This document shows, one piece after another, positions 1-64,000 of a stretch of DNA of 64,000 bases. Numbering within the stretch: the stretch's first letter is position 1; each line of letters begins with the position of its first letter. The DNA is from an uncultured Flavobacteriaceae bacterium (GTDB lineage: Bacteria; Bacteroidota; Bacteroidia; Flavobacteriales; Flavobacteriaceae). The notes under the pieces were generated by a model. That model had not been told where the DNA came from. It searched no databases and saw only the letters and a program-made list of their open reading frames with translations. The DNA is taken from the NCBI GenBank assembly GCA_947501845.1, contig CANMXP010000001.1, forward strand, positions 62,001 to 126,000. Direction: 5' to 3'. The position numbers and the translations under genes were made by a program.

Positions 1-882
1 AAAATCTTGTGATGCTGGAGGGTTTGCTGCATTATAATAAGGAGAGCTTTCTAACTGTGATTGCGTATAGCTTGCTGTATTGCCATCACCATAGTTTATT
101 TGATAATTGGTATCTGAAGGGTTTAATGCCCAAGACCCAATAGCAAATTCTATAGGAGCTAGTGGAATACATAAATTGGTTGTATTACCAGGAGCTATTA
201 AAGCACCAATAGGATTATTAGAATTTTTTATAACATAGGTAATAGAATTATTGCAGCCGCTATTACCAATACCAGTAACAACCATATTGTATGATCCTAG
301 GGATGTATAGGTATGCATTTTAGGAAAGGTTACATTGGTTTCAGAAGTCCCATCTCCCCAATCGATATTATATGATGCTATGCACGCAGATGAATTAGAA
401 TTGTTACCAACATTTATGGTGTATTGTGGATCTGTATTATTGTCACCACATTTTTCAAAAGGAGCACTAGAGCCAGGAGGTGCATTTAAATTTACAAATT
501 CTAAATCGGGCTGTTGTTGAATTGAAATAATTTTCGTTATAGGCGTGTTATCTCCATTGCCATCTGTAACTGTTAATGTTACACTGTTATTTTGAAAACC
601 ACAACCTAATTCGGTATAGAGGTGTGTAGGGTTTCTTTCAGTAGATGTCTTACCATCTCCAAAATCCCAACTAAACGTAAATGGGGCAACTCCAGAAACT
701 GTAGGTGCAAATGTGATTGCTGTCCCAGAACAAGTGCCATCATTATTAAAAGTAAAGTCAACAGTTGGAGGCTTAATGACGCTTTCAGTATTAGAAATAT
801 TATGTATAACAGATTTGTTTAATCCAAAAAAAGTAACAATTATTAAAAAAAATAAAAAGGTAAGAAAGGAATTCTTGTTCAT
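1..882 (-). CDS. PKD-domain secreted protein, 3' end outside the window
   Basis: The first 294 codons of a minus-strand gene run without a stop to the window edge. The N-terminus MNKNSFLTFLFFLIIVTFFG is a hydrophobic signal sequence or anchor. After it come PKD-type beta-sandwich units with the hallmark turns WDFGDGKTS (about residue 74), IDWGDGTSE (about 175) and a weaker INYGDGNTA (about 270), spaced by roughly 100 residues. PKD repeats are extracellular in known families; in Flavobacteriaceae such chains are usually very long surface or type IX-secreted proteins, often ending in a gliding/sorting domain, but that end is not visible here. The start is the only ATG directly before the signal sequence, and a promoter-like pair lies about 30 bases upstream. 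Role unknown; adhesin or matrix protein is an inference. Confidence 0.85.
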   Translation of the reverse strand, partial: MNKNSFLTFLFFLIIVTFFGLNKSVIHNISNTESVIKPPTVDFTFNNDGTCSGTAITFAPTVSGVAPFTFSWDFGDGKTSTERNPTHLYTELGCGFQNNSVTLTVTDGNGDNTPITKIISIQQQPDLEFVNLNAPPGSSAPFEKCGDNNTDPQYTINVGNNSNSSACIASYNIDWGDGTSETNVTFPKMHTYTSLGSYNMVVTGIGNSGCNNSITYVIKNSNNPIGALIAPGNTTNLCIPLAPIEFAIGSWALNPSDTNYQINYGDGNTASYTQSQLESSPYYNAANPPASQDF

Positions 883-1263
883 GTAGAGTATTTAGTAACA
901 GTTGGTTAATGCTAAACTAATATTTTGTTAATGTTAAGCAAGTTTTTGGCGTTGAAAAGAAGTAAATTTCGATATGCTACATTTTTTTCGATTTAAATAA
1001 AAAAAAGGGTGTTTATATCTAGAAATGAATGGTTAGAATCTATTCAAGATATAATTAGTTGCACACTAATTTCTTAAATCATTATCTCTTATTGGTTGCT
1101 TAAATAGCTATTCTTTCTTATTTGGCTAGAATTTTATGATGAAATATGTTTATTCCACAAAATGCATAAAATGGCTATGTAAAATTCCAAATACTTAAAT
1201 AAAGGATTTTTAGTATTAAAATTAATATTGGTTCTCACTATATTTACAATTAGAATAATAAAA
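883..1263. other. Divergent intergenic region, 381 bases
   Basis: AT-rich spacer between the divergent PKD and patatin genes. It holds the PKD promoter candidate near 912-941. A -7-like TATATTTA sits just before the patatin start but has no convincing TTG partner. I see no ORF with protein-like composition, hairpin terminator or RNA gene in it. Confidence 0.5.
912..941 (-). promoter_or_regulatory. Candidate Bacteroidota promoter for the PKD gene
   Basis: Read on the minus strand, a TTG (939-941) is followed after 19 bases by TAGTTTAG (912-919), seven of eight positions of the Bacteroidota -7 box TAnnTTTG. The start codon at 882 would leave a short leader of about 25 bases. The spacing fits the known -33/-7 arrangement; it has not been tested. 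Confidence 0.45.
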
Positions 1264-2178
1264 ATGAAAGCATTAGTAATTTCAGGAGGTGGCAGTAAAG
1301 GGGCGTATGCAGGTGGTGTAGCTCAGTATTTAATAGAGGAAGAGAAGAGGGATTACGATATGTTTTTAGGCACATCTACAGGAAGTTTACTGGTGCCACA
1401 TCTAGCAGCTGATGAAATAAGTAAGATTAAAGAGGTATTTACAAATGTTAATCAAGGTAATATTTTTAGTGTGAACCCTTTTGTGCAGCGGAAAAAAGGA
1501 AATCGTGAATTCGTATCAATCGATTTTATAAATACCCTTTGGCAATTCATTAAAATGAAGCGGACTTTTGGAGAAAGTAAGGCATTAAGGCGTTACCTGA
1601 AAAAGCATTTTACTGAAACCGAGTACAACCTGATTAAGGAAACCAAAGAAGATGTTGTTGTTACAGTATCTAATTTGTCTAAAAATAGAGTGGAATATAA
1701 GTCCATAAAAGATTTTAGTTACGACGAATTTTGTGATTGGATATGGATTTCTTGCAATTATATTCCTTTTATGTCTTTGGTTAAAAGAAATAGTTTCGAG
1801 TATGCCGATGGCGGACTAGGTTGTGTAGTGCCTATTAGAGAAGCTATATTGCGAGGCGCTACAGAAGTTGATGCCATCGTTTTGGAGTCTGAGAATATGG
1901 AATACAACAAAGTCTTGGGTAAAAATCCATTTTCTTTAATGATTAATTTGTTTAGTCATTTACTAGACCAAGTAGAACGTAGTGATATTACTATTGGTAA
2001 GTTAGCAGCGAAAAATAAAGAGGTGAAGCTTAATTTGTACTATACGCCATCAAAGCTCATCGAAAATTCATTGATTTTCAATAAAAAGCTTATGACTTCA
2101 TGGTGGCAGCAAGGATACGACTATGCTAAGGAGAAATGCCAGCAAGCACGTTCAAATGAACTGCGTATTGATGATTAA
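1264..2178 (+). CDS. Patatin-like phospholipase
   Basis: A 304-residue cytoplasmic-looking lipid acyl hydrolase of the patatin family, which use a Ser-Asp dyad to release fatty acids from phospholipids. The glycine-rich oxyanion loop SGGGSKGAYAGG is at residues 7-18, the nucleophile elbow GTSTG at 36-40 (Ser38) and the catalytic Asp in ADGGLG near residue 182. There is no signal peptide or barrel domain, so this is the short intracellular type rather than a PlpD-like secreted form. An in-frame ATG 36 bases upstream would add 12 residues, but those are AT-driven and the conserved strand begins at MKALVISGGG, so 1264 is chosen. It stands alone: its neighbours are divergent or convergent. Confidence 0.88.
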   Translation: MKALVISGGGSKGAYAGGVAQYLIEEEKRDYDMFLGTSTGSLLVPHLAADEISKIKEVFTNVNQGNIFSVNPFVQRKKGNREFVSIDFINTLWQFIKMKRTFGESKALRRYLKKHFTETEYNLIKETKEDVVVTVSNLSKNRVEYKSIKDFSYDEFCDWIWISCNYIPFMSLVKRNSFEYADGGLGCVVPIREAILRGATEVDAIVLESENMEYNKVLGKNPFSLMINLFSHLLDQVERSDITIGKLAAKNKEVKLNLYYTPSKLIENSLIFNKKLMTSWWQQGYDYAKEKCQQARSNELRIDD

Positions 2179-2182
2179 GATA

Positions 2183-2704
2183 TTACCATAAATCAGATAC
2201 TTCTTCTTTAATAAAAGAAAGCGCTGCATCACTAGGCGAACGGCGCTCCATCATTTCGGTTAAAACAACTTCCCTTAGTTTATTTGCTGTATCTGTTTTT
2301 TCAAGCAGGTTAGCTTTTCTGATAAGTTGTATGGTGGCATTTTTTGCAGTGGTAATTATATTCCAGCACTCATCACTAATGTATATTTGTTGTGATAAAT
2401 TATGTTCAAATTCTTGTTCAATGGTATGTATAAGTAAAGATTCGTAATCTTCTTTATTTGAGGATGTTGGAATGGTTCTAATTAGTAGTTTTGATGGCGT
2501 AATACGTTCTAGGAACAAAGCCATTCTTTCATAAGCTTGCAAGCGTAAAGGCATCGCTGTTACCTGTAAATCTTTTTTTAATAAAAACCGTCTGCGACCA
2601 TCTTCATTCTTAGTATGTTCTCTAAAAAAATAATATGCAATTACACCAGTTATTAGCGATGGGATTGTGAATAAAAATAAATCTATAATTCTTTGTGCAT
2701 CCAT
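2183..2704 (-). CDS. Membrane-anchored protein of unknown function
   Basis: A 173-residue protein with one N-terminal membrane helix (about residues 8-28, FLFTIPSLITGVIAYYFF) followed by a soluble, mainly helical and charged domain. The stretch around residues 50-70 (PLRLQAYERMALFLERI) looks like a conserved core, and I recall similar flavobacterial proteins of this size, but I know no function for them. It is the last gene of a minus-strand operon, starting 6 bases after the stop of the FMN/glutamate-synthase-like gene. Its stop lies only 5 bases from the stop of the convergent patatin gene, leaving no room for a dedicated terminator. Confidence 0.75.
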   Translation of the reverse strand: MDAQRIIDLFLFTIPSLITGVIAYYFFREHTKNEDGRRRFLLKKDLQVTAMPLRLQAYERMALFLERITPSKLLIRTIPTSSNKEDYESLLIHTIEQEFEHNLSQQIYISDECWNIITTAKNATIQLIRKANLLEKTDTANKLREVVLTEMMERRSPSDAALSFIKEEVSDLW

Positions 2705-2710
2705 AAAATG

Positions 2711-4285
2711 TTAATCGATTTGGGTTTTGTCATGATTTCCGCCCAAATATAAACAATCTTTTAAATCTTGCATACTAATAAATGGTACAGGTGTTTTTTC
2801 ATACATATATGTTCTGTCTAATTCTTTTGAAAGATTATGGTCATCGACATTAATCTCGATATCATTCATTTTAAATTGACAGGGGTGTTCATATCCAGCC
2901 GCATGTGTTATTTCTACTAATTCCTTTTTAAAGGTCTTAAAGTATTGTGCTAATCGTTCCGATTTTAAAGTAGGGTCTATACCATTTTGCAACCATTTGC
3001 TTTGAGTAGCAATACCACTGGGACATCTGTTAGTATGGCATATTTGTGCTTGAATACAGCCAATACTCATCATGGCTTCGCGTGCCACGTTAATACAGTC
3101 TATGCCCATGGCAAATGCCATAGCTGCTTTTGCAGGAAACCCTAGTTTGCCACTACCAATAAATACAATACGTTCAGATAAACCTTTATGTTTGAAAAGT
3201 TTATATAGCTCACTAAAACCATAGACCCAAGGGAGGGAGACATGGTCTGCAAAACTTGGTGGTGCAGCACCTGTACCACCTTCGCCACCATCTACCGTAA
3301 TAAAATCTGGCCCTTTTCCCGTTTTTAGCATGAGGTCTGCAAGCTCATGCCATTGTTCAAGTTTACCAATAGCAGCTTTAATACCAACAGGTAAGCCTGT
3401 AGCTTCAGCTATACTTTCTATAAAATCTACCATTTCAGGGACGTTAGAAAAAGCTTTATGGTTAGGAGGAGATAATACATCTTTACCTACTTCAACACCA
3501 CGAATTTTAGCAATTTCCTTAGTTATTTTTGCTCCAGGAAGTACGCCTCCTTTTCCTGGTTTTGCACCTTGAGATAACTTTACTTCTATAGCTCTAATAA
3601 AGGGGTTGTCCTTAACCAACTGTTTCATTTTTTCCATTGAAAACCCGCCATCCTCAGAGCGAACACCAAAATAACCTGTACCGAAATGAAATACGACATC
3701 GCCACCATTACTGTGATAAGGGGATAATCCGCCTTCTCCAGTATTATGATATGCTTCAGCTATTTTAACACCTTTGTTTAAAGAGTCTACAGCTCTGGCA
3801 GAAAGCGAGCCATAACTCATTGCGGACACGTTAATAACTGATGCTGGGCGATATGGCCTTTTCCGTTTGTTAAATTTACCTATAACTTTAGCGCAGGGTA
3901 AAAATGTTTTGTCAATACTGTTCGGATGATTTTTATCAATTTTATAGGGAATCATAGCATTATTTATAAAAACATGCTGATGTTCGTATATATCCCTATC
4001 GGTACCAAAACCTTCATAATTATTCTCCTTTTTAGCAGATGCATAAATCCATCCGCGTTCAATACGGTTAAAAGGCAATTCTTCTCTGTTATTGGCTACA
4101 AAATACTGGCGCATTTCGGGGCCAATACTTTCTAACCAATATCGGAAATGTCCAATTACGGGAAAATTATGGCTAATGGTATGGCTTTTTTGAATAAAAA
4201 TATCCCGTATAGCGACTAGAGCTAAGCCAATTAAAATCCAACCCCACCAAGAAATGTTTGATAAAAAATCTAATACGTTGTTCAT
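2711..4285 (-). CDS. Membrane-anchored FMN-binding glutamate-synthase-family protein
   Basis: A 524-residue protein built around the FMN and [3Fe-4S] synthase domain of glutamate synthase (GltB-like TIM barrel). An N-terminal helix (WWGWILIGLALVAI, about residues 13-27) should anchor it in the inner membrane. The core shows SAMSYGSLSARAV (FMN-site region), ITVDGGEGGTGAAP (about 330-345), and ICHTNRCPSGIATQ (about 415-430), whose spaced cysteines resemble the 3Fe-4S ligands of glutamate synthase. The class II amidotransferase domain and the FAD/NADPH small subunit are both absent, so it probably does not make glutamate from glutamine by itself; its physiological reaction is unknown. It starts one base after the M20 amidohydrolase stop, so the two are probably co-translated. 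Confidence 0.85.
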   Translation of the reverse strand: MNNVLDFLSNISWWGWILIGLALVAIRDIFIQKSHTISHNFPVIGHFRYWLESIGPEMRQYFVANNREELPFNRIERGWIYASAKKENNYEGFGTDRDIYEHQHVFINNAMIPYKIDKNHPNSIDKTFLPCAKVIGKFNKRKRPYRPASVINVSAMSYGSLSARAVDSLNKGVKIAEAYHNTGEGGLSPYHSNGGDVVFHFGTGYFGVRSEDGGFSMEKMKQLVKDNPFIRAIEVKLSQGAKPGKGGVLPGAKITKEIAKIRGVEVGKDVLSPPNHKAFSNVPEMVDFIESIAEATGLPVGIKAAIGKLEQWHELADLMLKTGKGPDFITVDGGEGGTGAAPPSFADHVSLPWVYGFSELYKLFKHKGLSERIVFIGSGKLGFPAKAAMAFAMGIDCINVAREAMMSIGCIQAQICHTNRCPSGIATQSKWLQNGIDPTLKSERLAQYFKTFKKELVEITHAAGYEHPCQFKMNDIEINVDDHNLSKELDRTYMYEKTPVPFISMQDLKDCLYLGGNHDKTQID

Positions 4286-4286
4286 A

Positions 4287-5558
4287 CTAATTATTTAAAT
4301 AATCAAAGGCTATATGAGTTAATGTTTTTACACCCAAAAGCATACCGCTTTCATCAATCATAAAATCTGGTGTATGATGCGGAAATGCTTCTTTGTTTCC
4401 AGGAGTCATACCCCCTAAAAAGAAATAAAGCCCAGGAATGACTTCTTGAAAATATGAAAAGTCTTCACCTCCAGTGGTTGCTTTTCTCAAACGGACATTC
4501 TTTACACCAGCAACTTTTTGCAAGGTAGGTAGCATTTTGTCTACTAGATCAGAATCATTATAAGTAATGGCCGTATTGTTTTGAAAACTAATAGAGGCTT
4601 CCCCTCCATAAGCTTTTGCTAGGGTAGTAACCATTTCGGTCATTCGCTTTTCAATATGCGCTTTCATTTTGGGGTCCAGAGTTCTCACTGTACCAATTAA
4701 TTCGGCACTTTCGGGTATGATATTAAAACGTGTACCAGCTGTAATTTTTCCAACCGTAATAACAGCTGCTTCATCTACTAATTTCGACTCGCGGCTAATA
4801 ATAGTCTGTAAGCCATCAATAATTTTGGCAGAAATTAAAATCGGGTCAACACCTTGCCAGGGCCTTCCGCCATGCGTTTGTTTGCCTTTTACATTAATTA
4901 CAAAGCGTTCTACTGATGCCATAATGCCTCCTTTTTTATAGTGGATAGTTCCAACTTCGTAGTTAGAACGAATATGCAACCCGAATATAGCATCCACTTT
5001 TGGATTTTCTAAAACCCCTTCTTTTATCATAAGTTTAGCACCACCTTCTTCGCCTGGGAGCGGGCCTTCTTCTGCAGGTTGAAAAATAAACTTTACGGAG
5101 CCTTTAATTTTGTCTTTGTTTTTTGTTAAAATTTCTGCAACTCCCATTAAAATAGCAGTATGCGTATCATGTCCGCAGGCATGCATAACCCCTGTTTCTG
5201 TATTTAAAAATGTGGTTTTTACCTCAGATTTAAAAGGAAGGTCATTTCTCTCGGTCACAGGGAGCCCATCAATATCAGCTCTTAGAGCAACAACTTTACC
5301 AGGTAGACTTCCTTTTAAAATAGCGACAACCCCTGTATGAGCCACACCAGTTTGTACTTCTAATCCTAACGATTTTAAATGTTTAGCAATAGTTTCTGCT
5401 GTTTTAAATTCTCTGTTTGAAAGTTCAGGGTTTTGATGAAAATGACGACGCCATTCAATAACTTTTGATTCAATATCTATAAATTGTTGTTCTAAATCGT
5501 TCTGTCCCTGGGCAATGACTATTCCAAAGAGAATAAATAAAGAAAAAAAGTATTTCAT
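4287..5558 (-). CDS. Exported M20 family amidohydrolase/peptidase
   Basis: A 423-residue zinc hydrolase of the M20D type (amidohydrolases acting on N-acyl amino acids or hippurate-like substrates). The N-terminus MKYFFSLFILFGIVIAQGQ is a signal peptide, so it acts outside the cytoplasm. Metal and catalytic motifs are intact: ALRADIDGLPV near residue 100, HACGHDTH near 130, PAEEG with the general-base Glu near 165, HGGRPWQGVDP in the dimerisation lid near 235, and a terminal HHTPDF zinc ligand near 395. It is the first gene of the minus-strand operon with the FMN protein and the small membrane protein. Exact substrate cannot be read from sequence. Confidence 0.92.
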   Translation of the reverse strand: MKYFFSLFILFGIVIAQGQNDLEQQFIDIESKVIEWRRHFHQNPELSNREFKTAETIAKHLKSLGLEVQTGVAHTGVVAILKGSLPGKVVALRADIDGLPVTERNDLPFKSEVKTTFLNTETGVMHACGHDTHTAILMGVAEILTKNKDKIKGSVKFIFQPAEEGPLPGEEGGAKLMIKEGVLENPKVDAIFGLHIRSNYEVGTIHYKKGGIMASVERFVINVKGKQTHGGRPWQGVDPILISAKIIDGLQTIISRESKLVDEAAVITVGKITAGTRFNIIPESAELIGTVRTLDPKMKAHIEKRMTEMVTTLAKAYGGEASISFQNNTAITYNDSDLVDKMLPTLQKVAGVKNVRLRKATTGGEDFSYFQEVIPGLYFFLGGMTPGNKEAFPHHTPDFMIDESGMLLGVKTLTHIAFDYLNN

Positions 5559-5692
5559 GATGCTTATTTAAATTTTGAAGCTTAAAGATATTCAAAAAGA
5601 AGAAGCAAGTGATAATTGTTTATAATTATTAATAAATCCCCTTAATTAAAAGCTTAACATTGGTTATTTTCACGTCTTAAAATGGAAATGAA

Positions 5693-8026
5693 TTGGAAAA
5701 GTATTTAAGTCAGCTAAATGATGCACAATTAGAGCCTACAATTCAAATTGACGGCCCTATGATTGTTATAGCAGGTGCAGGTTCAGGAAAAACACGTGTA
5801 CTCACATATCGTATTGCTTATATGATGAGTAAAGGAATTGATGCTTTCAATATTTTATCGTTAACCTTTACCAACAAGGCAGCTCGTGAAATGAAAGAGC
5901 GTATTGCTACCATAGTTGGAGCTAGTGAAGCCAAGAATTTATGGATGGGTACATTCCACTCGGTATTTGCTAAAATATTAAGGATAGAAGCTGATAGGTT
6001 AGGGTACCCTAGTAATTTTACGATTTATGATACGCAAGACTCTGATAGGCTGATTGCGTCTATTATCAAGGAGTTGAATCTTGATAAAGATATTTATAAG
6101 TACAAGCAGGTACGTTCCCGAATTTCATCTTATAAAAACAGTTTGATTACGGTACGTGCTTATTTTCAAAACCCAGAGTTAAAAGAAGCTGATGCTATGG
6201 CCAGGCGTCCTAGAATGGGAGATATCTATAAAGAATACGTAGAACGTTGTTTTAAAGCAGGTGCTATGGATTTTGACGATCTGCTACTTAAAACGAACGA
6301 GTTGTTAACTCGATTTCCAGAGGTCTTGGCAAAATACCAAAACCGTTTTAAATATATCTTAGTTGATGAGTATCAGGATACCAATCATTCACAATATTTA
6401 ATTGTAAGAGCACTTTCAGATAAATTTCAAAATATTTGTGTGGTGGGTGATGATGCTCAGAGTATTTATGCTTTCCGTGGTGCCAATATTAATAATATCC
6501 TGAATTTCCAGAAAGATTATGACGATGTGAAAGTGTTTAGATTGGAACAAAATTACCGTTCTACAAAAAATATTGTCAATGCGGCTAATTCTATTATTGA
6601 TAAAAACCAAACTAAGTTAGAAAAAGTTGTTTGGACAGCAAATGATGAAGGTCCTAAAATAAAAGTAAATCGTTCGTTAACAGATGGTGATGAAGGACGT
6701 TATGTAGCGAGTACTATTTTTGAAAGTAAGATGCAAAATCAGCTAAAGAATAATGATTTTGCCATTTTGTATAGAACCAATGCACAATCGCGTTCTATTG
6801 AGGATGCTTTGCGTAAGCGAGATATACCTTATAGGATTTATGGTGGTTTGTCATTCTATCAGCGTAAAGAAATAAAAGATGTTTTGTCTTATTTACGATT
6901 GGTTATAAACCCTGCAGATGAAGAAGCTTTAAAGCGTGTTATTAATTTCCCACCTCGAGGTATTGGTCAGACTACGGTCGATAAATTAATCGTTTCTGCT
7001 AATGGATACAACCGTACCATTTTTGAAGTGATGAAAAACATAGACAAGGCAGATGTAAAGATTAACTCAGGGACCAAGACTAAACTTCAGGATTTTGTGA
7101 CTTTAATTGAAAGTTACCAGGTATTAAATCAAACTGCTGATGTATTTGAGTTAGCTGAGCATGTTACGAGAACGAGTGGACTTATAAGAGAGTTTAATAA
7201 GGACGGTACGCCAGAAGGTGTTACCAGAATGGAGAATATTGAAGAACTCTTGAATGGTATGAAGGATTTTGTGGAAGGACAAAAAGAGATCGTCGATGCC
7301 ACTGGATCATTGGCAGAGTTTTTGGAAGATGTTGCGTTGTCTACCGATTTAGATGCCGATAAAGGTGATGCAGATCATGTTGCATTAATGACGATACATC
7401 TAGCTAAAGGATTGGAATTTCCATATGTATACATTGTTGGCCTGGAAGAAGATTTGTTTCCCAGTGCTATGAGTATGAATACCCGTAGTGAACTAGAGGA
7501 GGAGCGCAGGTTGTTTTATGTGGCTTTAACGCGAGCCGAAAAGCAAGCCTATTTAACGTATGCACTATCGAGATATCGTTGGGGGAAATTGGTCGATTCT
7601 GAGCCAAGTCGTTTTATTGAAGAAATTGATGAACAGTATTTAGACATTGTAACCCCTATTGAAGAACGGCGTTTTAACCCGATGTTGGATGCTGATATTT
7701 TTGGAGATGTAGAGCCCAATAAAATTAGATATAAACCAGCGAAACAGGCTGTCCTTAAAAAGGGGAGTACCGCAAAGAAAGCTCCTGAAAAATTTCAAGT
7801 AACTACACCTAAAAATCTTAAGAAGGTAGTAGATACTGGAGGAAATACTAATTTATTTGATAGTAAGCTAGTTGTTGGAAATGTTGTGAAACACATTCGT
7901 TTTGGAAAAGGTGAAGTCCAAAAAATAGAAGGTACTGGTGCAGATGTTAAAGCTGAAATTAATTTTCAGCATGGTGGGGTGAAAAAGTTATTGTTGCGTT
8001 TTGCCAAGTTGGAGGTTATAGGATAA
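5693..8026 (+). CDS. uvrD: UvrD/PcrA-type superfamily 1 DNA helicase
   Basis: A 777-residue ATP-dependent 3'-5' DNA helicase acting in nucleotide-excision and mismatch repair in known relatives. SF1A motifs appear in order: Q-like LNDAQ (8-12), Walker A AGAGSGKT (27-34), LTFTNKAAREM (Ia), Walker B VDEYQDTN (about 224), GDDAQSIYAFRGA (III), QNYRST (IV), MTIHLAKGLEF (V) and YVALTRAEKQAY (VI, about 610). The C-terminal 60 residues (KHIRFGKGEVQKIEGTG) are the Tudor-like tail of PcrA/UvrD. The start is a TTG: the in-frame codons upstream reach a TAA at 5678 with no ATG or GTG between, so this TTG is the only sensible start. Relatives that I remember also begin MEKYL. Confidence 0.93.
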   Translation: MEKYLSQLNDAQLEPTIQIDGPMIVIAGAGSGKTRVLTYRIAYMMSKGIDAFNILSLTFTNKAAREMKERIATIVGASEAKNLWMGTFHSVFAKILRIEADRLGYPSNFTIYDTQDSDRLIASIIKELNLDKDIYKYKQVRSRISSYKNSLITVRAYFQNPELKEADAMARRPRMGDIYKEYVERCFKAGAMDFDDLLLKTNELLTRFPEVLAKYQNRFKYILVDEYQDTNHSQYLIVRALSDKFQNICVVGDDAQSIYAFRGANINNILNFQKDYDDVKVFRLEQNYRSTKNIVNAANSIIDKNQTKLEKVVWTANDEGPKIKVNRSLTDGDEGRYVASTIFESKMQNQLKNNDFAILYRTNAQSRSIEDALRKRDIPYRIYGGLSFYQRKEIKDVLSYLRLVINPADEEALKRVINFPPRGIGQTTVDKLIVSANGYNRTIFEVMKNIDKADVKINSGTKTKLQDFVTLIESYQVLNQTADVFELAEHVTRTSGLIREFNKDGTPEGVTRMENIEELLNGMKDFVEGQKEIVDATGSLAEFLEDVALSTDLDADKGDADHVALMTIHLAKGLEFPYVYIVGLEEDLFPSAMSMNTRSELEEERRLFYVALTRAEKQAYLTYALSRYRWGKLVDSEPSRFIEEIDEQYLDIVTPIEERRFNPMLDADIFGDVEPNKIRYKPAKQAVLKKGSTAKKAPEKFQVTTPKNLKKVVDTGGNTNLFDSKLVVGNVVKHIRFGKGEVQKIEGTGADVKAEINFQHGGVKKLLLRFAKLEVIG

Positions 8027-8150
8027 ACTTTTTTCAAAAGAATCTTTGAGAGTATATATCCTTTCTTTCTTCTTGATTGTAGTTGTTATTACCTTGAGAA
8101 TCTGTATATCCTTATATACAAATTTTAAATAGACGAATCGCCATTACATA

Positions 8151-9119
8151 TTATTTCACCATACAAACCGAATTGACATGCCCCTTTCCATCATATTCTT
8201 TTACACTGTTATTTGGGTCTACAATCCATACGCCATCTACAATAAATTTATAGTGATGTTTTCCTCCAGATAATGGTACTACATATTTCCATCCGTAATC
8301 CATTTTTCGCATAACAAATTCATGTTTGTTCCAATTATTAAAGGATCCTGCTAAAATGACTTTTTTAGCATTGGTATAGCCTTTAAGTTTAAAAGCAGTG
8401 TATTCCTTGATATCTATTACCGAATTATATTCTCCGTATTCGTTTTCTGTTTTACTGGAATTATGAGGATCTTCCATCCAGTGGCCATCAACAATAAAGC
8501 GGTATTGGTATACATCTGGTTTTAATTGCAATGTCAATTCCCAGCCGCTTTTAGTTTTCTCCATTTTAAATAATGATTCGTTCCATTTATTGAATGACCC
8601 TGCTAAAATGACTTTTTTAGCATCGTTATAACCTTTTAATTTAAAACAGGCATTCCCGTCCTTATGTGGGTAGGCTGCATACATTTTTAAGTTATACACA
8701 CCACGAAGCTTTCGCCCATTTTTGATTGCCTTGGTAACGTTTAAATCTTTTTTTGAAGGCTCTGCCCAATAAGCATTGTTTACAACAAATTTGAATTCCC
8801 AAGAAAATGCATCTGTGAAGTCTTCAATATGTTTTCTAAGCTCATAATTGAATTCATCAATTTTTTTCATCTTCCAGTTATCTCTGGACCATAAATTGAA
8901 TTCTCCAGAGACTACAACATTTTCAATATCGAAATCTTCAAAATCATGAATTTGACCAGTGTATTCTTGAGTGAATTTAGAATAATCCCTAACATCAAAA
9001 GCAAACACAACAGTATCTCCCTTTATTTTATAGCCTTTAAACGTATGATCCTGTCCGTATGCATAAAAACTAATAAAAGCGAAAACTAAATAGCTGATAT
9101 ATAATTTTATTTGCTTCAC
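8151..9119 (-). CDS. Secreted protein with three tandem CBM48/E-set (AMPK glycogen-binding-like) repeats
   Basis: A 322-residue exported protein (signal peptide 1-22, ending AYGQ). It consists of three repeats of an early-set beta-sandwich like the glycogen-binding domain of AMPK: a diverged one at about 66-128 (VVSGEFNLW... WEFKFVVNNAYWAEP) and two close copies at about 157-235 and 242-319, each with LKGY-AKKVILAGSFN-WN and FIVDG-W--DP-NS. These motifs match the aromatic and turn positions of CBM48/AMPK1_CBM. No catalytic domain is present, so a carbohydrate-binding or structural role is likely. Its ATG overlaps the end of the aspartic-protease gene by four bases, so the two should be translated together. 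Confidence 0.82.
   Translation of the reverse strand: MKQIKLYISYLVFAFISFYAYGQDHTFKGYKIKGDTVVFAFDVRDYSKFTQEYTGQIHDFEDFDIENVVVSGEFNLWSRDNWKMKKIDEFNYELRKHIEDFTDAFSWEFKFVVNNAYWAEPSKKDLNVTKAIKNGRKLRGVYNLKMYAAYPHKDGNACFKLKGYNDAKKVILAGSFNKWNESLFKMEKTKSGWELTLQLKPDVYQYRFIVDGHWMEDPHNSSKTENEYGEYNSVIDIKEYTAFKLKGYTNAKKVILAGSFNNWNKHEFVMRKMDYGWKYVVPLSGGKHHYKFIVDGVWIVDPNNSVKEYDGKGHVNSVCMVK
8344..8646. repeat. Direct DNA repeat inside the CBM48 gene
   Basis: Bases 8344-8394 and 8596-8646 are nearly identical, including the shared block TGCTAAAATGACTTTTTTAG. They lie exactly 252 bases (84 codons) apart and encode the same strand (LKGY-AKKVILAGSFN) of repeats 3 and 2. Identity at the DNA level indicates a fairly recent internal duplication or gene conversion. 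Confidence 0.75.
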
Positions 9120-10081
9120 CGAGTGTTTAGGGGGTAATTTATAAAATATAATTTTTCTTTTTGATAATTAATAATGGTCCTTTTCTGAGTAAAGAATTCA
9201 TAGCCTAAAATACCATCTAATTGTGTGCCAAAAGCTTCGTCCATTTTATTTAGATTTGTCAAAACCGTTAACATGGGACCAAAATAAACTGTTTCGCTTA
9301 GTTTAACACGATGCAATTTCCCTGCCAGAACCTCTATTTTTTTATTTCCAATACCAGACAAAGATAAGCGCCTTTTTGGGATAAAATATTTCAAAGCTTT
9401 TCTGTTTACCTTTCTGTTTATTTGGTTAAACTCTGCTGCGGTATCTATTCCAAATCTAACTTTTTGGTTGTTTACCGTTCCGCTTACTATAATAGTATGA
9501 TTTTTTAAGTTAAAAGGCAAACTATCTACAATTTTTTCCAAATAGACATTGTTATTTAGTTTGTTTCCTAAACGATCTACTTTTGTTAGTGTTATTTGAT
9601 TTAAGTACAGATCTATAAAAACCTCATAGTCTTTTAAAATACTATAACCAATAACTCCTAGAAGTTTAATTTTTTTACTTTTTTCAATATGAGAAAGATC
9701 AATGACATCAGAATCTTTGTTACGAAGCTTTAGATTTTCTAAAGCAAACTCTTTAATTCTTTTTTCGTGCAAATTTTCAATTGATTGTAAAATCCCAGAA
9801 GTTTCTTGGTTCTTTTTTTGGTAGTTATAAAAATGAGGAAAATGAACCTTATTAAGTATCATAGTTTCAGAACCTGTATCAATAATGAAATTTCCTTTTT
9901 TATTTAAAAGTTCTGCTTCAACTACAATTAAATGATCTACTAGTTTAAATGGAATTCTTGTCGTGTGATTATTTAAAACTTCTGCCTGGGTAAATAAAAT
10001 AGGAGTGTGGGTATCATTATTTGCATTTGCCAAATTGATAGTTAGAGCTAGAAATAATATAGAATAAAAGAGCCTTAGCAT
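9116..10081 (-). CDS. Secreted two-domain retropepsin-like aspartic protease
   Basis: A 321-residue protein with a signal peptide (1-20, LFLALTINLANA). Two aspartic-protease-like halves are visible. The first has FIIDTGSETMILN (Asp68, DTG) with LLGVIGYSILKDY as the matching psi-loop near 140. The second has VRFGIDTAAEFNQIN (Asp213, DTA in place of DTG) with LDGILGYEFFTQK near the end. Flavobacterial pepsin/retropepsin-like proteins of this layout are common; few have known substrates. The second active-site triplet is altered, though DTA can be tolerated in some aspartic proteases. It overlaps the downstream CBM48-like gene by 4 bases and follows the esterase gene by 44 bases. Confidence 0.8.
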   Translation of the reverse strand: MLRLFYSILFLALTINLANANNDTHTPILFTQAEVLNNHTTRIPFKLVDHLIVVEAELLNKKGNFIIDTGSETMILNKVHFPHFYNYQKKNQETSGILQSIENLHEKRIKEFALENLKLRNKDSDVIDLSHIEKSKKIKLLGVIGYSILKDYEVFIDLYLNQITLTKVDRLGNKLNNNVYLEKIVDSLPFNLKNHTIIVSGTVNNQKVRFGIDTAAEFNQINRKVNRKALKYFIPKRRLSLSGIGNKKIEVLAGKLHRVKLSETVYFGPMLTVLTNLNKMDEAFGTQLDGILGYEFFTQKRTIINYQKEKLYFINYPLNTR

Positions 10082-10125
10082 ATTATATAAGACTAAGATA
10101 AGAATGAATTGTTACATCTTTTCTA

Positions 10126-10989
10126 TTATAAATGCGTATTTATGAAAACTTTAAGTTTTGCCCAGATATCCAGTAAGTCTAAACCAACCCATCCATGACC
10201 AGCATCAGGATATAGTGTAAATTGATTGACAACGCCCAAGGTTTCTAGTTTATCCCTTAAATCGATACCTTGAGTTGTAGGAATCAAAGGGTCCTTGCCT
10301 CCGTAGAATAATATGGTGGGAGGTGCGGCATCGGTAACTTGGTGCAAAGGGCTTGCCTCTTCTAAAAAAGATATGGTTGGATCTACGCCAAATAAATCCA
10401 ATGCTTCTTGCAATTCTGCGCTTGTATTACTTAAATAAGCTGGATCGGTGAAGTTTGTTGGGCCTACTATGCTGCAAACCATTTCTGTGTTATTTTCATT
10501 ATCAAAAGCATAACTCCACAACAGCGATAAATGACCGCCAGCGCTAATCCCAATAAAACCAATGTTTTCGGAAATGGTGTACATTTCCTTATTACTTTTT
10601 AAGTAGTTGATAATTGCAGTAATATCTTCAATTTGCATTGGGTAAGCCTTGTTGTTAGCATCCGCCAGTCTATAATTAATATTTGCAATGGCTATGTTTG
10701 GAAAATCTTGTCGTAATAAATCTTTAATAAGATTCATATCACTTTTATCCCCAGAAGTCCAACCACCGCCATGTACTAAAATAATTGTTTTGGTGTCTAA
10801 ATTTCGGTTTGCAGGTAGATATAAGTCGAATTTTTGATTGTTATTATTACCGTACGAAATGTTCAATTCTTCATGGTAATTTATCGGATCTAGACCGTTA
10901 GGTATTTCTTGTTCAGGTGCATTATTAGAACAATTAAAGATTGTTATTATAAAAATTAGACTTAAGAACTGGTGTTTTAGACTTTTCAT
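10126..10989 (-). CDS. Alpha/beta-hydrolase esterase lipoprotein
   Basis: A 287-residue lipoprotein: the signal ends IIFIITIFNCSNN-like with the lipobox cysteine at residue 20. The hydrolase core shows the oxyanion motif VHGGGW, the nucleophile elbow GISAGG, the acid in YGGKDPLIP and the histidine in AGHGW. This order fits the BD-FAE/esterase-lipase (HSL-like) group that deacetylates polysaccharides or cleaves feruloyl esters; the substrate here is not determined. It is the first gene of a probable three-gene minus-strand unit with the aspartic protease and CBM48-like protein. Only 47 bases separate its start from the divergent YciO-type gene. Confidence 0.85.
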   Translation of the reverse strand: MKSLKHQFLSLIFIITIFNCSNNAPEQEIPNGLDPINYHEELNISYGNNNNQKFDLYLPANRNLDTKTIILVHGGGWTSGDKSDMNLIKDLLRQDFPNIAIANINYRLADANNKAYPMQIEDITAIINYLKSNKEMYTISENIGFIGISAGGHLSLLWSYAFDNENNTEMVCSIVGPTNFTDPAYLSNTSAELQEALDLFGVDPTISFLEEASPLHQVTDAAPPTILFYGGKDPLIPTTQGIDLRDKLETLGVVNQFTLYPDAGHGWVGLDLLDIWAKLKVFINTHL

Positions 10990-11036
10990 AACAAAAATAA
11001 TATTTACTTTGCAAACGAAAATGCAAGATAATTATT

Positions 11037-11657
11037 ATGGCTGATTTTTTTAGAATATATGAAGAAAATCCTAATCCTAAGGAGATTGAAAGGGTAGTGG
11101 CTATTCTAAAACGTGGTGGGATTATTATTTATCCAACAGATACTGTTTATGGTTTGGGCTGCGATATCACCAACATTAAAGCTTTAGAGCGCATTGCTAG
11201 GATTAAGGGAGTTAAGCTCGAAAAGTCTAATTTTTCATTTGTATGTCACGATTTAAGCAATTTAAGTGATTATGTAAAGCAAATTGATACTTCGGTTTTT
11301 AAGATTTTAAAGAGAGCCCTCCCAGGGCCTTATACATTCATCCTTCCAGGATCTAAATCGTTACCTAATCCGTTTAAGAAAAGAAAAACAGTTGGTATTC
11401 GTGTACCAGATAATAATATTGCTCTAGAGATTGTAAAACAACTAGGAAATCCGATTATATCTACTTCTATACGGGATGAAGATGAAGTCATTGAATACAC
11501 CACAGACCCAGAGCTTATTTTAGAAAAATGGGATACCTTAGTAGACTTGGTTATAGATGGCGGTTATGGCGGTAATGAAGCTTCCACTGTTATTGATTTG
11601 TCTGAAGTAGAACCTATTGTTTTAAGAGAAGGAAAAGGCAGCTTAGAGATTTTTTGA
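11037..11657 (+). CDS. YciO/YrdC-type threonylcarbamoyl-AMP synthase family protein
   Basis: A 206-residue single-domain member of the Sua5/YciO/YrdC family; no C-terminal Sua5 domain. The nucleotide-binding core is clear: IIIYPTDTVYGLGCDI (about 28-43), LPGPYTFILPGSK (about 99-111), KTVGIRVPDN, and the closing TVIDLSEVEPIVLREGKG. The opening MADFFRIYEENP and the whole pattern are closer, from memory, to E. coli YciO than to YrdC/TsaC. Family members make L-threonylcarbamoyl-AMP for the t6A modification of tRNA; the role of YciO-type paralogues is less settled. A second TsaC elsewhere in the genome would decide whether this one is the essential t6A enzyme. Confidence 0.88.
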   Translation: MADFFRIYEENPNPKEIERVVAILKRGGIIIYPTDTVYGLGCDITNIKALERIARIKGVKLEKSNFSFVCHDLSNLSDYVKQIDTSVFKILKRALPGPYTFILPGSKSLPNPFKKRKTVGIRVPDNNIALEIVKQLGNPIISTSIRDEDEVIEYTTDPELILEKWDTLVDLVIDGGYGGNEASTVIDLSEVEPIVLREGKGSLEIF

Positions 11658-11674
11658 TTATTTGTTTTTTGTGA

Positions 11675-12319
11675 TTAGTTTTCTAATTCATTAAGAAATA
11701 AACGTCCTTCTCCTTTTATCTCATTGTCCCATAAAGACACTAATAATTTTTGATTATCTTCTGTTGATGCGAGTTCTTCCATGATTTGCTCTCTAACATC
11801 TAAAGCGGGCACATCTTTGTCAAAACGAGGTTTGTTCCATTCGTATTCAATATCTACTTTTAATTCCAAGGCATCTGAAAAATAAGGTTTTAATTCCTCA
11901 TCATTTTTAAGCATGATGGCAACCTTGGATAAAATAACGCAGTTTAAAAACCTATCAAAATGTTCACCCAAATTTGCGCATTGATTCCATAGTTGATAAA
12001 ACTTTTCTCTTTCTGGTTCCCAGAAAAAACCATCGCCAGTAGGTTCCCACTTCCATTTGTAGATGCTCAAATCTTTAATATCACCAAATTCTTTATTGGT
12101 AAAAATACCTAACCCATATCTGTGGACTTGTTCATAGGTTTCTTTTTCCCAATCATCCGCATCATAGTCTATATCTTCTTCAATTTCAAAATGAAGAAAT
12201 AAGAGCTTAACACTCTTTTCTCCAAATGATTTACTTTTATTTAAAAAAGTTGTTTTGTATGCTTCGAACTTTAATTCTATATTTTCTTCCAGCCAACCCA
12301 GTTGTTTTTGATTTTCCAT
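11675..12319 (-). CDS. Conserved-looking soluble protein, unknown function
   Basis: I do not recognise this 214-residue protein. It has no signal peptide or membrane segment, is acidic and rich in Trp, Glu and Asp (DYDADDWEKETYEQVHRYG, YKWKWEPTGDGFFWEPE), and its C-terminal half is predicted helical. It is convergent with the YciO-type gene, stops 17 bases after that gene's stop, and lies upstream of the OmpA terminator on the same strand. Composition and codon use look like neighbouring genes, so it is probably real. Confidence 0.65.
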   Translation of the reverse strand: MENQKQLGWLEENIELKFEAYKTTFLNKSKSFGEKSVKLLFLHFEIEEDIDYDADDWEKETYEQVHRYGLGIFTNKEFGDIKDLSIYKWKWEPTGDGFFWEPEREKFYQLWNQCANLGEHFDRFLNCVILSKVAIMLKNDEELKPYFSDALELKVDIEYEWNKPRFDKDVPALDVREQIMEELASTEDNQKLLVSLWDNEIKGEGRLFLNELEN

Positions 12320-12427
12320 TCAGTAGGTTTTTAATAAGTTTATATTAAGTTTTATACCTACAAACTTAACAAATATCAAAAAGATTTACTACAATTTTTT
12401 AGCTTAGAAAATAGGGTGATATATGAG

Positions 12428-12463
12428 CAAAAAAAAAGCCCAACTTAAAAAGTTGAGCTTTTT
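12428..12463 (-). terminator. Rho-independent terminator after the OmpA gene
   Basis: Read on the minus strand, the arms AGCTCAACTT and AAGTTGGGCT form a ten-base-pair stem around a TTT loop, followed by a run of nine T. It lies 20-55 bases past the OmpA-like gene stop. Confidence 0.85.
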
Positions 12464-12482
12464 CTTATATTATTAAAACTGA

Positions 12483-13322
12483 CTAGTTACCTCCAGCTTC
12501 AAGATTTTTCATTTCTTTTTCAATCATGTCATAAAACTGATCAATTTTTGGAAGAACCACAATACGTGTACGTCTATTTTTTGATCTGTTTTCAGCAGTA
12601 TCATTATCTACTAATGGTACATAAGAACTACGACCAGCAGCTATTAAACGACCTGGGTTAACATCTAAAGTTTCAAGTACTCTAATGATAGATGTTGAAC
12701 GTTTAACACTTAAATCCCAGTTATCAATTAATGGATCTTTTTTATAAGGTACGCTATCTGTATGACCTTCTACCATACATTCGAAATCGGGTTTGCTGTT
12801 TACTACTTTAGCTACTTTAGCAAGAACTTCTTTAGCTTTACTTGTTACGTTATAGCTACCACTTTTAAATAATAATTTATCAGCAATAGATATAAATACT
12901 ACACCTTTTTCTACATTTACTTCAATATCTGGGTCATTGATTCCAACTTCGCGTTTAAAACTTGTTACTAAGGCAAGTGTAACACTATCCTTTTTAGTAA
13001 GTGCATCTTGTAAACGCGTAATTTTTAAATCTTTTTCTTTGATACTTTCTAATGTCTTCTCAATGTTACTAGCTCCTTTAGCAGAAAGAACCTGTAAATT
13101 GTCATTACTTTTACGTAAATCTTCTATTCGCTCTTCTAACGCAGCAACTCTTGCAGTTGCAGAAGCTTTGTCTGCTATACAAGAATTTAATTTTACTGTC
13201 GCAGTATTAAGTAAATCTTGAGTTTCTTTTTGTTTTGCTTCTAAGTCTGTAAATTGTTTTTTAGAAACACAAGAACTTAATAGAAGCGTTGTAGATAAAC
13301 TAAGTAATAATAGTCTTTTCAT
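12483..13322 (-). CDS. OmpA-family peptidoglycan-associated lipoprotein
   Basis: A 279-residue outer-membrane lipoprotein. The signal ends LLLSSCVSKK with the lipid-attachment cysteine at residue 18. Residues 25-110 are a coiled coil (LEAKQKETQDLL, LEERIEDLRKSND). The C-terminal OmpA domain (about 130-255) carries SGSYNVTSKAKEVLAKVA, VEGHTDSVPY, RSTSIIRVL and NRSKNRRTRIVV, whose Asp and Arg contact meso-diaminopimelate in known OmpA domains. It should tether the outer membrane to peptidoglycan. A strong terminator follows it, and a promoter-like pair precedes it, so it is likely a single-gene unit. Confidence 0.92.
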   Translation of the reverse strand: MKRLLLLSLSTTLLLSSCVSKKQFTDLEAKQKETQDLLNTATVKLNSCIADKASATARVAALEERIEDLRKSNDNLQVLSAKGASNIEKTLESIKEKDLKITRLQDALTKKDSVTLALVTSFKREVGINDPDIEVNVEKGVVFISIADKLLFKSGSYNVTSKAKEVLAKVAKVVNSKPDFECMVEGHTDSVPYKKDPLIDNWDLSVKRSTSIIRVLETLDVNPGRLIAAGRSSYVPLVDNDTAENRSKNRRTRIVVLPKIDQFYDMIEKEMKNLEAGGN

Positions 13323-13363
13323 AATGAGTTTTATGGGATTAAATTTCCTTTAAATTGATTAAG

Positions 13364-13393
13364 CAAAAGTATATAAAAAACGTTAAATTTTAA
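13364..13393 (-). promoter_or_regulatory. Candidate promoter for the OmpA-family gene
   Basis: On the minus strand TACTTTTG (13364-13371) matches all fixed positions of the TAnnTTTG -7 box. Nineteen bases upstream lies TTA (13391-13393) in place of the preferred TTG. The leader to the ATG at 13322 would be about 35 bases. Confidence 0.45.
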
Positions 13394-13422
13394 CTATGTT
13401 AACAAAACTTTTGCTAAGTATG

Positions 13423-14412
13423 TTATAAACTTTTGTAATTAGTCTTGTTATTTACGAAATAATCAAATACTATGGATGTTTTTTGATAATGTTTTATTTT
13501 ATTTCTTGTGGATTTTCGTTGTTTTAATAACCTTCTTAAATTCTTATAGAACCCGAAATGCCCTTTTATTATTGCTATGGTATGCTTTGGTTTAAATTCA
13601 AGCAAAAATTTTATTCCAGCAATGCCGTCTAAAATCAATCTAACAAATATTAAAGGAAACAATACCCCTTTGGCATTTTTGGTTAAGGTAAACAAACTGT
13701 TTCTAAAATTTAAATAGGTCTTTTTGGGGTTTGCACTATCAAGTGTAGCGCCACCCACATGGTAAACTACAGATTGGGCTATATATTTTATATCAAACCC
13801 TAAATTCTTGACGCGCCAGCATAAGTCTATTTCTTCCATATGTGCAAAAAAGGATTCATCCAATCCATGTAACTGTTTAAATACATTGCTTCTAATAAAG
13901 AAACAAGCACCTGATGCCCAAAATATTTCAGCATTGTCATTATATTGTCCAGAGTCTTTTTCAATAGTATTAAAGATACGGCCTCTACAATACGGATAGC
14001 CATATTTGTCTATAAACCCACCAGCAGCTCCAGCATATTCAAAATAATCTTTCTTTTTATAGTCTAATAGTTTAGGCTGAATGACAGCTGTATTTGTTTC
14101 AGCATTAAAGGTTTTTATAATAGGAGGTAGCCAGTCTTTAGTAACCTCTACGTCGCTATTTAGTAAGCAAAATATATCGGCCTCTATATTTTTTAGAGCT
14201 TCATTATAACCTTTAGCATATCCACCGTTTTCTTTATTTTGAATTATGTTGATAGATGGGTAAGTTGCTTTTACAAAAGAAATGGAATTATCAGTAGAGG
14301 CATTATCTGCTACATAAATAGTAGCTTCTTTGGAATACTCAATGACTGATGGTAAAAATTTCTCTAATAGTTTTTTGCCATTCCAGTTTAATATAACGAT
14401 AGCTAGTTTCAA
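13423..14412 (-). CDS. Family 2 glycosyltransferase
   Basis: A 329-residue GT2 enzyme (rhamnosyltransferase-like group) transferring a sugar from a nucleotide donor, probably to a surface glycan. The GT-A fold opens with LAIVILNWNGKKLLEKFLPSV and VADNASTDNS, continues with GGYAKGYNEALKNIEADIFCLLNSDVEV (the DxD-like metal site is SDV near residue 92), and carries the acceptor-side HMEEIDLCWRVKNLG motif near 200. The basic C-terminal 60 residues may touch the membrane. It stands alone, so the glycan it builds cannot be inferred from context. Confidence 0.9.
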   Translation of the reverse strand: MKLAIVILNWNGKKLLEKFLPSVIEYSKEATIYVADNASTDNSISFVKATYPSINIIQNKENGGYAKGYNEALKNIEADIFCLLNSDVEVTKDWLPPIIKTFNAETNTAVIQPKLLDYKKKDYFEYAGAAGGFIDKYGYPYCRGRIFNTIEKDSGQYNDNAEIFWASGACFFIRSNVFKQLHGLDESFFAHMEEIDLCWRVKNLGFDIKYIAQSVVYHVGGATLDSANPKKTYLNFRNSLFTLTKNAKGVLFPLIFVRLILDGIAGIKFLLEFKPKHTIAIIKGHFGFYKNLRRLLKQRKSTRNKIKHYQKTSIVFDYFVNNKTNYKSL

Positions 14413-14539
14413 GAATATTGGTTAAAAAGTTTATTTTTATTTACTATTGATTTTTAAATGCCCTTCGTAATACATGAACTTTGATTAGATGTTCTTCATA
14501 GTCTCTAAAGCATTTCATAAAAACAAAAAGACACTAGTA

Positions 14540-14585
14540 TGACTGCCTACTGCTACTGAACACTGCTTGCTTACTGATTACTGTT
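14540..14585. repeat. ACTG-rich low-complexity stretch
   Basis: A short run of ACTG/CTGC words (tgactgcctactgctactga and onward) lies just beyond and into the end of the HsdR-N-like gene. Similar ACTG-rich spacers occur between flavobacterial genes in my memory; origin and role unknown. Confidence 0.35.
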
Positions 14586-15027
14586 TACAAAAATCAGGAA
14601 TTTCTTTTAAAAAATTATAGCGTTCATTGTCAAAATCCATTTGGCAATAATAATGATTTAATCCATTAGTAACCATTAAATAAGTAGCATTTAACTCTAA
14701 ATTATAACGTGCTATTTGATCGAATGTGCTTTGGTTTATAACAATTTTTGGTGCCTTGCATTCTACTACTAAATGAATACTCCCGTTAGAATTGTATACT
14801 ACAATATCGTATCGTTTTCTTAAAGAGTTAATAATCAATTCTTTCTCAACATTGATTAAAGATTTTGGATAACCCTTATTATTTATTAAATACTGAATAC
14901 AGTGTTGGCGTACCCATTCTTCAGGTTGTAAAACCACAAATTTTTTACGAATACTATCGAAAATAGAAATTTTATTTTCGCTATTTTTGAATCGAAACGA
15001 AAATTTTGGAAAATTAAGTTCTTGCAT
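14578..15027 (-). CDS. HsdR N-terminal-like PD-(D/E)xK nuclease-fold protein
   Basis: A 149-residue protein resembling the isolated N-terminal domain of type I restriction HsdR subunits. The nuclease signature is visible: Glu in INVEKELII, Asp in RYDIVVY and the ECK triad residue pair in HLVVECKAP (near residue 110), followed by YNLELNATYLMVTNGLNHYYC. No helicase domain, HsdM or HsdS is encoded nearby, so it is not part of a type I restriction system here. I recall the same solitary protein next to holA in other Flavobacteria, which points to a housekeeping DNA role rather than defence. It is divergent from holA with 130 bases between starts. Confidence 0.75.
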   Translation of the reverse strand: MQELNFPKFSFRFKNSENKISIFDSIRKKFVVLQPEEWVRQHCIQYLINNKGYPKSLINVEKELIINSLRKRYDIVVYNSNGSIHLVVECKAPKIVINQSTFDQIARYNLELNATYLMVTNGLNHYYCQMDFDNERYNFLKEIPDFCKQ

Positions 15028-15157
15028 TAATGCATACTGATTTTTTTCAAAGTTAAGCTACAAAACCAGAAATCACAATATTCAGACACCAAATCCCAAT
15101 AAATAGGTATTCTTATTTGGGATTGAGAGTTTGTAATTTGAAAAATTTTAAGATAGG

Positions 15158-16165
15158 TTGGACGAAGTCAAACAATTAGTTACCGATATAAAGAATAAAA
15201 ATTTAAAGCCTATTTATTTTTTAATGGGAGAAGAACCTTATTATATTGATAAGATCTCCGATTTTATTGAAACCACTGTTTTGGCAGAAGAAGAACGTGG
15301 TTTTAACCAAATGGTTTTATATGGCAGAGATATAGCGATTGAAGATATTGTTAGTAACGCCAAACGCTATCCAATGATGGCCGAACACCAAGTCGTTATT
15401 GTAAAAGAAGCTCAAGACTTGTCCCGTACTATTGAAAAGCTGGCATCCTATGCAGAGAATCCGCAACCCACTACTGTTTTAGTGGTTAACTATAAATATA
15501 AAAAAATAGATAAGCGTAAATCGCTGTATAAAACGCTTAAAAAGACAGGGATTGTTTACGAAAGCAAAAAGCTATATGAAAATCAGGTAGCCGATTGGAT
15601 TCGACGTGTGTTGTCACCTAAAAACTATTCTATTTCACCCAAAGCAGCACAGATGCTTGTTGAGTTTTTAGGAACAGATTTAAGCAAGATAAATAATGAG
15701 TTGGAAAAGCTTCAAATTATTTTACCCAAAGGAACTCAAATTTCACCAGAACATATTGAAGAAAATATAGGTATTAGTAAAGATTATAATAATTTCGAAT
15801 TACGAAAGGCAATTGGAGAAAAGAATACGATTAAGGCCTATCAAATCATCAATTATTTTGCAGAAAATCCGAAGGACAACCCAATGGTGGTAACTGTATC
15901 TTTGTTATTTAATTTCTTTTCGCAGTTGCTTCATTTTCACGGCTTAAGTGATAAGTCTCCTAGGAATGTAGCTTCTGCCTTAAAAGTGAATCCGTATTTT
16001 GTAAACGAGTATATTACGGCTGCGAGACATTACCCGATGCGAAAAGTAAGCGCTGTAGTTTCTACATTAAGAGAGTTTGATGTAAAAAGCAAAGGCGTAG
16101 GAGCTAATGCTGTTCCGCAAGGAGATTTATTAAAAGAATTGTTGGTAAAAATACTATCTAATTAA
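15158..16165 (+). CDS. holA: DNA polymerase III delta subunit
   Basis: A 335-residue clamp-loader delta subunit that opens the sliding clamp during replication. The N-terminal AAA-like region reads PIYFLMGEEPYYIDKISDFIE and MMAEHQVVIVKEAQDL; family members lack a working Walker A, as here. The C-terminal helical collar has NNFELRKAIGEKNTIKAYQIINYF and MVVTVSLLFNFFSQLL. The start is a TTG directly inside a stop-bounded frame: TAA at 15149 leaves no ATG or GTG upstream. The stop is followed after one base by the ATG of ung, so the two genes are probably co-transcribed. Confidence 0.9.
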   Translation: MDEVKQLVTDIKNKNLKPIYFLMGEEPYYIDKISDFIETTVLAEEERGFNQMVLYGRDIAIEDIVSNAKRYPMMAEHQVVIVKEAQDLSRTIEKLASYAENPQPTTVLVVNYKYKKIDKRKSLYKTLKKTGIVYESKKLYENQVADWIRRVLSPKNYSISPKAAQMLVEFLGTDLSKINNELEKLQIILPKGTQISPEHIEENIGISKDYNNFELRKAIGEKNTIKAYQIINYFAENPKDNPMVVTVSLLFNFFSQLLHFHGLSDKSPRNVASALKVNPYFVNEYITAARHYPMRKVSAVVSTLREFDVKSKGVGANAVPQGDLLKELLVKILSN

Positions 16166-16166
16166 T

Positions 16167-16832
16167 ATGAGTGTCGATATTCACGAAAGTTGGAAACCCT
16201 ATTTAGAAGAAGAATTTAGTAAGCCTTATTTTAAAGAACTAATAAATTTTGTTAGATCTGAATATAAAACCCAAACCTGTTTCCCTCCAGGGAAACAAAT
16301 TTTCAATGCCTTTAACCATTGTCATTTTAATAATGTTAAAGTGGTTATTATTGGACAAGATCCGTATCACGGATACGGGCAAGCAAATGGATTATGCTTT
16401 TCTGTTAATGATGGTATTAGCCATCCGCCATCACTTATTAATATTTTTAAAGAGATAGAAACAGATCTAGGCATTCCATACCCAGAAAGTGGCAATCTGA
16501 TGCACTGGGCCGATCAGGGCGTATTATTATTAAATGCGACACTAACAGTTAGAGCGCATCAAGCTGGAAGTCATCAAAAAAGAGGCTGGGAAACCTTTAC
16601 AGATGCTGTTATAAAAATTATAAGTGAAAAGAAAGAACACATTGTGTTTTTGCTTTGGGGCGGTTATGCAAAGCAAAAAACAAGATTGATTAATACAGGT
16701 AAGCACAAGGTATTAACCTCTGGTCATCCTTCGCCTTTAAGTGCAAATAGAGGTTACTGGTTTGGAAATAAGCATTTTAGTAAGACTAACTTCCTGTTGG
16801 AGCAAGCCTCGTTGATTCCTGTTCAATGGTAA
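16167..16832 (+). CDS. ung: Uracil-DNA glycosylase
   Basis: A 221-residue family 1 uracil-DNA glycosylase that removes uracil from DNA to start base-excision repair. The water-activating motif GQDPYHGYGQANGLCFSV is at residues 63-80 (catalytic Asp65), the Pro/Ser-rich clamp HPPSL follows, LLNATLTVRAHQAGSHQKRGW is at about 124-144, and the minor-groove HPSPLSANRG loop lies near 187-196. Length matches the family. It follows holA with a one-base gap. Its last 47 bases are overlapped by the end of a small gene on the other strand. Confidence 0.96.
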   Translation: MSVDIHESWKPYLEEEFSKPYFKELINFVRSEYKTQTCFPPGKQIFNAFNHCHFNNVKVVIIGQDPYHGYGQANGLCFSVNDGISHPPSLINIFKEIETDLGIPYPESGNLMHWADQGVLLLNATLTVRAHQAGSHQKRGWETFTDAVIKIISEKKEHIVFLLWGGYAKQKTRLINTGKHKVLTSGHPSPLSANRGYWFGNKHFSKTNFLLEQASLIPVQW

Positions 16833-16962
16833 TCCGTGGTGTAAGTACCACAGGTTTTTTACTGGGTTTTGTTGCTTTATCAATTTTGTTAATACTAAAT
16901 TTTAGTAATAAAAAATTGATAGCTACTAATGCTGCGAGGGATATAGCAATGGTGAGTATCAT
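16786..16962 (-). CDS. Small single-pass membrane protein, antisense to the end of ung
   Basis: A 58-codon reading frame on the minus strand, found by translating the spacer after ung. The product has one N-terminal membrane helix (MILTIAISLAALVAINFLLL) followed by a basic linker (KFSINKIDKATKPSKKP) and a tail VVLTPRITIEQESTRLAPTG-Ser. Last 47 bases overlap the 3' end of ung in antisense. I remember flavobacterial small proteins with the same layout and an LAPTGS-type end in this position, which favours a real gene, but I cannot verify that here. Function unknown. Confidence 0.6.
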   Translation of the reverse strand: MILTIAISLAALVAINFLLLKFSINKIDKATKPSKKPVVLTPRITIEQESTRLAPTGS

Positions 16963-17445
16963 AGATTTCGGGTATTAATAATCGGCAAATTACAACTTTT
17001 ATCGTTAAAAAACGAGTTTTACCGATAAAAAATAAATATGCCACAAAAATAATAAATAAAGGACTACGTTCAACAATTAAAAATACGTATTTTTTATTTT
17101 TAGTATTATGATAAAATCCGCATACGATATTTATGCTTTTCGCAATATTTTAAGAACATTTTTACCAAGTATATCTTTAATTTAATAAAACGGAAATTAG
17201 TTGAAATTCCAGGGTTTCTTTTTTACAAGAAAATACATGTTTCTGTGGCGTCTTTTTATGATTTTTTAATTCAGAAATTGGGCTAAGAATAATGCTGTGG
17301 CTATAATTTGTAAGGTTATTTTTTAGGAGAGTCATAATAGTTTTAAATTAAAAACTAAAAATGAAATAGCTGCTCAAAAATTATTTTTCAATACGAAGTG
17401 AGTGATTTAATAAAATAAAATTTATTTTTGACCAAAACAATAAAA
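16963..17445. other. Intergenic region upstream of the menaquinone operon, 483 bases
   Basis: AT-rich spacer between divergent transcripts. It contains an inverted repeat (TTTTATCG at 16997-17004 and CGATAAAA at 17023-17030) just upstream of the small membrane protein gene, a 16-base perfect palindrome AAAAATACGTATTTTT at 17079-17094, and a -7-like TATTTTTG at 17423-17430 close before menB. A 52-codon minus-strand frame (17177-17335) has no protein-like features. No RNA gene recognised. Confidence 0.5.
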
Positions 17446-18285
17446 ATGGGCCAAGAGAATTGGATTACTGTTAAAGAGTATGAGGATATTACCTATAAAA
17501 AAAAGGGAGGAGTCGCTCGTATAGCTTTTAACAGACCAGATGTGCGTAATGCTTTCAGACCAAAAACAACTAGCGAATTATATGATGCCTTTTATGATGC
17601 TAATGAAGATGTAAATATAGGTGCAGTGCTTTTATCTGCAGAAGGGCCATCGACCAAAGATGGCGTATATTCCTTTTGTAGTGGTGGCGATCAAAAGGCT
17701 AGAGGACATCAAGGTTACGTAGGGGAAGATGGATATCATCGTTTAAATATATTAGAAGTCCAACGTTTAATAAGGTTTATGCCAAAAGCTGTTATTGCTG
17801 TTGTTCCTGGTTGGGCAGTAGGTGGCGGACATAGCTTGCATGTTGTTTGCGACTTAACTTTAGCAAGTAAAGAACATGCTATTTTTAAGCAAACGGATGC
17901 AGATGTAACTAGTTTTGATGGAGGCTATGGATCTGCTTATTTGGCAAAAATGGTTGGACAGAAAAAAGCACGTGAAATATTTTTCTTGGGAAGAAATTAT
18001 TCTGCACAAGAAGCTTACGAAATGGGTATGGTGAATGCCGTGGTACCACATGAAGAATTAGAAGCTACTGCTTACGAGTGGGCACAAGAAATATTAGCAA
18101 AATCACCAACATCCATAAAGATGCTTAAATTCGCCATGAATTTAACAGATGATGGTATGGTTGGTCAACAAGTATTTGCAGGTGAAGCAACACGTTTGGC
18201 TTACATGACAGATGAAGCCATTGAAGGAAGAAATGCCTTTCTTGAAAAGCGCAAGCCTAACTTTACTAAAAAATGGATTCCATAA
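17446..18285 (+). CDS. menB: 1,4-Dihydroxy-2-naphthoyl-CoA synthase
   Basis: A 279-residue crotonase-fold enzyme that cyclises o-succinylbenzoyl-CoA to DHNA-CoA in menaquinone synthesis. MenB features are plain: VARIAFNRPDVRNAFRPKT, FCSGGDQKARG (oxyanion region, about 75-85), VVPGWAVGGGHSLHVVCDL, QTDADVTSFDGGYGSAYLA with the MenB-specific Asp/Tyr region, and the C-terminal KRKPNFTKKWIP. A TTG 18 bases upstream is in frame, but MGQENWITVKEYEDI is the conserved start. Its stop overlaps the menA start as TAATG, so the operon is translationally coupled. Confidence 0.95.
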   Translation: MGQENWITVKEYEDITYKKKGGVARIAFNRPDVRNAFRPKTTSELYDAFYDANEDVNIGAVLLSAEGPSTKDGVYSFCSGGDQKARGHQGYVGEDGYHRLNILEVQRLIRFMPKAVIAVVPGWAVGGGHSLHVVCDLTLASKEHAIFKQTDADVTSFDGGYGSAYLAKMVGQKKAREIFFLGRNYSAQEAYEMGMVNAVVPHEELEATAYEWAQEILAKSPTSIKMLKFAMNLTDDGMVGQQVFAGEATRLAYMTDEAIEGRNAFLEKRKPNFTKKWIP

Positions 18286-19187
18286 TGAACAGAGCCTCTC
18301 TTTGGATTTCTACAATGCGTTTAAGGACGTTGCCTTTATCAATATCGGGGATTGTTTTAGCATCATGTTTAGCAGAATATAATGGGTATTTTGAATGGCG
18401 AATAGGCATTCTTGCTATTTTTACTACGCTTAGTTTTCAAATACTATCCAATCTTGCTAATGATTATGGTGACGGCGTTAAAGGCACCGATAATAATGAT
18501 AGAATTGGTCCAGAGCGTGCTATACAGTCTGGAAAAATATCACCAGAAGAAATGTTTAACGCTATTAAAATTAACGTTTTAATTTCTATAGGATTGGCTT
18601 TTTTACTCATTTTTAGTGCATTTGGAGTCAAACATTTTTTACTCACACTTTTGTTTTTTATACTTGGTATAGCATCTGTTGTCGGCGCTATAAAATATAC
18701 TGTAGGAAACAATGCTTATGGATATAGAGGTTTAGGAGATGTTTTCGTATTTATCTTTTTTGGTTTAGTAAGTGTTATTGGTTGCTATGTATTGTATGCA
18801 AAAACAGTGGATCATGTGGTTTTCTTACCAGCTTGCACCATAGGATTATTAAGTACAGGAGTGCTCAACCTTAATAATATGCGAGATATTATATCTGATG
18901 AGAAATCAAATAAAATAACGTTAGCAGTTAAGATAGGGATTAGATATGTTAAGATATACCATTACGCATTAATAGGAGTTGCAATTGTATTATCTGCTTT
19001 ATTCGGAATATTGTATTATACATCACCGTTTAATTTAATTTTTATCGTGGCTTATATTCCTTTGCTAATGCATCTAAAAACGGTAAGTAAAAATAGTGAT
19101 CCCAAATTATTAGATCCCGAGCTAAAAAAATTAGCACTAACAACTGTTTTATTGGCGATACTTATGGGAGTAGGGCATTTGTTGTAG
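18285..19187 (+). CDS. menA: 1,4-Dihydroxy-2-naphthoate polyprenyltransferase
   Basis: A 300-residue integral membrane UbiA-family prenyltransferase that attaches the isoprenoid tail to DHNA. The first Asp motif NDYGDGVKGTDNNDR (residues about 60-75) and the second, NNMRDIISDEKSNK (about 203-216), bind Mg-diphosphate in the family; about eight membrane helices surround them. An upstream ATG at 18273 would add MDSI, but ATG at 18285 overlaps the menB stop by one base and gives the usual MNRASLWISTMRLRTLPLS start. It is followed after 43 bases by the UPF0173 gene. Confidence 0.94.
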   Translation: MNRASLWISTMRLRTLPLSISGIVLASCLAEYNGYFEWRIGILAIFTTLSFQILSNLANDYGDGVKGTDNNDRIGPERAIQSGKISPEEMFNAIKINVLISIGLAFLLIFSAFGVKHFLLTLLFFILGIASVVGAIKYTVGNNAYGYRGLGDVFVFIFFGLVSVIGCYVLYAKTVDHVVFLPACTIGLLSTGVLNLNNMRDIISDEKSNKITLAVKIGIRYVKIYHYALIGVAIVLSALFGILYYTSPFNLIFIVAYIPLLMHLKTVSKNSDPKLLDPELKKLALTTVLLAILMGVGHLL

Positions 19188-19230
19188 TTTTTTTGTATTT
19201 TACTGTAGCAAAATTTAATATCACTAAATA

Positions 19231-19908
19231 ATGAAAATCACATTTTACGGTCACGCTAGTTTAGGCATACAAGTAAATGATGTTGATATACTTGTAGACC
19301 CATTCATTTCAGGGAACCCTAAAGCATCGCATATTAATTTAGATGAACTAAAAGCGGATTATATTTTAGTAACCCATGCACATCAAGATCATATATTAGA
19401 TGTTGAAGCAATAGCCAAACGAACAGGAGCTATGGTCATTTCTAATTTTGAAATTGTTTCACATTTTGAAAAATTAGGAATTGAAGGTCATCCTATGAAT
19501 CATGGTGGAATGTGGGATTTTGACTTTGGTACAGTTAAGTACGTCAATGCGATTCATACATCGTCTTTTCCAGATGGGAGTTATGGTGGACAGCCAGGAG
19601 GTTTTGTTATTGAAGGGGAGCACAAAAATATTTATATAGCTGGAGATACTGCGTTAACTTTTGATATGAAACTTATCCCGCTTCAAACAAAGTTAGATTT
19701 AGCCATTTTGCCAATTGGTGATAATTTTACTATGGGTATAAATGATGCCATTTTAGCTAGTGATTTTGTTGCATGCGATAAAGTATTAGGCTATCATTTT
19801 GATACGTTTGGTTATATTGAAATTGATCATCAGGTAGCAATACAAAAGTTTTTCGAAAAAGAAAAAGATTTAATGCTTCTTGAAATTGGTGATTTTATAG
19901 AATTGTAG
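19231..19908 (+). CDS. UPF0173-type metal-dependent hydrolase in the menaquinone operon
   Basis: A 225-residue metallo-beta-lactamase-fold hydrolase of the UPF0173 type. The metal site is intact: THAHQDHILD (HxHxDH, about 50-59), MNHGGMWDF, IAGDTALTFD (Asp, about 138-147) and the closing HFDTFGYIEID histidine. The family hydrolyses unknown substrates. Its stop abuts the menC ATG with no spacer (TAGATG), and it sits between menA and menC, so it is very likely co-expressed with quinone synthesis. DHNA-CoA thioester hydrolysis is a step that needs an enzyme, and this fold includes thioesterases, but assigning that role here is an inference. Confidence 0.88.
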   Translation: MKITFYGHASLGIQVNDVDILVDPFISGNPKASHINLDELKADYILVTHAHQDHILDVEAIAKRTGAMVISNFEIVSHFEKLGIEGHPMNHGGMWDFDFGTVKYVNAIHTSSFPDGSYGGQPGGFVIEGEHKNIYIAGDTALTFDMKLIPLQTKLDLAILPIGDNFTMGINDAILASDFVACDKVLGYHFDTFGYIEIDHQVAIQKFFEKEKDLMLLEIGDFIEL

Positions 19909-20946
19909 ATGATAGTTGCATCGTATAAAAACTACATTTTAAATTTTAAACAGGCTAGTGGTACTTCACGTGGTGTTTTAAAAACAAAAGAAACCTGGTT
20001 TCTTATCTTAAATTCTGAAAAAAAGCAGGGTATAGGTGAATGTGGTTTATTTAGAGGGCTTTCTATCGATGATAGACCAGATTATGAGGAAAAACTAAAA
20101 TGGCTTTGTAAAAACATTAATAATGATTTAGATGACTTGTTATCTGAATTAATCGAATTTCCAAGCATTCAATTTGGTTTAGAAATGGCTTTTATATCTT
20201 TAGAAAGTCAGAATAAATTTGAATTATTTCCATCGAAGTTTTCTCAAGGCAAAGATACAATTCCAATTAATGGTTTAATCTGGATGGGCACGGAAGTATT
20301 TATGAAACAGCAGATAAAAGATAAAATCGATGCTGGTTTCACATGTATAAAGATGAAAATTGGAGCGATTGATTTTCAAACCGAAATAAATCTTATAAAG
20401 TCTATTAGAAAAGAATTTACTTCTAAAGATATAGAATTACGAGTTGATGCTAACGGCGCATTTTCACCTAATGAAGCTTTAGAAAAGTTAAAAATATTGT
20501 CAGACTACGATTTACACTCAATTGAACAACCTATAAAACAAGGTCAAATACAAGCAATGAGCACATTATGTAAAGTTACCCCATTGCCAATCGCTTTAGA
20601 TGAAGAATTAATAGGTGTTTTTTCTGTAACAAAAAAGCAAGAATTATTACAAACTATAAATCCGCAATACATCATTTTAAAACCAAGTTTAGTTGGAGGT
20701 TTTAAAGGAAGCGATGCGTGGATTAACAGTGCAGAACAGTATCAGATTGGGTGGTGGATTACCAGTGCCTTAGAAAGTAATATAGGGCTTAATGCCATTG
20801 CTCAATATACCTATAGCAAGCAAAGCAATATGCCTCAAGGACTTGGAACTGGTGGATTGTTTACCAATAATTTTGACTCACCATTGCAAGTTAAAAATGG
20901 TACATTGCAATATAATAATAGTATTAATTGGAATCTAAATTTATAA
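19909..20946 (+). CDS. menC: o-Succinylbenzoate synthase
   Basis: A 345-residue enolase-superfamily enzyme that dehydrates SHCHC to o-succinylbenzoate. Active-site residues are all present: CIKMKIGAID (KxK acid/base, about 146), RVDANGAF, IEQPI and ALDEELIG (three Mg ligands) and ILKPSLVGG (second catalytic Lys, about 258). The N-terminal capping domain spans about 1-100. The ATG begins directly after the UPF0173 stop, and three bases separate its stop from the CPBP gene start. Confidence 0.94.
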   Translation: MIVASYKNYILNFKQASGTSRGVLKTKETWFLILNSEKKQGIGECGLFRGLSIDDRPDYEEKLKWLCKNINNDLDDLLSELIEFPSIQFGLEMAFISLESQNKFELFPSKFSQGKDTIPINGLIWMGTEVFMKQQIKDKIDAGFTCIKMKIGAIDFQTEINLIKSIRKEFTSKDIELRVDANGAFSPNEALEKLKILSDYDLHSIEQPIKQGQIQAMSTLCKVTPLPIALDEELIGVFSVTKKQELLQTINPQYIILKPSLVGGFKGSDAWINSAEQYQIGWWITSALESNIGLNAIAQYTYSKQSNMPQGLGTGGLFTNNFDSPLQVKNGTLQYNNSINWNLNL

Positions 20947-20949
20947 TAT

Positions 20950-21933
20950 ATGTATATAGCTCAAGCTTATAAAGGGTTGCACGAATGGTGGCGGTATATA
21001 ATAGGAGTTGTGCTAGCAATTGCTGGGGTTTTTGTGTTTTCTGCACCGCATTTAATTGCTTTATGGATAGAAACTCTAAACGGGAATGTAGATCCATCTC
21101 GAATGCATGATGCAAACTATATCATGTCATTATTTGAGTCTAATTTAAATTTAGTATTTGTTTTGTTACCATTTGTTGGGGGCTTATTAGCTTTATTATT
21201 AGCTGTTAAATATTTACATAACCAATCTTTTAAACATTTAACGACCACTCGGAAAAAGATAGATTGGAAACGGTTTTGGTTCATTTTCTTTCTTTGGGGT
21301 ATCGTTTCAAGCAGTTTTGTTTTGATAGATTATTATTTCACACCAGAAGACTATGTGTTAAACTTTAAATTACAGCCATTTATAATTCTTAGTATTATAG
21401 CTATCGCATTAGTGCCATTACAAACTAGCTTTGAAGAATATTTATTTAGAGGGTATTTAATGCAAGGTATTGGCATTATAGCAAAAAACAAATGGATACC
21501 ATTACTTATTACATCTCTAGTTTTTGGCTTATTGCACATAGCCAATCCTGAAGTTGAAAAGTTAGGCTATGTTATTATGATTTATTATATAGGTACAGGG
21601 CTGATGCTAGGTATAATAACCCTTATGGATGAAGGGATGGAATTAGCATTAGGGTTTCATGCTGCTAACAATTTATTTACTGCGCTTCTTGTAACAGCAG
21701 ATTGGACAGCTTTTCAAACACATTCTATTTTTAAAGACATGTCAGATCCAGAAACTATGGGCTTAATGGAAATATTTGTTCCAGTGTTTGTTGTATTTCC
21801 AATATTACTTTTTATACTTTCTAAAAAATATAAGTGGACCAATTGGAAAGATAAGCTTTTTGGAAATGTTGTAGAGCCACCAAAAGAAGACTATAAAATT
21901 ATAGAAGAAATAGGAAGTGACACCCAAATATAA
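20950..21933 (+). CDS. CPBP family intramembrane metalloprotease
   Basis: A 327-residue integral membrane protein with about seven helices and the CPBP/ABI (Rce1-like) motifs: SFEEYLFRGYLMQG (EExxxR, about 158-171), FGLLHIAN (about 194-201) and GFHAANNLF (HxxxN, about 236-244). The family includes CAAX-type proteases and bacterial immunity or regulatory proteases; the target of this one is unknown. It is embedded between menC and menE; its 3' end overlaps the start of menE by 17 bases, so it belongs to the operon, although no role in quinone synthesis is known to me. Confidence 0.9.
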   Translation: MYIAQAYKGLHEWWRYIIGVVLAIAGVFVFSAPHLIALWIETLNGNVDPSRMHDANYIMSLFESNLNLVFVLLPFVGGLLALLLAVKYLHNQSFKHLTTTRKKIDWKRFWFIFFLWGIVSSSFVLIDYYFTPEDYVLNFKLQPFIILSIIAIALVPLQTSFEEYLFRGYLMQGIGIIAKNKWIPLLITSLVFGLLHIANPEVEKLGYVIMIYYIGTGLMLGIITLMDEGMELALGFHAANNLFTALLVTADWTAFQTHSIFKDMSDPETMGLMEIFVPVFVVFPILLFILSKKYKWTNWKDKLFGNVVEPPKEDYKIIEEIGSDTQI

Positions 21934-23008
21934 TAAAGTTCATAATAGGTTTAAACTCAATGGCGTTTCGTACACTTACGAAGACCTTATGGAAGTAGCT
22001 TATAGTTTTGTAAAAGAGGGAGAGCTGTATGAGAGTAATATTGGTGAGTTTTTACTCGATTGGCTAGACCAAAACGACTTTATAATTGTTAATACCTCTG
22101 GATCGACAGGAACTCCAAAGCCAATTTCGATTAACAAACAAGCCATGGTGAATTCCGCCATAGCTACAGGCGATTTTTTCAATTTAAAACCTGGAGATAA
22201 GGCTTTACATTGTTTGCCTTCAAGTTTTATCGCTGGTAAAATGATGCTTGTAAGAGCAATGATTCTTGGATTGGAACTAGATTTAGTAATTCCTACTTTA
22301 CAACCAGAATTTAATACGAAAATCCATTATGATTTTTGTGCTATGATTCCGCTCCAACTTCAAAATTCATTAAATACATGTGATCATATTAAAAAGATTA
22401 TTGTAGGAGGTGCATCGGTTTCAAAAGCATTAAAAACTAAGATTCAAAAGCTTAATTCAAACGTTTATGAAACTTATGGTATGACAGAGACTGTGACTCA
22501 TATTGCTATTAAGCAAATAAATAATTTTAATAATGATAAAGAGCGTCATATTAGTCCTGTGGAAGCATCTTATTTCCAAACATTACCAGATGTTTCCGTT
22601 TCACAAGATGAAAGAGGCTGTCTAGTAATTAATGCTCCTAAGCTTTCTAAGGCTAAAATTATAACGAATGACTTGGTTAAATGCTTTTCTAAGAATGAAT
22701 TTGAATGGTTAGGGCGCTACGATAACGTTATAAACTCTGGTGGACTTAAATTATTTCCAGAAAAGATAGAAGCCAAACTTCAGGATAGAATGGATAACCG
22801 CTTTTTTATAGCCTCAAAAGCTCATGAAACTCTAGGAGAACAGCTTATTTTAGTTTTAGAAAGTGATTCTAATACGCTAGATCAGTCTACTTTTTTGGGG
22901 TTGGATAAATTCGAAAAACCAAAAGAAATTTATGCCGTTGAACGATTTATAGAAACACCTTCAGGGAAAATTCAACGTAAAAAAACATTGGAATTATTAG
23001 ATTTATGA
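21917..23008 (+). CDS. menE: o-Succinylbenzoate-CoA ligase
   Basis: A 363-residue adenylate-forming ligase, short as usual for Bacteroidota MenE (typically 350-370 against about 450 elsewhere, from memory). Motifs: VNTSGSTGTPKPISI (P-loop-like A3, about 53-67), ETYGMTETVTHIA (A5), EWLGRYDNVINSGGLKLFPE (A7/A8) and ETPSGKIQRKKTLELL with the catalytic Lys near the end. The start is a GTG overlapping the CPBP gene by 17 bases; the next in-frame ATG would remove the conserved LNGVSYTYEDL region. It closes the operon; sppA follows after 52 bases. Confidence 0.92.
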   Translation: MTPKYNKVHNRFKLNGVSYTYEDLMEVAYSFVKEGELYESNIGEFLLDWLDQNDFIIVNTSGSTGTPKPISINKQAMVNSAIATGDFFNLKPGDKALHCLPSSFIAGKMMLVRAMILGLELDLVIPTLQPEFNTKIHYDFCAMIPLQLQNSLNTCDHIKKIIVGGASVSKALKTKIQKLNSNVYETYGMTETVTHIAIKQINNFNNDKERHISPVEASYFQTLPDVSVSQDERGCLVINAPKLSKAKIITNDLVKCFSKNEFEWLGRYDNVINSGGLKLFPEKIEAKLQDRMDNRFFIASKAHETLGEQLILVLESDSNTLDQSTFLGLDKFEKPKEIYAVERFIETPSGKIQRKKTLELLDL

Positions 23009-23060
23009 GCTTAAGTCGTAACTTTGTTATCTTTTTCAATACAAATAGAAAATAGAAATT

Positions 23061-24824
23061 ATGAATTTTATTAGACGTGTTTTATCAACAGTAACAGGTA
23101 TTATTGTATTTTTTGTTATCTGCTTTTTTGGGTTATTTCTAATTGGTTTGTTGGTGGGGTCTTCATCCGATGAAGTGATTCAAGTAAAACAAAATTCTGT
23201 TTTAGAATTAACATTAGATTTTCCTATAAGAGATTATGCCGATAAAACAGAATTTATAGAATATCCGTTTTTAAATGAAGATGAAAAAAATGGTTTATTC
23301 GATATTATTGATGCCATAAATTATGCTGCAAATGATGATAAAATAAAAGGCATTTCAATAGACAATAATTTTATTGTTGCAGGGGTTTCACAAATAAAAG
23401 CTTTGAGAAATGCTTTGTTAGAATTTAAAAAGTCGGGAAAGTTTATAATGGCATACGCCGATATTTATACACAGAAAGATTATTATTTAAGTTCTGTTGC
23501 CGATACTATTTATATGAATCCTGTTGGCATGATGGAGTTTAAAGGCTTGTATTCTGAACGTTTATATTATAAAGATTTTCAAGAAAAATCAGGTTTCAAG
23601 ATGGAAGTGGTGCGATTTGGAAAATATAAAAGTGCGGTAGAACCATATTTAGCTAATGAAATGAGCGATGAAAACAGAGAACAGATTTCTGTTTATTTAA
23701 ACGGACTTTGGAATGAAATAAAGCAGGATATTTCGAAAAGTAGAGATATTACCTCAGAGCGTTTAAATACCATTGCAGATAGTTTGCTGGGTAGAACGGC
23801 CAATTTAGCTAAAGCATCTCAGCTCATAGACCAAATTGCATATCATGACGAATATGTTAATGCTATGAAACATGCTGTTGGTATTGGTTTTAATGAAGAT
23901 TTAGAGTCTATTGCTATTGCAGATTATTCAGTTTATGCTGCTAACAAATCAACATCGTATAGAAGTAAAAACAAAATAGCGGTCATTTATGCAGAAGGAG
24001 ATATTGTTTATGGTGATGGGGATGAGGAAAATGTAGGACATGGCATTATGAATGCTTCCTTAAAAGAAGCTAGAGAGGACGATAAAATAAAAGCTATTGT
24101 CTTGCGTATAAATTCTCCTGGAGGAAGTGCCTTAGCAAGTGAATTAATTTGGAGAGAAATAGAATTGACTAAAAAAGTGAAACCTGTTATCGTTTCAATG
24201 GGAGATGTTGCGGCTTCAGGTGGTTATTATATAGCATGTAATGCAGATAAAATAATTGCAGAATCAACAACAATAACGGGGAGTATTGGCGTGTATGGCA
24301 TGTTGCCAAACGGCAAGCAATTAGCAGATAATATAGGCATTAATGCAGAACAGGTGATTACTAATAAAAATGCAGTAACATATAGCTTTTTTGAGCCTTT
24401 AAATGATGAACAACGTGCTTTTATTAAAGAAGGGATTATTGATATTTATGAATTGTTTACTGGTCGTGTTGCCGTAGGGCGTGATATGAAACAAGATGAT
24501 GTGAAAGCAATTGCTCAAGGGCGTGTTTGGACTGGTGTAGATGCCTTAAGTAATGGACTGATAGATGAGTTAGGAGGACTGGATTTAGCATTACAGAGAG
24601 CTTCTGAAGCTGCTGCCATTGAAGACTATAAAATAGAAGAGTTTCCTGTTTATGAAAAAGACCTTGATGAAATGCTAAGTGATTTAGGATTGGTAAAAGC
24701 TAAAGAAACTATTCTAAAAGAAGAATTAGGGGAGGAGAATTACAAGATTTTAAAAGAAATAAAATCAATGTCAGAGAAGAAAGGCATTCAATTGTTGTTC
24801 CCTTATAGTTTGGAGATTAAATAG
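23061..24824 (+). CDS. sppA: Signal peptide peptidase SppA, 67K type
   Basis: A 587-residue inner-membrane S49 serine protease that degrades cleaved signal peptides. One N-terminal membrane helix (about 8-33) precedes two tandem S49 domains. The catalytic Lys lies in the first (FGKYKSAVEP, Lys190) and the nucleophile Ser386 in the second (GDVAASGGYYIAC), the arrangement of E. coli-type SppA. The repeated Gly-rich ITGSIGVYG motif follows. It is downstream of menE and may share its transcript. A large inverted repeat with terminator potential follows the stop. Confidence 0.94.
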   Translation: MNFIRRVLSTVTGIIVFFVICFFGLFLIGLLVGSSSDEVIQVKQNSVLELTLDFPIRDYADKTEFIEYPFLNEDEKNGLFDIIDAINYAANDDKIKGISIDNNFIVAGVSQIKALRNALLEFKKSGKFIMAYADIYTQKDYYLSSVADTIYMNPVGMMEFKGLYSERLYYKDFQEKSGFKMEVVRFGKYKSAVEPYLANEMSDENREQISVYLNGLWNEIKQDISKSRDITSERLNTIADSLLGRTANLAKASQLIDQIAYHDEYVNAMKHAVGIGFNEDLESIAIADYSVYAANKSTSYRSKNKIAVIYAEGDIVYGDGDEENVGHGIMNASLKEAREDDKIKAIVLRINSPGGSALASELIWREIELTKKVKPVIVSMGDVAASGGYYIACNADKIIAESTTITGSIGVYGMLPNGKQLADNIGINAEQVITNKNAVTYSFFEPLNDEQRAFIKEGIIDIYELFTGRVAVGRDMKQDDVKAIAQGRVWTGVDALSNGLIDELGGLDLALQRASEAAAIEDYKIEEFPVYEKDLDEMLSDLGLVKAKETILKEELGEENYKILKEIKSMSEKKGIQLLFPYSLEIK

Positions 24825-24843
24825 TTTAAAATATTATAATGAT

Positions 24844-25009
24844 AAAAAAAGAGGTTGTCTTAAAAGTGTCATTCAGAACATAGTGAAGAATCTCTTAAGG
24901 ATTAAACAGTTGTTTGTCAAAATATTGGGATTTTTCGGCTTTGGCTTGTGCTGAGCATAGGCGAAGGACTCGAAAATGACAATTTATAAACTTTTAAGAC
25001 CTCTTTTTT
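24844..25009. repeat. Interspersed palindromic repeat (copy A) with outer terminator-like arms
   Basis: Outer arms at 24844-24866 and 24991-25009 are complementary (AAAAGAGG...TCTTAAAAG against CTTTTAAGACCTCTTTT) and end in T-tract, so they could end sppA transcription. Inside, 24867-24981 begins TGTCATTCAGAA and ends AATGACA and holds a small hairpin (TTCGGCT...AGGCGAA). The same inner unit recurs in reverse at 36626-36732. Confidence 0.75.
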
Positions 25010-25017
25010 GTGGCTTA

Positions 25018-25104
25018 CTCATTCAAAAGAATACTTCGCTCATTGTTGATTTCATAAGAAAGTGTTTGGGTTTAGTTTTATGCTAAACTTTAAAATCAAC
25101 TATT
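25018..25104 (+). repeat. Duplicated leader, copy 1 (before the short VWA gene)
   Basis: The 87 bases before this gene match the 88 bases before the next gene (26593-26680) at roughly four of five positions by hand alignment. Both start CTCATTCAAAAG, share TAGTTTTAT and TAAACTTTAAAA, and end CAACTATT just before the ATG. The similarity continues into the signal-peptide codons, indicating gene duplication with a retained leader. Confidence 0.75.
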
Positions 25105-26556
25105 ATGAAAGCACTATTAAACATCATTTTTGTATTAGGCATTTTTATGCAAGTACAAGCTCAAGAACTTATAATCACAGGAAAAGTAACATCGGCAAGT
25201 GATAAATCACCATTAACAGGAGCTAATATTTTAATTAAAGGGACTAGCAAGGGAGTAACTGCTAATTTTGATGGTCTTTACCAGATTAAAGCAAAATCAA
25301 CAGATATTTTGGTTTTTGCTTATGTTGGTTTTGTGACACAAGAAATAAAAGTTGGAAACCTGAATACAATTTCTGTTGCTTTAGAAGAAGATATTACTAG
25401 TTTGGAGGAAGTTGTGGTAATTGGGTATGCCACAACAAAGAAAAAAGAAATAACATGTTCTATTGCAGCGGTTAGGTCCGAATCAATTTCTTCAAAATTA
25501 TCTGGAAAAGTTAGTGGAATAAAACTAGATGACCAAGAGCCTCAATCTGGCTTATTAACCGCTGGAGAAATTAATGACTTAGAAAAATGGGGTGAATGGA
25601 AAGAAAATTTAAAGAAAGACGAATATAAACAAATACAACAAAACTGGAATTTTTATCTGGAAAATAAAATACAAGTAGCTATAAATGATAATAACGGATT
25701 ACCTCTAAATAATATAAAAGTGTCTTTGTTTAATGAATCAAACCAATTAGTAATGACAGCAAGAACAGATTTTACTGGAGAAGTCACATTATTTAAAGAT
25801 TTGAATCAAAAATGTGAAGATGATTATTATACCCTTCAAATTCAACAAAACAAAAGAATTTTAGGAAAAAAAATCACAAACACATATAAGCGAATTGAGT
25901 TTACATTGGACGAGCAATTACAATCCAACGATATTGATGTTATGTTTACTATTGATGCTACCGGATCGATGGGGGATGAAATAGATTACTTGAAATCTGA
26001 ATTAAAAAATATTATTACAAGATTAGATAAAAGTATAGATGATAAAAGAGTAGCATTAACGTTTTATAGAGATTTTGGAGATGCCTATGTTGTAAAAGAT
26101 TTTGACTTTAATTCAAATATTGATGCTGTTAAAGATATTCTATCTCATCAGGGAGCAGGAGGCGGTGGAGATTATGAAGAGGCCGTTGAACAAGCATTGA
26201 AAGTATCTATGGGCAAGAGTTGGAATACCAATGCAAAAGCGAAATTGTTATTTTTATTGCTAGATGCTCCGCCTCATTTTACTAAAGAAAATGTAGCTAT
26301 TATTAAAGAACAAATAAAATTAGCACAAGAAAAGGGTATTAAAATAATTCCGATTGTAGCAAGTGGAGCCGATAAAAACGTTGAGTTTTTAATGCGTTTC
26401 TTTAGTGTTTCAACAAATGGAACTTATGTTTTTATTACGGATGATAGCGGGATTGGTAATCCACATTTAAAACCAAGTACCAATGATTTTAAAGTAGAAA
26501 AACTAAATGATTTAATTGTAAGATTGATTGAAAAATATTCAGGAGTAATAAGTTGA
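25105..26556 (+). CDS. Secreted VWA protein with carboxypeptidase-regulatory and SusC-like N-terminal region
   Basis: A 483-residue exported protein (signal peptide 1-20, MQVQAQ end). Residues 22-95 form a carboxypeptidase-regulatory beta-sandwich (ITGKVTSASDKSPLTGANIL, GLYQIKAKSTDILVFAYVGF). Residues 100-140 read EEVVVIGYATTKKKEITCSI and SGKVSGIKL, the segment that in SusC receptors links to the TonB plug, but the plug is cut short. A second Ig-like part (about 190-265) precedes a VWA domain (about 272-480) whose metal site is intact (FTIDATGSMGDE, GGGGDYEEAVEQAL, LLLDAPPH). There is no barrel, so it is not a transporter. Its leader and signal peptide match those of the next gene. Function unknown; metal-dependent ligand binding at the surface or in the periplasm is inferred. 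Confidence 0.85.
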   Translation: MKALLNIIFVLGIFMQVQAQELIITGKVTSASDKSPLTGANILIKGTSKGVTANFDGLYQIKAKSTDILVFAYVGFVTQEIKVGNLNTISVALEEDITSLEEVVVIGYATTKKKEITCSIAAVRSESISSKLSGKVSGIKLDDQEPQSGLLTAGEINDLEKWGEWKENLKKDEYKQIQQNWNFYLENKIQVAINDNNGLPLNNIKVSLFNESNQLVMTARTDFTGEVTLFKDLNQKCEDDYYTLQIQQNKRILGKKITNTYKRIEFTLDEQLQSNDIDVMFTIDATGSMGDEIDYLKSELKNIITRLDKSIDDKRVALTFYRDFGDAYVVKDFDFNSNIDAVKDILSHQGAGGGGDYEEAVEQALKVSMGKSWNTNAKAKLLFLLLDAPPHFTKENVAIIKEQIKLAQEKGIKIIPIVASGADKNVEFLMRFFSVSTNGTYVFITDDSGIGNPHLKPSTNDFKVEKLNDLIVRLIEKYSGVIS

Positions 26557-26592
26557 AATAAGGTAAACGAAAGTTTATCTTTTTATACTTTG

Positions 26593-26680
26593 CTCATTCA
26601 AAAGCATACTTCACTCATTATAGATTTTATAAAAAAACATTTAACGCTAGTTTTATATTAAACTTTAAAACCAACTATTC
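26593..26680 (+). repeat. Duplicated leader, copy 2 (before the VIT/VWA/plug gene)
   Basis: Partner of 25018-25104. The main divergence is a block of about nine changes in the middle (26630-26650) and loss of the small hairpin TTTAG...CTAAA present in copy 1. It starts 37 bases after the stop of the preceding gene. Confidence 0.75.
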
Positions 26681-29600
26681 ATGAAAGCGCTATTAACAGT
26701 TATTTTTGCATTATTAATCTCGATACAGTTGCAAGCTCAGGAAATCCCAAAAGTAGTACTTAAAGATTCTACATCACTCAAGCTTTCAGAGTTACATATT
26801 AGAACAAATATTACAGGGAATATTGCAACGACAACCTACAATATGAAATTTTATAATGCTACTAATCGGGTTTTAGAAGGCGAATTGTCATTTCCGTTAG
26901 GTCAGGGGCAATCGGTTACTGATTTTGCAATGGATATCAATGGTGAATTAAGACATGCAGTGATAGTGGAAAAGGAATTGGGACGTGTTGCTTATGAAAG
27001 TACTATAAGGCAAACTATAGATCCTGGATTATTAGAAATGACTAAAGGGAATAATTACAAAGCAAGAGTTTATCCTATCCCAGCGAATGGTTTTAAGGAA
27101 GTAGAAATAACTTATGAGCAAATACTTCAGGCCAATAACAAAAAGCATATTTATTTTTTGCCGCTAAATTTCAAAAATAGTTTGTCGAAATTTTCAATAC
27201 GTATAAAAGCATATGATAAGAAAAATATACAGATAATAGATACAAGTAATTATTTAGATTTTAAGTTTAGAGAAAGTAAAAACAATATGAAAATTGCTTC
27301 TTTTGAAGCTGAGAATTATATTCCAGATACTCCAATAAAAGTAGAATTGCGATTAGAAAATTCAGAAAGCACTACGGTTTTTGATGATTATTTCAATTTT
27401 TATAAAGTATTTGAGCCTAGGCAAAAACATAAGAAAAAGCCAAAATCGATTACCGTTTTATGGGACGCCTCTTATTCTATGGAGTATAGAAACTTAAGTA
27501 AAGAGCTAGAGCTTTTGAATTTATATATTAAACATTTAGATAATGTTAAAATAGAATTCGTGTCATTTAATAATAAAATTAGTAAATCAAAGAATTTTGA
27601 AATTAAACAAGGGAATTGGAAACATCTTAAAAATGAGATTGAGAATATTATTTACGATGGAGGCACTTCCTTTATTGACTTAAATAAATTTAGAGCTGAT
27701 GAATATTTATTGTTTACGGATGGGATGGATAACTTAGGAGGATTAAATAGAGTAAAATCTCCCGTTTATACTATTAATGCAGTTACTTCAGCAAATCATA
27801 ATAAACTTCAACAAATAGCAACAAAATCTGCTGGTAATTATATAAACCTTTCAACTAAATCTACAGATGCCGCATTCAAATTATTAAAAAATGAAACTTA
27901 TCAATTTTTAGGAATCACTAAAAATGATAATATTTATGAGGTGTATCCTGTTAAAAATACAAATGTTTCACAAGATTTTTCGCTATCGGGCAGATTTAAA
28001 AAACCTGTAGAAGTTGAATTATTATTTGGTTACAATAACGAAATTACTGATAGATTTAAAATTAATTTAAGAAATACAAGTATTAGTCAAAAAGTCAAAA
28101 GATTATGGGCAAAACAAAAGTTAGAGTATTTAAATAATGAAAAACTTAAAGTAGAAATAATAAAACTCGCTAAGAAGTATCATTTGATAACCAATTATAC
28201 ATCAATGATTATACTTGATAGAATTGAAGATTACGTAAAGTATAAAATTGAACCGCCAAAAGAATTGAAAAATGAATATAAAAGACTTTTACAACTTTCA
28301 AAAGCCGATGATGTTGAGCGATTAGAGGATTTAAAAGATAGAAGAGAATTATTAAAGGAAGATTATGCCGATTTAATGAAATGGTATAATACAGATTTTT
28401 CAAAATTAAAAAAAGAAAAAAAAGTTGTTAAAAAAAATCATGATAGTACGTTATCAAATAGCACAAATGATTCAATTGAAAATCAGGGAGATAGTAGAAA
28501 TAGAACATTGCCAAGCCAAATACCTACAACATCACGAAATCAAAATAATACTATTTCCAATAGGCGTGCTGGGATTGACTCGACAAAACATTTTGTTTAT
28601 GGAGTAATTAAAGATAAAAATGGAAGTCCATTAGTGGGGGCTAATGTGTATATAAAGAATAAATCAAGAGGTACACGGACAGATTTTGATGGAGAATATG
28701 CCATAAACGCAAATATGGGTGATATTTTGGTTTATTCATATATAGGCTATATTTCGAAGGAGATCGAATTAGATAATAAAAGTCTTATTAATGTCTTATT
28801 AGAGGAGGATGCTTCTATGCTAGATGAAATTGTTATAATTGGTTATGGAACTCAACAAAAAAAATCAGTAACAGGATCAGTAAGTATGGTAACATCTAAA
28901 AGTGTTGAGTCTAATTTAGATGATTCGTTTTCAAACGTTCTCCAAGGAAAAATTTCTGGTATAGAAATACAGCAGGAATCTGGCATATCAGGAGGGACTA
29001 CATCCATTAAAGTTCGTGGTTTTAGTTCAACTACAGTTGATATGAATCCGTTATACGTGGTAGATGGAGTACCTTATACTAAAGAAGCTTTTCTTGAGAT
29101 ATCTACTAAAGATATAGACAATATTAGGGTGTTGAAAAATGGGTCAGGAAGCTCAATTTATGGTAGTAGAGCTAATAATGGAGTTATTATTATATCAACT
29201 AAAAAAGGTTTAGAAACGAATTCTGATAAAATCGAAGAATTAAATAATAAAATAAACGAAGAGATACAATTTAAACCTTGGATACCTAAGGCCTCATATC
29301 TTGAAGAGATATCAAAAACACATAGTAAAAATGAAGCTTATAAAAAATATATAGAACTAAGGCATAGGTATAAAAATACACCAACTTTTTTTATTGATGT
29401 TGCTGAATTTTTTGAATCTATTAATGAAAATGAATTAGCTATTCAAATAATTACCAACCTTATAGAAATAGATATTGACAATCATGAACTTATGAAAGCT
29501 TTAGGATATAAGTTAGAAAGTTTTGGAATGAATCATTTAGCAATTTATGTATATAAGGGAGTTTTAGAATTGAGACCTGAAGAACCTCAATCTTATAGGG

Positions 29601-30178
29601 ATTTGGCTTTAGCTTACGAAAACATAGGAGAATATCAAAAGGCCTTTGACTTATTGTATAAGATTATTAATGGGGAACTATTAGAAAAAGATGAAGAAGA
29701 ACGTTTTTACGGTATTGAACAAATAGCCTATATTGAAGCTTGTCACTTAATAACCAAGCATGGCAAAAAACTAAAATTAAACTATGATCAAAAGCAATTG
29801 TCCAAAGATTTAAAAATTGATGTAAGAGTAGTTATAGATTGGAATCACAACGATACAGATTTAGACCTTTGGGTGGAGAATCCGAGTGCAGAAAAAATTC
29901 TTTATAGTAATAAAAACTCTAAAGATGGAGGAAGGCTATCAGAAGATATGACAGAAGGTTATGGGCCTGAAGAATTTATTATAAAAAGAGGACTTAAAGG
30001 AAATTATAATGTGTTGATAGATTATTATGCTGATCAAGTTCAAAAAATTTCAGGACCTACTACACTAAAAATTACGATGTTCACTAATTACGGAAGTAAA
30101 AATGAAACTAAAAAAATAAAAATTTTAAGATTAGATAAAGAAGAAGATGAACTTGAAGTTGGAAAAGTTACATTTTAA
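26681..30178 (+). CDS. Giant mosaic VIT-VWA-CarboxypepD_reg-TonB plug-TPR-DUF2135 protein
   Basis: A 1165-residue exported protein (signal peptide 1-19). In order: VIT domain (about 22-150, LSELHIRTNITGNIATTTY, GELSFPLGQGQSVTDF, YPIPANGFKEVEITYEQ); VWA (about 255-400, MIDAS WDASYSMEY, later DGMDNLGG); a charged helical and Ser/Asn-rich linker (about 500-640); a carboxypeptidase-regulatory domain (about 645-715); the SusC signature LDEIVIIGYGTQQKKSVTGS; a complete TonB-receptor plug (about 735-850, LQGKISGIEIQQESG, IKVRGFSS, PLYVVDGVPY, IYGSRANNGVIIISTKKG); TPR-like helices (about 930-1010); and a DUF2135/YfaP-like end (VVIDWNHNDTDLDLWVENP, about 1048-1160). The plug has no beta-barrel after it. 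Function unknown; VIT-VWA pairs bind partner proteins in other systems. Confidence 0.87.
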   Translation: MKALLTVIFALLISIQLQAQEIPKVVLKDSTSLKLSELHIRTNITGNIATTTYNMKFYNATNRVLEGELSFPLGQGQSVTDFAMDINGELRHAVIVEKELGRVAYESTIRQTIDPGLLEMTKGNNYKARVYPIPANGFKEVEITYEQILQANNKKHIYFLPLNFKNSLSKFSIRIKAYDKKNIQIIDTSNYLDFKFRESKNNMKIASFEAENYIPDTPIKVELRLENSESTTVFDDYFNFYKVFEPRQKHKKKPKSITVLWDASYSMEYRNLSKELELLNLYIKHLDNVKIEFVSFNNKISKSKNFEIKQGNWKHLKNEIENIIYDGGTSFIDLNKFRADEYLLFTDGMDNLGGLNRVKSPVYTINAVTSANHNKLQQIATKSAGNYINLSTKSTDAAFKLLKNETYQFLGITKNDNIYEVYPVKNTNVSQDFSLSGRFKKPVEVELLFGYNNEITDRFKINLRNTSISQKVKRLWAKQKLEYLNNEKLKVEIIKLAKKYHLITNYTSMIILDRIEDYVKYKIEPPKELKNEYKRLLQLSKADDVERLEDLKDRRELLKEDYADLMKWYNTDFSKLKKEKKVVKKNHDSTLSNSTNDSIENQGDSRNRTLPSQIPTTSRNQNNTISNRRAGIDSTKHFVYGVIKDKNGSPLVGANVYIKNKSRGTRTDFDGEYAINANMGDILVYSYIGYISKEIELDNKSLINVLLEEDASMLDEIVIIGYGTQQKKSVTGSVSMVTSKSVESNLDDSFSNVLQGKISGIEIQQESGISGGTTSIKVRGFSSTTVDMNPLYVVDGVPYTKEAFLEISTKDIDNIRVLKNGSGSSIYGSRANNGVIIISTKKGLETNSDKIEELNNKINEEIQFKPWIPKASYLEEISKTHSKNEAYKKYIELRHRYKNTPTFFIDVAEFFESINENELAIQIITNLIEIDIDNHELMKALGYKLESFGMNHLAIYVYKGVLELRPEEPQSYRDLALAYENIGEYQKAFDLLYKIINGELLEKDEEERFYGIEQIAYIEACHLITKHGKKLKLNYDQKQLSKDLKIDVRVVIDWNHNDTDLDLWVENPSAEKILYSNKNSKDGGRLSEDMTEGYGPEEFIIKRGLKGNYNVLIDYYADQVQKISGPTTLKITMFTNYGSKNETKKIKILRLDKEEDELEVGKVTF

Positions 30179-30205
30179 GAATAAAAGTCAAAACTATCAC
30201 GTCTA

Positions 30206-30287
30206 GTGCAGTCGAGAATTCTTTTAAATTATTCGTTTACTAGGCATCTCGACTGCACCCGATGTGACATTGGGTGTGACATTGGGT
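30206..30287. repeat. Inverted repeat plus 12-base tandem repeat between convergent genes
   Basis: Perfect 12-base arms GTGCAGTCGAGA (30206-30217) and TCTCGACTGCAC (30247-30258) could form a hairpin with a 29-base loop. Directly after it GTGACATTGGGT is repeated in tandem (30264-30275 and 30276-30287). The arms resemble the CTCGACT-type dispersed repeats found elsewhere in the window. It separates the convergent VIT/VWA and DoxX genes and may act as a two-way terminator. Confidence 0.6.
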
Positions 30288-30302
30288 TTACTTTTTAATG
30301 CT

Positions 30303-30725
30303 TTATTTCTGCATTTTAAAGTAATAATCCAAAGAGTTTTTTCCCGAACCATAAATCAAGAAAAAGGCACAAACCAATAAGGTTATAAGCGCTAATACTA
30401 AATTGCTAGAATTCATTTCACCAGCAAAATTTATCACAATTGCACCAATTAAAATAGGAAGTTGGGCTATAACAACCCATCTGGTCAGTAAACCAAAAGA
30501 AATTAAAATACCGCCAATAAAATGTACAGGTGCAACATAATGAATAACGATCATACCTCCAGCTAAATTTTGTATTGGTTTAAATAATTCCATTAGCATG
30601 GTGCTGTCAGCCATAAAACTAATGCCTTTAATAAATAAAAAGACACCGAGAGCGACACGAAGTAAATCAAGTGGCAAATAGGTATGCGCATTTGCCCACT
30701 TGTTGAGTGTTTTTATTGTTCCCAT
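30303..30725 (-). CDS. DoxX family membrane protein
   Basis: A protein of about 140 residues with four hydrophobic helices and the DoxX pattern: LLRVALGVFLFIKGISFM, HYVAPVHFIGGILISFGLLTR, LPILIGAIVINF and ALITLLVCAFFLIYGSGKNSLDYYF. Family members are small inner-membrane proteins linked with quinol or thiosulfate oxidation in some organisms, mostly uncharacterised. An ATG 24 bases upstream (30749) is also in frame; MGTIKTLNKWANAH is preferred because helix 1 follows it with the usual spacing. It is convergent with the VIT/VWA gene. Confidence 0.85.
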   Translation of the reverse strand: MGTIKTLNKWANAHTYLPLDLLRVALGVFLFIKGISFMADSTMLMELFKPIQNLAGGMIVIHYVAPVHFIGGILISFGLLTRWVVIAQLPILIGAIVINFAGEMNSSNLVLALITLLVCAFFLIYGSGKNSLDYYFKMQK

Positions 30726-30794
30726 GATTGAATAAAGTTTAGTTATCAATCTATAAGATACACAATTTTTGTGAGAAAGTAAAAACTTATAACT

Positions 30795-32789
30795 TCAAAA
30801 CCGCTTTTTAAATACTAAATCTTCATCAAAATTATAAGCACGCCAAGTACCTTTTTGTTCATCTTTAGAATATTTTCCAGAAATTTTCAATTTCCCATTT
30901 TTATAATATTCCTTGTAGTTTCCATGTTTTAATCCATCCTTTAATTCCACAGAGAATCTAACTTTTTCGTTAGAATGTTTTTTTACAAATTCTTTTGCAG
31001 TTAAATCTGTTGGGAAAATTTCTGGAATATTGAAAATCGTTTCTTCATTTAAATTTTCTTCTGTAATTTCTATTGATTGAGATGGCTTGCTTGTTTTTGA
31101 AGGGCTGCTTACATCTGTAAATGTGTATTTTGCTTTTACAACCCTAGGATCTTCATAATCGATGACTATTTTACTTTCAAAAAAGTCTTTTTCAGGTGTT
31201 AATTGAATCCCAATTTGTGGGAAACAAATAAAATAATCCTTATTCGTTCTTAGTTGTTTCTTTGTATTTGTATCTACAAAATTATATGCGCTATTGTATA
31301 AATAAGGGGAATTGATATAGGCAAAAACACTACATCGACTATCAAATGCATCATTAAAGTCATTATAAGCTTCAAAAGTATCTAGAGTTTCCTTATTTGT
31401 ATAACTATTTATGATGCTCTTTAAGGTGTTGGGATGGTTGCTAAATACGACGTAATCTTCTATGATTGTAAAATAAGGTTTATCGATTTCTTTAAATAAA
31501 TTTCCTATGAGTAGTTTAAAAAAACCTTTAATGGACATAAAGTTTATAGGATAGCCTTTATAGTTGACTTCTTTGAACTTTACGGGGCTGCGTTTTCGTA
31601 TTTGCTCTAAAATAAAATCTAAATTCTGTTTGGCTTTTTTGCTATCATTAGTTTTTAATACTATAGCTACATCTTTTTTAGATTGAGATACAGTAGAGTG
31701 GAGTTGGAGTAACGCTATTTCATCATCTATCCAACTCATAAAATGTTCTTTTAAGTCAATTTTTAAAAAGTTTTCTACTTTTTCAATACCATCTAAATAG
31801 CTTTTAAATTGCTCGGGGTTTTCTTTCTGAATCGATTCAAAATTATTATAAAACTCATTAAAGCTATTAAAAGAAAAACTTAAATAAAGAGCTGTTTGTT
31901 TTGGAGCAACTTCACTAATGGTACGTGTACTTTTTCCAGATTTTTTTAGAGCCTTTAAGTATGCTGTGGCCTCATCGTTAGAATTTGTTATGCCGTTTGC
32001 TATCATGGTGTTGTCGTCCAAGTCGAAACTAAAGCCACTAAATTCTAAACTATTGCTCAATGTTTCCCCAAGATAGCCAGAGTCATTAGAAAACACTTTA
32101 ATAAATTCATCTAAATATTCATATTGAAAATATAGACGAAACATATTACGATAGCCAACTTCTTTAGTTACTTCTATAAAATTAAGATCCCTTCCAATCT
32201 CAGGTTCTAAATATTGGTCTATTGAAGCTTCAATTAAGGTATGTACATAAGACACGATCATTTGATTTTGTATAAAGCTAATGTATAGCGTCTCATTAGT
32301 TTTTTTATCGTAAACCTCGGTTATTTGATGTTCATGATATTTGCGTCTACTTACTTTGAAATTGTCATTAACAATGGTGTTTAAATGATTTTTTAATACA
32401 TTAAGTTTTGCTATTTTCTGTAGATCGATCACATAGAAAAAATCATATTTTCTAGGTGCATAAACATGAGCAGATATGAGTATTTCCCTATCTCCAAACC
32501 TTTTAAAAATGCTTTCATCCTGTTTAAAAACTGTATCTAATTTATTGAGGCTTTCCGCAAGATTGTTAAAATATGTATTGGTATTTAAGTGTTTCCATAT
32601 ATCGCTTTTGCTTATGGTGTTCCAATTGTCGATTGGCTTTTGACTTTCAATAATGTAAACAGCGTCTTTTGGAACTAAATAGATAGACTTTATATTGTCA
32701 TTATTGTCAATATAGAAGGCGTAAATTAAGTATAGCACATAACTAGCAAGAACTAAACCTACTAAGGCTAAAATATTCTTTTTTTTCAT
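30795..32789 (-). CDS. DUF3352-like membrane-anchored protein with MORN-like tail
   Basis: A 664-residue protein with a single N-terminal helix (about 6-27, ILALVGLVLASYVLYLIYAF) and a large extracytoplasmic part. The pattern of long alpha/beta repeats (YLVPKDAVYIIESQKPIDNW, FFYVIDLQKIAKLNVL, YFTIIEDYVVFSNHPNTLKSII) resembles DUF3352 proteins, whose function is unknown to me. The last 60 residues change character: SVELKDGLKHGNYKEYYKNG and KISGKYSKDEQKGTWRAYNF are MORN/YwqK-type repeats. It starts 33 bases after the carboxylase stop on the same strand and may share its promoter. Confidence 0.7.
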   Translation of the reverse strand: MKKKNILALVGLVLASYVLYLIYAFYIDNNDNIKSIYLVPKDAVYIIESQKPIDNWNTISKSDIWKHLNTNTYFNNLAESLNKLDTVFKQDESIFKRFGDREILISAHVYAPRKYDFFYVIDLQKIAKLNVLKNHLNTIVNDNFKVSRRKYHEHQITEVYDKKTNETLYISFIQNQMIVSYVHTLIEASIDQYLEPEIGRDLNFIEVTKEVGYRNMFRLYFQYEYLDEFIKVFSNDSGYLGETLSNSLEFSGFSFDLDDNTMIANGITNSNDEATAYLKALKKSGKSTRTISEVAPKQTALYLSFSFNSFNEFYNNFESIQKENPEQFKSYLDGIEKVENFLKIDLKEHFMSWIDDEIALLQLHSTVSQSKKDVAIVLKTNDSKKAKQNLDFILEQIRKRSPVKFKEVNYKGYPINFMSIKGFFKLLIGNLFKEIDKPYFTIIEDYVVFSNHPNTLKSIINSYTNKETLDTFEAYNDFNDAFDSRCSVFAYINSPYLYNSAYNFVDTNTKKQLRTNKDYFICFPQIGIQLTPEKDFFESKIVIDYEDPRVVKAKYTFTDVSSPSKTSKPSQSIEITEENLNEETIFNIPEIFPTDLTAKEFVKKHSNEKVRFSVELKDGLKHGNYKEYYKNGKLKISGKYSKDEQKGTWRAYNFDEDLVFKKRF

Positions 32790-32822
32790 TATTCAAACAA
32801 ATTTGGGGTTGGAAATGTTTCA

Positions 32823-34451
32823 TTAAACTTGTAATACGCCTAAATTAAATGGTTGTTCAATAGGAGCATGGTTTGCAGCTTCAATGCCCATACTAATCCA
32901 ATTTCTGGTATCTAGGGGATTGATAATAGCATCTGTCCAAATGCGAGCAGCTGCATAATATGGAGATACTTGGTTATCGTATCGGCCTTTTATTTTGTTA
33001 AAAAGTTCTGCTTCTTTTTCAGGGGTAATCTTTTCGCCTTTTTTCTCTAAGGATGCTTTTTCAATTTGTAATAAAACTTTGGCTGCCGAATTACCGCTCA
33101 TAACAGCCAGTTCTGCACTTGGCCAAGCAACAATCAATCTAGGGTCGTAAGCTTTTCCACACATCGCATAATTACCCGCCCCATAGCTGTTTCCAATAAC
33201 AACTGTAAATTTTGGCACCACAGAATTACTAACCGCATTCACCATTTTAGCACCATCTTTAATAATACCACCATGTTCACTTTTACTGCCAACCATAAAA
33301 CCTGTGACATCTTGTAGAAATACTAATGGAATTTTTTTCTGATTACAATTCGCAATAAACCGCGTAGCTTTATCTGCGCTATCATTATAAATAACACCTC
33401 CAAATTGCATTTCACCCTTTTTTGTTTTTACGAGTTTACGCTGATTAGCTACTATGCCCACTGCCCAGCCATCTATTCTAGCATAGCAAGTAATAATGGT
33501 TTGTCCATAACCCGCTTTATATTCATCGAATTCCGAGTTGTCAACTAACCGCTTAATAATCTCGTACATATCATATTGATCGGCTCTGGATTTCGGCAAA
33601 ATACCATAAATTTCTTCTGGGTTTTCTTTTGGCTTTTTAGAATCACTTCTATTAAAACCAGCCTTATCGTAATCACCAATTTTATCAATAATATTTTTAA
33701 TAGTATTTAAAGCATCGTTATCATTTTTTGCCTTATAATCGGTTACTCCAGAAATTTCGCAATGTGTTGTGGCGCCTCCTAAAGTCTCATTGTCAATGGT
33801 TTCTCCAATGGCAGCCTTTACTAAATAACTACCAGCAAGAAAGATGCTTCCCGTTTTATCAACAATTAAAGCCTCATCACTCATAATAGGCAAATAAGCT
33901 CCTCCAGCCACACAACTCCCCATAACAGCAGCAATTTGAGTAATACCCATACTGCTCATCACAGCATTATTTCTAAAAATACGACCAAAATGTTCCTTAT
34001 CGGGGAATATCTCATCTTGCATTGGCAAATAAACACCAGCAGAATCCACTAAGTAAATTATTGGAAGCTTATTTTCGATAGCTATTTCTTGAGCACGTAG
34101 ATTCTTTTTTCCAGTTATAGGAAACCAGGCACCTGCTTTAACTGTTGCATCGTTGGCAACTACAATACATTGTTTTCCTTTAATATAGCCAATCTTTACA
34201 ACAACCCCTCCAGATGGACAACCACCATGGTCTGTGTACATATCTTCACCCGCAAAAGCAGCAATTTCAATAGATTTGGATTTTGTATCCAATAGATAGT
34301 CTATGCGCTCCCTAGCTGTCATTTTTCCTTTGGCATGGAGCTTTTCTATACGCTTTTTTCCGCCGCCAAGGCTTACTTTTACTAAGCGTTTATTTAATTC
34401 GGAAAGTAAAAGTTTATTATGATCTTCGTTTTTATTGAAGTTGATATCCAT
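32823..34451 (-). CDS. Acyl-CoA carboxylase beta (carboxyltransferase) subunit
   Basis: A 542-residue biotin-dependent carboxyltransferase. Crotonase-type halves are clear: N half with HARGKMTARERIDYLLD-like text (LHAKGKMTARERIDYLLD), GGCPSGGVVVKIG, GSCVAGGAYLPIMSDEALIV and LAGSYLVKAAIGETIDNETLGG; C half with VFLQDVTGFMVGSKSEHGGI and GNSYGAGNYAMCGKAYDPRL. The GAYLPIMSDE and GAGNYAMCGKAY details are closest to the methylcrotonoyl-CoA type (leucine breakdown), but propionyl- or other acyl-CoA use cannot be excluded. The biotin carboxylase/carrier alpha subunit is not in this window. A good promoter pair lies upstream. Confidence 0.88.
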   Translation of the reverse strand: MDINFNKNEDHNKLLLSELNKRLVKVSLGGGKKRIEKLHAKGKMTARERIDYLLDTKSKSIEIAAFAGEDMYTDHGGCPSGGVVVKIGYIKGKQCIVVANDATVKAGAWFPITGKKNLRAQEIAIENKLPIIYLVDSAGVYLPMQDEIFPDKEHFGRIFRNNAVMSSMGITQIAAVMGSCVAGGAYLPIMSDEALIVDKTGSIFLAGSYLVKAAIGETIDNETLGGATTHCEISGVTDYKAKNDNDALNTIKNIIDKIGDYDKAGFNRSDSKKPKENPEEIYGILPKSRADQYDMYEIIKRLVDNSEFDEYKAGYGQTIITCYARIDGWAVGIVANQRKLVKTKKGEMQFGGVIYNDSADKATRFIANCNQKKIPLVFLQDVTGFMVGSKSEHGGIIKDGAKMVNAVSNSVVPKFTVVIGNSYGAGNYAMCGKAYDPRLIVAWPSAELAVMSGNSAAKVLLQIEKASLEKKGEKITPEKEAELFNKIKGRYDNQVSPYYAAARIWTDAIINPLDTRNWISMGIEAANHAPIEQPFNLGVLQV

Positions 34452-34476
34452 GTATGATTAGTTTGTTGCTAATGTA

Positions 34477-34507
34477 CAAAAGTTGACATTTCTGTGAAAT
34501 GAGTCAA
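34477..34507 (-). promoter_or_regulatory. Candidate promoter for the acyl-CoA carboxylase gene
   Basis: On the minus strand TTG (34505-34507) is followed after 20 bases by AACTTTTG (34477-34484), matching seven of eight TAnnTTTG positions. The leader to the ATG at 34451 would be short. Confidence 0.5.
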
Positions 34508-34577
34508 AGTAAAATATTTTCCTACCCTAAAATATGATGCTTTTGTTAATGAAATCACAAAATATATAACATGGGAT

Positions 34578-34592
34578 TAGTTTCCTTGGAAA
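34578..34592 (+). promoter_or_regulatory. Probable MarR operator 1, overlapping the -33 box
   Basis: TAGTTTCCTTGGAAA, nearly the same as the perfect palindrome found downstream of marR (35646-35663). It contains the promoter's TTG (34586-34588), so a bound regulator would block RNA polymerase. MarR proteins bind such 15-20 base palindromes; the link to the MarR gene here is inferred from the matching sites that flank it. Confidence 0.65.
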
Positions 34593-34616
34593 ATAAATAT
34601 TTTTATTCTATATTTG
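34586..34616 (+). promoter_or_regulatory. Promoter of the flavin reductase-marR unit
   Basis: TTG (34586-34588), a 20-base spacer and TATATTTG (34609-34616) match the Bacteroidota -33/-7 consensus exactly. The flavin reductase ATG follows 23 bases later. Confidence 0.75.
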
Positions 34617-34639
34617 TACTATTAAAATAATTAAGACAC

Positions 34640-35170
34640 ATGAAAAATATTATAGCATTTGCAGGAACCAATAGTAAAAAATCAATAAATAAAGAATTAG
34701 CGACTTATGCATCAAGTTTTGTTGAGGATGTTAAGGTTAACATTTTAGATTTAAACGATTTTGAATTACCTTTATACGGTATCGATTATGAAGTTGATCA
34801 TGGTATACCAGACAACGCACATAAATTTTTAGACGCTATTAAATCATCAGATGGGATCATTTTATCATTAGCGGAACATAATGGTGCGTATTCAACAGCA
34901 TTTAAAAACTTATTTGATTGGATGTCTCGAATTGATGGCAAATTATGGAGTGAGAAACCTATGTTGTTAATGGCAACTTCTCCTGGAGGTAGAGGTGGAG
35001 TAACAGTATTAGAAATAGCTAAAGGACGCTTTGGATATATGGGCGGAAATGTTGTTGCAGATTTTTCATTTCCATCGTTTTATGATAACTTTTCTGATGG
35101 TAAGATTACTGATGAAACATTGAATTCTGATTTGAAGAACAAAGTCGTATCATTTCAAAAAACATTATAA
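34640..35170 (+). CDS. NAD(P)H-dependent FMN/quinone reductase
   Basis: A 176-residue flavodoxin-fold reductase of the NADPH-dependent FMN reductase family. The phosphate-binding loop FAGTNSKKSINKELA is at about 5-20, LSLAEHNGAYSTAFKNLFDW (about 73-93) contacts the flavin, and ATSPGGRGGVTVLE (about 113-126) is the second flavin loop. Such enzymes reduce quinones, azo compounds or chromate, often as a defence against electrophiles. It is the first gene of a unit with marR, 16 bases between them, and its promoter carries the TTTCCWTGGAAA palindrome. Confidence 0.88.
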   Translation: MKNIIAFAGTNSKKSINKELATYASSFVEDVKVNILDLNDFELPLYGIDYEVDHGIPDNAHKFLDAIKSSDGIILSLAEHNGAYSTAFKNLFDWMSRIDGKLWSEKPMLLMATSPGGRGGVTVLEIAKGRFGYMGGNVVADFSFPSFYDNFSDGKITDETLNSDLKNKVVSFQKTL

Positions 35171-35186
35171 ACTGGGTACTGAAATT

Positions 35187-35624
35187 ATGGGAGACTTTTC
35201 TAAAGATATCAATTCAAAATTTCCAAATAACAGGGTTAAGGCTTTGCTGAATATTGTTTATACAGCAAGTTGGATAACGAGTTATCAGAATGATTTCTTT
35301 AAACCATATGGTATATCTCCCCAACAGTACAATATTTTAAGAATATTAAATGGTGCTAAAGAGCCTTTAAATGTTCAGGTTATTAAAGATAGGATGCTTG
35401 AGCGTTCTCCTAATGCTACACGATTAATGGATAAGTTATGTGCTAAGGGTTATATTGAACGTTTACCATCTGAACATGACAGACGTGTTGTTAAAATTGT
35501 TATCAGGAATGAAGGGAAGGAGCTTTTAAAGTCTATTCCACATAATATAAATAAAGATTTATTAAAAAATTTAAGTGAAGAAGAAGCAGAGCAATTAAGC
35601 AATTTGCTAGATAAAATGCGATAA
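35187..35624 (+). CDS. MarR family transcriptional regulator
   Basis: A 145-residue winged-helix regulator. The DNA-binding part reads FKPYGISPQQYNILRILNG, NVQVIKDRMLERSPNATRLMDKLCAKGYIER (helix-turn-helix, about 60-92) and the wing LPSEHDRRVVKIVI. Dimerisation helices lie at both ends. Relatives repress a neighbouring oxidoreductase and lose DNA binding upon oxidation or phenolic binding; a Cys is present in the recognition area (LCAKG), which would allow redox sensing, though this is speculative. Matching palindromes lie before the operon and directly after this gene. Confidence 0.92.
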   Translation: MGDFSKDINSKFPNNRVKALLNIVYTASWITSYQNDFFKPYGISPQQYNILRILNGAKEPLNVQVIKDRMLERSPNATRLMDKLCAKGYIERLPSEHDRRVVKIVIRNEGKELLKSIPHNINKDLLKNLSEEEAEQLSNLLDKMR

Positions 35625-35645
35625 ACTCGCATTTTTTTAAACAAA

Positions 35646-35663
35646 TAGTTTCCATGGAAACTA
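35646..35663 (+). promoter_or_regulatory. Probable MarR operator 2 (perfect 18-base palindrome)
   Basis: TAGTTTCCATGGAAACTA is its own reverse complement. It lies 22 bases past the marR stop and about 60 bases before the pirin start, and matches the site at 34578. Two copies in about 1.1 kb around one MarR gene strongly suggest a shared operator. Confidence 0.7.
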
Positions 35664-35670
35664 AAACAGG

Positions 35671-35709
35671 GATGCTTTACTAAAGTAAGCTTAGTGTAAG
35701 TAAAGCATC
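35671..35709 (+). repeat. Inverted repeat in the pirin leader
   Basis: GATGCTTTAC (35671-35680) and GTAAAGCATC (35700-35709) are perfect 10-base arms around a 19-base loop that itself can pair (ACTAA...TTAGT). It sits between operator 2 and the pirin ATG. No T-run follows, so it may be a leader structure or second regulator site rather than a terminator. Confidence 0.5.
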
Positions 35710-35725
35710 TAAAAAATAATTTATT

Positions 35726-36598
35726 ATGAGATCAAATACAATAAAAACAGTAGGTAGAAGTGATTTTGTAAATATGGGACCCATACAACTAAGGCAGCCA
35801 TTACCAAGTCGAAATATAGACATGGTAGATCCTTACATATTATTACATCATTATGGGCCTTATGAAATCTCGGTAGACAATAACCCTTTTGATTTAGGGC
35901 CACATCCGCATCGTGGATTTGAACCTATTACATTTTTAATTCAAGGAGAACAATTGCATAGAGACTCTTTAGGTAACGAGAGTATTGTTAAAGCAGGAGA
36001 TGTGCAATGGACAACGGCTGGTCGTGGGATCATTCATGCTGAGGGGCCAGCAAAAGACTTTGTGCAAAAGGGAGGTGTACTTGAGGGCATTCAATTATGG
36101 TTGAATTTACCAGCAGAAAAGAAAATGATTCCTGCAAATTATCAGCATGCAAAAAATGAGGAATTTAATGTCGTTAATTCTGAAGATGGAAAAATGAAAA
36201 TTCAAATAATTGCTGGTGAATTGGGAGCTGTCTACGGAAAGATAAGTACGCAAACATCTGTAAATGTTTATATGATTGATGTTGAATCAGGAGGAGAGTC
36301 CTTTATTAAAGTCCCCAGAACACATCAGTCAATGTTATACTTGTTAAGCGGTGATGTGGCTATAAACGATTCGGAAGTTTTAAAACTAGATAAAAACCAA
36401 TTGATTCAGTTTAATCAAGATGGTGAAGGTTTTACGATAAAGGGGCATCATACAAGTAAATTGTTATTTCTTTCAGGAGCACCTCTTAATGAGAAAGTAG
36501 CAACTTACGGACCATATGTTATGAATACGCAAACAGAAATCATGGAAGCCATGCGGGATTACCAAATGGGGAAAATGGGATTTCTCCCAGCAAATTAA
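35726..36598 (+). CDS. Pirin family protein (first copy)
   Basis: A 290-residue bicupin. The pirin signature GPHPHRGFEPITFLIQGE (metal-binding His pair, about 57-74) is followed by HRDSLGNESIVKAGDVQWTTAGRGIIHAEGP, giving the remaining His and Glu ligands. The C-terminal cupin (about 170-270) lacks a clear metal set. Pirins are non-haem metal proteins; some are quercetin dioxygenases, others redox sensors. A MarR palindrome precedes it, so it is probably in the same regulon as the flavin reductase. Confidence 0.9.
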   Translation: MRSNTIKTVGRSDFVNMGPIQLRQPLPSRNIDMVDPYILLHHYGPYEISVDNNPFDLGPHPHRGFEPITFLIQGEQLHRDSLGNESIVKAGDVQWTTAGRGIIHAEGPAKDFVQKGGVLEGIQLWLNLPAEKKMIPANYQHAKNEEFNVVNSEDGKMKIQIIAGELGAVYGKISTQTSVNVYMIDVESGGESFIKVPRTHQSMLYLLSGDVAINDSEVLKLDKNQLIQFNQDGEGFTIKGHHTSKLLFLSGAPLNEKVATYGPYVMNTQTEIMEAMRDYQMGKMGFLPAN

Positions 36599-36625
36599 AA
36601 TGAAGGAAAATAAAAAACTAAGAAT

Positions 36626-36732
36626 TGTCATTTTGAGCACTTCGACTACGCTTAGCACAAGCTAAAGTCGAAAAATCTCGATAAGTAAGTGTCTAATTTT
36701 AAAAAGATTCTTCATTTTCATTCAGAATGACA
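36626..36732. repeat. Interspersed palindromic repeat (copy B, reverse orientation)
   Basis: Begins TGTCATTTTGAGC and ends CATTCAGAATGACA. Its reverse complement aligns with the inner unit of copy A (24867-24981) across the ends, the TGAAGAATCT block, GATTTTTCG and the hairpin TTCGACT...AGTCGAA, which is a perfect seven-base stem here. A related TACTGAA...TTCAGTA palindrome lies nearby at 36785-36803. Confidence 0.75.
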
Positions 36733-36833
36733 TTTTATTAGACATTCTCGTAAAATTAAATAATATAATTAAGATTTTCTTCTTTACTGAAACAAGTTCA
36801 GTACAAGCAAGCAAATGAAAAAAGAATATTTTT

Positions 36834-37550
36834 ATGAAAACAATAATTCACAAAGCAGATACTAGAGGATATGCCAATCATGGTTGGTTAAAATCGCATC
36901 ATACATTTAGTTTTTCAGGCTACCAAGACGCAGAACGCATGAATTTTGGAGCGCTCCGTGTGCTTAATGATGATGTTGTACAACCAAAAATGGGTTTTGG
37001 TACACATCCGCATCAAAACATGGAAATTATTTCAATTCCATTAAAAGGCGCATTATCTCACAAAGATAGTATGGGGAATAAGCGCGCTATAGATGAGGGA
37101 GAGGTACAAGTAATGAGTGCAGGTACAGGCTTGACACATTCTGAGTTTAACGATAGCAAAACAGATGCTGTTAACTTTTTACAACTTTGGATTATTCCTG
37201 AAGCAATGAATGTCTCACCAAATTATGAACAAAGAAGGTTTGATGCTCTAGCTCAGAAAAACAAGTTACAAACTGTAGTAGCACCAAAAGATAAATTAGA
37301 AGGTAACGCATTGCCTATTAGCCAGCAAGCTTATATATATCGCTCAGACTTAGAATCAGGTAGAGACATCACCTTGCATCTGAGAAATGGGAACAATGGT
37401 TTTTATATATTTTTAACTGAAGGTGAAATAGAAGTTGGTAATTTAACGCTTAGAAATAGAGATGCCGTAGGTGTTTATGAAACAGATAAAGTTACAATAA
37501 AATCCAATGAAAACTCTAAAATATTAATTATTGAAGTACCAATGAATTAA
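36834..37550 (+). CDS. Pirin family protein (second copy, YhhW-like)
   Basis: A 238-residue pirin closer to E. coli YhhW (quercetinase) in length and text: GYANHGWLKSHHTFSFSGYQD at the start, GTHPHQNMEIISIPLKGALSHKDSMGN (metal His, about 54-80) and MSAGTGLTHSEFN with the other metal ligands near 100. The C-terminal cupin carries LTEGEIEVGNLTL. It differs clearly from the first pirin, so this is not a recent duplication. It follows after 235 bases holding a dispersed repeat and has no visible MarR palindrome of its own. A terminator closes the unit. Confidence 0.9.
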   Translation: MKTIIHKADTRGYANHGWLKSHHTFSFSGYQDAERMNFGALRVLNDDVVQPKMGFGTHPHQNMEIISIPLKGALSHKDSMGNKRAIDEGEVQVMSAGTGLTHSEFNDSKTDAVNFLQLWIIPEAMNVSPNYEQRRFDALAQKNKLQTVVAPKDKLEGNALPISQQAYIYRSDLESGRDITLHLRNGNNGFYIFLTEGEIEVGNLTLRNRDAVGVYETDKVTIKSNENSKILIIEVPMN

Positions 37551-37575
37551 TTTGTTTAGAAGCATTAATAGCAAG

Positions 37576-37604
37576 AAAGCATCCCGAAAAGGATGCTTTT
37601 TTTA
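37576..37604 (+). terminator. Terminator after the second pirin gene
   Basis: AAAGCATCC, loop CGAAAA, GGATGCTTT followed by further T: a nine-base-pair stem with T-tail, 26 bases past the stop. Confidence 0.88.
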
Positions 37605-37774
37605 TTTAAAAATACGATATTTGCTGATCTAACTGCGCAAAGGATAAAAAACGATGTCTTTTTTAAAGCATTTATTATACTATATGTTAAATGTTTGTAT
37701 TATATAAAAGATGTAGTAAAACATTCCTGCCTTGTATAACTAATAAGGATGCGCCCAAAATGAAATAGATTATT

Positions 37775-37957
37775 ATGGCAATGAATAAAAACACTGTGTT
37801 GGCATGGGCTACATGGGTAATGATTTTTGTAGGACTCGCATTGATTGGCTTAGGAGCTTTTAGATATGATGATGTTGCGGGCTGGGGCTTTGCAGCTGTA
37901 GGGGTAGGTTTTTTTGCTAATGCATGGGTATTTAATGCTTTAAAAGGAAGGGTTTAG
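37775..37957 (+). CDS. Small CAL67264-type membrane protein
   Basis: A 60-residue protein with two hydrophobic helices (LAWATWVMIFVGLALIGLGAF and WGFAAVGVGFFANAWVFNAL) separated by a short polar turn (RYDDVAG). It matches what I remember of the flavobacterial CAL67264 family of tiny membrane proteins that precede ettA. Function unknown. ATG at 37781 (MNKN) is an equally possible start. EttA begins 69 bases downstream on the same strand. Confidence 0.8.
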   Translation: MAMNKNTVLAWATWVMIFVGLALIGLGAFRYDDVAGWGFAAVGVGFFANAWVFNALKGRV

Positions 37958-38026
37958 CATTTCCTGTTTTTTGATTGACGATTTTTTACATATTAAAGTC
38001 TAACGACTATAAACCTACTACTAAAA

Positions 38027-39718
38027 ATGAGTGACGATAAAAAAGTAATTTTCTCAATGTCTGGTTTAACCAAGACATTTCAAGGTGCCAATACACCCGT
38101 ATTAAAAAACATTTATTTAAGTTTCTTTTATGGAGCCAAAATAGGAATTTTAGGCCTTAATGGTTCGGGTAAATCCACATTACTTAAAATTATAGCAGGA
38201 GTTGATAAAAGCTATCAAGGTGATGTCACGTTTTTACAAGATTACTCCGTTGGTTTTTTAGAGCAAGAACCAAAACTGGACGATAATAAAACAGTGATTG
38301 AAGTCGTGCGCGAAGGTGCAGCTGAAACCGTTGCCATTCTTGATGAATATAATAAGATTAACGATATGTTTGGTTTGGAAGAAGTATATTCCGATCCTGA
38401 CAAAATGGAAAAGTTAATGAACCGTCAGGCAGAACTTCAAGACCAGATTGATGCTGCCAATGCATGGGAACTCGATACCAAACTAGAAATAGCCATGGAT
38501 GCACTGCGTACTCCAGATGGTGATAAGAAAATTAGCGTGCTTTCTGGTGGAGAAAAACGTCGTGTAGCATTATGTCGTTTGCTTTTGCAAGAACCAGATG
38601 TATTATTATTAGATGAGCCTACCAACCACTTAGATGCAGAATCGGTACATTGGTTAGAGCATCATTTAGCGCAATATAAAGGTACCGTGATAGCGGTAAC
38701 GCACGATAGGTACTTTTTAGATAATGTAGCAGGTTGGATCTTAGAACTGGATAGAGGTGAAGGTATTCCATGGAAAGGCAATTATTCCTCTTGGTTAGAT
38801 CAGAAATCAAAACGCTTGGCACAGGAAAGTAAAACGGCTTCTAAACGTCAGAAAACCTTAGAACGTGAGTTAGAATGGGTAAGACAAGGAGCTAAAGGAC
38901 GTCAAACGAAGCAAAAGGCGCGTTTAAAGAATTACGATAAGTTAATGAGTCAAGATCAAAAACAACTTGATGAAAAACTAGAAATATACATTCCAAATGG
39001 ACCGCGATTAGGAACTAATGTTATAGAAGCTATAGGTGTTAGTAAAGGTTACGATGATAAATTGTTGTACGATAATTTAAACTTTAACCTGCCACAAGCT
39101 GGTATTGTTGGAGTAATTGGTCCAAATGGAGCAGGTAAAACCACTATTTTCAGAATGATTATGGGTGAAGAGACTCCCGATAAAGGCGAGTTTAAAGTGG
39201 GGGATACTGCCCAAATAGCGTATGTAGACCAAAGCCATTCAAATATTGACCCAGAAAAATCGATTTGGCAAAATTTTAGTGATGAGCAGGAGTTGGTCAT
39301 GATGGGAGGTAAGCAAGTTAATTCACGTGCCTATTTAAGTCGTTTCAATTTCTCTGGAAGTGAACAAAATAAAAAAGTAAAGCTGCTTTCTGGAGGAGAA
39401 AGAAACCGTTTGCATTTGGCAATGACTCTTAAAGAAGAAGGCAATGTGTTGCTTTTGGATGAGCCCACTAATGATCTTGATGTAAATACATTACGAGCCC
39501 TAGAAGAAGGTTTAGAAAACTTTGCTGGGTGTGCAGTGGTTATATCGCATGATAGGTGGTTTTTAGATAGAATATGCACGCACATTCTTGCTTTTGAAGG
39601 AGATTCTCAAGTTTATTTCTTTGAAGGTAGTTTTAGTGATTACGAAGAAAACAAAAAGAAACGTCTTGGTGGTGATTTAATGCCCAAACGCATAAAGTAT
39701 AAAAAACTAGTAAGATAA
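38027..39718 (+). CDS. ettA: Energy-dependent translational throttle protein EttA (ABC-F)
   Basis: A 563-residue ABC-F ATPase that binds the ribosomal E site and gates the first peptide bond according to the ATP/ADP ratio in E. coli. Two ABC cassettes are complete: Walker A GLNGSGKST (about 45-53) with LSGGEKRRVAL and LLLDEPTNHLDAES, then GPNGAGKTT (about 364-372) with LSGGERNRLHLAM and LLLDEPTNDLD. The EttA arm lies between about 95 and 140 (TVIEVVREGAAETVAILDEY), and the inter-domain P-site-type linker is rich in Lys/Arg (VRQGAKGRQTKQKARL). Length matches the 550-560 residues of the family. A terminator follows. Confidence 0.96.
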   Translation: MSDDKKVIFSMSGLTKTFQGANTPVLKNIYLSFFYGAKIGILGLNGSGKSTLLKIIAGVDKSYQGDVTFLQDYSVGFLEQEPKLDDNKTVIEVVREGAAETVAILDEYNKINDMFGLEEVYSDPDKMEKLMNRQAELQDQIDAANAWELDTKLEIAMDALRTPDGDKKISVLSGGEKRRVALCRLLLQEPDVLLLDEPTNHLDAESVHWLEHHLAQYKGTVIAVTHDRYFLDNVAGWILELDRGEGIPWKGNYSSWLDQKSKRLAQESKTASKRQKTLERELEWVRQGAKGRQTKQKARLKNYDKLMSQDQKQLDEKLEIYIPNGPRLGTNVIEAIGVSKGYDDKLLYDNLNFNLPQAGIVGVIGPNGAGKTTIFRMIMGEETPDKGEFKVGDTAQIAYVDQSHSNIDPEKSIWQNFSDEQELVMMGGKQVNSRAYLSRFNFSGSEQNKKVKLLSGGERNRLHLAMTLKEEGNVLLLDEPTNDLDVNTLRALEEGLENFAGCAVVISHDRWFLDRICTHILAFEGDSQVYFFEGSFSDYEENKKKRLGGDLMPKRIKYKKLVR

Positions 39719-39724
39719 ATTTAT

Positions 39725-39754
39725 AAAACGCCTGCTGAAAAGTGGGCGTTTTTA
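39725..39754. terminator. Bidirectional terminator between ettA and the small membrane genes
   Basis: AAAACGCC (39725-39732) pairs with GGCGTTTT (39745-39752) across a 12-base loop; T follows on the plus strand and the A-run serves as T-tail on the minus strand. It overlaps the stop of the convergent 61-residue gene by three bases. Confidence 0.85.
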
Positions 39755-39937
39755 TTTATCATCATATACATGTCCAGAACCCAATTTAAAATCAGAAACA
39801 TCTATAGTTTCAATGGCTTTTTTGTTTCGATTAAATATACCGATTGACGCTTTCCATTGCTTTGATTTATTTCTAATAGCAAATAAAAGAATTAGCATTG
39901 GTAAAAAAAACATAATCAAAATTACAATAGCTCCCAT
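39752..39937 (-). CDS. Small membrane protein, shares a C-terminal motif with its neighbour
   Basis: A 61-residue protein with one N-terminal helix (AIVILIMFFLPMLILLFAI), a basic stretch (RNKSKQWKASIGIFNRNKK) and the tail DVSDFKLGSGHVYDDK. The upstream gene, six bases away, ends DFTDGHMYDNK. The shared GH-[VM]-YD-[DN]-K ending in two tandem small membrane proteins indicates selection on the tail, hence real genes. Function unknown. Confidence 0.65.
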   Translation of the reverse strand: MGAIVILIMFFLPMLILLFAIRNKSKQWKASIGIFNRNKKAIETIDVSDFKLGSGHVYDDK

Positions 39938-39943
39938 AATATT

Positions 39944-40183
39944 TTATTTATTATCATACATATGTCCGTCTGTAAAATCTTTATAAGTATCTTCTTCATC
40001 TGATATTTCAGTATTCATATTGTTTAATTCTTCATTTTCTTTTTTTAGTTTATAAGATTTTCTTACACCTAAAATCAATAAAATGGAGAAGATAACAACA
40101 ACAATAATTAAAGTTGTTACAATTTCAGATTGTTTCATTAAGAGAGACGTTAGTAACAATGTAGTCAAATAGTTAGTTAACAT
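39944..40183 (-). CDS. Small membrane protein, first of the GHxYDxK pair
   Basis: Up to 79 residues; an internal ATG (40138, MKQSEIV) gives 64 residues and a layout closer to the partner gene. One clear helix (VTTLIIVVVIFSILLILGV), a basic then acidic coiled stretch (KSYKLKKENEELNNMNTEIS) and the tail YKDFTDGHMYDNK. A consensus promoter lies 34 bases upstream of the longer start. The pattern resembles short CcoQ-like or phage-shock-type membrane peptides only in size; function unknown. Confidence 0.65.
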   Translation of the reverse strand: MLTNYLTTLLLTSLLMKQSEIVTTLIIVVVIFSILLILGVRKSYKLKKENEELNNMNTEISDEEDTYKDFTDGHMYDNK

Positions 40184-40216
40184 GGCTTAATGCATGACTT
40201 TGGATTATTAGCATCT

Positions 40217-40246
40217 CAAATATAACATAATTTATTCATTGGACAA
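40217..40246 (-). promoter_or_regulatory. Consensus promoter for the small membrane gene pair
   Basis: On the minus strand TTG (40244-40246), 19 bases, then TATATTTG (40217-40224): an exact match to the Bacteroidota consensus. Transcription would start near 40210. Confidence 0.7.
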
Positions 40247-40416
40247 TCTAAAATGAACATATAAGATCGTAATAAAATAATTACTTATTTAAAATAGATG
40301 TAACATTTTAATAACATATTATACCAATAATTAAAGAAGTATAAGTTTTAAAATTGATTTTTTTTAACGAAATTGCTTATCTAAATATTTGTACAACTAA
40401 AAACACATCACTCCCT

Positions 40417-41766
40417 ATGTCAGACGATTTTGATTTATTGGAAACCAATTCTAACGAGAAAACAGAGAAAGTAGATGTCAATTGGGGAAAAGCCATAGAC
40501 ACTATGAAATCTAAATTATCTCAAGAGGATGATCCAGAAGTTCGGCAAAAAATATTAAATGCCACCTTAGATGATGTGGTATACATGGCAGAAAAAGATA
40601 GGACAACGCTCTTAGATGCCATAAAAGACCTTACAGATTATCAAGATGAAGTAGGTATTATTTTTGAGAAATTCTCTTCGCTTAATGCTACCGAACAAAA
40701 GGTCATTGACGATGCCCAAAAAGCTTTAGAACGTGCTAAAATAGAATTAGAAGATGCTGAGGCAAAGCCAGATACCTGGTGGAATAACCTTTGGGGACGT
40801 AAAAGCAAAATAAAAAAGGCTCAAGACGAGCTTAAAGCTGCTGAAAAAATACGTGCTGCTGCGGATAATAAAGCAAAAGCCATGTTTCAAGAGCGTATTG
40901 AAAGTGCCGATGTACAAACCCTATTAAGTGAATTGTCCTATAAATCTCAGGCAGCAGTAGGCAGATTGAAAAATCGTGAAGTAGAGATTAAAGAAGTAGA
41001 AGACAAATTACAAGATGCCATTGTAGAAGCTACTAAAAACCATACAAAAGCTTTAGAAAAGAAGAAAGAGGTAGAAGCCAAATTAGAAGAGCGCTATGCC
41101 TTATTAAAGCAAGCACGTCAAGAGCTTGAAGATATTGCAGATAAGCAATCTGCAGATTATGCACAAGCCGTAGGTAAGGTTACAGAGCTAGAACAAAAAG
41201 TAGAAGAATTAGAAGGGCTTAAAAATGCTTACACAACACTTGCTGCCAGTAAAGATAGTTTTGTACATAAACATAACTTAACTATAAAAGTATTGACCTC
41301 TTTAAGAAGTAATTTACAAACGCATCGTGCTAAGTTAAAGAGTGATACCGAAGAACGTTTAAAATATTATGATGGCTATGTAGTCGCATTAAAAGCAAGA
41401 ACCGATCAAGAGTTTGCTGCTATTTTAGAACATTTAGGTGTAAAAACAGATGAGCACATTGGGGAAACCCTAGCATCTATGCATACAGCAAGTGCTAAAG
41501 CACGTCAAGATATGATGGACAATATCCCTGTTCACGAAAAAGTTATGCAAGGTGTTTATAGTAGTTATGCAGAGGCTTTACAGGAAATTCGTGCTAAAGA
41601 TAGCGATATTCAAAAGAATTTTGCTGAGCGCTATGGCATCGATATGAAAGAGATTTTTGAAGATTACTATAAAGTCGATCCAAATAAAGCTTCAGATGGT
41701 GATGACGGAGAGCCAGAAAGCAACCCTAAACCAGAAGCCAGCGATGATGATGATTTGTTGAGCTAA
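40417..41766 (+). CDS. Long coiled-coil protein, first gene of the AAA+ cluster
   Basis: A 449-residue soluble protein, mainly heptad-like coiled coil from about 75 to 330 (KALERAKIELEDAEAK, KAQDELKAAEKIRAAADNKAKA, LEKKKEVEAKLEERYALLKQARQELEDI, VTELEQKVEELEGLKNAY). A tryptophan-rich break, PDTWWNNLWGRKSK (about 117-130), interrupts it. The C-terminus is an acidic, disordered tail (DGDDGEPESNPKPEASDDDDLLS). There is no signal peptide or membrane helix. A further in-frame ATG at 40354 would add 21 residues encoded by the AT-rich leader; MSDDFDLLE is preferred. I do not know a function. As a partner of the AAA+ ATPase two genes on, it could be its substrate or scaffold. Confidence 0.8.
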   Translation: MSDDFDLLETNSNEKTEKVDVNWGKAIDTMKSKLSQEDDPEVRQKILNATLDDVVYMAEKDRTTLLDAIKDLTDYQDEVGIIFEKFSSLNATEQKVIDDAQKALERAKIELEDAEAKPDTWWNNLWGRKSKIKKAQDELKAAEKIRAAADNKAKAMFQERIESADVQTLLSELSYKSQAAVGRLKNREVEIKEVEDKLQDAIVEATKNHTKALEKKKEVEAKLEERYALLKQARQELEDIADKQSADYAQAVGKVTELEQKVEELEGLKNAYTTLAASKDSFVHKHNLTIKVLTSLRSNLQTHRAKLKSDTEERLKYYDGYVVALKARTDQEFAAILEHLGVKTDEHIGETLASMHTASAKARQDMMDNIPVHEKVMQGVYSSYAEALQEIRAKDSDIQKNFAERYGIDMKEIFEDYYKVDPNKASDGDDGEPESNPKPEASDDDDLLS

Positions 41767-41829
41767 TTTTTCCTGCAAAGGAAGGAATCTCATCAAAATA
41801 ACTATAAATATTTAAATAATCTGGGCGTT

Positions 41830-41873
41830 ACTTTTACGCATAACTATAAAATTTTATAATTATGCGTAAAAGT
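41830..41873. repeat. 44-base near-perfect palindrome
   Basis: Left arm ACTTTTACGCATAA... and right arm ...TTATGCGTAAAAGT are complementary at all but one of 22 positions, centred on AAAATTTT. Flanking text (GGGCGTTA before, CAGGCTTTTGGCAGTCGCTT after) resembles a flavobacterial interspersed element that I recall. A second small inverted run (GCTTTTTTTG...CAAAAAAGAGC) follows near 41890-41915. Confidence 0.75.
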
Positions 41874-42007
41874 CAGGCTTTTGGCAGTCGCTTTTTTTGA
41901 AAAAACAAAAAAGAGCTTCAACAATGCCTCAATCCTTAACGCACTATTCAACTAACTTAATTGTTACACGAGTAAGAACTTTTAATAGTTCACTTTTAAT
42001 AAAAAAA

Positions 42008-43069
42008 ATGTCCATAAATCATATTGTAACGCCATTAGATTCGGCAGTCTTAGACTCCAAAGAACATTACGTTTTCTATCATAAGATGGTTGATTTTGCT
42101 TTTAAAGAGCTTATAGTTGCTGTACAACAACAAAAGATTTGCAGCGGCCAAGAAGTACTTCTGTTTAAGCAATATTGCGATTTGTTGTTATATTCTATAG
42201 AAGCCATGCGCATTAAATATATGTATGACGATGAGGATAATATGAAAGTCGATTTAACCTATTCTGGATTTCCAAACTATCTAGAATTTAGGTATTTGTT
42301 TAATGATTTAGAATTGCGTGACGATTATTTAGGTAGGCTTACACCAGTAGAAACTCTAAAAGAAGAGTTTTTAGATACGCTCATGCGTAAAAAAGAATCC
42401 ATTAAAAAAAGTAAACTGTTTCAGGCTGCATCCATAGTATATTATTCATCTGTTAAGAAGCAATACATCTTTAATCGTTTTGTACAAGGCAAAATATTAA
42501 GTGCTCCCGAAGAAATAGACACTAAATATATGACGAGTTGGAGCTTTTTTGATGTCACTCACAACCGTCCATTTATCTGCTTTATGTATTTCAATTATAT
42601 TGGAACAGACATACAGGATTATAAAGATGACATTTACGAAGTTTTAAAAACGACGGCCGATAGAAATATGTCTTTAGATACGATGGCCTATACAATTGAT
42701 AGAAAATTACCAAAAGTATCACCTAAACTAATAAAACGCATTGATTTAGGTCCTATGCATAATGTCTTTGCAAAAGACGAAAATGATATCACGCATACAA
42801 TTTTAGAAGGTATAGGGAAAAAGGAAATTCCTTTAGAATCATATGCCATTTCATTAAGAATAGATGAAGTAGAATCTGGAAGCGAATTTAAAGAAGGCGG
42901 TTTTTTTAGTAAACAAATCCTTCAAAAATGGAATGATGTATTTAAACAGAAATATGTATTTGCCCCACATCGTATCATTCAACTATTGTACAATAAAACA
43001 CCAGAACTTATGAACGATTTAGCAAAACCACCAGTTGAAATGAGTAGTTTGAAATATTCAAAAAAGTGA
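42008..43069 (+). CDS. Unknown 353-residue protein of the AAA+ cluster
   Basis: Not recognised. Soluble, mixed alpha/beta, without signal peptide or membrane helix. Notable stretches: LDSKEHYVFYHKMVDFAFKE near the start, WSFFDVTHNRPFICFMYFNYIG near the middle and GFFSKQILQKWNDVFKQKYV near the end. The frame is open 111 bases further upstream to a TTG at 41897, but that part lies in the repeat-rich spacer and looks non-coding; ATG at 42008 gives MSINHIVTPLDS. It follows the coiled-coil gene by 241 bases and precedes the AAA+ gene by 179. Confidence 0.72.
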   Translation: MSINHIVTPLDSAVLDSKEHYVFYHKMVDFAFKELIVAVQQQKICSGQEVLLFKQYCDLLLYSIEAMRIKYMYDDEDNMKVDLTYSGFPNYLEFRYLFNDLELRDDYLGRLTPVETLKEEFLDTLMRKKESIKKSKLFQAASIVYYSSVKKQYIFNRFVQGKILSAPEEIDTKYMTSWSFFDVTHNRPFICFMYFNYIGTDIQDYKDDIYEVLKTTADRNMSLDTMAYTIDRKLPKVSPKLIKRIDLGPMHNVFAKDENDITHTILEGIGKKEIPLESYAISLRIDEVESGSEFKEGGFFSKQILQKWNDVFKQKYVFAPHRIIQLLYNKTPELMNDLAKPPVEMSSLKYSKK

Positions 43070-43248
43070 TCGGTTGTACGATACAGTCACGGTCTACGAT
43101 GAGTAATTTTAAAAAACACACAATAAGTTTAATTATAAGTAAATATTAAGGTAAAAATAAAATATATAACAGTCGAAGTATACACAGCAAGAGTAATCAC
43201 TGCAAATTGCCACAAAACACTGTTCTCTAAATTACTGAATACTAAAAA

Positions 43249-45210
43249 ATGGAACATAACTCAACATTCCCAATAAAACTAACCGAACTCGATATGCTTC
43301 GCGATGAAGCGTCTTCCTACTTAAAAAGTATACAATGGGAGCAGGGGCAACGAGCAAAGAATAGAGATAAAGATGCTAAGGACGAGTCCATTTTGTTGTA
43401 CCTGTCTCGAGCAAATAATGGCAGTAATACGGTAGAAGCAACTTCGGTATCGAAAACTATTTTAGCCTTAAAAAAGCGGTTACTCCCAGATTCTATAGCG
43501 ATTCCTATTTATTTAAATCAAACGCTCTATGCTGTTCAGGAAGGTCTTACTTTAGGCATTTGGATTAAAGACAGTTATTACGATTCATCAGGGTTGTCGA
43601 GTTTAAATGAAAACAAATCAGCTTTAGATACTAACGGTAAACGTGAATTTGAAAGTAAAATGCATACAGCTACGGCTTTTATGCTTTTTAGTACAGCTTA
43701 TAAAGTATTAAACGATTTAAAACCTTATGCATCAGATGATTTGAGTGTTATGAAGCAGAAGTTTGCTGGTATTCCCGAAGTGTCTTTAATGACGCCCTTA
43801 AAAGGTATATCGTGTAGCTTATTTTATTACGATAAATACTTGGGGCATCCAGAAATTATAAAGTCTGATAAAGATGTTATTGATTTTACAGTGGTTTATT
43901 TTGAAGCCTTAATCGATGAAATTCAGTTACGTAAAAGCAGTTTAGAATATACCGAAACCATAGAGGACAGAACCTATAAATTAGAAAAATCTGAATTTGC
44001 TGTTTCAGGTTGGAGCAATGTATTTCAAGGTACAGCAAAAAGTGTTGAGTTCAATAAAATTAAGTTTGAGCAAATTGTGGGTAACCGGGATGCCAAACAT
44101 TTTTCGCGTCGTCTAACCGAGCGTATGTTGAGTTACGATTTTACAGCTAAAAAAAATCCGTTTCAAGAACTAGGAGGTTTCATGCCTGTTTTTATGGGTT
44201 ATGGTATTCCAGGAACAGGAAAGAGTATGCTTATTGCAGCCATAGCCACACGGCTTAAGGAGCATTGCGATGCATTAGATATTCCGTTTTTATTTCACCC
44301 AATGCCAGACACACTTATAAGTACATTTCAAGGAGGATCGGCAGAAAAGATGGTAGAGTGGATGAAACCCATGCAAGATCCTTCAAAATTAATTTTTGCG
44401 CCTATAGATGATGCAGAAAATAATTTACAGGAACGAACTGCACAGGGTGTTTCGGCAGGTGTAAAAGAAGTCATTGGTGTGTTTTTGCGTTATACAGAAG
44501 GTGCTTATGCCGTAAACTATGGAAATAGCTCAATAGGGCTCTTTACCAATTTACCCGAAATGTTGGACAAGGCAGTCATCTCGCGTGTACAAGGACGATT
44601 CAAAATAGATGGGGCCAGAACAGCGCATGATTTTTTAGATCAAGATCATTTATGGTGGCGTAAACTGGATGAAACGATGCCAGATTTTGTAAATATGCAA
44701 GGACCTGAAAACTATACCTATTTACAAGATCAAGGACTGGCAAAAAATATGGGAGAGATTCTTAATGTAACGAACAAGCCAACCGAAGAGCGTGTACATG
44801 AGATTTATGATAACGTAGAGAAACAATTTAAAACGAACGAGCATTTATTCTATGCCAATCTTTATAAGAATATGCAAAAAGCATTTCCGTTCTTTTCATC
44901 ACGTGATGTTAGGAATATTCAAAGTGCGGTGTCATTGCGTCTAACGGATTTTGATTTGGAAGATGATTGGTTCGATAATCCAGAAATCTATTTTAAACAA
45001 GATTATGAAACCAAGTTTAACATGCTTCAAGAATTGATGCGTGCCAATATGAAAGGTTTGGATTTTTCTGAAATTCGTCGTCAAGAAGTAGTACGCTATA
45101 TAGATAATGTGGCAACCATAGCAGATACCGATTTTAAACGAAAAGTAGATGCTAGAGTCAACCAATTGAATATTGAGACTGAAGCCAGAAAAACATTTGA
45201 AAATGAGTGA
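43249..45210 (+). CDS. AAA+ ATPase of the uncharacterised cluster
   Basis: A 653-residue cytoplasmic protein. About 300 N-terminal residues of unknown fold precede one classical AAA module: Walker A MGYGIPGTGKSML (about 319-331), Walker B LIFAPIDDAE (about 382-391, Asp-Asp instead of Asp-Glu), sensor-like GLFTNLPEML, and an arginine-finger-like ISRVQGRFKID (about 444-454). The C-terminal helical part ends in DNVATIADTDFKRKVDARVNQL. The pore-loop region (DTLISTFQGGSAEKMVEWM) suggests substrate threading or remodelling. I cannot place it in a named AAA subfamily. Its stop overlaps the Nudix start by eight bases. It probably works on the coiled-coil protein or the cluster's membrane proteins; this is inference from context. 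Confidence 0.82.
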   Translation: MEHNSTFPIKLTELDMLRDEASSYLKSIQWEQGQRAKNRDKDAKDESILLYLSRANNGSNTVEATSVSKTILALKKRLLPDSIAIPIYLNQTLYAVQEGLTLGIWIKDSYYDSSGLSSLNENKSALDTNGKREFESKMHTATAFMLFSTAYKVLNDLKPYASDDLSVMKQKFAGIPEVSLMTPLKGISCSLFYYDKYLGHPEIIKSDKDVIDFTVVYFEALIDEIQLRKSSLEYTETIEDRTYKLEKSEFAVSGWSNVFQGTAKSVEFNKIKFEQIVGNRDAKHFSRRLTERMLSYDFTAKKNPFQELGGFMPVFMGYGIPGTGKSMLIAAIATRLKEHCDALDIPFLFHPMPDTLISTFQGGSAEKMVEWMKPMQDPSKLIFAPIDDAENNLQERTAQGVSAGVKEVIGVFLRYTEGAYAVNYGNSSIGLFTNLPEMLDKAVISRVQGRFKIDGARTAHDFLDQDHLWWRKLDETMPDFVNMQGPENYTYLQDQGLAKNMGEILNVTNKPTEERVHEIYDNVEKQFKTNEHLFYANLYKNMQKAFPFFSSRDVRNIQSAVSLRLTDFDLEDDWFDNPEIYFKQDYETKFNMLQELMRANMKGLDFSEIRRQEVVRYIDNVATIADTDFKRKVDARVNQLNIETEARKTFENE

Positions 45211-45784
45211 TGAGCAAGTTAAAAATATTGAGCACACCTTACTTTCAGATAACTACTATACCTTGAATAAAGTCACTTTTGATTATTTAATGAAAAGTGG
45301 TAAATGGGTAAATCAAATGAGAGAGGTGTATGATAGAGGTGATGGTGCTGGAATATTGTTATATAACAAACAAAAAAAGACAGTTATTTTAACCAAACAA
45401 TTTAGAATGCCCACTTATTTAAACGATAATAAGGATGGCTTTTTAGTTGAAATTACTGCTGGAATGTTAGACAAAGACAATCCTGAAACATGTGTTATTA
45501 GAGAAACAGAAGAGGAGGTTGGTTATAGGTTAAAAGAAGTTAAAAAAGTATATGAGGCCTACTCGTCGCCTGGGGTGATGACCGAAAAAATGCACTTTTT
45601 TATTGGTGAGTACACAGATGATATGAAAGTTAATGATGGCGGCGGGTTGGATAGCGAACATGAAGACATAGAAGTATTAGAAATACCTTTTACAGAAGCG
45701 GTTAGCATGTTAAATAATGGGGGAATTTATGATACAAGAACGATTGTTTTATTACAATATGCACAGATTCATAAGTTGTTATAG
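45203..45784 (+). CDS. Nudix hydrolase, NudK-like
   Basis: A 193-residue Nudix pyrophosphohydrolase. The Nudix box is GMLDKDNPETCVIRETEEEVG (residues about 92-112; the REtEEEVG catalytic helix intact), preceded by VILTKQFRMPTYL and followed by YSSPGVMTEKMHFFIGEY. Overall text resembles GDP-mannose pyrophosphatase NudK. A longer start with TTG at 45173 exists; ATG at 45203 overlaps the AAA+ stop (ATGAGTGA) and is preferred. Being coupled to the AAA+ gene, it may hydrolyse a nucleotide related to that system, or simply be a housekeeping passenger. Confidence 0.9.
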   Translation: MSDEQVKNIEHTLLSDNYYTLNKVTFDYLMKSGKWVNQMREVYDRGDGAGILLYNKQKKTVILTKQFRMPTYLNDNKDGFLVEITAGMLDKDNPETCVIRETEEEVGYRLKEVKKVYEAYSSPGVMTEKMHFFIGEYTDDMKVNDGGGLDSEHEDIEVLEIPFTEAVSMLNNGGIYDTRTIVLLQYAQIHKLL

Positions 45785-45797
45785 AAAAATTAAAAAC

Positions 45798-46232
45798 ATG
45801 TTTGAAGAATTTGAAGCAGAAAATAGAATTGAAATTGCACAAAAACGTTACAGGGTTTTAGCGTTTATAATTGACTTTTTTGTTTTTTGGTTGATAGGTA
45901 TGGTATTAGGAATATTTTTTGGAACTCCAAATGAAGAAGGATTTGGGTTTAATTTAAATGGACTGCCAGCACTTATAATGTTTTTATTTGGCTTTTTTTT
46001 ATGGCCAATAAGCGAGGGAACATTTGGGCAAACTATAGGTAAGAGGCTGACAAAAATAAAAGTGGTTTCTGATTCTAGTGAATCTGCTAGCATTGGACAA
46101 GCCTTTATAAGATTCTTTTTCGGGTTTATAGATTACATTTTTTTAATAGGTCTGATAATAGCCTCTACTGATAAAAATAATAGACGCATAGGAGATATGG
46201 TTGCTAAAACATTAGTTGTTAAACAAAAGTAA
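45798..46232 (+). CDS. RDD family membrane protein
   Basis: A 144-residue integral membrane protein with three to four helices and the RDD pattern: Arg in KRYRVLAFIIDFFVFWLIGM (about 16-35, the R...D pair), ISEGTFGQTIGKRLTKIKVVS (about 75-95) and FIRFFFGFIDYIF near the end, then DKNNRRIGDMVAKTLVV. RDD proteins are small, mostly uncharacterised; some affect ion homeostasis. A longer frame starts at 45717 inside the Nudix gene but MFEEFEAENR is the natural start, 13 bases after that gene's stop. The next gene begins directly at its stop. Confidence 0.9.
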   Translation: MFEEFEAENRIEIAQKRYRVLAFIIDFFVFWLIGMVLGIFFGTPNEEGFGFNLNGLPALIMFLFGFFLWPISEGTFGQTIGKRLTKIKVVSDSSESASIGQAFIRFFFGFIDYIFLIGLIIASTDKNNRRIGDMVAKTLVVKQK

Positions 46233-47468
46233 ATGCAAAAATTAATAGAAGCCAATTTATATAGAAGTGAACTTATCCCCGTAAGCGGAAAACTGGTGGA
46301 GCGTTATAATGAATGTTTAATAAAACTTGGGTTTACAAAAACAAAGTTAAAAACGTTTCATATAGATGGTATTGGATGGAGCCCAGAAGTAGCAGAAGAA
46401 AAGGAAAATCTTCATTACTTAAATAATGGAGAAGCGAATCCGCATGGTATCATTATTTCACCATTGCAAAAAGGCAAGCCTGTATATTTGCCATATCATA
46501 CTTTTGATAGGGACATGATGCAGCAAATATTTAAAATCTATGGAAATAAAATCAATGATATTACCAGAGATTCAGCTATTTGTATTGATTTTGATCAAAA
46601 GATAGATGTTTTTTATGAACCTTTAGATGTTTTGAAATATAATACAGTACACATTAATTTTCATTTAATGAATAATCTGTATCACCTGCAAAATGAGCAA
46701 CTCCAACTTATTGAAAAGTTTAAAGAGGGACATAACTTTATAGATGAAGAAATTCATTTAGAGTTATTGAATTCTGCTAAAACATACGGTGACTTAAGAA
46801 CTAGGGATTTAGAATTACCAGCTATAGATTTCTCAGTAAGTACCTTTTATACCAGAGCTTTTGGTGGTGTTTATGTATTGCGTGATTTTATTACACCCAT
46901 TCTTGTTTTTGAGAACGAGAAATGGTATAAAGAAGCTATTAAAGATACAAATTATGAAGTGTTAATTTATCATATTCACCAACCTGAGTTGATGGATAAA
47001 TTACGCGATCATGTTATTATAGAATACGATTTAGAAGCAGCAGTGCAAACAGAGCGTTACGAACGTATTAAAAAGTTTGAAATGACGCAATACCTAAAAG
47101 AAACGCAACACCCAGTTAAAGATATTTTAAACGATCCTATTTTATATAAAAGCTATCTGAATAAATTAGATATTGAATCACGTAAAAAGGTTATGAGTGT
47201 AGAGCGTTATTTAGAAAAACTAGAAACCAGTAATCAGTATAAAATAGCAGATATTGTAGATTTAAAGTTATTTGAAGCCCTACACAAACCACATTCTTCG
47301 TTAGAAGGAAAACACCAAGATTTAATTTGGAAACTGCTGGTAAATGTATCACCTAAAGATGTACTGTATTGGTATTGGTACGACAAGGAGGACTTTTATG
47401 ACAGTTTTAAGTTCTGGGATGAGTCACTAAAAGAATGGGCTATAGAAACGATTAGTAACAAAATTTAA
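46233..47468 (+). CDS. Unknown 411-residue protein of the AAA+ cluster
   Basis: Not recognised; I suspect it belongs to a flavobacterial DUF family. Soluble, without signal peptide. Distinct text: GLGFTKTKLKTFHIDGIGWSPEVA-like opening (LGFTKTKLKTFHIDGIGWS), ANPHGIIISPLQKGKPVYLP, IDFSVSTFYTRAFGGVYVL, and a Trp/Tyr-rich end (DVLYWYWYDKEDFYDSFKFW). The ATG follows the RDD stop with no gap (TAAATG), so they are translationally coupled. The sequence shows no nucleotide-binding or catalytic motif that I know. Confidence 0.78.
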   Translation: MQKLIEANLYRSELIPVSGKLVERYNECLIKLGFTKTKLKTFHIDGIGWSPEVAEEKENLHYLNNGEANPHGIIISPLQKGKPVYLPYHTFDRDMMQQIFKIYGNKINDITRDSAICIDFDQKIDVFYEPLDVLKYNTVHINFHLMNNLYHLQNEQLQLIEKFKEGHNFIDEEIHLELLNSAKTYGDLRTRDLELPAIDFSVSTFYTRAFGGVYVLRDFITPILVFENEKWYKEAIKDTNYEVLIYHIHQPELMDKLRDHVIIEYDLEAAVQTERYERIKKFEMTQYLKETQHPVKDILNDPILYKSYLNKLDIESRKKVMSVERYLEKLETSNQYKIADIVDLKLFEALHKPHSSLEGKHQDLIWKLLVNVSPKDVLYWYWYDKEDFYDSFKFWDESLKEWAIETISNKI

Positions 47469-47497
47469 TATTTATAGACTAATAAATTAGAAACGTT

Positions 47498-47519
47498 TGT
47501 CATACTGAACTTGATTCAG
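47498..47519. repeat. Partial dispersed repeat (TGTCATACTGAAC type)
   Basis: TGTCATACTGAACTTGATTC and the following bases carry the repeat end TGTCAT plus a CTGAA...TTCAG inverted pair, like the element ends at 24.9, 36.7-36.8 and 48.1 kb. Only one end is present, so this is a remnant. Confidence 0.5.
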
Positions 47520-47593
47520 ACTAGCAAAAATAACCATAAGCATAAGTAAGGAACTCCAAGCTCCCAACTTAGTGCTTTAAATTATATAACAAC

Positions 47594-48109
47594 ATGGGAC
47601 TAGAATTAATAATTTTTATTGCAGCCATATTTTTCGGAGCTTTTCTGTATTGGAGAGAATCTCGAGGCAATGGCTTATACCGTTTTTTTAATAAGATTTT
47701 TAATTCGAAAGAATTACAGATGAAACCTAATGATAAAAAAGGTTTTGTATACCAACAAACATTTTTAGTTCGGCTTATTTTTATTGGATTTCTATTTTTA
47801 ATAGGTATTGTAGTTGCCCGTTTCTTAATTCCAATAGATATTACAACTATTTCAATATTTGCATCTATGATTGTCGGCACGTTGGCTGGAACTTATTTAG
47901 CAAATTTTATATTTAAGTCGGGAGAGGTCATCGAAGAAAAATCAGATTCCTTAGAAGATATTGTACATGACACCATTGAAAAAGGGAAAGATTTTATTGA
48001 GGATTTAAAAACTAAAGACGTTGAAGAAGAGATAGAGGAGATAGAAGAAAAACCAAAAAGTGAAGAGAAAAGTGCTAGAGAACGTTTAAAAGATAAGGGG
48101 TTGTTGTAA
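47594..48109 (+). CDS. Membrane protein with acidic coiled tail, AAA+ cluster
   Basis: A 171-residue protein. One helix at the start (LELIIFIAAIFFGAFLYW), two more at about 55-105 (FLVRLIFIGFLFLIGIVVARFL and ISIFASMIVGTLAGTYLANFI), then a charged cytoplasmic tail (VEEEIEEIEEKPKSEEKSAR) predicted to be helical or disordered. No family recognised. It sits between the 411-residue gene and the 569-residue membrane protein on the same strand; a palindromic repeat follows its stop immediately. Confidence 0.75.
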   Translation: MGLELIIFIAAIFFGAFLYWRESRGNGLYRFFNKIFNSKELQMKPNDKKGFVYQQTFLVRLIFIGFLFLIGIVVARFLIPIDITTISIFASMIVGTLAGTYLANFIFKSGEVIEEKSDSLEDIVHDTIEKGKDFIEDLKTKDVEEEIEEIEEKPKSEEKSARERLKDKGLL

Positions 48110-48110
48110 T

Positions 48111-48192
48111 TGTCATTCCTGCGGAGGCAGGAATCCACTTTAGAAGAAAGCATTGTAATATAACTAAGATTCCCGCCTTCGCGGGAATGACA
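48111..48192. repeat. Double-hairpin dispersed repeat inside the AAA+ cluster
   Basis: Begins TGTCATTCCTGCGGAGGCAG and ends CGCGGGAATGACA. Each end is itself a hairpin (TTCCTGC...GCAGGAA and TTCCCGC...GCGGGAA) and the two ends are inverted relative to each other. The GC-rich arms stand out from the AT-rich surroundings. It begins one base after the stop of the preceding gene, and the next gene starts 10 bases after it. Confidence 0.8.
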
Positions 48193-48202
48193 AAAAATAA
48201 AT

Positions 48203-49912
48203 ATGATTAAAAATTACTGGAATAAAGGAAAACGCCAAAAAATAACAACCATAGTAGTTGCCTTAATATTACTTATCACATTGTTTGTTTTACGCGACGA
48301 TTATCAACCTGCACTATTATTTGTTAGGAAATTTATTTTCATCATTTTATTAAGTGCAATTGTTTTATTTTTTGGTCTAAGAAAATTTAGAAGCTCTGCA
48401 AGTACAGGAAGACGTTTAGGTATTTTGGGACTATTGGTTGTTTTCTTCGGAATTTTATATGTACTAGGCTGGCATTTTAAAATGTACGATTATATGAAAA
48501 CGTATAATGTTTTCAATAGTCTGAATCGAGTTGAAATTAATGAATTGCCTTTAACTCAAAATGAAAGAATTCAACCATTAAGAAATGTATTTTCTATGGC
48601 GAACGAAAGTGTTGGAGAGACTAAAGATGTTTCATTGCCACATCTGGTTAGAGTAGGAGAAGAGAACAAATGGACCATGGCTATTCAGCCTACAGAAAAG
48701 TATGTTTGGCAGGGTATGACTGATAACACCGAAGAGGTTTTTGCAGTATCAAGTACGACACCTTTTCCAAGGTTTTCTAACGAAAATAGAATTCCTGTAA
48801 CCTTTTCAATAGGGGAGTCTTTAAAGTTTAGTAGAAATACTTACAATGCCGTAGTACAACGTTTTAATCTTTTTCAGTTATTCACGATGGAACCCAGTGA
48901 TACCTACTACATGAAAAATGATACAGGACAATGGGTAGAAGTGGTAAGTTTAATTAAGTGGAAAGGCTTTTTGTTTCCTTACCCGACTTTTGGGGGAGTC
49001 ATGGTGATCGAGAACGGTGAACATGATTTTAACGATTATCTAGAGCGTATTTTAATAGGAAAAGGAACTTATGTAAAGCCTGAGGAGATGAAAAATCATC
49101 CATACCTCACAAGACAAAATACATTAGCCGAAAAAGTATCACGTTTACAAGCTGAATCTTTAAAGTTTTTAGGAGGGTTTAGTGATCCATTACCATGGAA
49201 TATGGAAACAGCTGTAAAGATTCCAGATTTGCCAGACGATCAAAATCAACAACCATTTGTAACCGATTTTGATTTTTCAGACACTGATTCTGATGCTTAT
49301 AGTGGTTTATACCATTGGTTTGGGTTAGAACCCGTAGGGGATGAGCGTACCAGTTTAACCTTTAGTGTTTTTATACCAGCAGATGGTAGTGATAAAGTTT
49401 ATTATTACGATCATGCTTCAAAAAAGCAAGGCTACGCAGGGGTTTCTGCCATGCCTTTAAAAGTTATTGAATCTCGTAAAGAATTTGATTGGTCGGTTAA
49501 TAAACCTGTCGAGTTTAGGCCTTATATAAAAGACATAGCGGGCAGAAAACGTATGTTCTTTTTAGGCACTATATCTGCTATAAGAGAGGGATCCGATAAT
49601 TTTGATGGTTCTGCTACGCCAGATTTAGCGTTAATAGATAGTGAATACAGAGATGTGGTTTGGATAGATGTAAAACACCCCAGTCAATGGGACAAAACAG
49701 TCTATGACCAATTAAACGAAGCCTGGAGAGCAAGTGAAGGTATTGGTTACTATTTTGTTGAAGGCAGAAAAGAGATTGATTTATCTGAAGCAGTAAAAGA
49801 CGCTTTAAAGACGATTCCAAGCGATACATTAAAACAGGTTGAGGGCACTAAAAAGGCTGAAGAAATTGAAAGACTTCAAAAGCAAATTGATTCGTTGAAG
49901 GCCATTAATTAA
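48203..49912 (+). CDS. Unknown 569-residue membrane protein of the AAA+ cluster
   Basis: Three N-terminal helices (about 14-33 TTIVVALILLITLFVL, 38-58 FVRKFIFIILLSAIVLFFGL, 71-90 LGILGLLVVFFGILYVLGW) are followed by about 475 soluble residues, likely outside the cytoplasm. That part looks mostly beta (WTMAIQPTEKYVWQG, TSLTFSVFIPADGSDKVYYY) and ends in a coiled coil (KKAEEIERLQKQIDSLKAIN). No family recognised and no catalytic motif seen. The 90-residue gene follows after seven bases. It is a candidate membrane platform for the cluster's AAA+ ATPase; this is inferred only from linkage. Confidence 0.75.
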   Translation: MIKNYWNKGKRQKITTIVVALILLITLFVLRDDYQPALLFVRKFIFIILLSAIVLFFGLRKFRSSASTGRRLGILGLLVVFFGILYVLGWHFKMYDYMKTYNVFNSLNRVEINELPLTQNERIQPLRNVFSMANESVGETKDVSLPHLVRVGEENKWTMAIQPTEKYVWQGMTDNTEEVFAVSSTTPFPRFSNENRIPVTFSIGESLKFSRNTYNAVVQRFNLFQLFTMEPSDTYYMKNDTGQWVEVVSLIKWKGFLFPYPTFGGVMVIENGEHDFNDYLERILIGKGTYVKPEEMKNHPYLTRQNTLAEKVSRLQAESLKFLGGFSDPLPWNMETAVKIPDLPDDQNQQPFVTDFDFSDTDSDAYSGLYHWFGLEPVGDERTSLTFSVFIPADGSDKVYYYDHASKKQGYAGVSAMPLKVIESRKEFDWSVNKPVEFRPYIKDIAGRKRMFFLGTISAIREGSDNFDGSATPDLALIDSEYRDVVWIDVKHPSQWDKTVYDQLNEAWRASEGIGYYFVEGRKEIDLSEAVKDALKTIPSDTLKQVEGTKKAEEIERLQKQIDSLKAIN

Positions 49913-49919
49913 AACGAGT

Positions 49920-50192
49920 ATGTTAGCAGGCCAACAACTTTTTAAAGAGATTGCAAAAAGACGCAAAGCACGAAAAGATAAAACCAATGGTAAGTTTGAT
50001 AAAAAGAAGCTAAACTATAAAACATCAGAAGATAAGCCCGAATTTAAATTTCCAAAACTTAGACCATCTGAACTTGAAAGGCTAAAGACAGGAATAAGAA
50101 GTAATACTAAAAGAGATAGGTTAAAGGATTATGCATTGTTTTTTATTATTTTTTTGATACTATTTGCTTCGTTTTACTATTTCATGAATTGA
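49920..50192 (+). CDS. Small basic protein with C-terminal membrane anchor
   Basis: A 90-residue protein: a Lys/Arg-rich N-terminal part (KEIAKRRKARKDKTNGKFDKK), a short PKLRPSELERLKTGIR segment and a C-terminal helix (YALFFIIFLILFASFYYFM), i.e. tail-anchored with the basic part in the cytoplasm. It starts seven bases after the 569-residue gene and ends the same-strand run. Function unknown. Confidence 0.72.
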   Translation: MLAGQQLFKEIAKRRKARKDKTNGKFDKKKLNYKTSEDKPEFKFPKLRPSELERLKTGIRSNTKRDRLKDYALFFIIFLILFASFYYFMN

Positions 50193-50425
50193 TTTAAATT
50201 TGTAGTGAGAAATAAGAGACTGAATCCTTAGTTTTTTTCTTGACGTGAGTTCGATTTTCCAGCAGACAGGGATCTGATTATGATGAGATGTCTCGTCACT
50301 CATGCTTCGCTCTTTCAACATGACAAACATTTGAATTTTAGGTCATTAATAGATTGATTATGAGTACGATTTGTATCGAACTGAGCCAACTTAGAATTCA
50401 GCCCTCTAATAATTAATTACATTGC
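50193..50425. other. Spacer with degraded dispersed repeat
   Basis: Between convergent genes. Around 50280-50325 the text GAGATGTCTCGTCACTCATG...CATGACA recalls the GAATCTC/AATGACA words of the better-preserved repeats. No clean hairpin terminator seen. Confidence 0.4.
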
Positions 50426-50836
50426 TTACTGTTTTGTATATGTATCTATAATCACGGAAATTTCATCATTTTTAGTTACCACATATTTTAATGCTAATTC
50501 TGTAGAATCAAGTACAATGATTTCCTTAGATTGATAGGAATCAGTAACGGTATTACCACTAATACTATATTTACTAATTGAAGAATCAGATGTACATACA
50601 GTTGTGGTTCCTTTGAAATGAGATACATACGTGATTTGTGATTTAGTAAAGAGAATCGTGTTTAATAAATCGCAAGCTGATAGTGTAACAGTATTACCAT
50701 CATTAGACGAATCTGTTAATCTCCATGTACCAACAATTAATTCAGAATTTATTTTTGCTGGAGAGTCATCTTTGCTACAAGAAAAAGTTAAACAAGCTGT
50801 AAAAATAATTGAAGGAATAAGTTTTAAAGTGTTCAT
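50426..50836 (-). CDS. Lipocalin-like lipoprotein
   Basis: A 136-residue lipoprotein: signal MNTLKLIPSIIFTACLTFSC with the lipobox cysteine at residue 20, then a small beta-barrel domain with the lipocalin-like opening ELIVGTWRLTDSS and repeated short strands. Such Bacteroidota lipocalin_4-type proteins are common and uncharacterised. A start nine codons upstream (50863) is open but ATG at 50836 places the signal peptide correctly. Confidence 0.8.
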   Translation of the reverse strand: MNTLKLIPSIIFTACLTFSCSKDDSPAKINSELIVGTWRLTDSSNDGNTVTLSACDLLNTILFTKSQITYVSHFKGTTTVCTSDSSISKYSISGNTVTDSYQSKEIIVLDSTELALKYVVTKNDEISVIIDTYTKQ

Positions 50837-51147
50837 TTTGTTTTTGTTTTTAAATTCATACAAATAAAAAAAACTTCATCATGGCAATAATTTCAATTAA
50901 CTTCTAATTAACCCTCAATTAACTTTTAATTATGTTTTCATGTTTTTAATTGATGTTGAAAATGTAAAGTAATGGGAGGGCTATGTTGTAATAAAATGAA
51001 TAGATTAATCACTATTTATTGAGTTGTCAAGTTTAAATCAAGTTGATTTTCCCGATGTACAACATATGTCTATGTTTGATTAACTAAATGTTCTATTTAT
51101 CGGTTTTTAAATGCTTTATTTTTGTTTCAAACTAAAACTAATAAATA
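50837..51147. other. Divergent intergenic region before the GH16 gene
   Basis: About 310 AT-rich bases between the lipocalin-like and GH16 genes. It contains -7-like boxes TATGTTTG (near 51070) and TATTTTTG (51117-51124), the latter 23 bases before the GH16 ATG; neither has a well-spaced TTG. Repeated TTAACTTCTAATTAA-type words near 50900-50930 give direct AT repeats. No gene seen. Confidence 0.5.
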
Positions 51148-52428
51148 ATGCTTATGAAAATTCTAATAAACAAAAATCCGTTTATTTTATTTTTTACTCT
51201 CACACTGCTTGTTAGTAGTTGTAGTAGTAATAACGATTCTGCGCCTGATCCAGACCCTCAACCTGTGGTTGATACACCTACAGCAACAGATGATGTTTTA
51301 ACTGTAAATGAAGGTAGTAGTGCAGGAGCTAACAATCGAGTAGATGTTTCTACAAATGATGATATTGGTGATAATGGTGGTGATAATGATGATTATAGCT
51401 TATTGGCCAATGCAAGTAATGGTAATGTAACAGAGGTTAGCGATGGTGTTTTTGAATACATACCAAATGCTGGATTTAATGGTACTGATAGTTTTACATA
51501 TACGATTACAGATTCAGATGGCGACAGTGATACAGCAACAGTTAATATTACTGTAAATGATGTGTTGACTGCAGAAGATTTTAATAACATAGATCCTAAT
51601 TTCCCTTCTTTTGTGTCTATTAATAATACGACACCTAGTAATAAAAAATGGGTTAAATTAGAAAGTATGTCAGATGAATTTGATGCATGGGATGGCTCAA
51701 AATGGTTCAAATCTACATGGCACTATGGGGAGCCAGTTTTTATGTCAACATCAAATAATAATTCTGGAGTGGCAGATGGAAAATTATGGATAAAAGCAAC
51801 GCTTAACGAAAGTAATATTGAAGATAGATGGTTTCAATCTGCGAGAATTCATTCCGTAGCAGAAACTAGTTACCCTATGTACACAGAGGCAAGCATAAAA
51901 ACATCTCACATTTCTGCATATAATACGTATTGGTTGAATAATGGGAATATAGATGATAGGGACGAAATAGACATTATTGAAAATAATACGAATCCTTCAT
52001 GTGGTTGTCAACCAGAATTCCCTAATAGAATGAATTCTCAATACTTTCATGCAGATTCTAGTAAAAGCCCTGTGACTATAAGAGATGAAGATAATTTTCT
52101 TAGAACAGATTTATCGCCAGTTAATCCACTTCGAAGCTTTGGCTGGAATGAGGAATATCACACGTATGGTGTATGGTGGAAAGATGCTAAAAATATTCAG
52201 TTTTATTTAGATGGTGAACCTGCGGGTAGTGTAACTGTTGGACATGATAGATCTGGACAAGTTTATGCAGATCGTCAATTTACACGCGATTTAGAGATAA
52301 TTTTCGATTTATGGACTAACGAAGCTGATTGGTTAGGAGGTCTTCCTGCAAAATCGGACTTAGCTGATGACTCAATAAACACGATGCGAGTTGATTGGGT
52401 TAGAACTTGGAAATTAGAAGATGAATAA
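51148..52428 (+). CDS. GH16 glycoside hydrolase lipoprotein, agarase/porphyranase-like
   Basis: A 426-residue lipoprotein (lipobox LLVSSC, Cys25). Residues about 42-137 are a cadherin-like/VCBS beta-sandwich (ATDDVLTVNEGSS, NGTDSFTYTITDSDGDSDTATVNITV). Residues 165-424 are a GH16 jelly roll with the catalytic signature DEIDIIE (Glu273 nucleophile, Asp275, Glu278 acid/base). The text around it (YHTYGVWWKDAKNIQFYLDG, FTRDLEIIFDLWTNEADWLGG, NTMRVDWVRTWKL) is most like beta-agarases and porphyranases; laminarinase is less likely. It would hydrolyse a red-algal galactan at the cell surface. No SusC/SusD pair or sulfatase lies beside it. A second ATG at 51154 is equally possible. Confidence 0.86.
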   Translation: MLMKILINKNPFILFFTLTLLVSSCSSNNDSAPDPDPQPVVDTPTATDDVLTVNEGSSAGANNRVDVSTNDDIGDNGGDNDDYSLLANASNGNVTEVSDGVFEYIPNAGFNGTDSFTYTITDSDGDSDTATVNITVNDVLTAEDFNNIDPNFPSFVSINNTTPSNKKWVKLESMSDEFDAWDGSKWFKSTWHYGEPVFMSTSNNNSGVADGKLWIKATLNESNIEDRWFQSARIHSVAETSYPMYTEASIKTSHISAYNTYWLNNGNIDDRDEIDIIENNTNPSCGCQPEFPNRMNSQYFHADSSKSPVTIRDEDNFLRTDLSPVNPLRSFGWNEEYHTYGVWWKDAKNIQFYLDGEPAGSVTVGHDRSGQVYADRQFTRDLEIIFDLWTNEADWLGGLPAKSDLADDSINTMRVDWVRTWKLEDE

Positions 52429-52451
52429 TCATTATTGATTATATGAATAAT

Positions 52452-52480
52452 AAAAACGGAGCTTATTAAGCTCCGTTTTT
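52452..52480. terminator. Bidirectional terminator after GH16
   Basis: AAAAACGGAGCTTA and TAAGCTCCGTTTTT form a perfect stem with T-tails on both strands. It lies between the convergent GH16 and MarR-GNAT genes. Confidence 0.9.
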
Positions 52481-52539
52481 ATTAAACACTATTTCTTTTT
52501 ATTATGTCGTGAATTGATTTCAATTATTAGAAGAATGGC

Positions 52540-53490
52540 TTAAAACACTAATTCCATCTTAATATCACAACGTATATAAGGACAATTTTCTTCTACAGGA
52601 ATTTCAATAAAACCGTATTTTCTATAAATATATATGGCGTTTTCCAGTTTTTTATTTGAATAAATAATGAGTTTGGGAATTTCATTTTTTTTGGCAAAAT
52701 CAATACAATGCTGCATAAGTTGTTGACCAATTTTGTGACCGCGATGTTTGGGTGATACCGCCATTTTTGTTAATTCAAAATCCCCATGGTTACCTATAGG
52801 CATTAAAGCAACAGTACCAACAATTTGGCCACTTAATTTTGCAAAAAATATATGACCTCCTTTGTTTATTATGTATTGTTCAGGTTTGCTTAAAACTTCA
52901 TCATCATAAGGCTCTACATAAAAAAATGTTTTTAACCATTCTATATTCATCTCATAAAAATCCTTTGCGTATTGTTTTTCAAAAGAAATGATTTCAAGGT
53001 TTTTTGTGGTGTTCATTTTAATATTATTTATAATTGTCATACTAAAACTTTTTGCGTTGAGTTTATTCTCTAAAATGTTCAAATGTTCTATTAATGAAGA
53101 AGAGCTTTCTAAGGTATACTCCTTAATGACTTTGTCAATACTCTCCCAGATAGGTTTTAATCTTTCTAATGTATGATGGCCTTTATCGGATATAGAGATT
53201 ATTTTTTTTCGTTTGTCCAATTTATCTAATTCATAAATAATTAAGCCTTTATCATTAAGTTTATTAATAGCTTGTGTTATAGCAGGCTGTGTAAACTGTA
53301 ATGCGTTTTGAATTTCAGAATTTGTCACTCCTTTTTTGTTAACTATTATTTTAAATATTGGAAATAGGTAAGGGTCGAAATCCACATTGAAATGATTATA
53401 AACGAGTTGTGTTTCTTTCATCATATATTCACTCACTCTTTTTAGTCTAGATCCTAGTCCCAACTCTCCATAACCACGTAATGCATCCAT
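52540..53490 (-). CDS. MarR-GNAT fusion regulator/acetyltransferase
   Basis: A 316-residue two-domain protein. Residues about 1-145 are a MarR winged helix (VTNSEIQNALQFTQPAITQAINKLNDKGLI, KLDKRKKIISI wing). Residues about 165-316 are a GNAT acetyltransferase (FFAKLSGQIVGTVALM, ELTKMAVSPKHRGHKIGQQLMQHCIDFAKK with the acetyl-CoA loop, and IYRKYGFIEIPV). Such fusions are known across bacteria; they presumably couple small-molecule acetylation with gene control. A 26-base palindrome lies nine bases upstream of the start codon, a good place for autoregulation. It is divergent from nothing nearby and convergent with GH16. Confidence 0.9.
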   Translation of the reverse strand: MDALRGYGELGLGSRLKRVSEYMMKETQLVYNHFNVDFDPYLFPIFKIIVNKKGVTNSEIQNALQFTQPAITQAINKLNDKGLIIYELDKLDKRKKIISISDKGHHTLERLKPIWESIDKVIKEYTLESSSSLIEHLNILENKLNAKSFSMTIINNIKMNTTKNLEIISFEKQYAKDFYEMNIEWLKTFFYVEPYDDEVLSKPEQYIINKGGHIFFAKLSGQIVGTVALMPIGNHGDFELTKMAVSPKHRGHKIGQQLMQHCIDFAKKNEIPKLIIYSNKKLENAIYIYRKYGFIEIPVEENCPYIRCDIKMELVF

Positions 53491-53498
53491 AATATTGT

Positions 53499-53524
53499 TA
53501 TTTATATAAGTGCTTATGTAAATA
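53499..53524 (-). promoter_or_regulatory. Palindromic operator candidate for the MarR-GNAT gene
   Basis: TATTTATATAAG...CTTATGTAAATA is a 26-base palindrome with two mismatched pairs. It overlaps a -7-like TATATTTA (53519-53526, minus strand), nine bases upstream of the ATG. MarR proteins usually bind such sites in their own promoter. Confidence 0.6.
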
Positions 53525-53637
53525 TACAGAATTATTTTGTAATCTAATGTTTTTATAGATTGATTTGAGTATGGACTTTACTAATATAATCTGAGTTTCG
53601 ATTTAATAATAAGTATATTTATTTTCTAGTTCTGGTT

Positions 53638-55395
53638 TTACCTAACACGTATAGTTTCTTTTAAAGAAATAGGTATACCACTTTTGGTAAAACCTTCTAT
53701 TGAAATTAGATAGTTACCAATATAATCTGAGGTATAAAAAGTAACCGTGTTATTTTTTTTATTAATGGTTAGGCTAGGGTTCCAGAGTAATTGACTTCTA
53801 TAGTCGGGAACACGTTTTAATGATTCTGTATTATCATATTCCTGATTAAAGTAATCTTTATTATCCTGAGTTCTTATAAGTGTTATACTTTTAGTATAGT
53901 TACCTGAAATATGATTATTAAAATCACCTGTTAAGGTTTCTACAGAAATAATCCCCTTGAAAGTATTGCCTCCGTATTTATACTTTTTATCAACAACGCT
54001 TATTGTTTTTATTTTTCTTGCATCGTAATAAAATAAGTCATCATGATTAAAAACCAAAAGACCATCCACTATAATTAAAATTGGTAAATTTTTATTATTT
54101 GGGTCATCATATCTTAATCTAAATGTATGAACTCCTTTTTTTTCTTCAATCCAAATTTTATTAACGATCTCAACCATAGTTTCTTTAACACTTTTAAAAC
54201 GCGTATAGTCATCTAAATTATAAATGATTTCCTGGCCATTATAAAATGGTAGGATACTTTCTTTTTGTTTCGTTTTATGCTTTTTTACTTGATAATAGGC
54301 ATTTTCTATTTGGTTATTTATACTATGTTCTATTATTAATTCTTTCATTTCAGAATTAATTTTAAAATCACTGAATTGAAGCCCGTCATAGTTTATGGGT
54401 GGGGATTGGTTTATTTTGATTTTATAATTTTCATAGGCCTCATCCATAACATGAAGATCGGCCTTAAGAGCTTCATAAGGCTTGTCAAGATTAAAATAAA
54501 AAGTTCCAGTATTATTGGTTGTCGATATTTTAAAAATAGGTTTTTTACCAGAAATGGACATACTTACGGCTTTAAAAGGGACATACTCGTTAGTGTTTTT
54601 CATTAAAACGGTACCACTAATTAATTCTCCTCGGAGTTCTGGGAGATAAATAGTTTTTTTGTCAGGTGTAGTATTCGATTTTATAATGTTAGGATAAATA
54701 TGTTCAAACGAATTAGCGCTTGGTTGATTGGGAGTTGTAATAGAATCTATTTTTCTTACTGAAATTGAATAGTCCCCAAAAGAAGCTTCATCCATTAAGG
54801 AGTTAATTTTTAAAATAACTTTTTCCCTTTTAGAAAACTGTTTTGCGTTTACACCCAAATAGATGTACCTATTGGTATTGTTTATTTTATTTTCACCTGA
54901 ATGATACGGTTTATTTGTAATAGGATTTGGTGTTTTTACATGAACCGAATTTTGACTTTTCTGAAATGGATTAATAATGCTGATATCACTCTGGAAAAAA
55001 TAGCGATCCCCAGCATTTTTCATCCATTGGGTATATGCTATTAATTTATAATTTCCAGAAGGTACAGATGTTGGTATAAAGAAATCGCCTTGCCCAATAC
55101 CAGATTTTAAACGGATTTTATGTTTAAAAACAAAATTTTTATCTGCTCCAATTAATTCAAGATAAGCAATTTTGCTGAGGTTGCTCAGTTCTTTTGTTTG
55201 AGCATTGATATTATAAATTTTATAAAAGAAATAATCTCCAGAAAATAAAAACGAAGTATTATAATGTACAAATATTTTTTCTTGAGGTATGCTGTTGTAG
55301 ACCGTTGTTTGATGTTTACTAAGTAAAGTTTGCCCACTCACTAAGCAGATATTACTAAAAAAGAAAATGATTATTATTATAAAGTAATTTTTCAT
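53638..55395 (-). CDS. MG2-type protein with a plug-like C-terminal segment
   Basis: A 585-residue exported protein (signal peptide 1-21). The N-terminal 140 residues are macroglobulin (MG2)-like: PQEKIFVHYNTSFLFSGDYFFY, LSKIAYLELIGADKNFVFKH, GIGQGDFFIPTSVPSGNYKL and AYTQWMKN. Further beta-sandwich units follow. Near residues 450-490 NLPILIIVDGLLVFNHDD, ARKIKTISVVDK and YGGNTFKGIISVET reproduce the middle of a TonB-receptor plug, yet no beta-barrel is present. It is the last gene of a four-gene minus-strand operon with a TonB-dependent receptor. A surface partner of the receptor is the likely role; this is inference. Confidence 0.8.
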   Translation of the reverse strand: MKNYFIIIIIFFFSNICLVSGQTLLSKHQTTVYNSIPQEKIFVHYNTSFLFSGDYFFYKIYNINAQTKELSNLSKIAYLELIGADKNFVFKHKIRLKSGIGQGDFFIPTSVPSGNYKLIAYTQWMKNAGDRYFFQSDISIINPFQKSQNSVHVKTPNPITNKPYHSGENKINNTNRYIYLGVNAKQFSKREKVILKINSLMDEASFGDYSISVRKIDSITTPNQPSANSFEHIYPNIIKSNTTPDKKTIYLPELRGELISGTVLMKNTNEYVPFKAVSMSISGKKPIFKISTTNNTGTFYFNLDKPYEALKADLHVMDEAYENYKIKINQSPPINYDGLQFSDFKINSEMKELIIEHSINNQIENAYYQVKKHKTKQKESILPFYNGQEIIYNLDDYTRFKSVKETMVEIVNKIWIEEKKGVHTFRLRYDDPNNKNLPILIIVDGLLVFNHDDLFYYDARKIKTISVVDKKYKYGGNTFKGIISVETLTGDFNNHISGNYTKSITLIRTQDNKDYFNQEYDNTESLKRVPDYRSQLLWNPSLTINKKNNTVTFYTSDYIGNYLISIEGFTKSGIPISLKETIRVR

Positions 55396-55407
55396 TTTAT
55401 AGGTAAA

Positions 55408-56613
55408 TTATTCTATCCAAAAATCGGGAACTACATTGGTTCCAACGGTTGTACAATCTCCGCATTCTGGAATAACAAAGACATAAGGGCCTCTATCTGG
55501 AACTAATGGTGGGACACCTTCAATTCCAAGGTCATTTAATCGATAATATTTATAGTCTCCAGATCGAATAGCTTCAATTAAAGAAGTGCGACTATTATTA
55601 TCAAGCGGGGCGTAATATTCACAGGATACGAAATAAGGAGGAAGACGTTGTGGCGCTGAAAAAAGATCTCGAAAATTAAAAAATATTCGTTTGCTCGAGA
55701 CCGATGATACGTCAAAGAATCCTAACACTTTTTCGTTTGTATTATTTACTGAAAATATGTTACTGCTTATAAATCCAGGTTGATTCTGAGAGAGAAGGTT
55801 TTCTGAGCCTGATAACTCTTTAAGTGTTTTAAAATACGTATAGGATTCTAACGACTGAACATATTGTTTTACCAAAATACTGTACCTGTGCGTAATTATA
55901 AAGTCATCTACAGGAATAAACCTGACGCGTTTTTGTGTCACTCGATCTTCAGAGAAACCACTGGTTTCTGTTTGTATAATACCTGTAGAAGATGCGCTAC
56001 CATAACAAACTCTTTCCTCTTTTTCCCTGGGTATTGTACCATATTCTGTAGGAGATGTAACAATAGCGTCTAGCTTAGACCAGAAAGGCGCCACTATTTT
56101 ATATGTTTCTTCATATTCATAACGGTAATATCTGGAATTTCCAGAAGGATCAAAGCTATTTGCATAGATAGAAACTCCCAAAACTCCATCATTAGTCTCC
56201 GACTTAGAATTCACATCTCCTATTTGAGTTTCATTTGTTAAAGTTAATGGATTTGATGTATATGAATCTCCAGTATTTGTTGTTATAAACAATTGATAGG
56301 TTGTACCTGCTTCTGCTGCAAATTCTGATGAGGAAATATATTTTCCAGGAGTATCTTCATTAAAAAGATATACGGTTTGTGATCCGTCAATAATTTTTAC
56401 TTCAGCATTAATTTCTGGAGAAGGCTCTTTTTTATTTAATTCAAGTGTTCTTGACAGGTTGATTTGATGGTGTTTAAACTCATTTGTAATAATTGCCTCA
56501 ATAACTATGGCGTTTTCAAATACATTGCTATCTACATTGATAGATTCTACACAACTATTCAATATAAAGTTTATTAAAATGATATAAATAATATGAGATT
56601 TTGTTCTATTCAT
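55408..56613 (-). CDS. DUF4249 lipoprotein
   Basis: A 401-residue lipoprotein (signal ends NFILNSC, Cys21). Text typical of DUF4249 proteins: VFENAIVIEAIITNEFKHHQI, INAEVKIIDGSQTVYLFNED, EAGTTYQLFITTNTGDSYTS, NIFSVNNTNEKVLGFFDVSSV and, at the end, ECGDCTTVGTNVVPDFWIE. The family accompanies TonB-dependent receptors in Bacteroidota, by analogy with SusD-like surface lipoproteins, but its ligand is unknown. It starts 17 bases after the receptor stop and ends 12 bases before the MG2 gene. Confidence 0.88.
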   Translation of the reverse strand: MNRTKSHIIYIILINFILNSCVESINVDSNVFENAIVIEAIITNEFKHHQINLSRTLELNKKEPSPEINAEVKIIDGSQTVYLFNEDTPGKYISSSEFAAEAGTTYQLFITTNTGDSYTSNPLTLTNETQIGDVNSKSETNDGVLGVSIYANSFDPSGNSRYYRYEYEETYKIVAPFWSKLDAIVTSPTEYGTIPREKEERVCYGSASSTGIIQTETSGFSEDRVTQKRVRFIPVDDFIITHRYSILVKQYVQSLESYTYFKTLKELSGSENLLSQNQPGFISSNIFSVNNTNEKVLGFFDVSSVSSKRIFFNFRDLFSAPQRLPPYFVSCEYYAPLDNNSRTSLIEAIRSGDYKYYRLNDLGIEGVPPLVPDRGPYVFVIPECGDCTTVGTNVVPDFWIE

Positions 56614-56630
56614 AAACGATTATATACTAA

Positions 56631-59381
56631 TTAAAACTTTAAATTATAGGTTATCGTTGGTACTGGAATAGCAAAAATCGAGCTTTGATAAGCTTGAATT
56701 TTACCATGCTCTGTTACAAAGAATACCGAATATGGATTGTTTCTACCTAAAACATTATAAACCGAAATATTCCAAAAGCTATGAGCCAGTTTTTTAATTT
56801 TATGGTTTCCTTCTATATTTAATCCCAGATCTAACCTATAATAATCGGGAATTCTAAATTTATTACGGTCACTATATAAAACGCGTTCTACACCGTTCAA
56901 AACATAGCTGCCTGTGGGAAAAGTTACAGGCCTTCCTGTTTGATATGCAAAGTTAGATGATAAGCTAAAGCGTTTGGTTAGTTTATAATTTGCTACCAAG
57001 CTTATATCATGAGGTTTATCATAATTGGAAGCAAAGAAGTTGCCATCATTAACCCGTTCTTCAGGAAAATCACTCGCCAATTTAATAAAAGATCTGGAGT
57101 AGGTATACCCCAACCACCCATTAAGTCTTCCTTTAATTTTTCTCATTAAAAATTCAACACCATAGGCTTTTCCTTGACCTTGTAACACTTCGGTTTCAAT
57201 AGTTTCATTTAGTATTAAATCAGCTCCTACTTTATAGTCAAGAATGTTTTTAGACTTTTTATAATAACCTTCTATACTAAATTCATAAAGGTTTATATTT
57301 TTATAAATACCCAAAGAAAACTGAGTTGCTTGCTGAGGCTTAATGTTTATATCGGATAGTCTCCATGTATCTGTTGGAGATACTGTAGTGTTATTAGTTA
57401 AGGTGTGAATGTATTGATAGGTTGTATTGACACCACCTTTCACCGACAAATCTGAACCTAAAAAATACCTTGCAGACATTCTAAACTCAGGCCCTCCATA
57501 GGTTTTAATAATGTCGTTTTTACCAAAGTTTTTAGTCTCTAATAAAGAACCAAAGTTTCTGGGTGAATTCCCCTGATAAATACGTTGCTTAGATCCTCCA
57601 AGTGCTGCATACATAGAATATCGTATTCCTAAATTAAGCAGGAGTTTATTGTTTAGTTCAAAGTTACCAGAAAGAAATACAGCAGATTCTAAAGCCCTTT
57701 CTTTAGAGATTTTAATAGGATTAACAATAGACTCAGCGCCTTTAGGAGTAATACTTCCAGGGTTTATTGTATATAGTTTGCTGGCGATACCATAATCAAA
57801 CTTATACTTTTTGTTCATAAGATATTTCATCTTTATTTTTAACTCGGTCTCGTTTACACGGTAACCTAAATCGAAATTTTTATCAAGGTTACCATCAAGT
57901 TCAATATTAAATTTATACTGACTGTTAGAGATTATAAAATTGCCAAGATGTTTTTCATTAAAAGTATGATCCCATTTAAGTGACATGAGTCTGTTACTAT
58001 AGCTAAATAAGGAATCGGATGTAATACTAAAAGCATCTCTACTATAATAACCTGTAGCTTCAATAGAATTGTTCTCATTTATTTTATGATGGTATTTTCC
58101 AACAAGATCATAAAAAGAGGCTTCACTATTTTTTAAAGATTTGTCATCTAATGATTTTAAAATCCAGCCAGAATATGTACCTCTAGCACCGACCATTAAA
58201 GATGACTTGTTTTTAATTACAGGTATTTCCATTGAAACATTACTGGTGACTGGGCCTATAGAAGCTTCAACCGAAAGTTTCTTTGTATTTCCATTTTTTG
58301 TTTTAATATCAAAAACAGAAGAGAGTCTACCTCCAAATTCACTTGGAATATTGCCTTTATAGATATTAACATCTCCAGATGTAAACGGATTTAGTGCAGA
58401 AAAAATTCCAAAAAAATGAGAAGGATTGTAAAGGACACCATTATCCAATAATATAAGGTTTTGATCTTCTTTTCCCCCTCTCACATTGTAACCAGAAGAA
58501 CCTTCGCCAGCAGTTTTTATGCCTGGAAGGGTCGTAGCAACTTTTAAAATATCCCGCTCTCCCAAAACGAGAGGGACGGTTTTTATTTCTTGAGTTTTTA
58601 TTTGTAAAACACCTGTTAAGGCTTCTTTAACATTTTTATCCTTGTTTGCTTCAATAAGAATTTCATCTAAAACCTCAATTTCGTCCTTTAAATTAAAATT
58701 AAAACGACCATTACTGTACATGATAATTCTTTTTTTGGAAGAAGAAAGCCCCATACCTTGCGTTTCAATATAATTTACACCATATGGTAAATTGATGGTA
58801 TAATAACCATTTTCGTCAGTTTGTGTATTTATTTTTTTGTTAGTGGTCACTATGACTAAATTGGCAATAGGCGTTTTCGTTTTTGTGTTTTTTGCATACC
58901 CTGATAGGATATAAGTTTGTTGCTTCGACCTATTGCTCTCTTTCCCAATTCTTACCGTTTCATCGAAGTTATTTTCAGATGATGAAGGATTGGTATATAA
59001 TATTGGTGATACGTATTCTTCTGAGTAAGGATTCGTTTCCGTATCGTTAAAAAAATCTTTTGGAAGTGTACTATTTATTAAGCTATTCTGCGTTAATATA
59101 ATATTGTTATCTGAGGTTATATAATAATTTATATCTGTTGAACCGAAGATATCATCTAATATATGGTTTATAGAAACATTTGTATAACGAGCAGAGAGCT
59201 GTACATCATCTATCCATGTTTCAAGGAAGAAAAAGCGATAATTAGTTAGCTTTTCAATACGTTTTATAATATCATGTTTACTTAAGTTTTCATATTGCAA
59301 TGAAATTTTTTGATCATTTTCATTTTGAGAAAAAGAAAAATTAAGGCTTAAAACACATAAGATAATTATAACATATTTCAT
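56631..59381 (-). CDS. TonB-dependent outer-membrane receptor
   Basis: A 916-residue receptor. Signal peptide 1-19; STN domain about 25-95 (YENLSKHDIIKRIEKLTNY, VSINHILDDIF), the module that usually signals to an anti-sigma factor or extends to TonB; carboxypeptidase-regulatory domain about 155-240; plug about 255-370 (VATTLPGIKTAGEGSSGYNV, LILLDNGVLYNPSHFFG, NIPSEFGGRLSSVFDI); then a 22-strand-type barrel ending in the usual aromatic TITYNLKF. No anti-sigma/sigma pair is nearby. Its 5' end overlaps the preceding 244-residue gene by four bases; the DUF4249 gene follows at 17 bases. The transported compound is not identifiable. Confidence 0.93.
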   Translation of the reverse strand: MKYVIIILCVLSLNFSFSQNENDQKISLQYENLSKHDIIKRIEKLTNYRFFFLETWIDDVQLSARYTNVSINHILDDIFGSTDINYYITSDNNIILTQNSLINSTLPKDFFNDTETNPYSEEYVSPILYTNPSSSENNFDETVRIGKESNRSKQQTYILSGYAKNTKTKTPIANLVIVTTNKKINTQTDENGYYTINLPYGVNYIETQGMGLSSSKKRIIMYSNGRFNFNLKDEIEVLDEILIEANKDKNVKEALTGVLQIKTQEIKTVPLVLGERDILKVATTLPGIKTAGEGSSGYNVRGGKEDQNLILLDNGVLYNPSHFFGIFSALNPFTSGDVNIYKGNIPSEFGGRLSSVFDIKTKNGNTKKLSVEASIGPVTSNVSMEIPVIKNKSSLMVGARGTYSGWILKSLDDKSLKNSEASFYDLVGKYHHKINENNSIEATGYYSRDAFSITSDSLFSYSNRLMSLKWDHTFNEKHLGNFIISNSQYKFNIELDGNLDKNFDLGYRVNETELKIKMKYLMNKKYKFDYGIASKLYTINPGSITPKGAESIVNPIKISKERALESAVFLSGNFELNNKLLLNLGIRYSMYAALGGSKQRIYQGNSPRNFGSLLETKNFGKNDIIKTYGGPEFRMSARYFLGSDLSVKGGVNTTYQYIHTLTNNTTVSPTDTWRLSDINIKPQQATQFSLGIYKNINLYEFSIEGYYKKSKNILDYKVGADLILNETIETEVLQGQGKAYGVEFLMRKIKGRLNGWLGYTYSRSFIKLASDFPEERVNDGNFFASNYDKPHDISLVANYKLTKRFSLSSNFAYQTGRPVTFPTGSYVLNGVERVLYSDRNKFRIPDYYRLDLGLNIEGNHKIKKLAHSFWNISVYNVLGRNNPYSVFFVTEHGKIQAYQSSIFAIPVPTITYNLKF

Positions 59382-60112
59382 TGATGCCTATGTTGTTTTA
59401 ATAAATGATTTAAATGCTTCAATAGGTTGACCAAAAATTTATCGTAATTAAATTTCTTTAAAACCCTATTTTTTTTATAAAACGCATTAATAGATTCTTT
59501 TTGTTCGGGAAACAACCGTATTATATCTTTTTTGGAATCTATGTTGAAGATTTCATTGCTATAGTTGATTAAAAAATTACTTCTATAAATAAATTCACTA
59601 TAGGCAAATTGATCGTTTTTCCTTTGTTGAATATTTTTTATGTGTTTTTTGAAGAGAGAAAAATTAGGATTACGAAATAATACTTCGTAAAAATCTTTAT
59701 TATCATCAGAAGTGGTTATTGATTTTAATTGATTGCTATTTATAAATTGATGATTTTCAACTTGGAAGCTTTCAATATGATCTTTTAGTAGTTGAATAGT
59801 GAAATAATCATTTTTATCAACTAGTTTAATAATTAATTCATTTCTAAAAATATCATATTTCATAGGTATGTCATAGTAAGGTTGTCCATTGTAAACAACA
59901 TATCCAGGTAAAAACTGTTTTGTTAAAAAATATTGATTGTTATCTTTTAAGGTTTTATACTTTTCCTTATATTCAATACCATTAAGTAAATTGGTGTTAC
60001 TTACATCTATAACAGAGTCGAACCATTTATGATAAGTACCCTTTATAAGTTCATTTTGAGAGTAAAAACTTAAAGAAGAAAGGTAAACGGATAATAAAAC
60101 GAAGTATTTCAA
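59378..60112 (-). CDS. Unknown secreted protein opening the TonB-receptor operon
   Basis: A 244-residue exported protein (signal MKYFVLLSVYLSSLSFYSQ) with a Tyr/Asn/Lys-rich soluble part (FLPGYVVYNGQPYYDIPMKYDIF, LFPEQKESINAFYKKN) and a histidine-rich end (LKHLNHLLKQHRHQ). The C-terminus of similar proteins accompanies DUF4249/receptor pairs in my memory, without known function. The start codon is TTG (60110-60112): no ATG stands before the signal peptide and the preceding text is non-coding. It overlaps the receptor start by four bases (ATGA). Confidence 0.75.
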   Translation of the reverse strand: MKYFVLLSVYLSSLSFYSQNELIKGTYHKWFDSVIDVSNTNLLNGIEYKEKYKTLKDNNQYFLTKQFLPGYVVYNGQPYYDIPMKYDIFRNELIIKLVDKNDYFTIQLLKDHIESFQVENHQFINSNQLKSITTSDDNKDFYEVLFRNPNFSLFKKHIKNIQQRKNDQFAYSEFIYRSNFLINYSNEIFNIDSKKDIIRLFPEQKESINAFYKKNRVLKKFNYDKFLVNLLKHLNHLLKQHRHQ

Positions 60113-60209
60113 TGTTTCTTAATTAATCATAACTAAAATAATACTTTTATCAAGTTATTAACCGTTGATTAGTTTTTTTTTAGAAAAAGTAGTGGTTTAA
60201 AATCAATTT

Positions 60210-61223
60210 TTATAGTGCTTTTATAAAATCTGTAACTAAATAAGTGATAAGTTTTCCAACGGTTTTGCTTGTCTTTTTATTAGGAGCTGCTTCACATATA
60301 TGTAAATAGCAAGCGTTATCTTGTTTGCCAAAAAAACTTAAAAACTGTCTGGTTTTGTTAACACTAAAACCGCTTGGGGTCATGGCACTACTTGGAATAT
60401 TTTCAATAGCATCACAATCTATTTCTATACCAAATGCCGTTTTAGAAATATGATCTAAAGCACAGTTTAATTCTTCCTTGAACTTTAACTCTCTTCTAAT
60501 TTCTAAAGATTCAAATGTGTTATATTTAATAGATTTAAATTTATTTAGTGTTTTAAATAATTTATCTGAAGTATAATTTTCATGCAAACCAAAAATAAAA
60601 TAGTTCTTTAAAAAACCTTCTGCATAAGCATAACTAAAGCCATTACCACTATGCCTCCCTTCTTCTGGCCTAAAATCGGAGTGCGCATCAAAATTAATAA
60701 CATTAATGGGTTTGTTAAGGGCCAATGATGTTCCTTTAATATTTCCATAAGCATTGTTATGTCCTCCACCAATAATAATAGGCTTTTTACCAGCTAGAAT
60801 TATTTGACTAATAATATATGACACATAACTGTCAATCTTAGAAACTATTTGCCTTGCCTTTAAAAGATCTTTTTTCTTAGAAATATCTAGCCTAGAAGCT
60901 TCTAATGTTTCCGAAGAAAAATCCAGATGCCCTAAAATTAAAACTTTATCAGCTTTTGTATATTGGTTACTTTGAATGTTTAACAGAACTTTAAGGGTAG
61001 CTTCCCAAGCCTTTAAAGTTCCAGTCTTACCGTAATTAGCAAGTACCCCAATATCTTCGGGCAAGCCAATTATTACATACATAACATCCAAATTTTTAAG
61101 TTGTTCGTATATATTGGAAATGCTGGTTAATATTTTAACATGTTGACCAAATTTGGATTCACCAACGCGTTTGTTTAATAATTTATTTCGTGTAGAATTT
61201 TTAAATAAAACCAGTTTATCCAT
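60210..61223 (-). CDS. hutG: Formimidoylglutamase, arginase family
   Basis: A 337-residue ureohydrolase-fold enzyme, expected to hydrolyse N-formimidoyl-glutamate to glutamate and formamide in histidine degradation. Binuclear Mn ligands are intact: IIGGGHNNAYG (about 150-160), NFDAHSDFRPEEGRHSGNGF (about 176-195) and EIDCDAI (about 265-271). The rest of the hut pathway is not in the window, and the family also contains arginase and agmatinase, so substrate is by resemblance only. Its start is 17 bases from a consensus promoter that faces the opposite way. Confidence 0.8.
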   Translation of the reverse strand: MDKLVLFKNSTRNKLLNKRVGESKFGQHVKILTSISNIYEQLKNLDVMYVIIGLPEDIGVLANYGKTGTLKAWEATLKVLLNIQSNQYTKADKVLILGHLDFSSETLEASRLDISKKKDLLKARQIVSKIDSYVSYIISQIILAGKKPIIIGGGHNNAYGNIKGTSLALNKPINVINFDAHSDFRPEEGRHSGNGFSYAYAEGFLKNYFIFGLHENYTSDKLFKTLNKFKSIKYNTFESLEIRRELKFKEELNCALDHISKTAFGIEIDCDAIENIPSSAMTPSGFSVNKTRQFLSFFGKQDNACYLHICEAAPNKKTSKTVGKLITYLVTDFIKAL

Positions 61224-61239
61224 TTGTGTAAATAAATTT

Positions 61240-61269
61240 TTGAGTAATAAAAATACACCATTATATTTG
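61240..61269 (+). promoter_or_regulatory. Consensus promoter of the coiled-coil membrane protein gene
   Basis: TTG (61240-61242), a 19-base spacer and TATATTTG (61262-61269) match the Bacteroidota consensus exactly. The leader to the ATG at 61333 would be about 57 bases. Confidence 0.72.
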
Positions 61270-61332
61270 TTTACAGCATAAAAGAATAACTATTTAAATT
61301 ATAACAACACTAAATTTTAAAAATAAGTAATT

Positions 61333-62217
61333 ATGGAAAACAGCAAGAGTAATATGGGGCTTAAAGTAGGATTAGGAATTGCATTAGTTTTATTTTTAGG
61401 AACAGGGTTTTATACAATGAACTTGTATAAAAGTAGTAACCAGATACAAAAGGATTTAACAGAGGAGAAGCAATTAGTTATGAACGATTTAAATGCTATG
61501 GCAAAACAATATGATGTTGCTATTAGTGAAAATGACGTAGCAAACAAAAACTTAACTGATGCTAGAGCACGTATCCAGGGCTTGATAGACTCATTAAAAA
61601 TCTCTGAAACTAACGTAAGAAGTTTATGGAGATACAAAAAGAAATACCAGTCTTTACAAAAAGAAATGGATGTTTTATTAGCTCAAAACGATTCTTTAAG
61701 AGTTGAAAACTCATATTTAGCTACTTCTTTAGATAGTACTCGTGTACGATTAGAAGAACGTACTATGTTTACAGATTCTTTATTAGTTCAAAACAATGCC
61801 TTAGCTGAAGTTGTTGAAAATGCAGCAGTTTTAAGTACAGTAGGTTTAAAAGGGTTTGGGGTTATTGAAAGAACTTCTGGTAAATTAATACCAACAGAGA
61901 GAGCTTCTCGTACAGATAAGATTAGAGTATGTTTCACAGTTGCTAAAAACGGTTTAGTTCAAGCTGGGGATCAAGAATTATATGTGCAAGTTATAGATCC
62001 AAAAAACAATACTTTAGGGTTAAATGAGCAAGTTCAGTTTAACGAGAAAACATTAAGCTACAGTATTATAAGTAAGTTTAATTATGAGAATTCTAGTCTT
62101 AATATATGTGAATTCGTAGCATCGAAAGGAAAAAATAGCTTTGAAAAAGGGCGTTACATTGTAAATGTTTTTAATGAAAAAGATTTAGTATCTAGCTCAG
62201 AATTTACTTTGAAGTAA
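61333..62217 (+). CDS. Coiled-coil protein with N-terminal membrane anchor
   Basis: A 294-residue protein: one helix at about 9-27 (LKVGLGIALVLFLGTGFYTM), a coiled coil at about 30-150 (KDLTEEKQLVMNDLNAMAKQ, YQSLQKEMDVLLAQNDSLRVE), then a beta-rich C-terminal domain from about 170 (VGLKGFGVIERTSGKLIPTE, KIRVCFTVAKNGLVQAGDQE, RYIVNVFNEKDLVSSSEFTL). Relatives in Flavobacteria are sometimes labelled chromosome-partitioning proteins, but no such motif is present and I would not transfer the name. It is a single-gene unit between a strong promoter and terminator, so it is probably well expressed. Confidence 0.82.
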   Translation: MENSKSNMGLKVGLGIALVLFLGTGFYTMNLYKSSNQIQKDLTEEKQLVMNDLNAMAKQYDVAISENDVANKNLTDARARIQGLIDSLKISETNVRSLWRYKKKYQSLQKEMDVLLAQNDSLRVENSYLATSLDSTRVRLEERTMFTDSLLVQNNALAEVVENAAVLSTVGLKGFGVIERTSGKLIPTERASRTDKIRVCFTVAKNGLVQAGDQELYVQVIDPKNNTLGLNEQVQFNEKTLSYSIISKFNYENSSLNICEFVASKGKNSFEKGRYIVNVFNEKDLVSSSEFTLK

Positions 62218-62240
62218 ATTTTATTTAACACTTAAGAGCA

Positions 62241-62270
62241 AAGCCTCAAGTTTTCACTTGAGGCTTTTTT
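62241..62270 (+). terminator. Terminator after the coiled-coil membrane protein gene
   Basis: AAGCCTCAAG, loop TTTTCA, CTTGAGGCTT and TTTT: a ten-base-pair perfect stem with T-tail. Confidence 0.92.
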
Positions 62271-62477
62271 ATGTAATAATATGACCTTTTATTTATATAT
62301 TATATTAATAGGATTATGCATCTAAACAAGTTTATTTGCAAATTATGGAGAAATTACTTGATAATGCTCTTGAAGGTATTATTTTAGAATATACCGAAAT
62401 ACAATCGTCAATAAGGGAATTAGTGTTTTTGAATCTATTTTTTATTACGACTTGTTGGCGGATTAAAACTATAAGCA

Positions 62478-63053
62478 ATGGATCCAAATGTGGTTTTTTT
62501 AAATTCATTTTTAGATGTTTCCGAAGAAACTTTTGAGAAGCTTGTTAATATATCAACATTTAAAAAATTTGAAAAAGGGTTTTATATTGCCAAAGCAGGA
62601 GAGGTGCCTAGTAAAATTTATATGCTCGTATCTGGTATGGTACGTGCATATCTTAGTTCTGAAAAAGGAAAAGAATTTAATAAAAATTTTTTTATGCCCT
62701 TTAGTTTTGTCGGATCGCTTACAGCTTTGATAAAAAACCGCCCCTCTAAATTAACATACGAGACGCTTACAGCGTGTAAAGTATATGAGGTAAGTTTCGA
62801 GGAAATTACTAAGCTTTGTAGAGAGGATATTCAAATTAGCAACCTGTATAGCAAGGTTTTAGAGCATATTTTTATGAAATATGAAGAACGCCAATTGGAG
62901 TTTATTTCAATGGATGCTACAGAGCGTTATTTAAGATTGAGGAAGAAAATAACTGGAGTAGATGATTTAATTCCGCAATACCATATAGCATCCTATTTAA
63001 GTATAACTCCAGTACAATTAAGTAGAATTAGAAAAAAAATTGATAAGAATTAA
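62478..63053 (+). CDS. Crp/Fnr family transcriptional regulator
   Basis: A 191-residue regulator with a cyclic-nucleotide-binding-like beta-roll at about 20-115 (FKKFEKGFYIAKAGEVPSKIYMLVSGMVRAYL, FVGSLTALIKNRPS) and a helical DNA-binding tail (LSITPVQLSRIRKKID near the end). The binding pocket lacks the usual cAMP Arg motif, as in most Bacteroidota members, so the ligand is unknown. No Fnr-type cysteine cluster is present. It stands alone between two terminators. Confidence 0.88.
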   Translation: MDPNVVFLNSFLDVSEETFEKLVNISTFKKFEKGFYIAKAGEVPSKIYMLVSGMVRAYLSSEKGKEFNKNFFMPFSFVGSLTALIKNRPSKLTYETLTACKVYEVSFEEITKLCREDIQISNLYSKVLEHIFMKYEERQLEFISMDATERYLRLRKKITGVDDLIPQYHIASYLSITPVQLSRIRKKIDKN

Positions 63054-63143
63054 CATTTGTTAATTACTAATTATATGTTTAATTATATATTTGAAACGAT
63101 TTCCTTTTAATTGTAAGATAAAAGGATTGATAGCTAACCAACC

Positions 63144-63180
63144 AAAAAAAACAGGTAATGAATAATTACCTGTTTTTTAT
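63144..63180. terminator. Bidirectional terminator between the Crp-type gene and fumC
   Basis: AAAAAACAGGTAAT and ATTACCTGTTTTTT form a strong stem with T-tails on both strands, between convergent genes. Confidence 0.9.
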
Positions 63181-63200
63181 TTAATAGATTTTATAGGATT

Positions 63201-64000
63201 TTATTTTAAACTGCCAACCATATCCTCGGGTTTAACCCATGCATCATATTCTTCGGCCGTAACATAACCTAAATTAATAGCTTCTTCTTTTAAAGTTGTG
63301 CCATTTTTGTGTGCTGTATTAGCAATTTCGGCAGCTTTATAATATCCTATTTTTGTATTTAAGGCTGTTACCAGCATTAAAGAATTGTTCAATAATTTGG
63401 TAATAACTTCTTTGTTAGGTTCTATACCTATAGCACAATTAACATCAAAACTTACACAGGCATCACCAATTATTTGTGCTGAATGTAGAACATTCGCAGC
63501 CATGACAGGCTTAAATACATTTAACTCGTAATGTCCTTGCAGACCTCCAACAGAAATAGCAACATCGTTCCCCATCACTTGAGCGCAAACCATAGTTAGT
63601 GCTTCACATTGCGTTGGATTAACTTTCCCAGGCATAATAGAACTTCCAGGTTCATTAGCTGGAATAATAATTTCGCCAATACCAGAACGTGGACCTGAAG
63701 CCATCATTCTAATATCATTTGCAATTTTATTTAGAGAAACGGCTAACTGTTTTAATGCACCATGAGTTTCAACAAGCGCATCATGAGCCGCTAAAGCTTC
63801 AAATTTATTAGGAGCTGTTACAAATGGTAAACCTGTAAATTCAGCAATATATTCTGCAACACGCTTGCTATATCCTTTGGGTGTATTTAATCCTGTTCCT
63901 ACAGCTGTACCACCTAATGCTAATTCGCTTAAATGTGGTAAGGTATTTTGTAATGCTTTAATACCATGGTCTAATTGCGCTACATAACCTGAAAGCTCTT
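63201..64000 (-). CDS. fumC: Class II fumarate hydratase, 5' end outside the window
   Basis: The last 266 codons of a fumarase/aspartase-superfamily enzyme. The fumarase signature [16 protein letters not shown] is intact, preceded by [16 protein letters not shown] and [20 protein letters not shown] and followed by [19 protein letters not shown]. The text [22 protein letters not shown] is fumarase-like rather than aspartase- or argininosuccinate-lyase-like. FumC hydrates fumarate to malate in the citric acid cycle. The frame is open to the edge; an internal Met-Met near 63707 is not a start because conserved sequence continues upstream of it. Confidence 0.93.

What the first reader, a model, noticed from the sequence alone, without database searches (positions are those of the whole stretch)
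40417..50192. Nine-gene same-strand cluster centred on an unclassified AAA+ ATPase
Coiled-coil protein, unknown 353-residue protein, AAA+ ATPase, Nudix, RDD, unknown 411-residue protein, two membrane proteins with large soluble parts and a tail-anchored small protein lie on one strand. AAA+/Nudix overlap by eight bases and RDD/411-residue genes touch, so the core is translationally coupled. The AAA+ module has an Asp-Asp Walker B and a pore-like region, and its 300-residue N-domain is unfamiliar. This composition resembles membrane-remodelling or protein-complex-assembly machines, but no named system fits. It is the best candidate here for an undescribed system.
Basis: partly seen in the sequence, partly recalled or inferred. 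Interest (0 to 1): 0.8.

Follow-up and report, generated by a model that had tools for sequence, protein, structure and literature searches.

The report
Uncharacterised six-gene AAA+ membrane machine
Six of the nine flagged genes form a tightly kept, apparently unstudied bacterial module, built around an ATP-driven motor and a coiled-coil protein, that is inherited nearly all-or-nothing in a family of mostly marine bacteria and has a four-gene version in distant Proteobacteria, so it is probably a real cellular machine whose job is still unknown.

Summary
In detail: nine same-strand genes at 40417-50192, with the 8-base AAA+/Nudix overlap and touching RDD/411-aa genes. It is really a six-gene system plus passengers. 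In 31 flavobacterial loci the order CC, U353, AAA+, DUF6638, TM171, TM569 never changes; Nudix (26/31), RDD (3/31) and the 90-aa gene (6/31) come and go. So the cited coupling joins passengers to the core.

Profile searches of 199 Flavobacteriaceae genomes: four tested components all present in 61, all absent in 135, partial in 3. Two genomes split the cluster yet keep all six genes. CC-U353-AAA-DUF6638 recurs in order in rhizobia and Vibrio megaplasmids. The ATPase is classic-type AAA with a conserved Asp-Asp Walker B. CC, U353 and DUF6638 match no characterised family; CC showed no detectable relation to PspA or TelA. Two structure models were too weak for fold comparison.

Best reading, not shown: an AAA+ motor remodels a coiled-coil assembly at the inner membrane, coupled to a periplasmic domain of TM569. 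System reality is near certain; mechanism about 0.35. No paper on it was found in the held library.

The parts
40417..41766 (+). CC: 449-aa coiled-coil protein, acidic, no predicted TM; ends in a variable linker plus conserved [DE][DE]LL[SGN]
   Evidence: ORF; 62 of 199 family genomes, same set as AAA+; blastp against 6 S. meliloti and 5 Vibrio proteins 9e-8 and 2e-8, hhalign 97.3%, but tblastn at E 0.01 missed it; tail in 30 of 30 sequences, window included
42008..43069 (+). U353: soluble protein of unknown fold
   Evidence: blastp S. meliloti 4e-15, Vibrio 2e-13 against 6 and 5 proteins; no Pfam/NCBIfam match at E <= 1, best PDB profile match 0.049
43249..45210 (+). AAA+: 653-aa classic-type AAA ATPase with ~260-aa N-terminal and ~200-aa C-terminal regions of its own
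   Evidence: PF00004 9e-9; S. meliloti 2e-56, Vibrio 5e-64 against 6 and 5 proteins; Walker A core, IDD Walker B, Asn434, Arg446, Arg450 invariant in 11 rows
45203..45784 (+). Nudix hydrolase, NudK-like: passenger, not core
   Evidence: present in 26 of 31 loci, absent in the three compact loci
45717..46232 (+). RDD membrane protein: passenger, not core
   Evidence: PF06271; 3 of 31 loci at E 1e-3, 2 with over 40% coverage
46233..47468 (+). DUF6638 protein (411 aa), no predicted TM, function unknown
   Evidence: PF20343 4e-28; 61 of 199 family genomes
47594..48109 (+). TM171: three predicted TM segments, acidic variable tail, conserved terminal [SN]AR[EQD]RLK[DN]KG
   Evidence: hydropathy; 31 of 31 loci; tail in 32 of 32 sequences, window included
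48203..49912 (+). TM569: three predicted TM segments then a ~470-aa domain, periplasmic by the positive-inside rule (inferred)
   Evidence: 31 of 31 loci; 63 of 199 family genomes
49920..50192 (+). S90: small basic protein with a C-terminal TM; optional
   Evidence: 6 of 31 loci at E 1e-3

Best explanation
A dedicated two-part cellular machine. The cytosolic part is CC, U353, the AAA+ ATPase and DUF6638; the membrane part in Flavobacteriaceae is TM171 plus TM569. Shown: the parts are one evolutionary unit, and the ATPase keeps most residues of an active classic-type AAA ring (the Walker B Glu is Asp). Inferred: the AAA+ hexamer grips CC through its conserved tail by the aromatic-Gln-Gly pore loop and remodels or disassembles a coiled-coil assembly at the inner membrane; U353 and DUF6638 are adaptors or scaffold; TM171 docks the machine through its conserved terminal peptide; TM569 links it to the periplasm. 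The likely role is upkeep or stress repair of the envelope.
For: Invariant order in 30 of 30 flavobacterial loci that reach CC; the 31st, L051, is truncated. Family co-occurrence: all four tested 61, none 135, partial 3 of 199. Genes kept after the cluster was split: G404 into three pieces, G438 into CC-U353-AAA-DUF6638 and TM171-TM569. Same four-gene order in rhizobia and Vibrio; AAA, U353 and DUF6638 found in the same 10 of 72,556 plasmid-collection records, CC in those 10 plus one. dN/dS 0.016-0.098 in 34 of 35 gene comparisons, one not computable. Pore loop [FY]QG, sensor Asn and paired Arg conserved in 11 rows. Conserved termini after variable linkers on CC and TM171. A membrane protein (DUF2333, two predicted TM) follows DUF6638 in 3 of 4 rhizobial loci.
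Against: No member has a tested function. CC shows no detectable homology to PspA or TelA. The CC model is low-to-medium confidence; its fold matches all have E above 0.001 and are a mix of coiled coils, chemoreceptor, alpha-pore-forming-toxin and F-BAR chains. The DUF6638 model is unusable. No match to TM171, TM569 or DUF2333 was found around the Vibrio cores or the R. leguminosarum TP16 core, and TM569 does not match DUF2333, so the membrane link is not universal. The CC tail motif differs in Proteobacteria. Two genomes keep TM569 without the core.
Confidence: 0.35

Rival explanations
1. An AAA+ assembly chaperone or unfoldase: the ATPase matures a specific envelope complex, with CC, U353 and DUF6638 as adaptors rather than as a filament.
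For: Classic-type AAA with pore loop; two soluble unknowns and a membrane pair fit adaptor/client roles; the membrane part varies by lineage.
Against: No client gene that recurs with the core across lineages was seen; CC is the most conserved of the six within Flavobacteriaceae (mean column identity 0.93), more like a central component than a client.
Confidence: 0.28
2. A true PspA/ESCRT-III plus Vps4-type system in which CC is a diverged PspA/Snf7 protein.
For: PDB profile hits of the ATPase domain include VCP-like ATPases, Vps4 and katanin; a weak NCBIfam match to cell division protein CdvC, E 0.0028, 16.6 bits against a cut-off of 650; PspA/Snf7 with AAA+ partners exist in bacteria (PMC11237479, passages); the host genome has no PspA_IM30 hit.
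Against: hhalign CC vs PspA 2.9% and 0.3% against 97.3% for flavobacterial vs proteobacterial CC; profiles are thin (Neff 1.1-3.1), so this is not conclusive; G088 has both the system and a PspA.
Confidence: 0.07
3. A toxic-anion or envelope-stress system in which CC is a TelA-like protein.
For: Long helical protein of similar size next to unknown soluble and membrane proteins.
Against: hhalign CC vs TelA 0.7% and 0.2%; no TelA hit in the host genome.
Confidence: 0.04
4. An anti-phage defence system.
For: Patchy presence, 62 of 199 family genomes for the ATPase; weak PADLOC matches of the ATPase to IetA and of the S. meliloti ATPase to TRIP13, both 1e-5.
Against: Non-ATPase proteins match PADLOC at 0.0072 or weaker; an ABC-F gene lies upstream in 26 of 31 loci, a fixed place; no relatives confirmed in viral contigs by pattern scans or in phage records with the Vibrio ATPase.
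Confidence: 0.08
5. Unrelated neighbours that happen to lie on one strand.
For: Gaps in this genome are wide and hold passengers.
Against: All-or-none presence, cross-phylum order, survival after cluster break-up.
Confidence: 0.02

Closest known systems
Vps4/ESCRT-III and bacterial PspA/Snf7-AAA+ associations (PMC11237479, passages seen)
   Same: Classic-type AAA ATPase encoded with a dedicated coiled-coil protein; membrane-linked partners
   Different: CC not detectably homologous to PspA; no counterpart of U353 or DUF6638 in the passages seen; the ATPase has its own large N- and C-terminal regions
Classic AAA proteins (VCP-like ATPase, proteasomal Rpt, katanin, Vps4, FtsH)
   Same: PF00004 core; best PDB profile match a VCP-like ATPase at 8e-10, over the ATPase domain (60 of 217 matches shown)
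   Different: Walker B IDD instead of the usual DE (usual form recalled); no known N-domain and no protease domain matched
TelA (PF05816) toxic-anion family
   Same: Long helical soluble protein
   Different: No profile similarity
DUF2333 (PF10095) membrane protein family
   Same: Membrane protein with a large domain, next to DUF6638 in S. meliloti, Shinella and Sinorhizobium K101
   Different: Not similar to TM569 by hhalign; also found without the system in Skermanella and a rhodobacterial plasmid

Membership tests
Classic AAA ATPases (PF00004) | Significant match to the AAA domain profile | tested here: met
   9.1e-9, 36.3 bits over a 21.2 cut-off
Classic AAA ATPases (PF00004) | Walker A, sensor-1 Asn and paired Arg of the second region of homology (motif names recalled) | tested here: met
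   G319, P321-K325 (PGTGK), N434, R446, R450 invariant in 11 rows: 7 flavobacterial, 3 rhizobial, 1 Vibrio
Classic AAA ATPases (PF00004) | Walker B ending Asp-Glu (recalled) | tested here: not met
   Asp-Asp (D387, D388) in 11 of 11 rows
PspA/ESCRT-III-Vps4 system | Filament protein of the PspA/Snf7 superfamily | tested here: not met
   No such Pfam match at E <= 1; hhalign with PspA 2.9% and 0.3%, thin profiles; Snf7 itself not compared by profile-profile
PspA/ESCRT-III-Vps4 system | AAA+ with N-terminal MIT domain | tested here: inconclusive
   No MIT match in Pfam; N-domain structure not predicted
PspA/ESCRT-III-Vps4 system | ATP-dependent filament remodelling on membranes | not testable with these tools
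   Needs biochemistry
TelA / toxic-anion resistance | TelA-family protein | tested here: not met
   hhalign 0.7% and 0.2%
Known anti-phage defence systems | Components match PADLOC models beyond the shared ATPase domain | tested here: not met
   IetA/TRIP13 at 1e-5 on the ATPases; other proteins 0.0072 or weaker
DUF6638 (PF20343) | Profile match over the curated cut-off | tested here: met
   99 bits over 27

The most novel reading that the evidence does not exclude
A bacterial machine that does what ESCRT-III/Vps4 does, but with a filament protein of separate origin: a classic AAA motor that takes apart a coiled-coil coat at the inner membrane, with its own adaptors (U353, DUF6638) and, in Flavobacteriaceae, a periplasmic link, its core shared between Bacteroidota and Proteobacteria.
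Probability: 0.2. Interest if true: 0.87.

Novelty: categorically new. Interest (0 to 1): 0.63.

Why it matters
Three of the four core families (CC, U353, DUF6638) match no characterised protein by the searches run here, yet the set is kept under strong constraint and nearly all-or-none in 61 of 199 sampled Flavobacteriaceae genomes (198 genera), and its four-gene core is in rhizobia and Vibrio megaplasmids. That is a machine with a defined parts list and a tractable laboratory host (Sinorhizobium meliloti), so its function can be tested directly. The rating refers to the system; its ATPase engine is of a known kind. If CC proves to be an ATP-remodelled coat, it would be a further route to membrane remodelling in bacteria.

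Tried and rejected
TelA idea for CC: six TelA proteins aligned and compared with two CC profiles, 0.7% and 0.2%. PspA idea: 12 PspA proteins, 2.9% and 0.3%. TM569 as DUF2333: 0.2%. Defence: PADLOC on the nine window proteins and the S. meliloti ATPase; PHROGs on seven gave only weak ATPase-domain and marginal matches. Phage or mobile origin: phage records searched with the Vibrio ATPase, no match; viral contigs 43 and 80 pattern matches, none confirmed. Solved structures: ATPase domain in the 60 of 217 matches shown; U353 best 0.049, DUF6638 best 0.24; CC best 8e-4 to a 60-residue stretch of a centrosomal coiled coil, read as generic. Structure prediction: CC pLDDT 63.9, DUF6638 50.9; fold searches gave nothing at E <= 0.001. 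S. meliloti 1021 gene numbers: I guessed that the cluster lies between shmR (SMc02726, seen in passages) and choX (number recalled), and that SMc02733 may be the ATPase or U353; one paper lists a ChvI-bound fragment inside SMc02733 (PMC3687685, passage). The identity is unverified and is not used as evidence; searches for the other numbers found nothing. A promoter scan found 62 promoter-like sites against 49.4 expected (sd 7.0) and 5 terminator-like against 5.4.

Results against the reading, and rows dropped: window CC as a tblastn query at E 0.01 found no match in the rhizobial or Vibrio loci; the link rests on blastp against a handful of proteins, on the profile comparison and on place. E-values are for 5-6 subject proteins. 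In one search one of 31 U353 translations, with a stop inside after automatic extension to the query's start, was left out. L051 lacks CC and U353 because its contig starts inside the ATPase gene. G460 (73% complete) has CC and a partial ATPase (model positions 1-313).
Full report
What was checked. The window is from a Flavivirga-like member of Flavobacteriaceae: the best match to the 411-aa gene is a Flavivirga rizhaonensis contig at 92%, and the genome is G000, 5.37 Mb in 75 contigs. The nine ORFs are as reported. Pfam recognises the AAA+ domain, the Nudix, the RDD protein and DUF6638; CC, U353, TM171, TM569 and S90 reach no curated cut-off in Pfam or NCBIfam.

Six genes, not nine. I collected 31 flavobacterial neighbourhoods: 23 from a scan of genome contigs for the DUF6638 protein and 8 from whole genomes. 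CC, U353 and AAA+ are in 30 of 31 (the other, L051, is a contig that starts inside the ATPase gene); DUF6638, TM171 and TM569 in 31 of 31 (23 of these loci were chosen by DUF6638). The order never changes. Nudix is in 26, RDD in 3 (2 with over 40% coverage), S90 in 6, and an ABC-F gene lies upstream in 26. In L068, L069 and L070, which lack Nudix and RDD, the distances between match ends from U353 to TM569 are 8-46 bases, stop codons included: a compact operon. Elsewhere the gaps hold assorted passengers.

All-or-none presence. To avoid the bias of seeded loci, I searched one set of 199 Flavobacteriaceae genomes (198 genera) with four profiles: AAA+ 62, CC 62 (the same genomes), DUF6638 61, TM569 63. 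All four occur in 61, none in 135. The three partial cases are G460 (CC plus a partial ATPase, 73% complete genome), and G466 and G469 with TM569 but no other tested part. U353 and TM171 were not searched in this set. Across the phylum the system is rare: a full-length ATPase in 3 of 198 genomes, G000 included, DUF6638 in 4 of 296, G000 included. In the genus sample 12 of 12 have the ATPase, counting G000.

Break-up without loss. In G404, a 2.95-Mb single contig, the cluster is in three places: CC-U353-AAA+ behind the ABC-F gene, DUF6638-TM171 about 750 kb away, TM569 about 92 kb further; all six remain. In G438, a draft, the split is CC-U353-AAA+-DUF6638 against TM171-TM569 on another contig with other neighbours. 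Genes kept after losing linkage are likely coupled by function. G466 is the opposite case: only Nudix and TM569 remain beside the ABC-F gene; G469 (87% complete) shows TM171-TM569 only. The splits suggest a cytosolic part and a membrane part.

Cross-phylum core. tblastn in 72,556 plasmid-collection records found DUF6638 relatives in 6 rhizobial records. Four neighbourhoods examined hold CC, U353, AAA+ and DUF6638 in the same order, and three of the four continue with DUF2333. Blastp window against six S. meliloti proteins: AAA+ 2e-56, DUF6638 1e-29, U353 4e-15, CC 9e-8. Vibrio megaplasmids carry the same four in order: against five Vibrio proteins AAA+ 5e-64, U353 2e-13, CC 2e-8, DUF6638 4e-11 over 59 residues. 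Window CC as a tblastn query missed these loci at E 0.01, but the two groups' CC profiles align at 97.3%, and S. meliloti and Vibrio CC match at 3e-71. Searches with the S. meliloti ATPase and the Vibrio DUF6638 and U353 return the same 10 records, and the hit positions give the same order in all 10; Vibrio CC returns those 10 plus one R. leguminosarum plasmid that has only CC and DUF2333. No match to TM171, TM569 or DUF2333 lies around the Vibrio cores or the TP16 core.

The parts. In the ATPase the Walker A core, the IDD Walker B, Asn434, Arg446, Arg450 and the Gln-Gly of the [FY]QG pore loop are invariant in 11 rows from three lineages (motif names recalled). The 60 PDB profile matches shown of 217 lie on the ATPase domain, best a VCP-like ATPase. 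CC is mostly helix in a model of pLDDT 63.9 and within Flavobacteriaceae is the most conserved of the six (mean column identity 0.93). It ends in a variable Pro/Gly/acidic linker and a conserved [DE][DE]LL[SGN] in 30 of 30 sequences; TM171 ends likewise in [SN]AR[EQD]RLK[DN]KG in 32 of 32 (window included). Such endings often are docking peptides (general knowledge). Proteobacterial CC proteins end differently. TM569 has three predicted TM segments and a ~470-residue domain that the positive-inside rule puts in the periplasm (inference). dN/dS against five close relatives is 0.016-0.098 in 34 of 35 comparisons, Nudix included, dS often near or above 1.

What it is not. CC shows no profile similarity to TelA or PspA; the profiles are thin, so distant kinship is not excluded. 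TM569 shows none to DUF2333. PADLOC matches of weight concern the ATPase domain; NCBIfam gives a weak CdvC match to it, E 0.0028. No relative in phage records or viral contigs was confirmed.

Literature. DUF6638 and PF20343 are in none of the held papers; DUF2333 is in one, seen in the listing only. Wider searches brought up the comparative study of PSP systems, which describes PspA/Snf7 with classical AAA+ partners (PMC11237479, passages), and others that I did not open. The library holds open-licence PubMed Central only, so absence there is not proof.

Verdict. A real, conserved and apparently undescribed six-gene system with a four-gene core that crosses phyla. The motor is classic-type AAA; the most likely mechanism is ATP-driven remodelling of a coiled-coil assembly at the inner membrane, confidence about 0.35, with an assembly-chaperone role as the main rival.

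Noticed in passing
window 45203-46232; relatives L035, L036, L038, L044, L050, L052, L053, L065, L071; L061: Gaps between core genes collect insertions: Nudix, RDD, small ORFs resembling four-helix-bundle (S23-like) proteins and a GIY-YIG-like ORF (names by recall), a 726-aa ORF in L035/L038, and DUF559 plus an IS4 element at the AAA/DUF6638 junction in S. meliloti.
   Followed up: partly
window 38027-39718: An ABC-F ATPase gene (name by recall) lies just upstream of the system in 26 of 31 relatives, a fixed chromosomal place; whether it is functionally linked is unknown.
   Followed up: partly
own genome G000: No PspA_IM30 protein was found, whereas 39 of 99 sampled Bacteroidota genomes have a match (37 over the cut-off), and G088 has both PspA and this system.
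   Followed up: partly
L103 (G466) and L104 (G469): TM569, or TM171-TM569, survives without the tested cytosolic core parts, in G466 as a remnant next to the ABC-F gene and Nudix.
   Followed up: partly
window 48169-48188: A GC-rich perfect hairpin lies between TM171 and TM569; it is the only copy in the window within 2 mismatches, and the rest of the genome was not searched for it.
   Followed up: partly
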